Virus record (IMG/VR): IMGVR_UViG_3300020190_000107
Span: 1 to 44,885 of that record
From: a virus
Length of the DNA stretch: 44,885 bases
Direction: 5' to 3' (one strand)
The notes under the pieces were generated by a model. It worked only from the letters and a program-made list of their open reading frames with translations. It was not told where the DNA came from and searched no databases. A program made the position numbers and the translations under genes. This document shows positions 1-44,885 of this stretch, in pieces. Numbering within the stretch: position 1 is the stretch's first letter; each line of letters begins with the position of its first letter.

Positions 1-59
1 TATTTACAAAGAAATTTTACCCAGTTTCTGGCGCACTTGCAAAAGACCTCAAAGATTAA
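1..59 (+). CDS. 3' end of an upstream gene (partial)
   Basis: A frame open from base 3 reads FTKKFYPVSGALAKDLKD and stops at a TAA at 57-59. It looks like the C-terminus of a protein whose body lies before the window. The next convincing start, at 85, follows 25 nt later. Only 18 residues are visible, so no function can be given and chance openness is possible. Confidence 0.35.
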   Translation, partial: FTKKFYPVSGALAKDLKD

Positions 60-84
60 ACTTAGATGGGATAGGTGGGTTGAA

Positions 85-282
85 ATGAAAAACAAACAAG
101 CAGACAAGCTACGCGAAATCATCAAAAAGATTGAAAAATCAGCGAGAAAATTTGACCTTGGAGCAGGTCACTTGGGTAACGGTGTCACGGTGTGGAACCG
201 TGCAAGAGAAGTCGACGGAGACTACGAAAAAATCGCACACATCGGTCCAGATCGAAAAATTACATGGTGGATTAATATCTAA
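85..282 (+). CDS. small cargo-cluster protein, module-bearing
   Basis: This encodes about 65 aa. I chose ATG 85 because a GGTGGG-type ribosome-binding site lies just upstream and because a TTG at 37 would overlap the preceding reading frame. The N-terminus MKNKQADK is encoded by 40 bp (68-107) repeated exactly at 41020-41059, in front of a different protein. It is followed by a basic amphipathic stretch, LREIIKKIEKSARK, that resembles the LExR module of neighbouring genes. The C-terminal half (VWNRAREVDGDYEKIAHI, then WW) looks like a compact beta domain seen in small phage and plasmid proteins. Its function is unknown. I infer that it is a virion-packaged small protein, from the shared module and the neighbourhood only. 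Confidence 0.7.
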   Translation: MKNKQADKLREIIKKIEKSARKFDLGAGHLGNGVTVWNRAREVDGDYEKIAHIGPDRKITWWINI

Positions 283-286
283 CAAA

Positions 287-292
287 TATAAT
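287..292 (+). promoter_or_regulatory. possible -10 box TATAAT
   Basis: TATAAT sits 34 nt before ATG 326 in an AT-rich gap. No good -35 was recognised. It is a weak call resting on the -10 match and its intergenic position. Confidence 0.25.
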
Positions 293-325
293 AAAACATT
301 AAGAACCTAAAAGTTGGATGAAAGA

Positions 326-1189
326 ATGAAGATTTCAAAAATTCTGAACTCAAAAATTCTGAACGCAGGGTCAGTCGATTACGATGAATACATCAAAGCT
401 CACCCTAAGTCTAAAAAACAGCGTAACGACCCTATTTTTAAAAGCGATAAACAAGAATCAAAAGCGGCTCCTGCATCTGCGAAACCTGCATCCCCCTCTG
501 CACCAGCGTGGCACAAAAAGAATCCTAACCTACATCCGACATCAGTAAAGGGTGTAGGGAAAGCCTTGGATCTTTTGAACAAGCATAAAGGTGAGTGGGT
601 TCCAACCATCGAAAAATCTTTAGCAGATTTCAAAAAAGGAAAAATCACAAGAGAACAGTTCGCTGATGTGTGCGAAGATGAAAATTATCACTCGATTGCA
701 GCCTTGCTTCGATCCGACAAGGATACTGATGTTCATGTAATTCACCACACAGAACAACTACTCCATGATAGAGATCCGATGGATTCCTACGATGGTGAAG
801 TTAATGAAGCTAATAGTGCGAGTTATGAAGCAACAAGCGCAGCGGCAAAACATAAAAACCATAGTTCATACGACAAGCAGAGGCATCTAGGTGCGTTGAA
901 TTATTTACAGCACCACAATTTACTAGACAGCGATACAGGAAAACGTCTCCTAAGTTTAGTTGAAGCAGACACAAATGCGAGCCGCTTTCGTGGTGAACAA
1001 AGAGAATCTTACAGAGGTATTTACCAAAAAATGATGGAAAATTGGGAAAAACAGTTGAAGGAAGATAAGAAAGAGCTCTCCTATACATCGAAGACTCGTA
1101 GCCTTGAAGATAAGATGTTTGATTACAATGAAAGTTTGAAATCTAAAAAAATGTACGATGAACTCGGTAAGAAACTAGGTCTTGTCTAA
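326..1189 (+). CDS. cargo-cluster protein with AHPKSKK module
   Basis: The protein is about 287 aa. ATG 326 is preferred over TTG 314 because GGAT lies 7 nt upstream and because the paralogue at 41.6 kb aligns from this Met. The N-terminal module runs through SKILN, GSVDYDEYIKAHP and NDPIF (to about residue 40). It is nearly identical at DNA level to 41695-41810, with two synonymous differences noticed. A 15-bp tandem duplication (335-349 and 350-364) doubles SKILN here. A Pro/Ala-rich linker follows, then a helical, charged body. The C-terminal part (HLGALNYLQHHNLLDS and YDELGKKLGLV) is clearly paralogous to the 250-aa protein at 41610. The function is unknown. It may be a structural or packaged protein. 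Confidence 0.8.
   Translation: MKISKILNSKILNAGSVDYDEYIKAHPKSKKQRNDPIFKSDKQESKAAPASAKPASPSAPAWHKKNPNLHPTSVKGVGKALDLLNKHKGEWVPTIEKSLADFKKGKITREQFADVCEDENYHSIAALLRSDKDTDVHVIHHTEQLLHDRDPMDSYDGEVNEANSASYEATSAAAKHKNHSSYDKQRHLGALNYLQHHNLLDSDTGKRLLSLVEADTNASRFRGEQRESYRGIYQKMMENWEKQLKEDKKELSYTSKTRSLEDKMFDYNESLKSKKMYDELGKKLGLV
327..457 (+). repeat. module repeat, copy 1 (partner 41695-41810)
   Basis: This 131-bp stretch (116 bp plus the 15-bp duplication) matches 41695-41810 almost perfectly. The differences I see, in GATGAATAC versus GACGAATAT, are synonymous. The downstream gene bodies have diverged strongly, so the 5' module has been copied or homogenised separately from the rest. Confidence 0.9.
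335..364 (+). repeat. 15-bp in-frame tandem duplication
   Basis: TCAAAAATTCTGAAC occurs twice head to tail and adds five residues (SKILN) to the N-terminal module. The copy at 41.7 kb has only one unit, so this looks like a recent slippage duplication. Confidence 0.9.
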
Positions 1190-1251
1190 AAGTAAGTTGA
1201 CAGAAACCTAATTTTTACACATCGCATCGTTGTTTTTGTAAGGGAATTCTT

Positions 1252-1593
1252 ATGAAGGTCATGGAAGATATCGAGCGGCTTGAAAAAAGAGCAGCCGCTA
1301 AAAATTACCTGAACATTCCATTTTCAAAAAAAGAGAAAGCAAAAGAACTTGGAGTCGGGAAAAAAGTCTACCTCGATGTGCCATTCAACAAAAAAGATGA
1401 AGCGAAAAAACACGGAGCGAGATGGGACTCGATCGTGAAAAAATGGTATTGGGGTGGAGGCGAAGAAAACCTTCCAAAAGAATTAAAGGCATTTCACCCT
1501 AAACATTTAAGAGAAAGACAAGAAGCTGAGATCGATGCTTTAGAAGAGCGTATGTCTCAAGAATCTTTCATGTCCGGTGAACCGAATTGGTGA
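1252..1593 (+). CDS. DUF5710-like protein with N-terminal LEKRAA module
   Basis: The protein is 113 aa, starting at an ATG with AAGGGA upstream. Residues 1-15 carry the cluster module (VMEDIERLEKRAA). Residues 18-75 match the DUF5710 pattern: YLNIPF-KKEKAK, then YLDVPFNKKDEAKKHGARWD and KKWYW. The first half of the motif is therefore present twice. DUF5710 is a small domain often found in DNA-processing or mobile-element proteins, and its activity is unknown. The C-terminus is a charged helix. The module ends in L-E-K-R, compatible with cleavage after Glu by a prohead protease of T4 gp21 type, but that is inference. The next gene starts 10 nt after its stop. Confidence 0.8.
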   Translation: MKVMEDIERLEKRAAAKNYLNIPFSKKEKAKELGVGKKVYLDVPFNKKDEAKKHGARWDSIVKKWYWGGGEENLPKELKAFHPKHLRERQEAEIDALEERMSQESFMSGEPNW

Positions 1594-1603
1594 GAGGTAA
1601 TAC

Positions 1604-2329
1604 ATGAGCATCTTAGAGACCATCGAAGGTTTAGAAAAAAGAGCCGCTGAAAACGAACCCACTAATCCAAAACTTTGGGCAAAGGTTCAGAAACTTACCA
1701 AAGGGGAAGTCGGATCTATCACACACAATGGAAAAACGGTCGATGGTCCGAACGATGGTAAAGGATTTAAAAAGTTTCCTAGCGCCTACGCTAACGGGTG
1801 GGCAGCGAAGATTTACAAAGACCTCGGTGGTGGTTGGAAAAAGAAATCTCATTTGAAAACCGCAGGTGGCTCAACTTTCATGACCGTGGCTCACGGTTCA
1901 AACGCAAAAGATGCGTTCAAAAAAGCCCAACAGGATGCGATCTCCGAATACGAGATGGACACAGGTGAAAATTACGAGGGTTACTCTGGGTCTATCGCTG
2001 AAAAAAACCGCTTCATCATGATCGAAGTCCCTGAAGGAAAAGACCCTAAAAAATACGCAAATGAATTGCTAGATGAAGATGACAAGCGTATCTCAGATAA
2101 ATGGGGTCCCGCAGGTTGCATCAATCCACCAAAAGAAGTGATTAAATACGTTGAGAGTATAGCTAAAGGTCCAAATTTTAACGTGAGCACAACTCAAGAC
2201 GCGAAGGTTTTTGATAAAGAAGCTGCCGGACTCAAGTCTGAAAAATGGCTTGACCATAAATTTGAAAGTTCTTCGACGCAAACTCCTGAATTTAAAGGAG
2301 TGAATAATGAAATCAAAGCAGTAGGGTGA
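1604..2329 (+). CDS. cargo-cluster protein with LEKRAA module
   Basis: The protein is 241 aa, with GAGAGGT before the ATG. The N-terminus ILETIEGLEKRAA is the same module as in the gene before it. Residues 24-85 contain a basic domain ending in NGWAAKIYKDLGGGWKKK, which resembles a short motif of large-phage proteins. Residues 90-185 (TFMTVAHGSNAKDAFKKA, then GYSGSIAEKNRF) form a second conserved phage-type domain of unknown function. The C-terminus has LKSEKWLDHKF, matched by LKSEKWIDYKF in the gene at 42542. A decayed copy lacking about 100 bp lies at 42379-42504. The 3' end overlaps a terminator stem. Confidence 0.8.
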   Translation: MSILETIEGLEKRAAENEPTNPKLWAKVQKLTKGEVGSITHNGKTVDGPNDGKGFKKFPSAYANGWAAKIYKDLGGGWKKKSHLKTAGGSTFMTVAHGSNAKDAFKKAQQDAISEYEMDTGENYEGYSGSIAEKNRFIMIEVPEGKDPKKYANELLDEDDKRISDKWGPAGCINPPKEVIKYVESIAKGPNFNVSTTQDAKVFDKEAAGLKSEKWLDHKFESSSTQTPEFKGVNNEIKAVG

Positions 2330-2349
2330 ATACTTTACTGCTTTTTTTT
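2315..2349 (+). terminator. rho-independent terminator
   Basis: AAAGCAGTA (2315-2323) pairs with TACTGCTTT (2336-2344), with a 12-nt loop and a run of eight T. The stem includes the last codons of the upstream gene. It separates the small-protein cluster from the subtilisin gene. Confidence 0.75.
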
Positions 2350-2396
2350 GCTTTGAGTATGGCTGATTAGCCAGTTTATTTCACAAGGAAGTGGAA

Positions 2397-3587
2397 ATGA
2401 AAAAGTTAGTTGCTTTGTTATCCTTATGTTCACTCTCGGCTTTAGCTTCACCAAAATCGCGTTTCATCGTTACAGTTCCAGAAGGAAAAGTGACTGAAAA
2501 AATAGCACAGGTAAACTCAACTCTGGTCACCGAATCTGATGAAATTAAACCTGAAAAAGTTTTACCTTCTATTGATGCTTTTGTAGCAGAATTGTCGCCA
2601 TCTCAAATTGAGGCTCTCCGTAAATCAGGAGCCAAGATTACCCCTGATCGTGAAAGACACGTTCTCGGTTTTCCTGACAACCCCTTTTTTGATTTGGAAA
2701 GAAATCTTGATTTTACTTACGGTCTCGAAAACATTGGTGTGATCGAATTACGATCAGCTTATCCAGAAATTTTGGGTGAAAAGGTAGTCGTCGGGATTAT
2801 TGACTCAGGTATCGACCCTAACCACCCAGCCTTCGCTGGAAAAGAAATCGTTTTTAAAGATTTTACTGCGAGTAAAAAAACTCAACCCTATGATGACAAC
2901 GGTCACGGTACACACGTTGCAGGGACTATTTCTGGAATCGGCTTACCGAATTTTGGAATTGCACCAAAAGTGAAATTAGTAATCGCGAAGGTTTTCTCAG
3001 CGAGTGGAAGGGCAAACGATTCAACAATTTTGGCTGCGATGGAATGGGTTCAAACGCAAGGTGTGAGTGTGGTTAATAACTCGTGGGGTGGAGATCAGGA
3101 TAGTACGAATCCTGATGAACCCTATAACCAAATGGTCAAATCTTGGCTGTCAAAGAACATTTTTCCGAGTTTTGCAGCAGGTAACAGCGGACCTAAAGAG
3201 GGTACTGTGGGAATTCCAGGAGGGTATGTTGAATCTTTTGCAGTTGGGGCTGTGGATGACAAAGATAAACTCTCAGCATTCAGCAGCAAAGGTCCTATTG
3301 TTTGGAACGGTAAAAAGTATGAAAAACCTGAAATCTGCGCTCCGGGATCACGTGTGTACAGTAGTGTCCCAAATGGTAAATACTCATACTTCAGCGGTAC
3401 TAGCATGGCGACACCGCATGTGACCGGAGTCGTAGCCCTTCTCAAACAAGCGAACCCAAAAATTACCGTTTCGGAAATCCGAGAGGTGCTACAAGAAAGC
3501 GCGAAAAACATCGAACTAAAAACTAACGAATGTGGCTCAGGGCGACTTGATGCAAAGGCTGCGGTTGATAAGGTTCTCGGAAAGTGA
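2397..3587 (+). CDS. secreted subtilisin-like serine protease (S8)
   Basis: The protein is 396 aa from ATG 2397, with AAGGAAG 8 nt upstream. A GTG at 2391 is too close to that site. Residues 1-18 form a signal peptide (KKLVALLSLCSLSALA). Residues 22-85 look like an I9-type inhibitory propeptide. The catalytic triad is complete: Asp136 in GIIDSGID, His170 in NGHGTHVAG, and Ser336 in SGTSMATPHV. The oxyanion Asn263 lies in AAGNSGP. Size and order match bacterial extracellular subtilases, so it should be exported and mature by autoprocessing. Such a gene is unusual in a phage. It stands alone between two terminator-like hairpins and could be a host-derived accessory gene acting on the envelope or on competitors. 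Confidence 0.93.
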   Translation: MKKLVALLSLCSLSALASPKSRFIVTVPEGKVTEKIAQVNSTLVTESDEIKPEKVLPSIDAFVAELSPSQIEALRKSGAKITPDRERHVLGFPDNPFFDLERNLDFTYGLENIGVIELRSAYPEILGEKVVVGIIDSGIDPNHPAFAGKEIVFKDFTASKKTQPYDDNGHGTHVAGTISGIGLPNFGIAPKVKLVIAKVFSASGRANDSTILAAMEWVQTQGVSVVNNSWGGDQDSTNPDEPYNQMVKSWLSKNIFPSFAAGNSGPKEGTVGIPGGYVESFAVGAVDDKDKLSAFSSKGPIVWNGKKYEKPEICAPGSRVYSSVPNGKYSYFSGTSMATPHVTGVVALLKQANPKITVSEIREVLQESAKNIELKTNECGSGRLDAKAAVDKVLGK

Positions 3588-3744
3588 TTGGGAAATCAAT
3601 CACATTTTGCTTATCTCTAGGGCACTTTTCTGACTGATAAAATGCGCACCTGATGCATTTAGGTCCGAGTGGATCTTTCGCAAGCGGGCAACTCAACTGT
3701 TTAGTCACGTTGAGTGCTCGCTTTTTCAATAGCGATATTACCAT
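3523..3744 (-). CDS. possible small Cys-rich protein
   Basis: A minus-strand frame of about 73 aa starts at ATG 3744 (GGGA 6 nt upstream) or at ATG 3783 for 86 aa. It has four spaced cysteines: CPLAKDPLGPKC, CAFY, and SEKC, which could bind a metal. It overlaps the last 65 bases of the subtilisin gene on the other strand, which argues against it. It would otherwise be the last gene of the minus-strand operon. Confidence is low. Confidence 0.35.
   Translation of the reverse strand: MVISLLKKRALNVTKQLSCPLAKDPLGPKCIRCAFYQSEKCPRDKQNVIDFPITFREPYQPQPLHQVALSHIR
3584..3603. terminator. weak hairpin after subtilisin gene
   Basis: GTGATTG and CAATCAC form a 7-bp perfect stem with a 6-nt loop. The subtilisin stop codon lies in the first arm, and ATTTTG follows. 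The T run is short, so termination is uncertain. Confidence 0.4.
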
Positions 3745-3813
3745 AACAGTCCCAACCAATTTGATTTTGACGCCATAGTACATGTTTTAGCCGACCGGTC
3801 AAGAAGCCGAGAT

Positions 3814-4107
3814 TCACAGGTAATACCTCGTTATAGCATCTTTTTTACCGAATCTTAGCTCTTTCTGGCTTTTCAACTTCAACTCACGGCAGACTTGAGC
3901 CAACAACTTTCCCATCTCTTGTCCTGCGATTGAGTTGTTCTTTTCATACAATTTGTAAAAAGGTTCGTACTCTCCGCTCCAATCTTTACCCAACAAATCT
4001 GACATGATGAATGAACCTATGATTTTTTTACGTTGAATTTCAATTACTTGAAGTTTTAAAGAGTTTTTCGTCAATTTTCGAACTGTATCTCTCTCGACTA
4101 AAATCAT
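3814..4107 (-). CDS. hypothetical protein
   Basis: The protein is 97 aa, starting at the ATG at 4107, which has a perfect GGAGGT 5-6 nt upstream. The longer frame to 4176 has no such site. It is basic and lysine-rich with a tyrosine-containing middle (GEYEPFYKLYEKN). I recognise no family. It lies downstream of the glycosyltransferase on the same strand and may be transcribed with it or from its own promoter in the 130-nt gap. Confidence 0.65.
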   Translation of the reverse strand: MILVERDTVRKLTKNSLKLQVIEIQRKKIIGSFIMSDLLGKDWSGEYEPFYKLYEKNNSIAGQEMGKLLAQVCRELKLKSQKELRFGKKDAITRYYL

Positions 4108-4236
4108 AACGCACCTCCGATGAAGAGGGGTATACTTTTTGATTGGAAAAATGCAACTGTATTCACACAGTGGCATGAATTTAATCTAAAAAAATAAAAT
4201 ATTTCAGTATCTTATATTCCGACGTTGCCCGCTACA

Positions 4237-6426
4237 TCAATTCAGATAGCTGAGTCTGAAAGATAAACAGCCTCCTATCTTTCGGTTGTTTTGATAAAGA
4301 TTACCGAAAGCAAACGAGTGATTGACGTAGTACACGGTGAGAGCGTTGCCCTGATTTGCATCTGGACTAAATATCTTGATTTTATATCTTTGATTTTTGG
4401 AATCAGGAATTGGTTCGAAGGTAAATTCATTCCAATCGTTGTCATTTACGAATGTTGAATCAAGGAAAGCTGTTCGGATGATCGCGCCCTGAGAGTTTTC
4501 GACTTGCAACGATAAACGGCATACGTTTTTTCTTCTAAAAGTTCCTATGAATAGTTCAATTTTAGCTAAATTAGAGCGGTCGCAAATAATTTCTTGGATG
4601 ATGATCTTACTTCCAAAAATTTCACCTAACTGGTGGGTATGAAAATTTTGGCACATTCCAAGAAGATACATATCGGTAGCGTAAACAGTTTGCACCCACC
4701 AATCATAAATTCTAACCCCTTGATGGGTGATTTTGTGTAAACCTTGAAATGATGCCTTAAAAATGAAGTTGTTAGATTTTTGTTTTACGAGAACTCCATT
4801 AACGTGCCAGTCACCGAGATCATCAGTTACCAATTCGACCGACTCATTTTGAAGAATTTGTAAATTTTTCGCTGAATGAGATTGGTTTACCTTGTTCACC
4901 TGAGGTTCTATTTTTTCGTTTTCTTTATAAAACGTGCTGATCGTGCTTTGATTCCAGTAACCGGTAGTGGTGACTACTGAAGGGAATATACCCTTCCATT
5001 TTTCGTGAACTTTTTTGAACTCACGCCAATATATGTCTTTACCTTTGGCTATTGAAGATGACCCATTGCTGTGGTGCGTTGCGGGTGCATCGATTACGTA
5101 ATTTCGATAGCCTTTATTTTTAGATTGAAGACTGAGATCAACACCGTAGAAATGGAAGTGGGTGAGTTTTTTTTCATCAAAAAAAATACCACTGCTTTTT
5201 TTTGTGATGATACAAAGCTCATCGATTACATCGACTTCACCTGAGGGCATTTGACCGTACGTGGACAATTTCCCTTTTTCAGGAGTTTTTACAGAACCGA
5301 TGACGTTTATATGAAGTTTACCATCATCGATGGCGATTGAATTATTTTTCTGGTCTACTATTTTTATACCCGCTAAACCTGCGACTCCAAGTTTAGGGCA
5401 TTTTTTTAATTCAAGGAAAACTTTATCTATCCAATTCGCGGAATACTCAACATCTTGGTGGGTAAAAACAAGCCATTCTGTTCTCGCTTGAATTAAACCT
5501 TGATTAAGAGCTTGCGATGCACTGTATTTTCCTGAAAAATTATAAATAGGGATGATATCGTATCTGTTTTTGTCGGAGTAAATAGATTTCAAGAGAAAAT
5601 TATTAAGTTGTATGAAATCGTTTACGCATACTATAAACGTGATATCTTTTACTAAATTTTCAAGTTTATATTTTCTGCGGCTAACTTCAGCACAATCTGG
5701 TGTGAATAACTTGATCCAACGGGTATGGAATTTTGCAAGATTATTTTTTAAATTAGGGTTTGCTTTACTAGCATTTTCGATATGAATCCCTGTGCAGTTT
5801 GGGCTGACTATGTTTTTTTTATTTAAGTGGAAGTGAATTTTCAAACAAAAATCCACATCTTCGTAAGCCCACTCATAAATAGGGTCAAAACCTTGCACGG
5901 CATCAAAATCTTGTTTACCTACGAGCAAACAGGCAGCTGTGACAGCTTTGTGCTCCCAAATATCAGTCAACATGATATTGTGAAGTTTGAGATTTTTTAT
6001 TGTTTGGTCGCTGATATTTACAGGGTCTTGGCTAGGTGCGCACAAAATCCCAGCGTGTTGCAATTCTCCTGATGGGTATCTTAGGGTGGCACCAACGCAC
6101 CCAACTGATTCATCTTTAATTAAGTTACGCATATTTTCGATAGTTTTTTGGTCTAAGTAACAATCATTATTTAAAAATAGAAGAAGGTCTCCTTTTGCAA
6201 ATGAGACCATTTCATTATTCATCACTGAAAAGTTAGAATCATTTTTTCTGTGGTGAATCCGAATACGGGTATCTTGTAGGCTGTCCAACCATTCTTTTGA
6301 TCCATCAGTCGATTCATTTTCTCTGATGAGTATTTCAAAATCTTGGTCGCTTGAATTAAGCAAAGATTTTATGCAATTAACAAGATGTTCTTTACCGTTT
6401 CTATTGAGTATTATTACGCTGATCAT
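4237..6426 (-). CDS. double GT2 glycosyltransferase with C-terminal beta domain
   Basis: The protein is 729 aa. Residues 1-235 are a family 2 glycosyltransferase (GT-A fold): SVIILNRNGKEHLVNCIKSL at the start, the metal-binding-type NND at 86-88, and a YEDVDFC acceptor-side motif near 184. Residues about 258-460 form a second GT2-like domain (IPIYNFSGKYSASQALNQG, then FTHQDVEY). Residues 520-729 are beta-rich and may bind carbohydrate or membrane. The start overlaps the 3' end of the exonuclease gene by 26 nt. Likely roles are glycosylation of virion proteins, phage DNA or host glycans, and the sequence does not decide between them. Confidence 0.85.
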   Translation of the reverse strand: MISVIILNRNGKEHLVNCIKSLLNSSDQDFEILIRENESTDGSKEWLDSLQDTRIRIHHRKNDSNFSVMNNEMVSFAKGDLLLFLNNDCYLDQKTIENMRNLIKDESVGCVGATLRYPSGELQHAGILCAPSQDPVNISDQTIKNLKLHNIMLTDIWEHKAVTAACLLVGKQDFDAVQGFDPIYEWAYEDVDFCLKIHFHLNKKNIVSPNCTGIHIENASKANPNLKNNLAKFHTRWIKLFTPDCAEVSRRKYKLENLVKDITFIVCVNDFIQLNNFLLKSIYSDKNRYDIIPIYNFSGKYSASQALNQGLIQARTEWLVFTHQDVEYSANWIDKVFLELKKCPKLGVAGLAGIKIVDQKNNSIAIDDGKLHINVIGSVKTPEKGKLSTYGQMPSGEVDVIDELCIITKKSSGIFFDEKKLTHFHFYGVDLSLQSKNKGYRNYVIDAPATHHSNGSSSIAKGKDIYWREFKKVHEKWKGIFPSVVTTTGYWNQSTISTFYKENEKIEPQVNKVNQSHSAKNLQILQNESVELVTDDLGDWHVNGVLVKQKSNNFIFKASFQGLHKITHQGVRIYDWWVQTVYATDMYLLGMCQNFHTHQLGEIFGSKIIIQEIICDRSNLAKIELFIGTFRRKNVCRLSLQVENSQGAIIRTAFLDSTFVNDNDWNEFTFEPIPDSKNQRYKIKIFSPDANQGNALTVYYVNHSFAFGNLYQNNRKIGGCLSFRLSYLN

Positions 6427-6982
6427 TTCTTATCTTTTTTAGTTGGTCTAGCATCTTAAAAAAGATAGATGTGGTCGTATTTACATCAGCCTCAGCGGTA
6501 TGTGCTGCTAGATTTTCTACCCCATAAACTTTTGCAAGAGCCACAAGGTTAAATTTGTCGGTCTGGATAATACCAGCTTCCCTCAAGATGAAAGCAATTT
6601 GAGAAGTATCTAAGATGTGATAATTCCACATCTTAGACCACCCTTTATAACCGTAATGTTCGGTGAAAGAATCTATGAAATCTAAGTCAAATTTCAAATT
6701 TTGACCTACGAGAGTTGGATTATACCTCTGATAAACCACAGTCGACCAACGGATGAAATTTTCTATTTCATCTTTATTGTTACATGGGTTTCTGCGTTGC
6801 ATAATATTGTTGATTGCTAAAGCCTTACAATCCATAGGGAGGTACGGATCATATGTAGCATGGTAATGATCTCTTGAATTACCATCTTCATCATAAACAG
6901 TGGCGGCGATCTCTAAAACTGGATTCTCTTTAGGGTTTAGTCCCCCTGTTTCAGTATCAAGAATCAGATAGAATTTTTTCAT
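6401..6982 (-). CDS. DEDDh 3'-5' exonuclease (DnaQ/RNase T-like)
   Basis: The protein is about 193 aa from ATG 6982; a TTG at 6997 is also possible. The exonuclease motifs are visible. ExoI is LDTETGG (Asp9, Glu11), ExoII is NLKFDLDF, and ExoIII is HTAEADV with the His of the DEDDh class. The length suits a stand-alone proofreading-type nuclease. It could work in replication, repair or nucleotide recycling. The stop is TAG, a rare stop in this window, with an in-frame TAA two codons further on. It overlaps the upstream gene by 26 nt and the glycosyltransferase by 26 nt, so the three are translationally linked. Confidence 0.9.
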   Translation of the reverse strand: MKKFYLILDTETGGLNPKENPVLEIAATVYDEDGNSRDHYHATYDPYLPMDCKALAINNIMQRRNPCNNKDEIENFIRWSTVVYQRYNPTLVGQNLKFDLDFIDSFTEHYGYKGWSKMWNYHILDTSQIAFILREAGIIQTDKFNLVALAKVYGVENLAAHTAEADVNTTTSIFFKMLDQLKKIRNDQRNNTQ

Positions 6983-7415
6983 TTTTTTTGCTCGCAAGTT
7001 GGATGATCCAAACCAACAATTCTGAAAAAAGAGCAGAACCGTTTAGAGTAAAGTCCAACATGCTCCAATCAAAATTTTGATCGCTTGTGTTAATGACACG
7101 CGGTAGTGATATTTTCTCAACAACAGTGCTTTCGTACAGTTTGAAGACAGTTTCACCATTAGGTCTGATTTCAAGAACATTCGGTGAGTATTTATCTCTG
7201 ATATCCCCTGAAACATCTTTGATGAAAATAGGATGCCCTACTCTATACAAAGCGTGGGACACAAATTTGAAAGTGTGCCCTATCTTGAAAGGGTATTCAG
7301 AATCAGATGCAGGATTGATTTTTACAATCAATCCATTCTCTAATTTATAGGCTTCCCAAGGAATCATGTGCGACATGTTGTATTTGTCGTACATGTCATA
7401 AAGGTTAAATATCAT
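6957..7415 (-). CDS. hypothetical protein
   Basis: The protein is 152 aa. The ATG overlaps the stop of the preceding 93-aa gene (ATGA type, 7412-7415). It is rich in aromatic and beta-prone residues (FKIGHTFKFVSHALYRVG), with a hydrophobic C-terminal stretch (LFSELLVWIIQLA). No family is recognised. It is the second gene of the minus-strand operon. Confidence 0.75.
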   Translation of the reverse strand: MIFNLYDMYDKYNMSHMIPWEAYKLENGLIVKINPASDSEYPFKIGHTFKFVSHALYRVGHPIFIKDVSGDIRDKYSPNVLEIRPNGETVFKLYESTVVEKISLPRVINTSDQNFDWSMLDFTLNGSALFSELLVWIIQLASKKNEKILSDS

Positions 7416-7693
7416 CTAATGATACCTGATGGTGGAGTGATAATTCCTGTATCTTTTTCGAGCCAAAACTTAGTATATGAATCCTTCATAGTTTCTTTCA
7501 AATCAGACTCAAGAGTCACCTTGCTTCGTAGAACTTTGATTGTTTTTTCAAACAAAGGGTGTAGACCAAGACCAAACTGCCCACCTTGATTCGGTATAGC
7601 CATCAAAGGTTTTGACAAAATTACATAGTCTTCTTCATAAGTTGCATCAGCCAAAAAAATACCTACACCATCAATAACAAAAGTTTTTATCAT
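7412..7693 (-). CDS. hypothetical small protein
   Basis: The protein is 93 aa, and GGAGGA lies before the ATG. The first half (VDGVGIFLADATYEEDYVI, then LSKPLMAIP) reads like a small Sm-like or SH3-like beta barrel, but this is only an impression. It is the first gene of the minus-strand operon behind the promoter at 7714-7742. Confidence 0.75.
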   Translation of the reverse strand: MIKTFVIDGVGIFLADATYEEDYVILSKPLMAIPNQGGQFGLGLHPLFEKTIKVLRSKVTLESDLKETMKDSYTKFWLEKDTGIITPPSGIIR

Positions 7694-7713
7694 TACTATC
7701 CTCCGCCGAAATT

Positions 7714-7742
7714 ATTTTATCGCGCTAATAATCTATTGTCTA
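7714..7742 (-). promoter_or_regulatory. sigma70-like promoter of the minus-strand operon
   Basis: On the minus strand, TAGACA (7742-7737) and TAAAAT (7719-7714) are separated by exactly 17 nt. Transcription would begin near 7707 and reach the GGAGGA and ATG at 7693. Each hexamer differs from consensus at one position. It is the clearest host-type promoter in the window. Confidence 0.7.
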
Positions 7743-7749
7743 CAGTAGT

Positions 7750-8562
7750 ATGGGGGTTAGATTGAAAAGATTTACAGGTAAAGTAAAACCATTCTTTAGT
7801 TTAGACGGTTTAGGCATCACCATAAAGTATGGTGAAGTCGTTTGTCTCGAAGATTGGCAAATCAACCACCCTAGCTTCAAATTTGCGGATAATAATGGAT
7901 GGGTGGTTTCAGTCGATAGAAGAACACTCGTATTCAACCCTGTGCCCTCTCAGCAAAGTTCTCAAACACCTAAAAAAGAAGTCAAAAAAAGTATCTCTTC
8001 ACCTATAGATTTACCTGAGAAAGGTTTAGACCCTTCTATTATTCATCAAATTTTAGAAAAACAGGATGTGTTTGTGAAGCAAGCGCAAAAAACGATTGAT
8101 AGGCTGAGTAAAAAAGAACCGGAAGCGCCATCCGTATCTCCTGAATTGATTAACACGCTCATCGAAAACCAGAAAAAGATGATGGAGATGCTTTTAGCCA
8201 AAGAAACGGTCAAGCCTACCCCACCGCCGAGCGACCAAACTCCTGTTTTACAGGCTTTGAAATTACTCACTAACGAAGTCAAAAGACTTCAAGAATCAAA
8301 ATCGACCGAGCCTGCACTTGACACAAACCAGCTTTTAGAAGGTGTGAAGCAAGTAATATCCCAATATTCCCCATCACAATCCTATAATGATAAGAAAAAA
8401 GATTCGAGCGGGTTTCAGATTCAAGATAATTTTGAAGAAAAATTTGTACCTAAAGTCGAAGATTTTGATGTTAAAAACTCTAAAATTGTTGCTCAAGAAC
8501 AGGATTCAGGTAGCGTAGAAGAAGCACTTGCAGCTCTTCGTAAACTGAAAGGGAAAAAATAA
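7750..8562 (+). CDS. coiled-coil protein preceding the actin-like gene
   Basis: The protein is up to 270 aa. ATG 7750 has no ribosome-binding site. TTG 7762 has GGGGG 5 nt upstream, similar to the GGGGG in front of the sheath gene, so translation may start there (266 aa). Residues 5-60 form a compact beta-rich head. About 70-230 is charged, Pro-interrupted and coiled-coil prone. The tail ends VEEALAALRKLKGKK. It directly abuts the actin-like gene (0 nt between stop and start), which suggests a partner or adaptor of that ATPase. No family is recognised. Confidence 0.75.
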   Translation: MGVRLKRFTGKVKPFFSLDGLGITIKYGEVVCLEDWQINHPSFKFADNNGWVVSVDRRTLVFNPVPSQQSSQTPKKEVKKSISSPIDLPEKGLDPSIIHQILEKQDVFVKQAQKTIDRLSKKEPEAPSVSPELINTLIENQKKMMEMLLAKETVKPTPPPSDQTPVLQALKLLTNEVKRLQESKSTEPALDTNQLLEGVKQVISQYSPSQSYNDKKKDSSGFQIQDNFEEKFVPKVEDFDVKNSKIVAQEQDSGSVEEALAALRKLKGKK

Positions 8563-9609
8563 ATGGAACAAATGCAAAATCAAAAAGTACCCGCGAGCCC
8601 ACTTGCGAAAGACAGAAAGTTTCTTGTCCGAGGTTTAGACATCGGAACTGGAACAATTATTGCATCTTACTTAGATGAATTAAGCAACACTGTAAAAAGC
8701 AAGCGAGTACGGGATGCATTCGTTTCTCTAGCCGTTGAGCAGAAGCAAATGTTGAAATTGTCGAATATTTCTTACATCGAAGAAGGTGATCGGGTGATCA
8801 TCGTCAGCGATGATGCTGCAAATATCGCAAATATCTTCAATCAACCTCTTCGAAGACCTTTAAGCAAGGGGACTATTTCACCTTCGGAAATTGAAGCGCA
8901 AAAAGTAATCAAACATCTCTTCAGAGAAGTTCTCGGTGAGGCTTCTGTTCAAGGAAGTGTTTGTGTGTACTCGATTCCTGCAAACCCTCTCGATGCTGAT
9001 CAAGATGTCACTTTTCATGAAATGATCATGGGTCAGATGTTAGAATCTTTGGGTTGGAAAGCGGTTGCTGCGAACGAGGCACAAGCTATCGTATATTCAG
9101 AATGTGCAGACACGATGTTCAGCGGTTTCGCTATGAGCTTCGGGGCAGGTATGGTTAACTGCTCCCTGAGCTATAAGTCTCTTCCTTTGATCACGATGTC
9201 GGTTGCGCGCTCAGGGGATTATGTGGATGAACAATCCGCTAAAGCTACAGGACTCTCCCCTGCAAAAACATGCGCTATCAAAGAGAAAGGTGTGGACTTG
9301 CTTGCACCGAAAGGTCGCGAACAAGAGGCTATCGCGGTTTATTACAAAGCTCTTATCAAATACGCCCTCACAAATTTCATCGAAAAAATTAAATCTCAAA
9401 ACGTGATGGCTCAAATTGATCTACCAGATTCAATTCCGGTTGTAGTAGGCGGTGGTACATCATTACCTACAAACTTTTTGGCTGTCGTGAAAGAAGAAGT
9501 GAATCGATTAAAAGGGTTCCCTTTCTCCGTGACAGATATCCGACATGCCAAAGATCCTCTCTACGCTGTTTCGAGAGGTTTGTTGATCATGGCTCAAAAT
9601 CACGAGTGA
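8563..9609 (+). CDS. actin-like ATPase (MreB/ParM/PilM superfamily)
   Basis: The protein is 348 aa. Actin-fold signatures are visible in order: phosphate-1 GLDIGTG (residues 24-30), a connect-type CVYSIPANP, phosphate-2 region MSFGAGMVN (about 191-198) followed by SVARSGDYVDEQ, and adenosine motif VVVGGGTS (about 292-299). In phosphate-2 the usual acidic residue before the glycines is Ser192, so ATP hydrolysis could be weak or absent. Known phage actin homologues position DNA or the replication centre. Here the gene sits at the head of the virion block, between a coiled-coil protein and a neck protein, so a role in assembly or DNA positioning is possible but not shown. Confidence 0.85.
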   Translation: MEQMQNQKVPASPLAKDRKFLVRGLDIGTGTIIASYLDELSNTVKSKRVRDAFVSLAVEQKQMLKLSNISYIEEGDRVIIVSDDAANIANIFNQPLRRPLSKGTISPSEIEAQKVIKHLFREVLGEASVQGSVCVYSIPANPLDADQDVTFHEMIMGQMLESLGWKAVAANEAQAIVYSECADTMFSGFAMSFGAGMVNCSLSYKSLPLITMSVARSGDYVDEQSAKATGLSPAKTCAIKEKGVDLLAPKGREQEAIAVYYKALIKYALTNFIEKIKSQNVMAQIDLPDSIPVVVGGGTSLPTNFLAVVKEEVNRLKGFPFSVTDIRHAKDPLYAVSRGLLIMAQNHE

Positions 9610-9617
9610 GGGTTTAG

Positions 9618-10970
9618 TTGTATTACTATCTAAGCCGAGAAGTTAAAAGACGTTTCATTCATGAGATGAAGGAAATCTTTAAGGAATACCCAGGTCTTCA
9701 AAAAATGAAGGTCACTGATAAATTTCCTTATCAAGAAAGACCTCAATACGGTCTCGTGGTAAAGAACATTTCAGGATCACCCATCCCTCTTGCGGGTGAC
9801 AATTTCATCGGTACGGTAGTCAGTCATTGCTTCACTGCTAAATTAAAAGGAAAACGTGGTCTTATCTTGGATTGGGTTCGTGAGAACCCAAATCAAGTGA
9901 CTATTCGCACAAAAGAAAATCTTTCATCTGAAGTTACGGGGTCGGAAAGGGAATTCTCGCTTGCCCATTTTCCAACTTTAGGTAATCAAAATATTACCCC
10001 CGCCAGTCAAGGTGACAGAGTTGTTGATGTACTCGTGAATGGGAAATCTTATCTCGTTCCGATTTCTTATCAAGATAAGAAAATTCTATTACCTTTTCCT
10101 CCCCCGATTGGTTCGGAGGTTATTGCTGAGTATTACAGAAGGGGTCTCGCTGAACAAGGTCTTTATTACATTGAAGTTACCGAAACTCAACGCGGTTCAG
10201 CCACCGTTATGGTGGATACTCTAGTTGATTACGAAAGTGATATTATTTTAAACGCTGTAGGTAACGAAAAGACGTTTACCCTACCACATCATCCTATTCA
10301 CGACAAAACATTCAATCTGTTTGAAAACAACAAATACTTGATGGTTGAAAATCTTCATTATACGTTGGATAAAACCAACGGTGTTCTGACATTTCTGCCG
10401 AACCCAGAAGATAAATCCCAAACGCTTAGACCTAAGTCTAAATACAAAGTGCAGTATCGTCACCAAGGACCATCCTACGGACCTTTTACAGTCAAACCCC
10501 TAATCTCATCTGAAGATATCATACCCGGTGTCACTTTAGCCTTTTCTAATTGGTTAGAGGCTGGAGATAAACAAGTCGTTATTGTGAATGAAGATCGTGA
10601 AAGCGTTTCTCACGAGTACGGTGGTCATTTCGATGTGACCTTGAATTTGGATATTTATAGCAGAGACCCTATTCAAAGAGAGTTGATAGCTGATTTGTTA
10701 GCTGTGAAAGTTTTCGGTGAAATAAAACCTCGGTTCGATTCTCAGGGTCTGACAATCATGTCTGTATCATTGAATGGTGAATCCGAAGATGTTTATGATG
10801 AAAACACGGACACTGTTTATTACATGGCGGGCATGGATATCAGTTTTAACACCGATTGGCGATTGTATGCACCTATAATTCCAAAGGTGAAATCCTTCTA
10901 CACAGATGTAGAGGTGGTTCAATCCTTAAACGATTTTAAGGTTAATTTCTCCAGAGGTGAGGGCATCTGA
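9618..10970 (+). CDS. neck / tail-completion virion protein with beta-domain repeats
   Basis: The protein is 450 aa with a TTG start. GAGGG stands about 6 nt upstream, and the next Met is at residue 17. The N-terminus is helical. About residues 110-180 and 210-285 are two copies of the beta-domain found in the sheath (FSLAHFPTLG, then LPFPPPIGSEVIAEYY; FTLPHHPI, then YKVQYRH). The C-terminal third (HFDVTLNLDIYSRDP, then MSVSLNGE) resembles tail-terminator or connector-type proteins. The stop overlaps the start of the zinc-ribbon gene (TGATG). I infer a neck or tail-completion role from fold and position. Confidence 0.7.
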   Translation: MYYYLSREVKRRFIHEMKEIFKEYPGLQKMKVTDKFPYQERPQYGLVVKNISGSPIPLAGDNFIGTVVSHCFTAKLKGKRGLILDWVRENPNQVTIRTKENLSSEVTGSEREFSLAHFPTLGNQNITPASQGDRVVDVLVNGKSYLVPISYQDKKILLPFPPPIGSEVIAEYYRRGLAEQGLYYIEVTETQRGSATVMVDTLVDYESDIILNAVGNEKTFTLPHHPIHDKTFNLFENNKYLMVENLHYTLDKTNGVLTFLPNPEDKSQTLRPKSKYKVQYRHQGPSYGPFTVKPLISSEDIIPGVTLAFSNWLEAGDKQVVIVNEDRESVSHEYGGHFDVTLNLDIYSRDPIQRELIADLLAVKVFGEIKPRFDSQGLTIMSVSLNGESEDVYDENTDTVYYMAGMDISFNTDWRLYAPIIPKVKSFYTDVEVVQSLNDFKVNFSRGEGI

Positions 10971-11359
10971 TGCCAACATACGAATATTTTTGTGAGAAAT
11001 GTTTGTTCTTATTTGAAGAAGCATTCAAAAAGTATGAGGATAATTACTCTCCCTGCCCAAAGTGCAAAGCTAAATCTGAGCGCAAACCCTCCGCACCTAG
11101 CATTTTTAGGTCTAATACAACACGCGAAAATATTGATGTGATTGTCGGAAGGGAATCCGAGAAGCGGTGGGCAGATATCAAGCAAAGGCAAGAACAAAAA
11201 GAGAACATCCGAAAAGAAGCGGGTCAACAAGCCCTTAGCGTTGAACATAAGTCTGACAGCGGTAAAATAACCTACGAATACAAACCTGTTAATAAGGAAC
11301 GGATTGCGGAGCGTAAAACCCTCTACTCAGAGTATGAAAACTCTAAGAAAAAATCGTAA
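10970..11359 (+). CDS. FmdB-type zinc-ribbon protein
   Basis: The protein is 129 aa. The N-terminus MPTYEYFCEKC has CxxC at 8-11 and a second knuckle CPKC at 29-32, the pattern of FmdB/CxxC zinc ribbons. The rest is charged and helical, ending in lysines. The gene is translationally coupled to the neck gene by a 1-nt overlap. In large phages such ribbons often lie among virion genes. The role is unknown. Confidence 0.8.
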   Translation: MPTYEYFCEKCLFLFEEAFKKYEDNYSPCPKCKAKSERKPSAPSIFRSNTTRENIDVIVGRESEKRWADIKQRQEQKENIRKEAGQQALSVEHKSDSGKITYEYKPVNKERIAERKTLYSEYENSKKKS

Positions 11360-11429
11360 TCCCCCGATATTTACATCAAATAAATTTTATAAATTATTAA
11401 GATCTCAATAACTAAATGGGGGTTCTACC

Positions 11430-14180
11430 ATGAGTATTTTCAGTACCTACGCGCCACCTGGTGTATATGTTCAAACTTTAAATGATGCGACTGCGGTTAA
11501 TATTGTCGCAGGTCTTCGTATGCCGTTGTTCATCGGTGTTGGACAAGAATATATCACTCTAAGCAATTTCGAAATCATCCGTGGTTCTTCTGCCACTTCA
11601 GATATTCGTATGCTTGGTGAAGATGTAAGTTCACAATTCACAGGAACAAATAGACAATTTAATGTTGCAAACTACCCAATCGTTGATGGTTCAGGTCGCG
11701 GATCTACTACTTTTGATCCTAATGCTTTGACCGTTACTATCGATGATCAACCTACAGGTGTTATCGCGGTTGATGGGTTAACTGGACTGGTTACTCTCGG
11801 TACAATTCCACCGATCGGTGCTGTTGTAAAAGTTAGCTATTTCTTTAGCCGTAAAGATTTGAAAATTTCCGATGAAGATTTGAGCTATCAAGCCGATGGT
11901 TCGAACACGAATTTCAAGGTGAATAAGACACCAATCGTGAGCGGTAACAATGGTGGTGCGATTACCACAACTCCATCTAATGTAATTGTAAAAGTTGATG
12001 GATTGACTGTACAAGTTTCAGCCGTCAACGGTATGGATGGGGTCATCACTCTTGCTTCAGCCCCCGCTGATGGTTCTGAAGTGTTGGTGACCTACTACAC
12101 GAACACATTCCAAGACACTTTTGACTACTTGCCTCAAGATGTAAATATCTTGAAAGTGAGTTCTGTCGGAAACAGTCCTGCGAAACAAGATTACTATCTT
12201 GGACAAGATTTCGTTGTACAAAGTGGAAAAATCTTGTGGGGCTCAGCGTACGACATTCGGAACGGTTCAGCCGTCACAGGAAACGCTTTTGGCTCTGAGC
12301 AGATCTCAGCGACTCTTGTCGACAATGTTTTCCACATGAGACAAGCCGTAGGAACATCAAACGGCTCAAACAAGAAATTCAAAATTCTTGAGACTCCAGT
12401 AGAAGGTGATGGTCGTGATGTTCCGACTGATGATGTTACAAAAGTTACAGTCTACGTTGGATCTAGTGTTAGTGCAGCTAAAGCTGCCGGTCCTGTAGAA
12501 ATCGTGGCTGTTAATGGTGTAGCTCAGGAAATCATTCTCAAAAATGCACCTGCTTCAGGTCAAAAAGTTTACGTCACGCAATATTACAACATCTTAACAG
12601 ATGATGTTTTTACGGTCACTAACCGTGTTACATCAACGGGTGTCGTTACAGGTGAATATGATGTTGTTAGCTCTAACGGCGGAGATTGTTTCGCTGCTGA
12701 ATTCTCAATTGCAGACTCAACTGTAGCCGCTCCTGCTTTTGCAACCGAGGGTGTTCCATTCCCTAATGAAATCGCTGATGCGGTTACTATTCCAGGGTAC
12801 AGCGTTGCAGAAGAAGTCACTTTAACTTTTACGAGCGCAACCGCTTACACCGTAAGTAGTAATTTGCTTTCAGGTGGTTCTTCTGGGACTGGATATTTGG
12901 ATCAAACGTACGTTGATGAAACGACAGGTCTTCGGTTCACTATTGTGACTCCAAGCTCCTTTAATTTCGTTGCAGGTGATACTCTTGTTTGCAACGTCAC
13001 TAAACAACAAGAAGTTGGTTCGGATGCTAAGAAAATCATTCCAGGTCTGAATATTGTGGTATCGAATACTACTGGAGTTTCTGTCGGATCAACAGCCCTT
13101 GTTGAAACATTTAACAAGTCTGGTGCAGAGCCTTCTATCGGTGATTCGTACTATGTTACGTTTGACTATGAGAAGACAAACTACAAGCCTACCGTTTACA
13201 CTAACTTCCGTGATGTATTAAACGATTTCGGACCTTTGAATCTTGAAAATCGAATTACTCTTGCTGCATATCTAGCATTCTTGCAAGGTACCCCTGCGAT
13301 TGCAATCGCACAGGTTAAGAAAGCTCCAAATCAGCTTCAAGCAAACGATGGTGCTTTCTTGCAAGCGATGTCAGCACTTGAAAATCCGTTAGATGGAAAT
13401 GTTCGTCCGAACATTTTGGTTCCGTTGACTACATCGGCTGTAGTGCTTCAGCAAGCTAAGAAACATTGTGAAAAAGTTTCTAGTGCTCGCTACGCTATGG
13501 AACGTACGTTGATTTTCGGTTTCGGAATCGGAACACTTCCAGAGACAGCTCAGGAATTTGCTAAAGGTCTTCGCTCTGAGCGTTGTCTCGGTGTATATCC
13601 TGATGGAGCCGTTGTCGCCCTAGAGGATGCTTTCGGTCGCGAAGTAGAGAATACCGTTGATGGTAGTTTCCTTGCTGCGGCGATGGCAGGGTTAGCTTGT
13701 AATCCTGTTTTTGATGTAGCTACGCCGTTGACACGTAAATCTTTAACAGGATTCCGTCGTTTGTTTAGAAAGCTAGATGCTGTACAACAAAATCAAACCG
13801 CTGTCGCAGGTTTGACTGTTTTGACAGAAAATCAAGCATCCATCCAAATCCGTCAAGCAATCACAACTGATCCTAGCAATGTTTTGACACGCGAACCTTC
13901 AGTGGTGTTCATCAAGGATGAAATTCAACAGTTGACTCGATCGATTCTCGATCCATTTATCGGTGAAAAATTCTTGGGAAGTCGTTTGACTGATATCGAA
14001 AGCGCGTTAGCGGCTATGTTCAAGGCTCAGATTCAGGCTCAAAAGATCACAGCTTTCACTGGAGTAAAAGCCACAGCAAGAGCGACGGATCCAACCGTTG
14101 CTGATGTTGTAGCTTTCTACAGTCCTGTGTTCCCTTTGAACTGGATTCAGGTCACCTATACTCTAAGAACTCAGCTCTAA
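11430..14180 (+). CDS. contractile tail sheath protein
   Basis: The protein is 916 aa, and GGGGG lies 8 nt before the ATG. The N-terminus YAPPGVYVQTL and the C-terminal domain (VLTREPSVVFIKDEI, then NWIQVTYTLRTQL) are classic for the sheath family. It is much longer than a typical sheath because of inserted beta-domains, of which three are clear at about residues 68-139, 152-224 and 308-388. Each has the pattern F-V-x-x-x-PI, V-x-V-D-G, G-x-I-T-L, P-x-G-x-x-V-x-V-x-Y. These probably decorate the tail surface. The sheath contracts to drive the tube through the host envelope. A strong terminator follows, giving a unit ending here. Confidence 0.95.
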   Translation: MSIFSTYAPPGVYVQTLNDATAVNIVAGLRMPLFIGVGQEYITLSNFEIIRGSSATSDIRMLGEDVSSQFTGTNRQFNVANYPIVDGSGRGSTTFDPNALTVTIDDQPTGVIAVDGLTGLVTLGTIPPIGAVVKVSYFFSRKDLKISDEDLSYQADGSNTNFKVNKTPIVSGNNGGAITTTPSNVIVKVDGLTVQVSAVNGMDGVITLASAPADGSEVLVTYYTNTFQDTFDYLPQDVNILKVSSVGNSPAKQDYYLGQDFVVQSGKILWGSAYDIRNGSAVTGNAFGSEQISATLVDNVFHMRQAVGTSNGSNKKFKILETPVEGDGRDVPTDDVTKVTVYVGSSVSAAKAAGPVEIVAVNGVAQEIILKNAPASGQKVYVTQYYNILTDDVFTVTNRVTSTGVVTGEYDVVSSNGGDCFAAEFSIADSTVAAPAFATEGVPFPNEIADAVTIPGYSVAEEVTLTFTSATAYTVSSNLLSGGSSGTGYLDQTYVDETTGLRFTIVTPSSFNFVAGDTLVCNVTKQQEVGSDAKKIIPGLNIVVSNTTGVSVGSTALVETFNKSGAEPSIGDSYYVTFDYEKTNYKPTVYTNFRDVLNDFGPLNLENRITLAAYLAFLQGTPAIAIAQVKKAPNQLQANDGAFLQAMSALENPLDGNVRPNILVPLTTSAVVLQQAKKHCEKVSSARYAMERTLIFGFGIGTLPETAQEFAKGLRSERCLGVYPDGAVVALEDAFGREVENTVDGSFLAAAMAGLACNPVFDVATPLTRKSLTGFRRLFRKLDAVQQNQTAVAGLTVLTENQASIQIRQAITTDPSNVLTREPSVVFIKDEIQQLTRSILDPFIGEKFLGSRLTDIESALAAMFKAQIQAQKITAFTGVKATARATDPTVADVVAFYSPVFPLNWIQVTYTLRTQL

Positions 14181-14222
14181 GCTAAGTTATCTGGTTTTAT
14201 CGGATAACTGAATATGAGTATC

Positions 14223-14257
14223 AAAACCCCCTCTACGACCTAGAGGGGGTTTTCTTT
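14223..14257 (+). terminator. strong rho-independent terminator after the sheath gene
   Basis: A 13-bp perfect stem (AAAACCCCCTCTA at 14223-14235 with TAGAGGGGGTTTT at 14241-14253) has a CGACC loop and is followed by CTTTT. It separates the sheath unit from the fibre and baseplate genes. Confidence 0.9.
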
Positions 14258-14275
14258 TAATTTATTAGGTTTTTG

Positions 14276-14749
14276 ATGATCTCTATTTATGTAAAACCGA
14301 TCCTAAAAGGGGTCAAAGGAAATTTAGCAAACGCTCTTCTCGGGCGTTTGAAATACAATCTTGCGAGAGCAGGAAAAAAATATATCAGCGAAGCGAGTAA
14401 AAAATCATTCAAAGGTAAAGGAAATAGAATTCGCAAAGGTATTTTTTATACAATAGGTCAGAAAAGTATTACGTTCCATTTGACGGCTATTGGTGTTTTT
14501 CACAATGCAGGTGTGCGTAAACATAAAATGAAATATCTTATGCAAGCAAAAAGACCAATTCCTATAAAATTGAAGAGTGGTGAAGTGATATTTCGCTGGG
14601 CTAGTGCTAAATCGATGAAAAAGAAAAATTCATGGACACATCCGGGTATTAAACCTAAAAAATTCGTAGAAGCTGGTATAAAAAAACTTAAAGATGAATT
14701 TCGAGAGCGGATTCTAAGTGAATCTTCGAAATACATTCGAGGTAAATAA
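14276..14749 (+). CDS. gp10-like tail completion protein
   Basis: The protein is 157 aa from ATG 14276, with AGG 6 nt upstream. The protein is basic. The C-terminal motif THPGIKPKKFVEAGI is typical of the HK97-gp10-like head-tail or tail-completion group, as is the length. It follows the sheath terminator and overlaps the first fibre gene by one nucleotide (TAATGG). The family assignment rests on the motif and position only. Confidence 0.6.
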   Translation: MISIYVKPILKGVKGNLANALLGRLKYNLARAGKKYISEASKKSFKGKGNRIRKGIFYTIGQKSITFHLTAIGVFHNAGVRKHKMKYLMQAKRPIPIKLKSGEVIFRWASAKSMKKKNSWTHPGIKPKKFVEAGIKKLKDEFRERILSESSKYIRGK

Positions 14750-15897
14750 TGGATCTGAAGATACAAAATCTAGCTAACTCATTCAAAAAAGATTTGAGAT
14801 TATTTGCTCAAATCAGCGGCTCAAGTTTGATTTTATATCCTTCTCGGTGTGATTACCAAGGGCGTTCTTTTCATACTGTTTTTTATGGGGATATATTTTC
14901 TAAATTCCCTAGAAATTCATCCGAGCAATACGAGCAAGGATTAACAACCATAGATTTTCTGAACGGTACTATCACAGGGACGGATTCTGTCTCACCTGAT
15001 TTTTCACCGATTAGCCCTTCTTCAGGTCAAGCGATTGTCGGAATCGTTACAATCGATAAGGATGATCGAATTTACATAAGAAATAACTCCTCAAAGTCGA
15101 TAGCCGCTGCGACCTTTGATTTTGAAAACGGAATTTTTCCTGTTCAAAAAGGAAAAATCCCTCTTTACGGTTTTCTGATCACAAATTCAGGTTCAGTAGC
15201 ACTCAGTAGAATCTCAGACATTCGTCCGGATTTAGGAAACATTCCATTCGATACATCGGATGTCATTTATACTGATTCAGACAATTTTTCAGTAGGGTCT
15301 ATTTTTCGAGAGTACCTGCACGATAACGCTTTACTAGGTTCATCAGAAATAAAAATAAAATCAACAAAACTGAAACGAGGGAACAGTATATCGATTCAAT
15401 CTTCGACAACTTCTCCCCAAATCATAACTGTTTTATCTGTAGCCTATGGATCTTCTTTTGACACCGTAACTCTTGATCAAAGTCTGAATACATCGGTTTC
15501 ATTGACAGGTAATGCATTTATCACGATGAATTCTTTTTCTGATGTATCTCAGGTTTTCAACGCTTCCTCTGGAAAAATACTTTACGACTCTAACTGGAGA
15601 TCTTGTTCTACAGGTGTTGTCGAAACCCTCACTCATAATTTAACTTTACCCTTGGGAACTTACATTCCATATATTTATTTTAATACGACTCAAAGTATGG
15701 TGAATGCAAAAATACTGACTAGCAACGCTTGGGGCACTTCATTTGCAACCAAGATTGGGGCTCAATTAAAAATCACCTCAACTACTGCGAATGTGAGATT
15801 TGCAAGCACAGGAATCATAAACGTCATAAGTTCTACTGGGACAAACACGGGTGTTGTAACAAGTGGGTTCTATCGCTTGGTCTTGTTAGGGAATTAA
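14749..15897 (+). CDS. fibre/appendage protein, paralogue 1 of 3
   Basis: The protein is 382 aa. The N-terminal domain (LFAQISGSSLILYPSR, then LTTIDFLNGTITG, then DRIYIRN) recurs in the next two genes. The C-terminus (VTSGFYRLVLLGN) matches their ends. The middle is beta-rich and Ser/Thr-rich, as in receptor-binding or fibre proteins. The tandem paralogues probably attach through the shared N-terminal domain and differ in the exposed middle. A fibre role is inferred from composition and from the position just before the baseplate genes. Confidence 0.7.
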   Translation: MDLKIQNLANSFKKDLRLFAQISGSSLILYPSRCDYQGRSFHTVFYGDIFSKFPRNSSEQYEQGLTTIDFLNGTITGTDSVSPDFSPISPSSGQAIVGIVTIDKDDRIYIRNNSSKSIAAATFDFENGIFPVQKGKIPLYGFLITNSGSVALSRISDIRPDLGNIPFDTSDVIYTDSDNFSVGSIFREYLHDNALLGSSEIKIKSTKLKRGNSISIQSSTTSPQIITVLSVAYGSSFDTVTLDQSLNTSVSLTGNAFITMNSFSDVSQVFNASSGKILYDSNWRSCSTGVVETLTHNLTLPLGTYIPYIYFNTTQSMVNAKILTSNAWGTSFATKIGAQLKITSTTANVRFASTGIINVISSTGTNTGVVTSGFYRLVLLGN

Positions 15898-15898
15898 A

Positions 15899-17104
15899 AT
15901 GTCTAATATCAATGTGTTGTCGACAGATAAAAACAATTTCCGTGATCTCGGCAAGGGTGCATCGTTTTTTGCTGAAGATAATCAAGTAAAAATTTTCATA
16001 CCATCCGACTTCAGAATATTTTTTGAACAAGGTAATCCATCTCTTTTCCCTAAAGACTCTTCTGGAAATTATTCAGGTGGTGGGGTTATAATTCTAAATT
16101 TTCAGAATGGTAGTATTACAGGTAAAGATGATGCATCTCCGAATTTTACTCCTGTAATACCCTCACCTGCTGTTTACGTTGCTGTGACAGTAGCTATCAA
16201 CCGCAACAGTGAATTACTTATTTTTAAAGGTGCTGAAGGTAGCCTATCTGATGTCATAAACGGTGTCTTAAATTCATCGACTACCTATGTGGGTAAACAA
16301 CCTGTAAATACGATTCGAATTTTTACGGTGGTGCTCACATCTACCGATGGGGTAAATGTATCAAGCATATCAAAAGACCTTATTTTTTCATATTTGAATT
16401 GCTTGAATTTTAACATACCTGCGAGTCGAGTAAATTATACTGCTTTTGGAACAACGGCTGCCTTTGCAAATAATACCATTTCAACAACGACAGATACGAT
16501 TATAAAAGAACCTTTTTTAAACGATGTATTTTCGGGTGCCACCCAATATCAAACATCTCGAACATCCGTTAAAGTAGGGGACACAATCGAAATTGAACGT
16601 GTGTTAAATAATCAAATTCAAGCCACAACGGTAACAGTAACTAATGTCACTAATGGTCTCTTGAATGATACTGTAGAATTTACACCTCAATTAACGACAC
16701 CTCACATTCTTGAGTTGAGACCTTTAGCTAAGGTTACAAACCCTACTGTAAATAATCTTTCTCTAGGTTTGTACCAGAAAAACAGAAGGATGGTTTTTGA
16801 TTCAGGTTGGATCACCGTAAGTTTAGGTTCTACAGGATCCTTCTCTACAGCCGATCAAGGTTGGGTTTGTGATCCGATAAATACAAAACCTATGATTGTT
16901 TGGAACTCCACAAAAGATAGCAACAATGTTATCGTTTTATCTGATTCATTTCGTTCTGATGCGGGACAAAGAATTGGAGTCCAAACAAACATAGGTGCAT
17001 CTTTTATTCGATATGAAATAGGTCCATCAGGGGTGTTCTACAATTTAGAAACATCTCAACTCGTTACAGATGGGTTTATAAGAATTTTCTTGAGAGAGGT
17101 TTGA
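15899..17104 (+). CDS. fibre/appendage protein, paralogue 2 of 3
   Basis: The protein is 401 aa, starting one nucleotide after the previous stop. The N-terminal domain has the same order as its neighbours: a short beta segment, SLFPKDSSGNYSGGG, ILNFQNGSITG, then a TPVIPSP segment and a VAINRNSELLIF strand. The C-terminus VTDGFIRIFLREV matches the ends of the neighbouring proteins. The middle is diverged. It is likely a second subunit or alternative appendage. Confidence 0.7.
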   Translation: MSNINVLSTDKNNFRDLGKGASFFAEDNQVKIFIPSDFRIFFEQGNPSLFPKDSSGNYSGGGVIILNFQNGSITGKDDASPNFTPVIPSPAVYVAVTVAINRNSELLIFKGAEGSLSDVINGVLNSSTTYVGKQPVNTIRIFTVVLTSTDGVNVSSISKDLIFSYLNCLNFNIPASRVNYTAFGTTAAFANNTISTTTDTIIKEPFLNDVFSGATQYQTSRTSVKVGDTIEIERVLNNQIQATTVTVTNVTNGLLNDTVEFTPQLTTPHILELRPLAKVTNPTVNNLSLGLYQKNRRMVFDSGWITVSLGSTGSFSTADQGWVCDPINTKPMIVWNSTKDSNNVIVLSDSFRSDAGQRIGVQTNIGASFIRYEIGPSGVFYNLETSQLVTDGFIRIFLREV

Positions 17105-17109
17105 TCCGA

Positions 17110-20100
17110 ATGGCAAATATCAGAACTTTAAGTTCAAAGAACAACTCTTCTCAAGACACACGATTATTTTTAAGTGTGGTTTCTGGGTCAGTCGTTAGCC
17201 TAGCACCTAGTCGAAGTCAATTATCTGATGGTACAATTAAATTTTCTCGCTTGAGCTTAAATTCTCTTTCGAGATTTCCACGGGACAAATCAGAAAACTT
17301 CATAGATCAAGAAACCTTAATTGATTTTCAATTAGGCTTGATATACGGCGGCTATCAGTTATCAAATAATTTTTCTAGCTACATTCCTTCGGCTGGAAAA
17401 TCTGTTTGCGTTGCAGTTCAGATAGATGAATTCGATAGACTTCGTTTTTCATACGGAAAAGATGATACCTTAACGAATTGCAGAAACGCTGCAAAAAAAG
17501 TAGATGTTTCAAACAACATCGTAAATTATGATCCTGCTTTTTCTTTGGTTTGGGTGTGTGTTCTTTCTTCTTCTGATGGAGTGAATCTAGGAAATCTAAC
17601 CGCTGATGACCTAATTGATTTACGCGTGTTCGCAAACTTAGCTGCACCGACCACAAAGAACCTACAGAATAAACATATCTCGGGAACTATCGACCCTAGG
17701 CTCCTTTTATTCAAGGATGCAAATGCAACGCAAACTTTAGTCACGGTCTGTGGAAACTTGAAGTTTTCAAGAAATGAAAAAATTCTATTAAAAAGTAACG
17801 TGTCCGCTGGATTTTCAACCGTAGTAGAACAATCTTTGATAGACCTCTCTGGAGGCTCCTACAGCGTCAGACCATTATCGGAATCTGCGACGGCTAAGGC
17901 TTTAACAAAAGCAGATGGATCTGACTGGGTTTTAAGTACGGATTATAATTATGGTGATAATTTAAAAACCACCCCTATTTCAGGAAATAAATTATACGGA
18001 TCTATTGATGGCATCACTCTGTATAACGATGCTGATGGAATCGATGGTGGTGTAGGTGGACGCGAATTATCTGCGCTGAAAACTGATTTAAGATTTTTTG
18101 CTCGAAATTTATCGAGCTATTCATCCTACATTCCGTTGAATCGAGAAGTAGCTATCGATCCAGAAGCAGGAATCGTAAAATTTGGTTCCGATTGCTATTT
18201 TGGAGATGGCAGACACGGTAGCCTGACTCTGAGTACGGCTGGCTCATATTCACTGAATCAATCGATTGGAGGGACAACTTATTGTCGCGCTCGAAAAGTA
18301 AACTCTCTTGTCAAAAAATCATCAAGAGTAATCAGTTACACAGGTACAGATCTTAACTTACTTTCAGGTGATACTGTCATTATTTACACGGCACAAGTAT
18401 CTGAGTCATCATCTAAAGTTGGAAATTATAGTGTACTAAAAGTTCAAAGCGCATCATCTAATCAAATCACGGTTGATGAGAATATATCGCATAATCAATT
18501 AGGTGTAGCTTTCGAATTTGATGGTATTGTAGACAACGTATTTGTGATGACAGTACCTCAGTTTGATAACGTGACTATCGGTAATGGAGTCACGCTTACT
18601 TGCGACACTTTTTCATCCACAAACGGTTTTGGTATCGTAGCTTTTCTCGCTAAAGGCACTGTACAAACAACAGGGACTGGAAAAATATCCGCTGATGGAA
18701 AAGGTTATCTTGGGGCGACCGAACATGGAGGTGCAGGTCAAAGTTGGTTGATGACATCCTACAACCAAATCCGCCAAACCGCGATCGATACAGGTGGTGC
18801 AGGTGGTCAGTTTGGTGTTGATGGGGTCAACGGAGAAGCGGGAACACAAACCATCTCAGGTAATTTTACCGCTATCGCAGGTTATGGTGGTGGTTCAGGG
18901 GGCACAGGTGGAGGTTCAGGTGGCGGCGGTGGTTATGCGAGCGTAGGTGGTATCGGTAACACAGGTGGTGTCGCCGGTGCAGGCGGCGGTGGTGGTGGAG
19001 CCACATCCATCGGCGTTTCTTTGCCTGTAGGAACATCTTCTGATGGTGGGATCGGGGACAGCGGTTCAGCGGGCATCTCGGGTGCTTCAGGGGGTCCCGG
19101 TGGATTCGGTCTTACTGGTGGTTACACTGCCAACGGAGGTCGTGGGGGTGGTTTAGCATCAAATCAATCCACTGGTGGTGCAGGTGGTGGTTCAGCCGGT
19201 TCAGTTGATGTTGTGACTCCTTTGTTTGGTGGTGGTGGTGGAGCCGCAGGGCGAGGTGGAAATGGTGGATCTGGTAAATTTGCAGGTGGAACATCAAGTA
19301 GTTCAGCCGGAGGATCGGGCGGGGGATCTGTAGCAGGATCCGGAACCACGGGAGTTTCAACGGGTGGAAACGGGGGTGGGCTAGTCCTTATCATCGCTGA
19401 CGAATTCAGCAATGTAACGATTTCAGCGAATGGTAGCTCAGGTTCCGCAGGAGTTAACGGTATCCAAGGTGGGTCTTCGAGTGCGGGATCTGTTTCAGGG
19501 TCTTCGAGTCCTTTAACAGGGCAAGGTCTTGGTGGACACGGTGCAGGTGGTTCATCCGGTGCCGGTGGAGGAGGTGGGGGTGGAGCCGGAGGCACCATCC
19601 TTTTATTCTCGCGTCTTTTGAGCGGTACTTTTTCTATTACGGCAACCGGTGGGATCGGTGGGGCGGGAGGTACCTCCGCATCTGGAGCTAACGCTTCATC
19701 AGGGGCACTGAACAGCTTCGCTTCCGCAGGTGGTGGTGGTCAAGGGGGAGCAGGGACAGCCTCATCATCTGGTGGTGCGGGTGCGAATGGCAGGGTTAGA
19801 CTCAATTATTTTTATTACTCGGGGTTTTACCCTTCCGCTGGAGAAGGTGCATCCGCTTGGTCTGTTTCATCACCTGTGGGTTTTTTAGGAAAAATTTCTC
19901 GTGTAGATGAAAACAGATATATCAGAGGATCTTACAACTTTTATGATGACAATACTGACTTTGATACAAGGTCTGAAGTCTGCGAAGTAGAATCTTACAC
20001 GAACGAGATTTTCGGTGCTACAGATGTTGCAGTTACAAACGTAACTTTGAAAAACCCTTTGAAACTATCTCATCGCTGCATAAACGGTGCAGCCGCTTAT

Positions 20101-20490
20101 CGGAACAGACAATCTACTTCAACGGATGCCTTGCTCGAAAAATATAACAGTCGAATCATTTTCGATAGTGGGTTGCTAGGCGCAGGTGCGGGTGGAAGGA
20201 TTACAGGTGTCAAGCACGGTGTGAATTTAAGCCTCAGTCAATTTACACCGATGGTTTTTGTGTATTTAAGTGATAACTTTTCTAGTTATGACAGATCAAA
20301 TACCTTAGAAGTACACAGTGGATTTATTTCAAGTAACTTCGTAAACGACAACGAAGTAGTCGGTGTATTCTTGGAAATACAAGAAACCACTTTATCTATC
20401 ACTACAGGTACAAGCGGTCTATATTACTTGGTGAACAGCAATAGCTACATTACTTCAGGATTTATACGAATTCTGTTCGTTAGGAATTGA
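17110..20490 (+). CDS. large glycine-rich fibre / adhesin, paralogue 3 of 3
   Basis: The protein is 1126 aa from ATG 17110, with GAGAGGT 9 nt upstream. A TTG at 17101 is less likely. The N-terminal domain (LFLSVVSGSVVSLAPSR, then TLIDFQLGLIYGG) and C-terminal motif (ITSGFIRILFVRN) match the two preceding genes. Residues about 540-900 (18730-19790) are a long glycine-rich region of GGxGG and GGSGG blocks interrupted by short aliphatic strands. This looks like the stacked polyglycine-II helices of T4-like gp38/S16 adhesin tips, though far longer. It is a probable receptor-binding protein. Low complexity invites recombination, so length may vary between relatives. Confidence 0.8.
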   Translation: MANIRTLSSKNNSSQDTRLFLSVVSGSVVSLAPSRSQLSDGTIKFSRLSLNSLSRFPRDKSENFIDQETLIDFQLGLIYGGYQLSNNFSSYIPSAGKSVCVAVQIDEFDRLRFSYGKDDTLTNCRNAAKKVDVSNNIVNYDPAFSLVWVCVLSSSDGVNLGNLTADDLIDLRVFANLAAPTTKNLQNKHISGTIDPRLLLFKDANATQTLVTVCGNLKFSRNEKILLKSNVSAGFSTVVEQSLIDLSGGSYSVRPLSESATAKALTKADGSDWVLSTDYNYGDNLKTTPISGNKLYGSIDGITLYNDADGIDGGVGGRELSALKTDLRFFARNLSSYSSYIPLNREVAIDPEAGIVKFGSDCYFGDGRHGSLTLSTAGSYSLNQSIGGTTYCRARKVNSLVKKSSRVISYTGTDLNLLSGDTVIIYTAQVSESSSKVGNYSVLKVQSASSNQITVDENISHNQLGVAFEFDGIVDNVFVMTVPQFDNVTIGNGVTLTCDTFSSTNGFGIVAFLAKGTVQTTGTGKISADGKGYLGATEHGGAGQSWLMTSYNQIRQTAIDTGGAGGQFGVDGVNGEAGTQTISGNFTAIAGYGGGSGGTGGGSGGGGGYASVGGIGNTGGVAGAGGGGGGATSIGVSLPVGTSSDGGIGDSGSAGISGASGGPGGFGLTGGYTANGGRGGGLASNQSTGGAGGGSAGSVDVVTPLFGGGGGAAGRGGNGGSGKFAGGTSSSSAGGSGGGSVAGSGTTGVSTGGNGGGLVLIIADEFSNVTISANGSSGSAGVNGIQGGSSSAGSVSGSSSPLTGQGLGGHGAGGSSGAGGGGGGGAGGTILLFSRLLSGTFSITATGGIGGAGGTSASGANASSGALNSFASAGGGGQGGAGTASSSGGAGANGRVRLNYFYYSGFYPSAGEGASAWSVSSPVGFLGKISRVDENRYIRGSYNFYDDNTDFDTRSEVCEVESYTNEIFGATDVAVTNVTLKNPLKLSHRCINGAAAYRNRQSTSTDALLEKYNSRIIFDSGLLGAGAGGRITGVKHGVNLSLSQFTPMVFVYLSDNFSSYDRSNTLEVHSGFISSNFVNDNEVVGVFLEIQETTLSITTGTSGLYYLVNSNSYITSGFIRILFVRN
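18780..19790 (+). repeat. glycine-codon-rich low-complexity tract
   Basis: Irregular GGT/GGA/GGC runs encode the Gly-rich segment of the fibre. The opposite strand shows a spurious proline-rich open frame. The tract is an imperfect tandem array without a fixed unit length. Confidence 0.8.
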
Positions 20491-20491
20491 A

Positions 20492-20680
20492 ATGAATAAG
20501 AAAAGTGAATGGAAAAAAGAACAACCTAAGATTCTAACCCAATTCGAAGGTATCTTATTCCAAACAGCTTGGTTGATGGAACAAGAATTAAAAAAACAAG
20601 AAAAGAAACTAAAACAAGTTCAGTCTGTGCTTGAACAGAGTGCGAGGAACGAAGCGGAATGGCGAGCTGGGAAGCAATAA
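20492..20680 (+). CDS. small coiled-coil protein
   Basis: The protein is 62 aa, highly charged and helical throughout (EQELKKQEKKLKQVQSVLEQ). It starts 2 nt after the fibre gene and overlaps the next gene by 22 nt. It may be a chaperone or linker for fibre or baseplate assembly. No family is recognised. Confidence 0.7.
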   Translation: MNKKSEWKKEQPKILTQFEGILFQTAWLMEQELKKQEKKLKQVQSVLEQSARNEAEWRAGKQ

Positions 20681-23109
20681 CAGGTGGAGCCCTATGGGGC
20701 GATATATTTACACCGCTTGCTAATTTCAGCGACGGTTTAAATTCTATATTAAAACCAATTCAAACCATTCTTGGGATTTTGAGATCTATCCTCAAGATTA
20801 TTCGAGTTTTCTTACTAGATGCTACATCCTTAGTGATGGCTTTGATAAAAACGCTCGTAAAACAAATCACTGATTTCATAAGAAACCTTGGGAATTCTGG
20901 GATATTTTTCCTTGCTATAACTTCAGATTGGACAGATGTACCTGCTTTCCTAAACGAATCTCGTGGAGGATTTGATGGGTTTGTTGAGAAAATTGTCAGT
21001 AGCCTTGATGATTCTCTCGATCCGTATCGACCCTTGTTTCCATCAACTCAAAAAGTCGGTGGTGTTGCTTTAGGTATAAGTACAGGCAATCTCATGAATG
21101 CTCTGAATTTTTTGAGTTTATTTTTTGCTACTTTTCAAAAAAGTTTCGACAGAATTTACCCCGCCCCGACGATCACAGGAGCCGCAGGTAATTCTGTAAA
21201 TGTTATTCAATTCAACCGACCTTCAACACCATCTAGCTTTTTCACAGGAGTCACATTTATCCTTGAAAGAGCAACCGAGCCTGGGGGTGTTGAAAAAGAG
21301 AAAACTGTACAACTTTCTAGCACCAACCCGACTAAAAATGTCACAGCAAAAGAAACAGATAGAGACACTAGCACAGGTCAAGCCAAAACTACTTGGGTTG
21401 AAGTAGGTAGCGTTGAATACACTAATACAAACTCAAACGGTGGAGTACCCGCAGCGAATGTACTCCCTGAACAAATTATCTTTATCGATCAAAACAGTGA
21501 AGAAGGTAAAGCACCTCATTTAGTCGTTTTTGATCTTTCGAAACAAGCTGACAGCCAAGGTTTACTAGCTACAACTCAAGTTGGTGGAGTAACTTCCGTG
21601 ACAACGGCGGGTACAAAAGCAGGACCTACGAGTTTTAGAATTTTCGAAACAAAGTTGGGGGGTCAACCTTTAACATTGCCGACCTTAGCGACAAAACAAC
21701 AAATTACTGAAATTATCCCAGAATCGAATCAATCAGAATTCTTCAAAAGTAAATATTTACCGCTCTCTACAGGTGAAACTGTATATTTAGATTTTCGAGT
21801 GAACGGTCTTCCGATTCCGCATGTTTCTAAAAAGAAAGATACAGACACACTTTATATCTCAAGCGCATCAGGGACATCAATCAATTTATCACAAGCTGTT
21901 CCTGTCGGAGCTAAAATCGAGTGCTACGCTTATGTATTGGCTTCATCAGGAGAAATTCTTCTTCAGAGAGAATTCAATGCAGGTCATTCATCTTTGTATA
22001 CCGATGTTAAAAAATTCACCAAAGGTGGGTTAGAGAATGGTAAACCTTATTATTATCGCATTCGTGTAAAAACCCTTATTCCAGATGAAAGCGTTGATGG
22101 GGCTGCATCAACATCGGGTGCTGTGTCAAATGAAATCCGTCTAGTTCCAAGACAGGCTTACGCTCCGAACCCATCCCCTGCTTTTTGTTTGAGTAATAAC
22201 GAAGGTCCTTTCATCATAAAAAGTGATAACAATATATTGAATTTTAAAGTCGGTAGTAAATCTTATCAAGTTAGTTTGCCGCTTTCTAAGAAAAATGTTT
22301 TTGCTTCAAATTATGTTGATTTCAGTGACTCATTTGGTCTTTTAATCAGCCCTGAATTTAGCAACCAGACGAATCCTGAAGTGATGGACACTGCCCGTTT
22401 GATGTCAGATCGCGTTGAAAGACTTTTTTCTAATACCAATGGTCTGACTTTTTACTATGTAGATGGGGTAGGTAAAAGAAAACTCGTTAATCCAAGTCAA
22501 TATATTCCTATCGATATCGATGAAGTTATTTCAGAAATTAACAACCAGATCAATGATCCCTCCGTGACCGTAAAAGCCTATAAAAATAGAGTTCTGATTC
22601 AAGATAATTCAAAATCAGACTCGGGTAGTTCAATAGAATTTTTATCGGATTGTGCTTCTTTGGGGTTCACTCAGGGTGTATGCATGAATGTCCAAAAGCC
22701 TACACCACCGAATTGGAATCGCTTGGCTTTAAAAGATTTTATTCCGCAAATTGGAGCGGCTGCTGATCTCATTGATTCTTTTGTATCTGGAATATTAAGT
22801 TCAGCCGAGTCACCGATAAAATCTTTAATTGATTTCATCGATTTGCTCGATGCAAAAATTAAATCAATTCAAGATTTCATCACAAGAATACAAAGCATTC
22901 TAGCTATCATTGCGAAATTGAGAATCCAATTACCGAATATCTATAAACTAGAAATACCTGTGTGTAATGGTACCAATGAAATGAGGGCGTACATAGAAAA
23001 CGCGGTGAGACCTCTGTCGAGTGCAGAGGATTTCGCTATCGGGGTAGTTCTAATCGCAGGGGGGATAGGTGCTGAGGCGACCGTAAGCCTTTTGCATAGT
23101 TTACTATGA
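20659..23109 (+). CDS. baseplate-region structural protein with hydrophobic ends
   Basis: The protein is 816 aa. Residues 25-90 are hydrophobic helices (ILKPIQTILGILRSILKIIR, then ALIKTLV), followed by FFLAITSDWTDVPAFL. About 160-490 is beta-rich with fibronectin-like features, including a segment like the recurring beta-domain (TVYLDFRVNGLPIPH, then AVPVGAKIECYAYV). The C-terminus is again hydrophobic and helical (DFIDLLDAKIKSIQDFITRI). Position between fibres and gp25-like/baseplate J genes indicates a baseplate component. The helices could contact the host membrane, but that is speculative. Confidence 0.65.
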   Translation: MASWEAITGGALWGDIFTPLANFSDGLNSILKPIQTILGILRSILKIIRVFLLDATSLVMALIKTLVKQITDFIRNLGNSGIFFLAITSDWTDVPAFLNESRGGFDGFVEKIVSSLDDSLDPYRPLFPSTQKVGGVALGISTGNLMNALNFLSLFFATFQKSFDRIYPAPTITGAAGNSVNVIQFNRPSTPSSFFTGVTFILERATEPGGVEKEKTVQLSSTNPTKNVTAKETDRDTSTGQAKTTWVEVGSVEYTNTNSNGGVPAANVLPEQIIFIDQNSEEGKAPHLVVFDLSKQADSQGLLATTQVGGVTSVTTAGTKAGPTSFRIFETKLGGQPLTLPTLATKQQITEIIPESNQSEFFKSKYLPLSTGETVYLDFRVNGLPIPHVSKKKDTDTLYISSASGTSINLSQAVPVGAKIECYAYVLASSGEILLQREFNAGHSSLYTDVKKFTKGGLENGKPYYYRIRVKTLIPDESVDGAASTSGAVSNEIRLVPRQAYAPNPSPAFCLSNNEGPFIIKSDNNILNFKVGSKSYQVSLPLSKKNVFASNYVDFSDSFGLLISPEFSNQTNPEVMDTARLMSDRVERLFSNTNGLTFYYVDGVGKRKLVNPSQYIPIDIDEVISEINNQINDPSVTVKAYKNRVLIQDNSKSDSGSSIEFLSDCASLGFTQGVCMNVQKPTPPNWNRLALKDFIPQIGAAADLIDSFVSGILSSAESPIKSLIDFIDLLDAKIKSIQDFITRIQSILAIIAKLRIQLPNIYKLEIPVCNGTNEMRAYIENAVRPLSSAEDFAIGVVLIAGGIGAEATVSLLHSLL

Positions 23110-23558
23110 GTAGATTCAACTATCTTGGGCACCCTACCGTAGATGAAATCGATGACCTCAATGGGTACCTTGATGTCAAATACGATTTAATTGAACAACA
23201 AAAAGAAGCTCTCCAACATGAGATCGATAACCTAAAAATCACTTTGAGTAAATATCTCGCTGCGGAATCAGTATTAGCGAAAGAAACTAGGAAAAAACCG
23301 AAGCATTATACTTTAACATCCTACACAAAAAACCCTATCCCTTCAGAGGACAGAACCTATTTTGATGTTCATAGGTACGCATCCGTTGAAACAGGTGCTC
23401 TTGTGGATACTATCACAAGACCTTGGATTGATCACATCAAAAAAGATCAAGAAAACATCGACTATAAAATCAGAAAAATAAAATACGTGATTGAACAAAA
23501 AAGCATACAGATTCAAGTGCTAGAACAACTCCAATCAGAGTTGAAGGATGTGGTTTGA
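23106..23558 (+). CDS. coiled-coil baseplate-region protein
   Basis: The protein is 150 aa. The ATG overlaps the previous stop (ATGA). Two long heptad-like stretches (residues 22-60 and 112-148: VIEQKSIQIQVLEQLQ) flank a short conserved-looking middle (YTKNPIPSEDRTYFDVHRY). It is a probable structural or scaffold component of the baseplate. No family is recognised. Confidence 0.7.
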   Translation: MSRFNYLGHPTVDEIDDLNGYLDVKYDLIEQQKEALQHEIDNLKITLSKYLAAESVLAKETRKKPKHYTLTSYTKNPIPSEDRTYFDVHRYASVETGALVDTITRPWIDHIKKDQENIDYKIRKIKYVIEQKSIQIQVLEQLQSELKDVV

Positions 23559-24115
23559 TGCAAATGAATAGTTACCAAGAACAATTACTTTCGCAGGCTC
23601 AAAATCCAAAAAATTACCCAAACATCCCAACTTTGGCTTTTACAAATTTGGAGAGAGATATCCAAAAAGTTTGGGACACAACCTACGGTGTTAGATTTAT
23701 TTCTAACGGACAGCCTATACCATATAAGGGTTGGGAAACCGTTCCTGATGGCACCACTGTGCAACTTCTTGTCCTAGCCGTTCAAGGGAAACTGGTATCT
23801 AAAAACGGCGCACGCGTTAAAAATGAAGACCCCTTGGCTCGCAACGAGATCGTGATCCTGAATAAGTCTTGGTATCCTGATGAAACTACCAAAGGCTCTA
23901 GTTCCGGTTCGAATTCGGTTGAAATGGTTTTGAACACTACAAAAAACATCAACGTAAAAGTCACTATAGACTTGTCAACGGGTACGCGAGCACCTGGAAT
24001 TTTTGTGGTCAAAGAAGATTTGGTTCAAGAAATAAGTGATATTTTCAACGGATTAAATTACCCATATTTCAAAGACAAACCAATCTTAACATACACTTAC
24101 AGGAAGAAACCATGA
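23558..24115 (+). CDS. hypothetical baseplate-region protein
   Basis: The protein is 185 aa. ATG 23558 overlaps the previous stop (TGATG), with AAGGA about 9 nt upstream. Features include an N-terminal helix, TNLERDIQKVWDTTYGVRF, a beta-rich middle, a Ser/Gly linker (GSSSGSNS) and a C-terminal beta part. No family is recognised. The tight coupling places it in the baseplate operon. Confidence 0.7.
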   Translation: MQMNSYQEQLLSQAQNPKNYPNIPTLAFTNLERDIQKVWDTTYGVRFISNGQPIPYKGWETVPDGTTVQLLVLAVQGKLVSKNGARVKNEDPLARNEIVILNKSWYPDETTKGSSSGSNSVEMVLNTTKNINVKVTIDLSTGTRAPGIFVVKEDLVQEISDIFNGLNYPYFKDKPILTYTYRKKP

Positions 24116-24909
24116 GTACAGATGTTAAGGTCGAAACCATCTGTGATCATCGCATCGTGGAAGATATAGCTTTCCTGAATGATGATATGTTGACTATCAA
24201 CGTCAGCAGAAGAATAGCTGTATCTAAAAGTTTGGTAATTAAAAGAAACGGTTTCGTGATTTCACCTGATAGCAAAGACTTCGGTTATTACGTTGAAGAT
24301 GTGCCCCTCATAGGACTCGGTGTAAATCGATTGTCCCAGACTTCGAAAAGGATAAGATTTAAGAAGCCTCTTAAATCAAAAGATGATTTTTTTGAATTGA
24401 CCTACATCACTGCTCTTGGGGATTGCCCTAAATGTGATGGTAGCTCTCGTTACTTCGATTTTGCGGTAGACTCCCTCGGGCGACTCGTAATTCTAAAAGA
24501 TAACGAGAAGCTCATGCAAGATATCTCAAAAGGGATTTTGACTGAAAAAGGGAGCAATCCTTACCACCCTTGGTATGGAACCGCTATCAGTGCTCTTGTA
24601 GGAGCAAAACTCACCGATTTTCAAAGATTGCAGTTAATTATATCTCAGGATGTTCAACAATTTATAAGTAATACCAAAGACCTACAGAATCAACAGTCTG
24701 ATGTACAAGACCTGTCTGATAAGGAAAGGGTGGAACAACTTATTTCAGTTCAAACATCTCGACCTGACCCAACGAATCCGACGCTCGTTACTATTTCGAT
24801 AACTTACAGAAATAGAGCCGGAAACATTCGAGAGATACAAAAAACAGTGGATAAGAGCACATCGCAAATATTTGCAACTGCTCAAGATCAATTAAAAGGT
24901 TATAAATAA
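24112..24909 (+). CDS. gp25/GpW-like baseplate wedge protein
   Basis: The protein is 265 aa. After a beta-rich N-terminus and a CPKC metal-knuckle-like pair (about residue 106), residues 112-190 match the gp25/W lysozyme-like baseplate fold: SLGRLVILKDNEKLMQDISKGILTEKGSNP, broken here as DNEKLMQDI and LTEKGSNPYHPWYGT. The C-terminal part is beta-rich. In myophages this protein helps nucleate sheath assembly on the baseplate. It directly precedes the baseplate J gene, the usual order, which supports the call. Confidence 0.75.
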   Translation: MSTDVKVETICDHRIVEDIAFLNDDMLTINVSRRIAVSKSLVIKRNGFVISPDSKDFGYYVEDVPLIGLGVNRLSQTSKRIRFKKPLKSKDDFFELTYITALGDCPKCDGSSRYFDFAVDSLGRLVILKDNEKLMQDISKGILTEKGSNPYHPWYGTAISALVGAKLTDFQRLQLIISQDVQQFISNTKDLQNQQSDVQDLSDKERVEQLISVQTSRPDPTNPTLVTISITYRNRAGNIREIQKTVDKSTSQIFATAQDQLKGYK

Positions 24910-27900
24910 TGACCGTACAAGCACCACAGATAACCTTCCCCACATCAGAACCCACGTTTAGTACGAACCTTTCGTACCTAACTCTCAGCGGTACATCTGA
25001 TATCGGGGTGACATCGATTCTTATTAACGGAGTCACAGCAGGAACGACCTTCGATGTTAGTGGGAATTGGAGTTGGTCTGGTTCTTTAAGGGCTGGTGAG
25101 AATGCATTCGTTGTTCAAGCGATAAGAGACAGCGAATTTTCAACATCGGATTCTGTTTCTGTCATTTACGATGCAGGTTTAGATACTACCCAGTTGGTAG
25201 AATTACCTACTGGGGTGCGTCTGCGTCAAGGTCGAAACGTGTGCACTGTAGCCGTACCTCTACTCACAAACACGAGTTTTATTGGGTTCAATTTTTACGG
25301 GTCAGAATATCCTGGTGGGGGATCGACGGGTTACACACTACTCAACTCAGCACCACTCAGCAACGTCGTGTTTTTTGAAGATCAAAGAACAGTTTTAAGT
25401 AGAAGCGTGACAAAAGAAGGTACAAACGAAACGACAAAGGTGGTTGAAAAAGTTGAGCGAATCAACTTCACTGAATTCGAGCATAATCGTTTGAATCAGC
25501 CTTTAGGTAACACACCTATCACTGAAAAAAACCATTACGTTGTCACCACTGTAATTTTCGACCCTTTCAATAAAGTGCTGCTCGAATCTGGTTACAGCGA
25601 AGAACTTTCGGGTACCCCGATCGTTGTGGATACGCGATTAAAAGAAATCGATATTCGAACAGAGCAAGATTTCCGTTTGTCTTTAATCGATCAAATGCTT
25701 CAGGCAAACCCAGATCTTGATCTTAAACCAGGGCAAGTTTTGCGAGATGTGGTCATCGACCCTGCATCTAGTTTGTTTGCTCGAATGTTTACCATCCTAA
25801 GATTCATAAATACATCGCAGTCATTTCCTACACTACTTGCATTTGATGACGCTGATGGTGATGAAGTCTCTGATCCAGTCTTAATAAGCACAGCAAAAAA
25901 CGCGCTCCGACTTGCGCTCCTTGTACCAGAAGACAGTGCAGATTTAGTGCAGCAACTAATAGACTCAGCGTTTGATAAACTCGCAGGGAACGTAAATAAA
26001 GCTAGACTACCTGCCCGTGAAGCTATTGGTGAAGTAACCGTTTATACGAAAAGAAGACCTGATAAAAACGCCACCGTGCAAGCAGGAGCTATTCTCGAAA
26101 CTCTAGCTGATACTGTAAACAACGTCGCTTCTGTGCGTTTTGAGTGTCTGTCTGGGTTCCTTTTGCGGGTTGCTGACCTTGATAACTACTACAACTCAAG
26201 TAAAAACCGCTACGAATTTAGAATTCCGATTAAAGCATCGGTAGCAGGTACTACAGGTAATGTAGAAGCCGGAAAAATCGTAACCCCTGTATCCGGATTT
26301 GATTCCATCTTCGGGGTGGTGAATGAATTCGCTACGGCTTTCGGAGAAGATCTTGAATCCAACGCAAGCCTCGCTAATCGAGCCGTGCTTGCGTTCATGT
26401 CAGTAGACTCAGGCACAGAGTCAGGATACTTCTCGAATACTGTTTCCGTGAAGGGTGTCACCCGTGCGAAAATTGTAAAAGCAGATGACTCTTTGATGCA
26501 ACGTGACTTAGACCCCTACCGAGAAATACATAATTTCGGTAAAGTTGATATTTATGTACAAGGTAAATCTAACCGACAGGTCACGGAAACTTTTGCCTTC
26601 GCTTATAGAAAAGTAAAAGATGAACAGTTTTTTATTCAAAATAAAAACTTCTATAGATTGAGAACAATCAATCCTCTAGTTGATGAAGATCATCCAATCT
26701 TCAAAATCATAGAAGTAAAAAACATCAGCCGCAATCTCGTTTATGATCTGACAAATGCGTACGTTACAAACGATGGGAACGTAATCGACCTCGATGAAAC
26801 AAACCTGACTAACCAACTGGTTGGACTTGGGATCAACGACATCATCAGAGTTACCTACGTTTATCGAAGAACTGATAACGTACAGTTAGACAACCAACCC
26901 GTTGAGAGGATCATTTCGGTCTCCGGATCTAAATCAAGTGATTTAACATCAGCCAATTTTGAACTGATAAGAAAAGATGACCCTTTGCTACTCGGTCGTT
27001 CTACATCAGCAAGAGATGAAATTAAATTCGATTACGCAAACGGTATTCCAAATGCTCAAATGGAAGTTATCTCAGGTGAAACTGTAGTTTTAATTGGAAC
27101 CCAAACTCAATATCTTGCGAGTGTGGGAGTAGATACATCCACGCTAGTCATCAAAAACGAAAGTGGAGTTGAATACACGCTTAACACTGACTACGAGATT
27201 GTTTTAGGAACGATCAAGACTCAAACTGGGATCAAAAGAACAAGCGATTCATCAATACCATCAGGATCTTCCGTTTATGCTTCCTATGAAGCAGGTGAGT
27301 TGATGACTGTCACTTATGAAATCAACGACATCCTCACTACGGTACAAGATAAAATTGATAACATGCGGCACTTAACCGCTGATGTCGTTGTTAAATCAGC
27401 TCAACCGACTTACGTTGATTTAGAATTCACAGTGTCTCTAACTTCAGGATCCGATGCTGTTACAGTCGACAGAAATATTCGAACATCGCTCACCAACTTC
27501 TTGGCGAACGCAAAATTAGGTCAGAGTATTTATCAGTCGGATATCATTTCCGCAGTGGAAAAAGTAACGGGAGTCCAGTTCGTGGTCGTGCCCCTTACGA
27601 AGATGGTAAAGAGTAGCGGTGTTCAAGTGATACGTGAACTTATGACAAACCCTCAGTTTCAAGTTTATCAAACTGGAACAGTTACAGCTTACAAGAGTAT
27701 AGAAAAACTCGATTCAAAAACTATTGAAAAAGGTGGTCCAGACAACGAGTTTAGAGGGATTTTTGAAAATGATTTCCTTCTTTCTATGCAAGAGACCGAC
27801 ACCACAGTAGCGGGTGCTGAAGGTCGAGGCTACATCAACGAAGATGGTGAATTAGTTGTATCCACTAGAAAGGGTTCAGACCCTAATAGTTCGAAATGGA

Positions 27901-28022
27901 CGGTAACCTATGTAGTAGGTCAAGAGACAGGAGCAAAAGATATTTTGATATCCGAAATCGAATACGTTCAGATTAAAACTCTGAAAATTACCTACGCTAA
28001 TACAGGGCAGGTATTGTCATGA
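24909..28022 (+). CDS. baseplate J-like wedge protein
   Basis: The protein is 1037 aa. Residues 5-95 form a bacterial Ig-like domain (LTLSGTSDIGVTSILING, then LRAGENAFVVQA). About 225-520 holds the baseplate J/gp6-like core: LKPGQVLRDVVIDPAS, then GEVTVYTKRRPDKN, IPIKASVAGTTGNVEAGKI, and FATAFGEDLESNASL. A later part (about 690-800) resembles the recurring beta-domain. The C-terminal region includes a second J-like segment (ADVVVKSAQPTYVDLEFTV). It forms the wedge ring that holds the baseplate together. The length is well above phage P2 J but usual for large myophages. Confidence 0.92.
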   Translation: MTVQAPQITFPTSEPTFSTNLSYLTLSGTSDIGVTSILINGVTAGTTFDVSGNWSWSGSLRAGENAFVVQAIRDSEFSTSDSVSVIYDAGLDTTQLVELPTGVRLRQGRNVCTVAVPLLTNTSFIGFNFYGSEYPGGGSTGYTLLNSAPLSNVVFFEDQRTVLSRSVTKEGTNETTKVVEKVERINFTEFEHNRLNQPLGNTPITEKNHYVVTTVIFDPFNKVLLESGYSEELSGTPIVVDTRLKEIDIRTEQDFRLSLIDQMLQANPDLDLKPGQVLRDVVIDPASSLFARMFTILRFINTSQSFPTLLAFDDADGDEVSDPVLISTAKNALRLALLVPEDSADLVQQLIDSAFDKLAGNVNKARLPAREAIGEVTVYTKRRPDKNATVQAGAILETLADTVNNVASVRFECLSGFLLRVADLDNYYNSSKNRYEFRIPIKASVAGTTGNVEAGKIVTPVSGFDSIFGVVNEFATAFGEDLESNASLANRAVLAFMSVDSGTESGYFSNTVSVKGVTRAKIVKADDSLMQRDLDPYREIHNFGKVDIYVQGKSNRQVTETFAFAYRKVKDEQFFIQNKNFYRLRTINPLVDEDHPIFKIIEVKNISRNLVYDLTNAYVTNDGNVIDLDETNLTNQLVGLGINDIIRVTYVYRRTDNVQLDNQPVERIISVSGSKSSDLTSANFELIRKDDPLLLGRSTSARDEIKFDYANGIPNAQMEVISGETVVLIGTQTQYLASVGVDTSTLVIKNESGVEYTLNTDYEIVLGTIKTQTGIKRTSDSSIPSGSSVYASYEAGELMTVTYEINDILTTVQDKIDNMRHLTADVVVKSAQPTYVDLEFTVSLTSGSDAVTVDRNIRTSLTNFLANAKLGQSIYQSDIISAVEKVTGVQFVVVPLTKMVKSSGVQVIRELMTNPQFQVYQTGTVTAYKSIEKLDSKTIEKGGPDNEFRGIFENDFLLSMQETDTTVAGAEGRGYINEDGELVVSTRKGSDPNSSKWTVTYVVGQETGAKDILISEIEYVQIKTLKITYANTGQVLS

Positions 28023-30985
28023 GTTTCGGAGTAAATAAAGGAATAAACGACACCTTAGAAACACGGTTAGCTGTACTTGAAAAAGCTAACTTGATGTTGA
28101 ATTCTCTTTTAGCCTCTCTCAGTTCAGTTTACGTTAGATCTAACTCATTCGCGCTATCAACAACTTATCTCAAAGCGATCGCATTCGAAGCTGCGCGAGT
28201 GATCGTAACGGCTGAAGGTGTTTACAATGATTTAATTTTCAAAACAACTAGACCTGAGTTTATCTTTCAAAATATTCAGTCATTTTTGTTTTTGAATTCG
28301 AATTACACCCATACAGAAGAAGATGATGTAGCTTTACGCTCATTCCTTTTGGCTTTGATACAGTGTTACTTTCAAGGCGCTACGAAACTTTCTATTCAGA
28401 AAGCCCTCGAACTAGCTATTGAAAATCAAGCCAACGTCGAATTGCAAGAAATGTTCATCGAAGGTCGAGGTAGCGATAAGATTGAAGACACTGTGCCCTT
28501 GATGCACAGGTTCCTTGTTTCCGTATTCGTTGCAAACTCTACGATGGACATCGTAAAACTTCAAAGCTCAATCTCATTCTTGGCTGGGTTAGTTAAACCC
28601 GCGCACACATCTATTTCGACACGTTTCGTTTTCCTCGATCCGGAAGATGCAATCGGTTTTGCTAATAATTGCGTACTCGTAATCGACCCTGAAACAGGAA
28701 AAACCATCGTAGGATCTGATGGGTTTGAATTGACTCAGAAACTCAGAGACAACGCGATTTGCGATGTCTTCAACTTATCATTTTTTGATTATGGTTACGC
28801 AGATCTAAGAAAAAATTGTCTAGCTACTCGACAAGAAACCGTGATTCAGGAAACACCCTACGTTTTTGAATCGAATAAAATTAAAACCCGCTATGGTCCC
28901 ATTTCAAACGGGTCAAATGGTATCCTTGATGATAAATCTCAAGTAAAAGTTTTCGTGAATGGTGTCGAAGTCCAGATCGCATCGATCGAGGCTTTGAAAG
29001 GTATCATAACTTTAGTCAACCATGTTCCAAAAAACGCTGAAGTCAAAATAGATTATTCTTATCTAACAAGGCACTTCGAGTATTTTACTATCAACAACCT
29101 AGACACCGTTTTAAATCAATTCGACCCTTATACAGAAACTATCCATACATCTCGGTATTCATCTGTATTGTGGTCGCTTGAAATAGATGTTCCACCAAGA
29201 CAAGAGCAAAGTTGTCTCTACAGATATTCAGCTTTCGATTCATCAAACTCTTCTTTGTTGAATGACCCTAACACGCTTCTATTCAACAAAATTTCCGTTC
29301 GGGATAAGCTGAACGACTACAGCATTTTCAAAAGCTACGGGTACGATGATGGTGACTACATCGTTGAGTTGAACTACGGTGTGCCTCTTTTCCCTCTGAA
29401 ATTGGAAAAAACTTTAGTTCCTCAAGATGATGTCATCTTGTTGTTCAAATTAAATGACCCTCTAAGTTTGATGAACACTCTCACGCACAATCTTGTCGGA
29501 GGTCGAACGAGCCACCAAGCAATCGGCTCTAACCTCAGAAGGGTTTACGCAGACTTGCAAATAGAATCATCTTGTAACGATGGTGCAACCGATGTGTTAA
29601 CACCTGTGTGTGAAGATGGATTGGATCTGTTTTTCGATTACTCATCAAGCACTGATGTTTATAAAGGAATCGAAAAATCCGTTGATGAAGTTTTGGTTCT
29701 CAATAACACAGGTTATATTCTTAACAGATTCGAACTGTTTTTTCCAGTCGAAATTGCGCAAAATATCAGCTTCTCAAAAATTGATTTCAGTCAAAAAGAT
29801 TTAGATACATACGCTCTTATAGATGAAGTTATTTCAGGGTTCCATCAGGATATTGGTTGGTCTGAACTTGATTACCGAAATAAAGACCCTAACCAAATGA
29901 TCCTTAACTCTTCTTTAAGTCAAATCGGAGCTACTGGAAGTTTGATACCTCCCAAACCAGGCATAGCTCTATTCCAAGATCTCGATTGGAATATTTCTTT
30001 GTTTGATTCCGATAATTTCTTGTTGCCTCGATTTGTGCTCAACGACCATAGATCTCGGTTGAATAGACCTGATAGTCAATTTTGCTATATCCGACGTAGA
30101 CCTGGTAATAACGACCAGTATATTTCAGACTTTTTGATCGAATTCGGAAGACAAGAAACTCTACCCGTTTCATTTGAAGAAATCGTAAATATTCCTGATG
30201 AACGCGAGTTGATTGAAATAAATGATTTCAATCAAGAATTTCCAATTACAGGCTATGAAGAAATCTTCAAACTCAACATCGATTTATACCCAAGTGAAGT
30301 TGTGCCTCAACCGACCGAGCAAAATCTATCTGGATTCAGTTTCAGATTCCAAGAAGGATTTCCAAAAGGTCAAGTCGTTCTTTATCCTTACTTCCTTGCT
30401 CACTTCGCACCTATTTTCGAAATTCTGCAAACCCAGCATTTCACATTTTCAGGTGCAGCATATAGAGAAGACTTTACACCTATCGGAGATGAGAACACTC
30501 AAACAAATCTCGAATATGAAACGGGTGATGGTGGTAAGATTTGGCAAGAACCGAAGATTAACACCTATCAAGAGTTTCTCAACAGTTTCGGTTTAGATTT
30601 GCGACCATCTGAAACTATTCAACCACCTCAGATGCAAATGTCAGCCGGATTCGATTTTAACCTACAGGATGGTTTCGCTCGTGGACACATCATTCTGTAC
30701 CCATACTTCATGGCAAATTTTGCACCTATATTTGATATTCTGCAAGAAGAAAGAATCGTTCTTTCCGGACCTGTTTACTCCGAAACATTTGCAGCTATTG
30801 AAGACTTGTATATGAATTGTTTCAATCCGAAATTTTCTGAAAAAGTCCCTACGATGAAAGAAGAACTTCGAGATGTGGATTTATTAGTGATGACTCCCTC
30901 ATCGAATAATATAATCCCTTCTGATAATCTGATTTCTAAATTTGATACTGTGCGACCATTCGATGGAATTTCAGGCGGTTTTTAA
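28019..30985 (+). CDS. large baseplate protein (gpI/wedge position)
   Basis: The protein is 988 aa. It overlaps baseplate J by 4 nt (ATGA), so it takes the place of the protein that follows J in other myophages. Residues 1-210 are helical. About 280-350 is one copy of the recurring beta-domain (RYGPISNGSNG, then VKVFVNGVEVQI, then VKIDYSYL). About 745-950 contains an internal duplication (GFPKGQVVLYPYFLAHFAPI and GFARGHIILYPYFMANFAPI). Direct homology to gpI or gp7 is not visible, so the call rests on position and size. Confidence 0.7.
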   Translation: MSFGVNKGINDTLETRLAVLEKANLMLNSLLASLSSVYVRSNSFALSTTYLKAIAFEAARVIVTAEGVYNDLIFKTTRPEFIFQNIQSFLFLNSNYTHTEEDDVALRSFLLALIQCYFQGATKLSIQKALELAIENQANVELQEMFIEGRGSDKIEDTVPLMHRFLVSVFVANSTMDIVKLQSSISFLAGLVKPAHTSISTRFVFLDPEDAIGFANNCVLVIDPETGKTIVGSDGFELTQKLRDNAICDVFNLSFFDYGYADLRKNCLATRQETVIQETPYVFESNKIKTRYGPISNGSNGILDDKSQVKVFVNGVEVQIASIEALKGIITLVNHVPKNAEVKIDYSYLTRHFEYFTINNLDTVLNQFDPYTETIHTSRYSSVLWSLEIDVPPRQEQSCLYRYSAFDSSNSSLLNDPNTLLFNKISVRDKLNDYSIFKSYGYDDGDYIVELNYGVPLFPLKLEKTLVPQDDVILLFKLNDPLSLMNTLTHNLVGGRTSHQAIGSNLRRVYADLQIESSCNDGATDVLTPVCEDGLDLFFDYSSSTDVYKGIEKSVDEVLVLNNTGYILNRFELFFPVEIAQNISFSKIDFSQKDLDTYALIDEVISGFHQDIGWSELDYRNKDPNQMILNSSLSQIGATGSLIPPKPGIALFQDLDWNISLFDSDNFLLPRFVLNDHRSRLNRPDSQFCYIRRRPGNNDQYISDFLIEFGRQETLPVSFEEIVNIPDERELIEINDFNQEFPITGYEEIFKLNIDLYPSEVVPQPTEQNLSGFSFRFQEGFPKGQVVLYPYFLAHFAPIFEILQTQHFTFSGAAYREDFTPIGDENTQTNLEYETGDGGKIWQEPKINTYQEFLNSFGLDLRPSETIQPPQMQMSAGFDFNLQDGFARGHIILYPYFMANFAPIFDILQEERIVLSGPVYSETFAAIEDLYMNCFNPKFSEKVPTMKEELRDVDLLVMTPSSNNIIPSDNLISKFDTVRPFDGISGGF

Positions 30986-31026
30986 TTAAGTAGTATTTGA
31001 AAACGTATTTTTAGGAGAATTTAGTC

Positions 31027-31605
31027 ATGAAGAAACCAAGTCAAGAATTTATCAACCAGCCGACTGAAAATTCAGCAGCGGGTTTCGGTTTAATTGAAAA
31101 CGAGCGCCCTCAATTCGGTCTTGAAGGTCATCTGTTCGCAGAGATGCATCATCGTGATGGTCGCATCGAGCACCGTGACCTTGGTAAGAATATCATCGTT
31201 AACTCAGCATCCATTTTACTCGCACGGTTGGTTAAAGATTCAACCGACCCTGCTTATGGTGCTTTTGGGTTGGCTGTAGGACTCGGTGGTGCATGGGATG
31301 TTTTGAACCCACCACCTGCGACTGCAAGCCAAACTCAGCTTGAAAACGAATTGACTCGAAAAACTTTCCAGTCGGTTAACTTCATCAACGCGGGCGTGGT
31401 TGTTTCTTATCCGACAAACGTCATCGACTTGACGACGTTCTTCAACGAATCGGAGGCTGTCGGTGCGTTGATGGAGATGGGCTTGGTGGGTGGGGATGCT
31501 TCTTTGGCTCCTAACACTGGAACTTTAATCAACTATCGTACTTTCGCGGTCATCAATAAGCCTAATACAGCGACCTTGACCATTACCTGGAGATTGACGT
31601 TCTAA
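31027..31605 (+). CDS. conserved phage structural protein
   Basis: The protein is 192 aa with AGGAGA before the ATG. The core pattern (HRDLGKNIIVNSAS, AVGLGGAWDVLNPPP, LMEMGLVGGD, TFAVINKPNTATLTITWRLTF) is one I associate with a conserved protein of large phages of unknown role. It is the last gene of the virion block, isolated by a 41-nt gap upstream and a strong terminator downstream, so it may also have its own promoter and be abundant. Confidence 0.75.
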   Translation: MKKPSQEFINQPTENSAAGFGLIENERPQFGLEGHLFAEMHHRDGRIEHRDLGKNIIVNSASILLARLVKDSTDPAYGAFGLAVGLGGAWDVLNPPPATASQTQLENELTRKTFQSVNFINAGVVVSYPTNVIDLTTFFNESEAVGALMEMGLVGGDASLAPNTGTLINYRTFAVINKPNTATLTITWRLTF

Positions 31606-31634
31606 GTCTCTGATATTACAACACTTTTTAATTT

Positions 31635-31672
31635 AGTGCGGATTCTAATGAATTCGCACTTTTTATTTTTTA
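31635..31672 (+). terminator. rho-independent terminator ending the virion block
   Basis: An 11-bp stem (AGTGCGGATTC with GAATTCGCACT, one G-T pair), a TAAT loop and a T-rich tail (TTTTATTTTTT) lie 30 nt after the stop of the 192-aa gene. Confidence 0.9.
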
Positions 31673-31776
31673 TTAACAAAAACAATTACTTAAATAGATA
31701 ACGCTAATTGTTGGAATAAAACTAGGTTGAAAATGTAATCAGAAGAATTTATTTAATATTCATGAGAGGTAACCCC

Positions 31777-33456
31777 ATGCTTGTGCTCACGAAGAAAACC
31801 CTCGGCTCTCATTTAGAGACAGTAGAGCGGTGTTTCATCGAAGCTGAGGGGAGTGTCCAAGGCACTATCGAGCGGCTAAAGGCGCAAGATTTATCGTTAT
31901 CAAAAACATCATTTTATAGAATTTTAACCTCTGCGGGGTTTTTTGAACGTCCCTCTGTAGCTCAAATAAAATCTCGTTTCGATGCACTCAAGTCGTTTCT
32001 TTTGTCTTTAGACACCGCGAGTAAAACTATCCCAGAAATTATTGCGGCGTTGGAAGGTGCAGGGTTCGAGAAAATGAACCAGCCTCATCTTCATGGATAT
32101 TTGAGAAGACTTGGGTTGAAGTATAAGAAGTGTGACCCTGCAAAGAAGGTTTATCTGAACCTAAATCGCGAGCGTAGGGCTCCCCGTGGTCGATCAGAGA
32201 TCAGCCAATTCGTCGCAGAAAAAGGTTGGTCGTTAGAGACTATCCATGATCCCTTAAATGTGGATTTGTCTGTTAAGGGTAAAATCTTGAACCTTTACTG
32301 CCCGCAAGGTCACTTCAAAAGAACGACCCTTTCTAGGTTTTTTGAAAAACAAAATTGTTTGGCGTGTTCAAAAGAAAGCAAACGGGCAGACTATGAACAA
32401 AAGATGCGAGAACACTTTGCCTCTTTGGGAATGAAGTACAACGAATCTGAGGGTCAAGAGGTTGTTGCTGTTTGCTCCAAAGGGCATGAGTTCAACGTCC
32501 TATTTTCTAATTTCAAGAAAAACAATTCTTGTCCTGAGTGTTACTTCGAAAGAAAAGGGTTTTCTCTCGCGGAAGTTGAGATAGTTGAATTTTTGAAGGC
32601 TCACTATCAGGGTCCAATAGATGTCAGAAACAGGCAGGTCATACCACCTCTGGAAGTGGATATTTTTTTACCTGAGCTGAAAATCGCTATCGAGTACCAC
32701 GGTTTATACTTCCACTCGTTTCACCCGAACAGGCATTTACAAGACGTTCGCTGTAAATTCAAAACCGAAGATGATGCGAAAACCTACCACAGAAAAAAAC
32801 TTGATGCTTGCAAAAACAAAAGCATACGCTTGATCTCTATTTTTGAAGATGAGTGGTTGTTTAAGAGAAACATTTGCGAGTCAAAAATAAAAAGTCTTCT
32901 TGGTAAATCTGAGAGGCTGTATGCGAGAGACCTAGAACTGCGGGAATTGAACACCGAAGAAACTAAAAAATTCATGGATGCTAATCACCTGCAAGGCTTC
33001 CGTGGCGGTTATACTATAGGTTTGGTGCAAGGTGATATAGTTTACTGTGCGATGACCTTATCAAAGCCTATTCGAAGCCATACAGCCGCAAATAAGACGA
33101 TTGAGGTAGGTCGGTTTGCGAGTGCGTGCGGTTACAATGTTGTAGGTGGATTCAGCAAGATACTGAAAAAAGCGAAGGTCTGGGCAAAAGAAAAAGGTTA
33201 CCTGATTTTGAAAACTCATTGTGACCTAAGATGGGGTGTAGGGGCAGTATATGAAAAGACAGGGTTTCGTAGGATCGGTGAAACCAAATATACGCCCCAT
33301 TATGTGAAATCGCTGAAACGGTTTCGCAACCAGTCTCTCAAGAAGACAGCGGAAGAACGCAAATCAGGTAAAACAGAAAAACAACTTAGATTTGAACAAG
33401 GTTATAGCATAATCTACGATTGCGGTCATTCGACTTGGGAAATTTATCTAAAATAG
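31777..33456 (+). CDS. VSR/Hef-like homing endonuclease
   Basis: The protein is 559 aa from ATG 31777, with GAGAGGT 6 nt upstream. ATG 31762 would overlap that site. The N-terminal 130 residues look like two HTH-type DNA-binding domains. About 170-255 has two zinc-finger-like units (CPQGH with CLAC; CSKGH with CPEC). About 275-375 is the VSR-like PD-(D/E)XK nuclease: EVDIFLPELKIAIEYHG, then HRKKLDAC and IFEDEW. The C-terminal part (NHLQGFRGGYTIGL, then GRFASACGYNVVGGFSKIL) looks like the acyltransferase-like domain found at the end of such phage enzymes. Free-standing homing endonucleases of this type are selfish genes. It sits just after a terminator, is monocistronic, and uses the rare stop TAG. 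Confidence 0.85.
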   Translation: MLVLTKKTLGSHLETVERCFIEAEGSVQGTIERLKAQDLSLSKTSFYRILTSAGFFERPSVAQIKSRFDALKSFLLSLDTASKTIPEIIAALEGAGFEKMNQPHLHGYLRRLGLKYKKCDPAKKVYLNLNRERRAPRGRSEISQFVAEKGWSLETIHDPLNVDLSVKGKILNLYCPQGHFKRTTLSRFFEKQNCLACSKESKRADYEQKMREHFASLGMKYNESEGQEVVAVCSKGHEFNVLFSNFKKNNSCPECYFERKGFSLAEVEIVEFLKAHYQGPIDVRNRQVIPPLEVDIFLPELKIAIEYHGLYFHSFHPNRHLQDVRCKFKTEDDAKTYHRKKLDACKNKSIRLISIFEDEWLFKRNICESKIKSLLGKSERLYARDLELRELNTEETKKFMDANHLQGFRGGYTIGLVQGDIVYCAMTLSKPIRSHTAANKTIEVGRFASACGYNVVGGFSKILKKAKVWAKEKGYLILKTHCDLRWGVGAVYEKTGFRRIGETKYTPHYVKSLKRFRNQSLKKTAEERKSGKTEKQLRFEQGYSIIYDCGHSTWEIYLK

Positions 33457-33510
33457 AAAGTCGGTGTGTTGCCGATAAATGTCTAATTTTCATTAGCTCA
33501 AGGAGGAGTT

Positions 33511-33882
33511 ATGGAACAGCTTATTGCATTTATTTCGGAAATTTTATCAACTGTCGGTGGATGGAAGGGTATGCCTGTTCAATTCATCCTGTCAGGAGTT
33601 TTGGCTCTAGTTGTTTCTAGTTTGAAAGTCGATTTCATTCGATCTTTGCTTTGGGACAAACTTGGAGAGGCTAAGGTGCTGTTGGCACCTGTACTTGCTC
33701 TTCTCGGTGCGCTCGTAGCAGTGCAACCTTTCACATGGGCAACTGTTTGGGTCGCTTTGTCGACTGGTGCGGGTGCGATTGCTTTGTATGAAATCGTGAA
33801 CGCTGTCAAAAAGTTACCTTTTATTTCACCAGCGGTTTCAAAAGTTTTGGATATTGTAAGTCTGTTTTTCAAGAAAAAGTAA
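33511..33882 (+). CDS. holin-like membrane protein
   Basis: The protein is 123 aa with a strong GGAGGAG site. Three hydrophobic segments are visible at about residues 22-40, 54-73 and 75-96, followed by an amphipathic end and KKK. Size and topology resemble phage holins, but no endolysin is adjacent, so a different membrane role is possible. The next gene begins 17 nt later on the same strand. Confidence 0.6.
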   Translation: MEQLIAFISEILSTVGGWKGMPVQFILSGVLALVVSSLKVDFIRSLLWDKLGEAKVLLAPVLALLGALVAVQPFTWATVWVALSTGAGAIALYEIVNAVKKLPFISPAVSKVLDIVSLFFKKK

Positions 33883-33899
33883 GTTTAGGTGGGTAATCT

Positions 33900-34967
33900 A
33901 TGAAAAGTAATCTCGCTACGGCAAAATCTGTTTATGGGAATCTTAAAAGTTGGTTTTACAGGATTGCAGCTTTACCTGCAAAAGATTACCCACCCGCAAG
34001 TATCGCAAAATGTATCAGAATTTGTAAAGAAGTAGGTCGTGATGACCTCGCTGAAAAAATCATGGATGGTTGGAACAACTGCTTTGTTAAGTACAACTCC
34101 AAGATTTTGATGGCTCGTACAGAGAACAACGCTTGGGCTGCTGCTCAGATGATCGGCGCTCGTTCGGTCCAGAAAAATGTTTTCGGTGGTAAAGAATTTA
34201 TGGCTTGGTTGGATTCTCAAAAAGAGCAAGCTGTAATCCCACCCGCTGTTGCAGCGGAAGCTAAGAAGATTGATGTGACCGAGGCTCCAAAGGGAGTACC
34301 TGCAATCGCTCTACCGAAGCCTCAGGAGACTGTGGAAGATTGGTCGGCTCAAGCAGAGAAAACCAAAGAATACCTCAGCAAAGTCAAGGAAGCTCTCGCT
34401 GATAATCAGAAATTCATCCAAATGCTTGAGGGTGAAATCTCGGAGACTCGCCGCAAAATCGAAGACTACGGTCCAGGTGGTTCCAAGGCAGTTACCAAAG
34501 ATGGAAAGCCTCACAAGTTTTCTTTGCGTATCAAGAAGTGGGAAACTGACCTTTCGGTATACGAGACAAAACTCTCTGAAATCAAAGCAAGCCTTGGGAC
34601 AGTGCAGAATAAATTTCAGGCTGCTGAGGCTAACTACAAAACAAGTCCTGCTTGTACAGTAGCCTATGAAAAAGAGGCTCAAGATTCTCTTGAGGGGGTT
34701 CTTGAAATTCTTTTGAACATGAAGGATTTGAAAAAGCAGAAAGAGATGCTCGGCAAATTCAATGACATGGTGAAAAAGATGCAGAACGAAGACAAGGTTG
34801 CGAGCATGAGCCGCGATGCAGGGTTCTGGGACACAATCACCGATGCATTTGATTCAGTCGTTTCATTCTTCACATCCGCATGGAAGACTCTTAACGCTTG
34901 GGTGAAGTCTTTGTTTGTGAGTGTAGATAAATTTGATCACATCGCAACGGATGTAGGTCGTTACTGA
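33900..34967 (+). CDS. hypothetical helical protein
   Basis: The protein is 355 aa with AGGTGGG before the ATG. The N-terminal 100 residues form a compact helical domain (PASIAKCIRICKEVGRDDLA). About 105-130 is an Ala/Pro-rich linker. About 135-290 is long coiled coil. The C-terminus has aromatic amphipathic helices (WDTITDAFDSVVSFFTSAWK) that could touch membranes. It is paired with the holin-like gene and ends at a terminator. No family is recognised. An envelope-directed or structural role is possible. Confidence 0.75.
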   Translation: MKSNLATAKSVYGNLKSWFYRIAALPAKDYPPASIAKCIRICKEVGRDDLAEKIMDGWNNCFVKYNSKILMARTENNAWAAAQMIGARSVQKNVFGGKEFMAWLDSQKEQAVIPPAVAAEAKKIDVTEAPKGVPAIALPKPQETVEDWSAQAEKTKEYLSKVKEALADNQKFIQMLEGEISETRRKIEDYGPGGSKAVTKDGKPHKFSLRIKKWETDLSVYETKLSEIKASLGTVQNKFQAAEANYKTSPACTVAYEKEAQDSLEGVLEILLNMKDLKKQKEMLGKFNDMVKKMQNEDKVASMSRDAGFWDTITDAFDSVVSFFTSAWKTLNAWVKSLFVSVDKFDHIATDVGRY

Positions 34968-34970
34968 TTC

Positions 34971-34999
34971 AAAAGCCTCACTTCGGTGAGGCTTTTTTT
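34971..34999. terminator. bidirectional UUCG-loop terminator
   Basis: AAAAGCCTCAC and GTGAGGCTTTT pair around a TTCG tetraloop, with seven T after the stem on the plus strand. It ends the 33.5-35.0 kb unit. On the minus strand the same hairpin lies inside the last codons of the 57-aa gene. Confidence 0.9.
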
Positions 35000-35151
35000 A
35001 TATCTTCTAATATCGATATCTTGGCGACTATCTCTCGGATATCCATCGCAGCATCAGCGATCCCGTGCCAGTCCTCTTGCTCAACCTTGAGCAAAAGATA
35101 TTCAACCATCGACTTTTTTTGTCTTAACAAAATTTCTAACATATCTGTCAT
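34978..35151 (-). CDS. small conserved-type phage protein (57 aa)
   Basis: The frame runs from ATG 35151 to TGA 34978, with AAAGGA about 6 nt upstream of the start. The protein begins MTDMLEILLRQKKSMVEYLL and contains EDWHGIADAAMDIREI, a motif I recognise from small uncharacterised phage proteins. It fills the gap between the terminator and the divergent gene at 35204. It is probably helical and cytoplasmic. The function is unknown. Confidence 0.7.
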   Translation of the reverse strand: MTDMLEILLRQKKSMVEYLLLKVEQEDWHGIADAAMDIREIVAKISILEDIKKASPK

Positions 35152-35171
35152 AATAAATCCTTTAATTTATT

Positions 35172-35177
35172 TATAAT
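35172..35177 (+). promoter_or_regulatory. possible -10 box for the 209-aa gene
   Basis: TATAAT lies 27 nt before ATG 35204 and before a GGAG site, in the divergent gap. The -35 is not recognisable, so the call is tentative. Confidence 0.35.
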
Positions 35178-35203
35178 ATATAAGATAGATGGAGTTATAA
35201 ACT

Positions 35204-35833
35204 ATGAAACAGTTAAAATTCAAAGATTTGCCCGTAAAACTTCAAAATCATTTGAAATCAAGAAAGTACAAGAGTCGACAAATTTCAGTGTCTTTTGGAA
35301 ATTCTGTAAATTTATCCCCAAACTTACACGCACCTGAATACGATAATTTCGATTACTCTTATGTTGATTCATTTAATTTGAACACAGGTAAGAGTGATTT
35401 AGATATCAATTCGCACCTTAAACAAGACTTAGAGAAAAAAAATATCGCTGAAGATCAAGTCGTGATCACAGGTGACCGTTTACATGGTTATGCTGCTTTG
35501 ATGATGACTGAAAGCACATTCGATAAGAATTTTGGAGACCTTGCAACAGTTTCAAAAATGTTGACAGGTAGTGCAGATAAATTAAGGCAACTAGCTGAGA
35601 GCATGAACAAGCAAGCTCATAAGGGACCTCAATTTAACAGAAAAAGACCAGGTAGTCTTTATGATCGAGGTGCCGCTGATTCTTATTACCACCGTGCACG
35701 CAAACCTCATTGGTACCCGAACGGTACAGGTAGTTTACCGATGGTGGTAGATTTGACCCACGATGAAATCAAAGAATACAATGAGGGTTATGATGATAAC
35801 GAAAGCAGTGGTATTAAGAAAGAGTGGGATTGA
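35204..35833 (+). CDS. conserved large-phage protein
   Basis: The protein is 209 aa with GATGGAG upstream. The N-terminal half is low in recognisable features. Residues 145-209 (SLYDRGAADSYYHRARKPHW, then LTHDEIKEYNEGYDDNE) form a compact conserved-looking module seen in many large-phage hypothetical proteins, rich in Tyr, His and acidic residues. The function is unknown. Confidence 0.75.
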   Translation: MKQLKFKDLPVKLQNHLKSRKYKSRQISVSFGNSVNLSPNLHAPEYDNFDYSYVDSFNLNTGKSDLDINSHLKQDLEKKNIAEDQVVITGDRLHGYAALMMTESTFDKNFGDLATVSKMLTGSADKLRQLAESMNKQAHKGPQFNRKRPGSLYDRGAADSYYHRARKPHWYPNGTGSLPMVVDLTHDEIKEYNEGYDDNESSGIKKEWD

Positions 35834-35869
35834 ATAGTCTAGTAGTTGACATAGCTTCTTAGTTTACTA

Positions 35870-35899
35870 TTTCACACAACCTATAATCGTTGTGTGAAA
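35870..35899 (+). promoter_or_regulatory. 30-bp palindrome over a TATAAT box and the GTG start
   Basis: TTTCACACAAC (35870-35880) and GTTGTGTGAAA (35889-35899) are perfect 11-bp inverted arms around CTATAATC. The central TATAAT (35882-35887) is placed as a -10 box, and the GTG start codon (35894) lies in the second arm. This is the arrangement of an operator that a dimeric repressor could use to block promoter and start together. Confidence 0.7.
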
Positions 35900-36640
35900 A
35901 AAATCATCAGATGGTATGAAAACCAAATACACATCGACAACTCTTTGTCCAAAGAAGAGCAAACCAAGCAGATATTTTCCATACTCAAAAATCTCCGCGA
36001 TGAGCGTTGTCGCGATGCGAAAAACCTCGATGAAATTCTGAAATACGAATACGCTTACATTTGCGCTGCGTTGAACATGCGAAATCGAGTATGGGAATAT
36101 AACCTGATGGATTTCAGTCGGCGGGTAGGTGAGTTCTGGGAATCTTTCTGCAAAGCGGCTTTTAGAAACGCTCCTCTGAAAATGTACAAGCCACCTGCTT
36201 TCGAGATCGTTCGAAATCAACTAAAAATTCCATCAAAACTGCAACCTTTAGTCGGAGACGTGAACCTCAAGCAAGATGTTTCGTTTCATCATAACAGAAG
36301 GCTCTATGTTGTAGATCTCAAAGGTAGCTTCAATTCAAATGAAAAAGGTCATATCGAGCGGCTTGTGCGGGTTGGAGTGGTCTACGGTCTGTGGAGACCT
36401 CGCTCCAAAAGATTGATCTTGGTCAGAGAACCTGATGATAATAATCATTATTACCTTCAAAAGTTATCATCCTGTTGGGAAGTCTATTCCGGCACACACG
36501 CTTATGAAAAAATCAAGGAAATCACGAACGTAGACTTAAAAACTTGGGTCGAGAAAAACGTAAACTTTCAAAAGCACCTAGATGACAAGATATTGACGGT
36601 CATTCGTGAACAAAAACTTGAAAAGTATCTGATGTGGTGA
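35894..36640 (+). CDS. PD-(D/E)XK nuclease-like protein, probably leaderless
   Basis: The protein is 248 aa with a GTG start, no ribosome-binding site, and TATAAT 6 nt upstream. The likely transcript start is therefore at or next to the start codon. Residues 80-145 have the spacing of a restriction-type nuclease core: Glu80 in GEFWE, Asp128 in QDVSF, and Asp141-Leu-Lys143 in VVDLKGSF. A substrate cannot be given. Alternatives are an inactive relative or a DNA-binding regulator. The palindrome over its promoter suggests tight or self-regulated expression. Confidence 0.6.
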   Translation: MKKIIRWYENQIHIDNSLSKEEQTKQIFSILKNLRDERCRDAKNLDEILKYEYAYICAALNMRNRVWEYNLMDFSRRVGEFWESFCKAAFRNAPLKMYKPPAFEIVRNQLKIPSKLQPLVGDVNLKQDVSFHHNRRLYVVDLKGSFNSNEKGHIERLVRVGVVYGLWRPRSKRLILVREPDDNNHYYLQKLSSCWEVYSGTHAYEKIKEITNVDLKTWVEKNVNFQKHLDDKILTVIREQKLEKYLMW

Positions 36641-36677
36641 AAAAATAGTCATTAGTCAAATACAAGGAGGTATTCTT

Positions 36678-37025
36678 ATGACTAAGAAGTCTGTTTCTAA
36701 AGTAAGTCGTTCTGTTCGCCCAACCGCAAAACGTAGTGACGCCAAAAAGGTAGCTACGAAATCCGCTGCCCGTAGTACACCATCTCGTACAGAAGAGCAA
36801 ACTCGGGGTGGTGGAATTTTTCGTCAAATCGTTGAATCAGTGATGCAACAACGAAAAATGTTCACTTCAGAGGACATCGTGATGCAAAGTCAAGCATCGG
36901 ATCGTCACAGCCGTCGTACTCTAGCTTTTTTGGTAGAGAACAACGCTCTGAAGGTGAACCGTGATGAGCGTCCCTACCGTTATCAAATTGCTTCACGCGA
37001 ACAACTAAAGCGTTTCGCTAAATAA
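36678..37025 (+). CDS. basic-tailed winged-helix protein
   Basis: The protein is 115 aa with a strong AAGGAGG site. Residues 1-45 are a Lys/Arg/Ser/Ala tail like a histone tail. Residues 47-115 (IFRQIVESVMQQRKMFTSED, then SRRTLAFLVENNALKV, then YRYQI) read as a winged-helix DNA-binding domain. It could be a transcription factor or nucleoid-type protein, and it is a candidate for binding the palindrome just upstream of its neighbour. A strong terminator follows. Confidence 0.75.
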   Translation: MTKKSVSKVSRSVRPTAKRSDAKKVATKSAARSTPSRTEEQTRGGGIFRQIVESVMQQRKMFTSEDIVMQSQASDRHSRRTLAFLVENNALKVNRDERPYRYQIASREQLKRFAK

Positions 37026-37046
37026 AAAAACGCGGTAGATTACATT

Positions 37047-37086
37047 GAGCCAAAGGTATCATTAAGTACCTTTGGCTCTTTTTTTA
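37047..37086 (+). terminator. strong rho-independent terminator
   Basis: GAGCCAAAGGTA (37047-37058) and TACCTTTGGCTC (37067-37078) form a perfect 12-bp stem with an 8-nt loop and a long T run. Only 17 nt separate it from the next start codon. Confidence 0.92.
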
Positions 37087-37091
37087 TTAGC

Positions 37092-37097
37092 TATAAT
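37092..37097 (+). promoter_or_regulatory. -10 box of a probable leaderless promoter
   Basis: TATAAT lies exactly 6 nt before ATG 37104 and just after a strong terminator. Transcription should start at or next to the ATG. No clear -35 is present. Confidence 0.6.
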
Positions 37098-37103
37098 AAA
37101 CAC

Positions 37104-38150
37104 ATGCAAAATCTTTTCAAAAATGTAGTGATTGATATCGCATCAACTTTCAAACCGAAAAGTTTTTTTCTTTATGATATCATCTTATGCACAAATGAAT
37201 TTGATGAACTTTTTACCTTTTTAGATAAGTCCTACGTGCATAAAGCCCCTAGTCTTAGTGCGCTAGTCCGTGATTTATACGGTAATAATTGGGAACCATT
37301 ATTTAAAGACCTTTACAATTTCAAGACCTCAGCCGAAGGTCGACCTTTATCTTTATTTTTGAATCCGAATGATTACGTCACATTTTTAGGCAAATTCGTT
37401 TCTAGTGTGTTTCCTGAATTATCTGTGGAGCACAAAGCTCGGATCATCAAGGCTGTTTGTGATGACACGCGGTACATCAAGAGTTTGATGTATACAGGTG
37501 AGAGAAGAAAGGCTTATCTGGAATTGAAGCCGACTCAAGATAAAATCATGCAAGCCGCAGCACAGGAGCCGTGTAAGCTACCTGAGCAATTTGCAGATGA
37601 AGTCTACTTCGATTTCATCTTAGGTCATCATCTCAATGAGCCTCAAAGATTTTTTAACAGAGTTTTCAAAAGTTTGAAGTCCATCGCCTACCAAGAGTTC
37701 CGCATCAATTTCATGTTAGGTGCTGAGAATCTACGTACCTTGTTTTCGTTTGACCTTGACACTTCTTTAGAAGAATCGATGTCTCAACCATTCTTGAAAT
37801 TCAGTTTCGATGATTCGTTCGAGATAAAATCTTTTTACAGCGATCCTGAGGGTGAAGACGTCAAACAATTTATAGAGAAATACGGTGTTCAATGGATCGA
37901 ACAATTCAATCCGTACAAACCTGTATTGAAAGCGAAGGTCGAGGATAAATTCCCTGATTATCCTAAAATTTTTACACCTGAAATGATCGATGAAAAGTAT
38001 TTGTTAGAAATTTGTGACAAGCCTCTTGAAGTAAAACAGATGATCCAGAGGATTTCGAGAGAGCCCAGTTTCTCTAAAATTTTTAAATTTCCGCTTTTAG
38101 CGGAGTGGTTTCGATTCTATGAAAACGGTGTACGAATCAAAATAGCATGA
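37104..38150 (+). CDS. hypothetical protein, probably leaderless
   Basis: The protein is 348 aa, with no ribosome-binding site in the 17 nt between the upstream terminator and the ATG. It is helix-rich and aromatic (SFFLYDIILCTNEFDELFTF, then EQFADEVYFDFILGHHL), with no membrane segment and no catalytic motif I recognise. The 3' end overlaps the convergent gene by 14 nt. The function is unknown. Confidence 0.8.
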   Translation: MQNLFKNVVIDIASTFKPKSFFLYDIILCTNEFDELFTFLDKSYVHKAPSLSALVRDLYGNNWEPLFKDLYNFKTSAEGRPLSLFLNPNDYVTFLGKFVSSVFPELSVEHKARIIKAVCDDTRYIKSLMYTGERRKAYLELKPTQDKIMQAAAQEPCKLPEQFADEVYFDFILGHHLNEPQRFFNRVFKSLKSIAYQEFRINFMLGAENLRTLFSFDLDTSLEESMSQPFLKFSFDDSFEIKSFYSDPEGEDVKQFIEKYGVQWIEQFNPYKPVLKAKVEDKFPDYPKIFTPEMIDEKYLLEICDKPLEVKQMIQRISREPSFSKIFKFPLLAEWFRFYENGVRIKIA

Positions 38151-38871
38151 TGTTCGCGTGGCTTTTTTCTAAAAAGTCATCTTTATCACCTTGCTTCACC
38201 CAAAGATTTACTTCCTTGATGCTTTCTGAATCCACAAATGTGCTTGAGAGATCTATACCTGTGAAGCTGATAAAAGTTTGCGTAATCTGTTCATCCAAGT
38301 AATTTTCATAATCTCGATTTCTCTTCACTAATTCAGACAAAGCGAACCGAGAAGATTTTTTATCGGGAAATACAATTCTGTTTTCTGTTCTCAGGTATTG
38401 AAAACTAAAAAGATAAGACAGGTCATCGAAGATGTCTCTTAAAACATCGACTGCGTGCTGGCGTGTTTGGTAGTTGTTAAAGCTCAGTGTTTGAATGGTA
38501 CATTCAATAGTGCAATTTCTGCCTTTGTAGAAAAAAGATGTTTCTTGAGGATAGAATTTCAACGGGCATGTGAATGCACTCACATTCGCGTAACCAGACT
38601 CGTACCTGAGGCAAGTGTTTGGGTGGATAATTAGAATCTCACCTTGCTCAGTCATCACTTTCTGAGAACCTACATCGAAAGTAACTGAGCCTTCGTTGAT
38701 GAAAATGAACAAACTTTCTTCTACTTTATACAGTTCATCTTTAAGAGATATGTGCTTTATATTGTTGAAATCAAAACAATAAAAAGCAGGGTCGTTATAA
38801 TCTAATTCCTTCGATTTAAGTAAATCGAAACCATCTATTTTGAAAGATTTGCTGTCAATAAAACCGATCAT
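38137..38871 (-). CDS. hypothetical protein with a cupin-like N-terminal half
   Basis: The protein is 244 aa. Residues 50-95 (SLFIFINEGSVTFDVG, then VMTEQGEILIIHPNTCLRYE) follow the strand pattern of a cupin/AraC-N sensor barrel, but the metal-binding His/Glu set is not clear. The C-terminal half is helical. It is the third gene of a minus-strand unit, coupled by an ATGA overlap to the gene before it. The function is unknown. Confidence 0.75.
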   Translation of the reverse strand: MIGFIDSKSFKIDGFDLLKSKELDYNDPAFYCFDFNNIKHISLKDELYKVEESLFIFINEGSVTFDVGSQKVMTEQGEILIIHPNTCLRYESGYANVSAFTCPLKFYPQETSFFYKGRNCTIECTIQTLSFNNYQTRQHAVDVLRDIFDDLSYLFSFQYLRTENRIVFPDKKSSRFALSELVKRNRDYENYLDEQITQTFISFTGIDLSSTFVDSESIKEVNLWVKQGDKDDFLEKSHANIMLF

Positions 38872-39293
38872 ATTAGAAGCCCCAAAATACGTCTTTGCAA
38901 TTCTTTAGTTTTCTCATCGACATCTGGTTGGTCTATCCAAATTGTCACAAAAATAGAATAGTCTTGACCGAAAGCAAACTGTAAACCGCAGTCTTCCCCA
39001 CCGAAAAAATCATCAGTTATGGTTATTCTGTAGTCAGGGATAATTTTAATAAACTTTTCACAATCTGAGATACTTCGAAAGGCTAATGTAACTTCTCTGT
39101 TATCTTCATCTTCAGGGTGACCTTCGCAAGATGAAACAGTCACCAAACCACGAGACAGACACGCTAGTACAAGATCAGCTACACCTTTTTCGACATTTTC
39201 TAAAAAGTCTAAATTTTTAGGAGAAACGAATCGACCTATATTGTCACTGTTAGGCACGATGATACGACCTGATTCCGAAATATGATTTTTCAT
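38868..39293 (-). CDS. hypothetical protein with SSCEGHP motif
   Basis: The protein is 141 aa, coupled on both sides by 4-nt overlaps. Residues 50-72 (LVTVSSCEGHPEDED, then REVTLAF) contain a Cys-x-Gly-His segment that could bind metal or be catalytic. The remainder is alpha/beta. No family is firmly recognised. Confidence 0.75.
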   Translation of the reverse strand: MKNHISESGRIIVPNSDNIGRFVSPKNLDFLENVEKGVADLVLACLSRGLVTVSSCEGHPEDEDNREVTLAFRSISDCEKFIKIIPDYRITITDDFFGGEDCGLQFAFGQDYSIFVTIWIDQPDVDEKTKELQRRILGLLI

Positions 39294-39652
39294 AATAAAC
39301 CTAGCATTTCATACACTAAAAACTCATCTCGTACATCTGGTGGTATCAATCTCAGGTCATACTCTTTCAATCGAACAATCTCTCTTTTTATCTTATCATA
39401 AACCATCCAAGAACCGTGATAACGGAATGGGTAACAACCATAATTATCAGTGTTTTCTAAAAAATGATAGGCACCTCTCCGTTTAGATTCTTCTACAATC
39501 CATTCTACAGGTTCCGTGTGAGCTTCACCTGATTTTTGTTTCAAAAAACAGTACAAATTTGCAAGTTGGCGGTTGCAGAGATTATCCCAAATCTCTACTT
39601 GCCCATCATCGATACGCCAATACCAACGTCCATAATCGTGCTTTGTTTTCAT
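39290..39652 (-). CDS. hypothetical protein, possibly leaderless
   Basis: The protein is 120 aa, rich in Trp and Tyr (DYGRWYWRIDDGQVEIW). There is no ribosome-binding site before the ATG, and a TAGAAT box lies 7 nt upstream (39665-39660). That makes it a third candidate for a leaderless start. It is the first gene of a three-gene minus-strand unit and is divergent from the 203-aa gene, with 24 nt between starts. The function is unknown. Confidence 0.7.
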   Translation of the reverse strand: MKTKHDYGRWYWRIDDGQVEIWDNLCNRQLANLYCFLKQKSGEAHTEPVEWIVEESKRRGAYHFLENTDNYGCYPFRYHGSWMVYDKIKREIVRLKEYDLRLIPPDVRDEFLVYEMLGLL

Positions 39653-39659
39653 ATTACAT

Positions 39660-39665
39660 ATTCTA
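39660..39665 (-). promoter_or_regulatory. possible -10 box (TAGAAT) for the minus-strand unit
   Basis: On the minus strand, TAGAAT ends 7 nt before ATG 39652. It matches five of six consensus bases. It overlaps the ribosome-binding region of the divergent gene. Confidence 0.4.
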
Positions 39666-39676
39666 GGGGATACATA

Positions 39677-40288
39677 ATGGATACTCTAATTATTGAGGTC
39701 GGTGGAAAGCTGACAGCTTTGCACGATGACCAAACCACAACGACTGATGTGAGTGATGCTGCACCGACCCTTTTATTTGAACCTTGTGAATTAGCCGCTA
39801 AAGTGACTTTGCGAGATATATTCCTTTTGATCGAAAGACATATCGATGTTTTCGACAAACTTTTAGGTAATTGGTGCAAGAAATTAACTGAAGAAGCATT
39901 GTCAGCAAGAGATTTTGAGCCTGTATCTGAAATCCAATATCTGGAGTTGATGTTTTATCTTGAATTAGATGATGGCAATCTTTACGGGATGGATCGACCT
40001 GATTTCCACGGGGTCGGTAAAAACCAAGAGGACTATAGCATCGTATTTTCACCCACCTACCAAATTGTCGACTTGCCTCTTGTTTTAGGTGGTGTCAAAA
40101 CTCAATCGGGTGAAAAATATCAAACTACATTCACTTTAGGTAAAATACTACACGGCATTTTATGGGAATTATCGTTTTACGGTGCACCAAAAGACCGCGA
40201 TGAGAAGGCACAAGAAATATCAAAGTTCTCTGAGTTATTTAAAAGCGGCTCTTTCGACTATGAAGAGTTTTTCTCTGATGACGAGTGA
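39677..40288 (+). CDS. hypothetical protein
   Basis: The protein is 203 aa from ATG 39677, which has AGGGGA 6 nt upstream. The longer frame to 39536 would run through the divergent gene. It is acidic, with an alpha/beta pattern (TLIIEVGGKLTALHDD, then DLPLVLGGVKTQ) and an acidic end (FDYEEFFSDDE). No family is recognised. Confidence 0.75.
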   Translation: MDTLIIEVGGKLTALHDDQTTTTDVSDAAPTLLFEPCELAAKVTLRDIFLLIERHIDVFDKLLGNWCKKLTEEALSARDFEPVSEIQYLELMFYLELDDGNLYGMDRPDFHGVGKNQEDYSIVFSPTYQIVDLPLVLGGVKTQSGEKYQTTFTLGKILHGILWELSFYGAPKDRDEKAQEISKFSELFKSGSFDYEEFFSDDE

Positions 40289-40313
40289 TAATAGACTACT
40301 GTGAAATAAGATT

Positions 40314-40913
40314 ATGGCTTGGTTACAAGAACTAATAAAAATCATGGGCGAGTTTTTTGGTTACATCTTAGTAGGTGTAATGAGTGTGGCTTTGTTAAAA
40401 CTCAAGAAAGCCTATGAAGAAAAATCAAGCTACCCATCCAAAGCGATTGAAGCATCTTATAGAGTCAGAGAGATCATGACTGAAGTAAGAGCTTGTTTTG
40501 ATGCAGATCGAGTCAAAATTTTCCAATTCAAAAACGGTGAATTTTATACAGGCGGTGCTTCAGAGCAAAAAATGGTCATCACCCATATCGTCTCACGGGT
40601 TGGAGTTGGATGCACCGAGGGTATTCTAAGGTTCCAACAAGTTCCTGTTTCTCTTGTGGGTTCTTTTTTGAAAAGATCTTTAGATCATAAAATAAATATC
40701 ATAAATGTTGATGACATCGAGGAAGATTCCGTTTTGAAAGGGTTCTTTTTGATGAACGGTACTTCAACTGTGATGACTTGTCGGATTCAAAAAAACAGGC
40801 AGCTTGTTGGGTTACTGGTTTTGACTTGGATGGATCACAAGAACATAAAGCCGAAAGAAAATGATCTCCGTGAGTTGGATACATTTATAGCGATTTTAGA
40901 AAAATTGATTTGA
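40314..40913 (+). CDS. membrane-anchored GAF-like protein
   Basis: The protein is 199 aa. Residues 10-30 form one membrane segment (MGEFFGYILVGVMSVALLKL). Residues 50-199 resemble a GAF-like sensor domain known from phage proteins (KIFQFKNGEFYTGGASEQKM, then GLLVLTWMD). It is probably anchored in the inner membrane with the domain in the cytoplasm. The ligand is unknown. There is no good ribosome-binding site, and GATAAT lies about 21 nt upstream. Confidence 0.75.
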   Translation: MAWLQELIKIMGEFFGYILVGVMSVALLKLKKAYEEKSSYPSKAIEASYRVREIMTEVRACFDADRVKIFQFKNGEFYTGGASEQKMVITHIVSRVGVGCTEGILRFQQVPVSLVGSFLKRSLDHKINIINVDDIEEDSVLKGFFLMNGTSTVMTCRIQKNRQLVGLLVLTWMDHKNIKPKENDLRELDTFIAILEKLI

Positions 40914-41019
40914 GAGCGAGTTAAAATGAAACAATATTAGAAGAAAAAAAGCCACAAATTTGCAAATGTACTGATTGTCCAAGATGAAACTGATAAAAAG
41001 AAATATATGACTTACGATG

Positions 41020-41059
41020 GGGATAGGTGGGTTGAAATGAAAAACAAACAAGCAGACAA
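41020..41059 (+). repeat. 40-bp exact repeat (partner 68-107)
   Basis: The same 40 bases include the ribosome-binding site, the ATG and the first codons (MKNKQADK) of two otherwise unrelated small genes 41 kb apart. Confidence 0.9.
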
Positions 41060-41225
41060 ATCACCGCAAAATAGGTTAAGGGGCATCGCAAGTCGCTTGA
41101 AAAATGATAAGCCTAAATCTCCTGATTTGAATGATGTTTATCAAGAGTACCCGTATGCAAACGTGGACAAATTCTTGCTTGATTTCAGAGATGCATTTGA
41201 AAGCGGTAACCAGCAAAAGATTTAG
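41037..41225 (+). CDS. small module-bearing protein, possibly a broken gene
   Basis: The protein is 62 aa from ATG 41037, in the same context as the gene at 85. The N-terminus MKNKQADK is followed by LRGIASRLKND and an acidic helical end, then TAG. The frame is open upstream to ATG 40926 except for one TAG at codon 5, and downstream past the terminal TAG to TAA 41288. The upstream residues (FANVLIVQDETDKKKYMTY) look like real protein. It may therefore be a nonsense-damaged longer gene, a gene read through two TAGs, or a short gene starting at the shared module. I infer decay as the most likely, given the dead fragments next to it. Confidence 0.55.
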   Translation: MKNKQADKSPQNRLRGIASRLKNDKPKSPDLNDVYQEYPYANVDKFLLDFRDAFESGNQQKI

Positions 41226-41295
41226 GATTCCTACAAAAATCTCACAAGTTCCATCCATTATTTAGGAAAAGCAGTTGGAATTAAATAAATTAGCT

Positions 41296-41328
41296 GACCC
41301 CTTTTAGTGTGGACGGACTAAAGGGGTC
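41296..41328. terminator. hairpin, terminator-like but without a T run
   Basis: GACCCCTTTTAGT pairs with ACTAAAGGGGTC (one bulged T, 8-nt loop). The sequence after it is AAAACTATATC, so intrinsic termination on the plus strand would be weak. Confidence 0.5.
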
Positions 41329-41438
41329 TAAAACTATATCATTTTCATTTGACCAAGATGTGCCCACTTTTTCGGAAGATACATTTTAACCTCTTTAATT
41401 AAAGGAAACGAATTTCTTTTTTTTGGCTGGGCTTCATC

Positions 41439-41522
41439 ATGAAATCTGCTAAAAACAAACGCGACAAAGGCTCAGAACACGGAGAAAACATGAAGATTTC
41501 AAAAATTCTGAAATCCTGTTAA
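41439..41522 (+). pseudogene. chimeric remnant of two neighbouring genes (27 codons)
   Basis: The first 44 bases repeat the start of the DUF5872-like gene exactly (42542-42585, MKSAKNKRDKGSEHG). From 41490 the next 23 bases repeat the start of the gene at 326 (MKISKIL). The frame then stops. The two 5' ends have been joined in frame and nothing of the bodies remains. No ribosome-binding site is seen. Confidence 0.75.
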
Positions 41523-41568
41523 AAATCGGGTAACTTTTGTCTTACTCGGTGTGGAGGGAATACCTTGC

Positions 41569-41574
41569 TATAAT
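41569..41574 (+). promoter_or_regulatory. possible -10 box for the second cargo cluster
   Basis: TATAAT lies 36 nt before ATG 41610 and upstream of an AAAGGGG ribosome-binding site. The -35 is unclear. Confidence 0.4.
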
Positions 41575-41609
41575 TAAGTATTTATTGATTAACGGTAAAA
41601 GGGGATTTT

Positions 41610-42362
41610 ATGAGCGACTCAAAAAAAGATTACAAAGTTGGAGAAAGCATGATGTCGAAGTTATTGTCAGAACTAAGGAAAATTGAAGCGAGTTTGAAGA
41701 TTTCAAAAATTCTGAACGCAGGGTCAGTCGATTACGACGAATATATCAAAGCTCACCCTAAGTCTAAAAAACAGCGTAACGACCCTATTTTTAAAAGCGA
41801 TAAACAAGAAAATTCAGTCAAGGGCAAGCATACAGATGGTGATGTCATCGCTCATGCAGATAAAAGACTAGGTGAGATGAAATCAAATCTGACTCAAAAC
41901 TATGGTGGAGCATATTTGGTTGAGGGCACGGGCGATTTAAGCGAAAGAGCGAATCTTGAAGATGCGCGGTACGCGGTTACCAACTCAGCTAGAGAAAAAA
42001 AACTCGAAGCTGCCGGAGTTTCAATGAAGCACGATGACTTCGACAGAGAAAAGCATATCAGCGCGTTGAAATATTTGCATCACCACGGTTTGCATGACAG
42101 CCCTACAGCTAAACATCTTCAAGGTTTAGTTGATAAAAACAAAGATGAATATAAAAAAGTTTATAAATCGATCAGTGATAAAGCTCAAAAAGCCGTGGAT
42201 CGTGAAGAGAACGAACTTGTCAATTTCAAGGGGGGACACCAAAACCGATTCCGCCATTTGACTCAGAATTGGACTGAGAAAGACCAGTTGAATCACTATA
42301 AAGGTGTCCTGAAAGCAAAAGAAAACCACGATGCACTGGGTAAAAAATTAGGTTTGGCTTAA
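41610..42362 (+). CDS. cargo-cluster protein with LExR and AHPKSKK modules
   Basis: The protein is 250 aa with AAAGGGG before the ATG. Residues 13-28 carry the cluster module (MMSKLLSELRKIEASL). Residues 29-66 are the SKILN, GSVDYDEYIKAHP and NDPIF module, nearly identical in DNA to 327-457. The body is diverged but paralogous in its C-terminal half to the 287-aa protein (HISALKYLHHHGLHDS, end HDALGKKLGLA). It is charged and helical. This is the only gene carrying both modules side by side, which shows that they are separate units. The function is unknown. Confidence 0.8.
   Translation: MSDSKKDYKVGESMMSKLLSELRKIEASLKISKILNAGSVDYDEYIKAHPKSKKQRNDPIFKSDKQENSVKGKHTDGDVIAHADKRLGEMKSNLTQNYGGAYLVEGTGDLSERANLEDARYAVTNSAREKKLEAAGVSMKHDDFDREKHISALKYLHHHGLHDSPTAKHLQGLVDKNKDEYKKVYKSISDKAQKAVDREENELVNFKGGHQNRFRHLTQNWTEKDQLNHYKGVLKAKENHDALGKKLGLA
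41695..41810 (+). repeat. module repeat, copy 2 (partner 327-457)
   Basis: It is nearly identical to 327-457 apart from the 15-bp unit duplicated there and two synonymous changes. Identity ends abruptly at the CAAGAA codons. Confidence 0.9.
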
Positions 42363-42378
42363 AGAGTTAAAGGCATTT

Positions 42379-42504
42379 CAGAGACTATCGGAGCCGCTGA
42401 AAACGAACCCACTAATCCAAAACTTTGGGCAAAGATTCAGAAACTTACGATAGGCAGCGAAGATTTACAAAGACCTTGGTGGTGGTTGGAAAAAGAAATC
42501 TCAT
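42379..42504 (+). pseudogene. decayed copy of the 241-aa cargo gene
   Basis: GCCGCTGAAAACGAACCCAC and the following bases repeat 1643-1699 with one or two changes. Then about 100 bp are missing, and the match resumes with 1800-1851 (GGCAGCGAAGATTTACAAAG and on). The LEKR codons are also deleted. The fragment lies in the 179-nt gap between two intact genes and has no start or usable frame. Confidence 0.85.
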
Positions 42505-42541
42505 CTCCTACAACCGTCCCTTTCGAAATAAACGGTAGGTT

Positions 42542-42585
42542 ATGAAATCTGCTAAAAACAAACGCGACAAAGGCTCAGAACACGG
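42542..42585 (+). repeat. 44-bp repeat of a gene start (partner 41439-41482)
   Basis: The first 44 bases of the DUF5872-like gene are repeated exactly 1.1 kb upstream, where they head a chimeric remnant. Confidence 0.9.
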
Positions 42586-43429
42586 TGGATTAGACGCTTG
42601 GTTCAAAGGTCATGGGCAAGGGAAATCCAAAGCCAAAGGGAAAGCCCCTTACGGTGATTGGGTTGCTATTACACCTGTGAAAAATACCATCGAAAAAGAC
42701 AACGGTAAAAAGAAAACGTATGAAGCAGGGGACATCGTAGGTCCTTGCGGAATCTCAAAAGACCCTGAGTGGAAGGACATCACCGACAACGGTAACGACC
42801 CGCTCAAGTGTATGCCTCGACAGAAAGCGCATGACCTCAGTAAAGATGAACGCGCTGAACTCGCAAAAAACAAACGCAAAAAAGAAAAGTCTGAGCCTGA
42901 TTCCAAAAAACCAGTCAAGACTCCAACTTTCGGCGAGAAGGCAAAAGAAATCAAGAAGGGTAAAAGTATTTCGGTGTTAGCTGAAATCAGAAAAATTGAA
43001 GCGCGTTTGGAAAAAGAATCAGGCGTGCGAGTCGCTGGACTCAAGTCTGAAAAATGGATCGACTACAAATTTGATAAAGTGCGTTCCGCAGAAACGGATG
43101 AATGGAAACAATTTGCTAAAGACTTTTTTTCCGACATCAAAAAAGTATGCATCGGGTATGAACTTGTTGACACAAACATCTGGTCTGATTCTCTGAGTGG
43201 GCTATTAAAAAAAGATAATGTCTGGGATACATTTCATAACCAATATATGCATAAATACTTCTATTTTGAGATTTCCGATGTACGCGGTTCACACGGTGAG
43301 TGGTTCGGCAATATTATTGTTCGCACTGCAAAAGATGAAGATGACGTTTATGGCACCAGAGGTCGTGGTCATGGTAGGACAAGTCTCAAAAATTTGAAAG
43401 CTAAACTAGACCAGCTCCTTCCACTATAG
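42542..43429 (+). CDS. DUF5872-like domain fused to an LExR module and C-terminal domain
   Basis: The protein is 295 aa. Residues 1-135 match the DUF5872 pattern: GGLDAWFKGHGQGKS, GDWVAITPVKNT, GDIVGPCGISKDPEWKDIT, DPLKCMPRQKA, and RAELAKNKRKKEK. About 147-162 is the cluster module (SVLAEIRKIEARLEKESG), here internal rather than at the N-terminus. Residues 165-295 form a separate alpha/beta domain starting LKSEKWIDYKF, a segment shared with the 241-aa protein. If the module is a protease site, cleavage would release the C-terminal domain. The stop is the rare TAG. The DUF5872 function is unknown. Confidence 0.8.
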   Translation: MKSAKNKRDKGSEHGGLDAWFKGHGQGKSKAKGKAPYGDWVAITPVKNTIEKDNGKKKTYEAGDIVGPCGISKDPEWKDITDNGNDPLKCMPRQKAHDLSKDERAELAKNKRKKEKSEPDSKKPVKTPTFGEKAKEIKKGKSISVLAEIRKIEARLEKESGVRVAGLKSEKWIDYKFDKVRSAETDEWKQFAKDFFSDIKKVCIGYELVDTNIWSDSLSGLLKKDNVWDTFHNQYMHKYFYFEISDVRGSHGEWFGNIIVRTAKDEDDVYGTRGRGHGRTSLKNLKAKLDQLLPL

Positions 43430-43443
43430 AAAAGGGATCCGAC

Positions 43444-44013
43444 ATGAAAAAACTCTTAGCTGAAATAAAACACCTTGAACATAAGGTGGCACTCATGCAA
43501 CGCGGTGAGAAGAAAGAAACCTCAAACCTTCTACTCCATAGGTACTCACGCGGTCTACGAGTGACCGATCTCACCAACGCGGGTAAAAGAGGTAAAGAAG
43601 TCGACCAGTTTGTACTAGAAAGCGAAGAGTCGGATCTTTTTGACCAAATTGAAAAAGCCAAAGACTATGCTGAGGCTTTAAGTATCGCGAAAAAAACCAG
43701 TGATATTAAACAACTACACCAAGAAAAGTACAGGGGTATTGATGTCGCACCTGCGGGATTCAAGCCTATCTTACTCGAAGGCAAACAAGTCATCATCAAC
43801 TCAGACTATGACACCTTCAGTGTCAGAGACCGCTCTGATGTCAACGAGGAAACGTGCATCCCTGCTATCAAAGGTGGCAAAGCCGACATCAAGGTTTTCT
43901 ACCGATGGGTTTCCGATAACCAAGACAAAATCAAAAACATGACCTTCAATGATATCGTCGATGCCATGCGATCGATTGGCGTCAAGTACCACCGTTACTG
44001 CGCTTTGGATTGA
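43444..44013 (+). CDS. cargo-cluster protein with N-terminal LExK module
   Basis: The protein is 189 aa with AAAGGGA before the ATG. The N-terminus KKLLAEIKHLEHKVA is the cluster module. The middle is helical and charged. Residues 125-189 (SDVNEETCIPAIKGG, then FNDIVDAMRSIGVKYHRYCALD) form a compact C-terminal part with conserved-looking Cys, Tyr and His. No family is recognised. It is last in the cluster and ends at a hairpin. Confidence 0.8.
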   Translation: MKKLLAEIKHLEHKVALMQRGEKKETSNLLLHRYSRGLRVTDLTNAGKRGKEVDQFVLESEESDLFDQIEKAKDYAEALSIAKKTSDIKQLHQEKYRGIDVAPAGFKPILLEGKQVIINSDYDTFSVRDRSDVNEETCIPAIKGGKADIKVFYRWVSDNQDKIKNMTFNDIVDAMRSIGVKYHRYCALD

Positions 44014-44016
44014 TGT

Positions 44017-44050
44017 AAAACCCTCAAACCTATAATGGTGCGAGGGTTTT
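44017..44050 (+). terminator. terminator hairpin with a promoter box in its loop
   Basis: AAAACCCTC (44017-44025) and GAGGGTTTT (44042-44050) pair around a 16-nt loop that contains TATAAT (44031-44036). It would end the cargo cluster. The second arm also supplies the GAGGG ribosome-binding site of the next gene. Confidence 0.65.
44031..44036 (+). promoter_or_regulatory. -10 box for the glycosyltransferase gene
   Basis: TATAAT lies 17 nt before ATG 44054, inside the terminator loop. The predicted transcript would carry a very short leader beginning around the GAGGG. Confidence 0.45.
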
Positions 44051-44053
44051 TCC

Positions 44054-44885
44054 ATGACAAAATTACTTATCATCGACTCCGCGTTTCTCAACAACCAATC
44101 ACCGTTCAGGTATATTGAACACAAACTTTTGCTCAAAAAATATCCTGAGTCGGTAGGGTGGAACCCTGCGTTGTTCCCGAACCAAAGACCCACGGAACAA
44201 TTCGACTTCGGCTATACCGTAGGACTCCAACAAGCCTACGAATACCTAACTCACTTCGAACAACTCAATCTGAAATTCTGCTTCACCCTTTACCCGGGTT
44301 TCACCTTCTTTCTCAATGACCCCCACACAGACCGATTACTCAAAACTGTCATCAACCACCCGCTGTTTCATAAGGTCTTCACCACGACCAAAACTGCACG
44401 TGATTACATCCCCATCGACTCGATTTACCACTGCGGAGGGTTTGTAACCCACAAACAGAACATCACACCAAAAAGAAATAAACCTAAGATCTGGTTCTGC
44501 GCATGGGGTCGATACCAGAACGAGGGCACGATCAAAGGATTCGACTTATTTTATAAGACAGCACAAATGATGCCTGATTACGAATTCGGTGCATACTCAG
44601 ATTGGGTGTGGAAGGAACTCCCTAATTTGAAACTCTACCCTTTCAGTGATGTGAACACCATCCTAGAACAATACGCCTTCGGGGATATATTCCTTGCGAC
44701 AGGAAGATCCATCGATGGTAAATTCGACGGCTTTCCTACAGGTGGTGCGGTCGAAGCTGGTTTAGCGGGGTGTGCACTCGTCGTAACAGATCCACTCAAC
44801 AACAATGAGCACCTCATCCATAACCGCCACGCTATGATCGTACAACCGAATGAGGTTACACAAGCTGTACAAGAACTCTGCGTCA
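44054..44885 (+). CDS. GT4-type glycosyltransferase (3' end beyond window)
   Basis: The frame is open from ATG 44054 to the window end (277 codons), with GAGGG upstream. It starts MTKLLIIDSAFLNNQSPF. A middle segment (KPKIWFCAWGRYQNEGTIKG) and the late motif FPTGGAVEAGLAGCALVVTD match the GT-B, group 1 glycosyltransferase pattern, with the conserved Glu in EAGLAG that binds the nucleotide-sugar. The sugar and acceptor are unknown. With the GT2 protein at 4.2-6.4 kb it gives this phage at least two unrelated glycosyltransferases. Confidence 0.85.
   Translation, partial: MTKLLIIDSAFLNNQSPFRYIEHKLLLKKYPESVGWNPALFPNQRPTEQFDFGYTVGLQQAYEYLTHFEQLNLKFCFTLYPGFTFFLNDPHTDRLLKTVINHPLFHKVFTTTKTARDYIPIDSIYHCGGFVTHKQNITPKRNKPKIWFCAWGRYQNEGTIKGFDLFYKTAQMMPDYEFGAYSDWVWKELPNLKLYPFSDVNTILEQYAFGDIFLATGRSIDGKFDGFPTGGAVEAGLAGCALVVTDPLNNNEHLIHNRHAMIVQPNEVTQAVQELCV

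What the first reader, a model, noticed from the sequence alone, without database searches (positions are those of the whole stretch)
41610..44013. A shared Leu-Glu-Lys/Arg module heads or splits unrelated small proteins: a possible capsid-targeting signal for packaged cargo
Seen: proteins at 1252 (VMEDIERLEKRAA), 1604 (ILETIEGLEKRAA), 41610 (KLLSELRKIEASL), 42542 (VLAEIRKIEARLEK, internal) and 43444 (KLLAEIKHLEHKVA), and more weakly 85 (LREIIKKIEKSARK), carry one pattern: two aliphatics, x, acidic, I, x, x, L/I, E, x, K/R. The attached bodies are unrelated (DUF5710-like, DUF5872-like, others). Known: T4 internal proteins are sent into the prohead by a short N-terminal capsid-targeting sequence, which gp21 protease removes after an I/L-x-E site. 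Inference: these genes encode proteins packed in the head and injected, and the module is their targeting or cleavage tag. This would be an undescribed cargo system for this phage group.
Basis: partly seen in the sequence, partly recalled or inferred. Interest (0 to 1): 0.78.

Follow-up and report, generated by a model that had tools for sequence, protein, structure and literature searches.

The report
Lineage-specific address tags on phage proteins
Huge bacterial viruses related to phage G put one short, lineage-specific "address label" on about ten to thirty otherwise unrelated proteins, including enzymes of the kind that other phages inject to take over the cell, so the label may decide which proteins are packed into the virus head and delivered at infection.

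Summary
The shared module is real. A matrix built only from a 356 kb relative (G007) finds all six listed places, each at a level reached by 0.05% or less of internal segments. G007 carries the same tag on roughly 20-30 proteins, mostly N-terminal, once C-terminal.

The window belongs to the phage G-like huge phages. There each lineage examined has its own tag on many unrelated proteins: LRSKLIRLAHxNPxLRPxLLPLLK (11 in LR745208), RVAxRY (about 11 in G010), MKRLIKK (16 in phage G; 0.06 expected). The body of window gene 43444 occurs in 26 contigs with tags that differ by lineage. Tag class follows the capsid-protein tree. Codon use shows conservation at protein level.

Tagged bodies include PARP/ART, RelA/SpoT, ParB-like, SLOG, GNAT and DUF3293 proteins. 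This fits packaged, injected effectors like T4's Alt and IPI. Relatives encode a prohead protease and capsid protein.

Virion location is not shown. Cleavage after the module Glu is not supported as a general rule (phage G and RVAxRY tags lack Glu). "Unrelated bodies" needs correcting: 314 and 41610 are homologous; 1604 and 42542 share a domain.

The parts
1255..1299 (+). tag (class 1) at N-terminus of the DUF5710 protein 1252-1593: KVMEDIERLEKRAAA
1607..1651 (+). tag at N-terminus of protein 1604-2329: SILETIEGLEKRAAE
41658..41702 (+). tag near N-terminus of protein 41610-42362: KLLSELRKIEASLKI
42971..43015 (+). internal tag of protein 42542-43429: SVLAEIRKIEARLEK, between an N-terminal domain (C-terminally tagged homologue in G007 58388) and the AGLKSEKW domain
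43450..43494 (+). tag at N-terminus of protein 43444-44013: KLLAEIKHLEHKVAL; modelled as a separate helix (aa 2-13)
94..138 (+). weaker tag-like stretch KQADKLREIIKKIEK in open frame 1-282
380..439 (+). second module YDEYIKAHPKSKKQRNDPIF in protein 314-1189
41733..41792 (+). second module YDEYIKAHPKSKKQRNDPIF behind the tag in protein 41610-42362
43495..44010 (+). globular body of protein 43444; family of 26 IMG/VR loci with lineage-specific tags; no known fold found
43025..43426 (+). AGLKSEKW domain of protein 42542; truncated copy ends protein 1604 (2213-2326); full copies in G003 and G007 (there directly behind a tag)
42391..42504 (+). decayed, internally deleted copy of the tagged gene 1604 in an intergenic stretch (repeats D4, D5)
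41439..41515 (+). fragment copies: exact 44-bp copy of the start of gene 42542 joined to a MKISKILN start (repeats D2, D3)

Best explanation
The module is a short, portable, lineage-specific address tag. In each lineage of phage G-like huge phages one tag sequence, usually N-terminal and sometimes between domains or C-terminal, is joined to about ten to thirty unrelated accessory proteins. Most likely the tag binds a partner in the prohead (scaffold/core or inner capsid face), so that the tagged proteins are enclosed with the DNA and enter the next host at infection as early effectors. Shown: the tag's reality, its recurrence on unrelated bodies, lineage specificity, protein-level conservation, the effector-like nature of several bodies, and a capsid protease and capsid protein in relatives. 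Inferred: binding to the prohead, presence in virions, injection. Unknown: the receptor, and whether the tag is cut off.
For: N-terminal enrichment in an independent genome: G007, 31 hits against 3.9 from shuffles; 6.3% of N-termini against 1.8% of internal segments; close to background in LR745208 and G010. Phage G MKRLIKK tag: 16 proteins, 0.06 expected, none in G007, G010 or LR745208. LR745208 tag on 11 unrelated proteins; the same tag class at 64 loci on many large contigs. RVAxRY in the first 40 residues of 9 G010 proteins against 0.2% of internal segments. The body of 43444 in 26 contigs bears class 1, class 2, class 3 or other N-parts by lineage. Tag class on the MCP tree needs 4 changes, the least possible; shuffled mean 10.1, 0 of 200 as low. 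Third codon positions are about as variable as codon use predicts in phage G and G007. AlphaFold model: tag is a separate helix of lower confidence before a confident globular body. Bodies: PARP twice in G007 (best 7e-24), RelA_SpoT, DUF3293 with weak SAM-lyase match; ART-PolyVal, DUF2958, RelA_SpoT behind class 2 tags; PARP (weak), ParB_N, SLOG, GNAT, Lar (weak) in phage G; HGT-type ART-like starts in 4 of 16 tagged against 2 of 624 other phage G proteins, p=4e-6. Precedent: T4 CTS on IPs and Alt (PMC9026906), P1 DarB CTS (PMC9024508), ARTs argued to be packaged in myoviruses (PMC9503650).
Against: No direct evidence that any tagged protein is in a virion. Tagged genes in G007 are scattered over the genome, not confined to the head cluster. 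Internal and C-terminal positions are unusual for a T4-type tag. Many tagged proteins have no recognisable domain. A few bodies (a winged-helix protein, a topoisomerase I, a DnaJ protein) could equally act in infected cells.
Confidence: 0.65

Rival explanations
1. The tag is an address to another place inside the infected cell (replication compartment, membrane, pole, or a phage cytoskeletal protein such as the volactin encoded at 8563) and not to the virion.
For: Lineage-specific tags on many accessory proteins would look the same; some jumbo phages are known to sort proteins in the cell; a volactin gene lies in the window.
Against: Enrichment of injected-type effectors such as ARTs. Compartment proteins were not searched for systematically in these genomes.
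Confidence: 0.15
2. The tag is a generic coiled-coil or oligomerisation helix recruited many times.
For: Class 1 tags have a heptad-like spacing; some lower-scoring G007 hits are simple coiled coils.
Against: Other lineages put quite different tags (RVAxRY, the LRSKLIRLAH tag) in front of a homologous body, and phage G uses MKRLIKK; N-terminal enrichment and lineage specificity.
Confidence: 0.08
3. The tag has no protein function: it is the 5' end of a gene cassette (ribosome site, start codon and first codons) that spreads by recombination.
For: The two window ends share many 32-108 bp, nearly identical fragments, including gene starts and decayed copies.
Against: Across tagged genes the amino acids are kept while third codon positions vary, close to chance codon use in phage G and G007; LR745208 is somewhat above chance, 0.45 against 0.31. 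The tag also occurs internally and C-terminally.
Confidence: 0.06
4. As the reader proposed in full: a T4-like propeptide cut off by the prohead protease just behind the module Glu.
For: Several class 1 tags hold an L/I-x-E string (LLSE, VLAE, LLAE); a protease homologue is present in relatives.
Against: Phage G and RVAxRY tags hold no Glu; the protease specificity of this group is unknown; L/I-x-E arises almost automatically from the helix pattern.
Confidence: 0.12

Closest known systems
T4 capsid targeting sequence (IPI, IPII, IPIII, Alt) with gp21 protease
   Same: Short N-terminal element on several internal proteins, among them an ADP-ribosyltransferase and an anti-restriction protein; the first 10 residues of IPIII suffice for targeting (PMC9026906)
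   Different: No sequence relation shown; here ten or more proteins per phage, tags differ between lineages, can be internal or C-terminal, and in some lineages lack the L/I-x-E site; virion location untested
Phage P1 DarB capsid targeting sequence
   Same: N-terminal stretch of fewer than 30 residues sends a protein to the head (PMC9024508)
   Different: In P1 no consensus among Dar protein N-termini was found; here one consensus per lineage
SPN3US/phiKZ ejection-protein propeptides
   Same: Giant phages with many internal proteins and T4-like proteases (PMC5694885)
   Different: Those propeptides are mostly over 100 residues and of another phage group; here about 6-30 residues
Polyvalent proteins and MuF-fused effectors
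   Same: ART and other effector domains thought to be packaged and injected (PMC9503650)
   Different: There effectors are joined to large virion proteins; here single small proteins carry a short tag
Encapsulin cargo-loading peptides
   Same: Short peptide directs unrelated cargo into an HK97-fold shell (own knowledge)
   Different: Not a phage; usually C-terminal; no sequence relation tested

Membership tests
T4-type capsid targeting sequence | short element shared by several otherwise unrelated proteins of one phage | tested here: met
T4-type capsid targeting sequence | N-terminal position | tested here: met
   strong N-terminal enrichment; exceptions internal and C-terminal
T4-type capsid targeting sequence | cleavage site L/I-x-E at its end | tested here: not met
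   absent from phage G and RVAxRY tags; present in many class 1 tags by the helix pattern alone
T4-type capsid targeting sequence | phage encodes a prohead protease | tested here: met
   phrog_18299 match 6e-11 in G003; homologues in G007, LR745208, G010, weaker in phage G; not in the window fragment itself
T4-type capsid targeting sequence | protein found inside the virion and ejected | not testable with these tools
   no virion proteome readable
T4-type capsid targeting sequence | sequence similarity to the T4 tag | not tested
   too short for a meaningful test
generic coiled coil | equal frequency at N-termini and inside proteins, in all genomes alike | tested here: not met
   6.3% against 1.8% in G007; background levels in LR745208 and G010
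DNA-level cassette repeat | copies alike at synonymous sites | tested here: not met
   third-position identity 0.37-0.50; same-codon use near expectation, LR745208 somewhat higher

The most novel reading that the evidence does not exclude
Phage G-like huge phages run a general cargo-addressing system, like a secretory signal system: each lineage has its own tag code and matching prohead receptor, tag and receptor change together, and newly captured genes become virion cargo by acquiring the local tag. This would make a virion-delivered effector set of ten or more proteins per phage predictable from sequence.
Probability: 0.5. Interest if true: 0.88.

Novelty: new variant of a known kind. Interest (0 to 1): 0.78.

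Why it matters
Most proteins of huge phages have no assigned role. A tag that marks the proteins delivered with the DNA would let injected effectors (host takeover, anti-defence) be listed from genome sequence alone, would point to an assembly receptor to look for, and would give a way to load chosen proteins into very large capsids. Because phage G is cultured and carries the MKRLIKK tag on 16 proteins, the idea can be tested directly.

Tried and rejected
A search for relatives of 41610 in IMG/VR gave only the contig that overlaps the window. tblastn of the 988-aa protein 28019 and of 41610 in phage records found nothing. The 43444 body had no fold match in PDB or viral models at E 0.001, so its activity stays unknown. 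A possible class 4 tag (MRLSEINxYLG) was found only in front of the 43444 body in its own contigs, so it is not shown to be a tag. The PSSM from the five window modules alone gave a weaker but consistent signal (21 against 5.7 expected). Tunturi_5's sampled 50 kb showed no clear repeated N-terminal tag. The phage G virion proteome paper could not be read. No held paper that I found describes such tags.

Full report
What was checked. The window (44,885 bases, a virus record) encodes tail and accessory genes of a large contractile-tailed phage. A position matrix trained only on another genome, G007, places all six modules above at least 99.95% of internal segments.

What the phage is. The tail sheath matches Tunturi_5, LR745208, Bacillus phage G and the mycobacteriophages around Myrna. 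Close relatives in IMG/VR are G003 (155 kb), G005 (78 kb) and G007 (356 kb). G003's head cluster holds a protein matching a head maturation protease family (6e-11) and a major head protein (2e-52). The capsid protein is 93% identical in G007, mostly 73-76% in other huge-phage contigs (67% in one), 74% in LR745208 and 38% in phage G. The window itself lacks the head genes.

The tag in G007. With iteration, 31 of 491 N-termini match at a threshold where shuffles give 3.9; the rate is 6.3% against 1.8% for internal segments. LR745208 and G010 show background levels. Tagged proteins include 342909, 342312, 111936, 112395, 89880, 167942, 120680 and 95411. A second variant, LxKLxxLAxKIEKxS, heads others. 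G007 58388, the homologue of the first part of window 42542, carries the tag at its C-terminus, which explains the internal module of 42542: there the AGLKSEKW domain has been joined behind it. In seven G007 proteins and in window 41610 the tag is followed by YxEYKKxHPxTKKTxxDPxF; an analogous KYLKEHPKADPNKHTVK follows the tag in G010 136272.

Other lineages use other tags. LR745208 carries LRSKLIRLAHENPALRPQLLPLLKEA on eleven proteins, nearly always at or near the N-terminus and once clearly internal. The same tag class was found at 64 loci in IMG/VR. G010 uses RVAxRY. Phage G, a cultured phage, uses MKRLIKK on 16 proteins where 0.06 are expected and none in the other genomes. The regular expressions were chosen after looking, so the exact figures are optimistic, but the excess is very large.

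Same body, different tag. The body of window 43444 (invariant DL, AGKRGK, F152, N159 and others) occurs in 26 contigs. In front of it stand class 1 tags (window, L070-L072), class 2 tags (L073, L077-L080, L082-L084, the last), class 3 tags (L089-L091, L093, L095, less clearly L094) or other sequences (L074-L076, L081, L085-L088). On the capsid-protein tree the tag class needs 4 changes, the least possible, with 0 of 200 shuffles as low; classes 1, 2 and 3 each lie on one side of a branch. The body gene may itself be inherited with the phage, so this alone does not prove swapping; the weight comes from the fact that many unrelated proteins of each phage carry that phage's tag.

Selection acts on protein. 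Between tagged genes third codon positions agree in 37-50% and identical amino acids use the same codon about as often as codon usage predicts (0.48 against 0.52 in phage G, 0.46 against 0.49 in G007; LR745208 0.45 against 0.31). The tag is therefore not simply a recent DNA repeat, although the window ends do show recent exchange of 32-108 bp fragments, including decayed copies of tagged genes.

What the tagged bodies are. G007: two PARP catalytic domains (best 7e-24), RelA_SpoT (2e-15), DUF3293 (3e-12, weak SAM-lyase match), DUF5661. Class 2: ART-PolyVal, DUF2958, DUF7007, WGR, RelA_SpoT. Phage G: PARP (weak), ParB_N, nucleoside deoxyribosyltransferase-like, SLOG, GNAT, Lar restriction alleviation (weak). 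ART-like HGT starts occur in 4 of 16 tagged but 2 of 624 untagged phage G proteins. A published survey notes at least 10 ARTs in phage G and argues that myovirus ARTs are packaged and injected (PMC9503650).

Mechanism. By analogy with T4, where ten residues of IPIII suffice for head entry (PMC9026906), and P1 DarB (PMC9024508), the simplest reading is that the tag binds a prohead component and brings accessory proteins into the head. AlphaFold gives window 43444 a separate N-terminal helix (aa 2-13, pLDDT 64-68) before a confident globular body, as expected for an exposed tag; that body has no known fold. Head location, injection and receptor are inferred. Cutting behind the module Glu is not supported as a general feature because the phage G and RVAxRY tags hold no Glu.

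Verdict. The capsid-cargo interpretation is the best of the available ones but unproven; the cleavage part is doubtful.

Noticed in passing
window 41439-41515, 42391-42504, 350-457, 41703-41810: The two ends of the window share many short (32-108 bp) nearly identical fragments, some in intergenic stretches, that look like decayed or deleted copies of the tagged genes: a site of cassette turnover.
   Followed up: partly
L176 1009-1986, L175 1132-1800: Other open frames of these huge phages contain fragments of the major capsid protein (for example residues 23-66 or 50-98), outside the capsid gene.
   Followed up: no
L206 19275-19721 (G010 136272): Tag followed by EKYLKEHPKADPNKHTVK, an apparent counterpart of the YDEYIKAHPKSKKQRNDPIF module of window 314 and 41610; the second module may have a function of its own.
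   Followed up: partly
window 8563-9606: Volactin-family actin-like protein (PF25216, 2e-65) in the tail gene cluster; similar proteins at the same place in G005, G007 and LR745208.
   Followed up: no
window 2391-3584: Subtilase (PF00082, 9e-61) that begins like a signal peptide, next to the tagged genes.
   Followed up: no
L003 11633-13402: Head maturation protease homologue carries a long PPAEAPPAE repeat and a C-terminal extension, possibly a fused scaffold part.
   Followed up: no
L003 8582-9280 and 9309-9650: Two neighbouring head-cluster proteins of G003 share the stretch TASYYTSKLDKIANEIR, another repeated helix module beside the protease and capsid genes.
   Followed up: no
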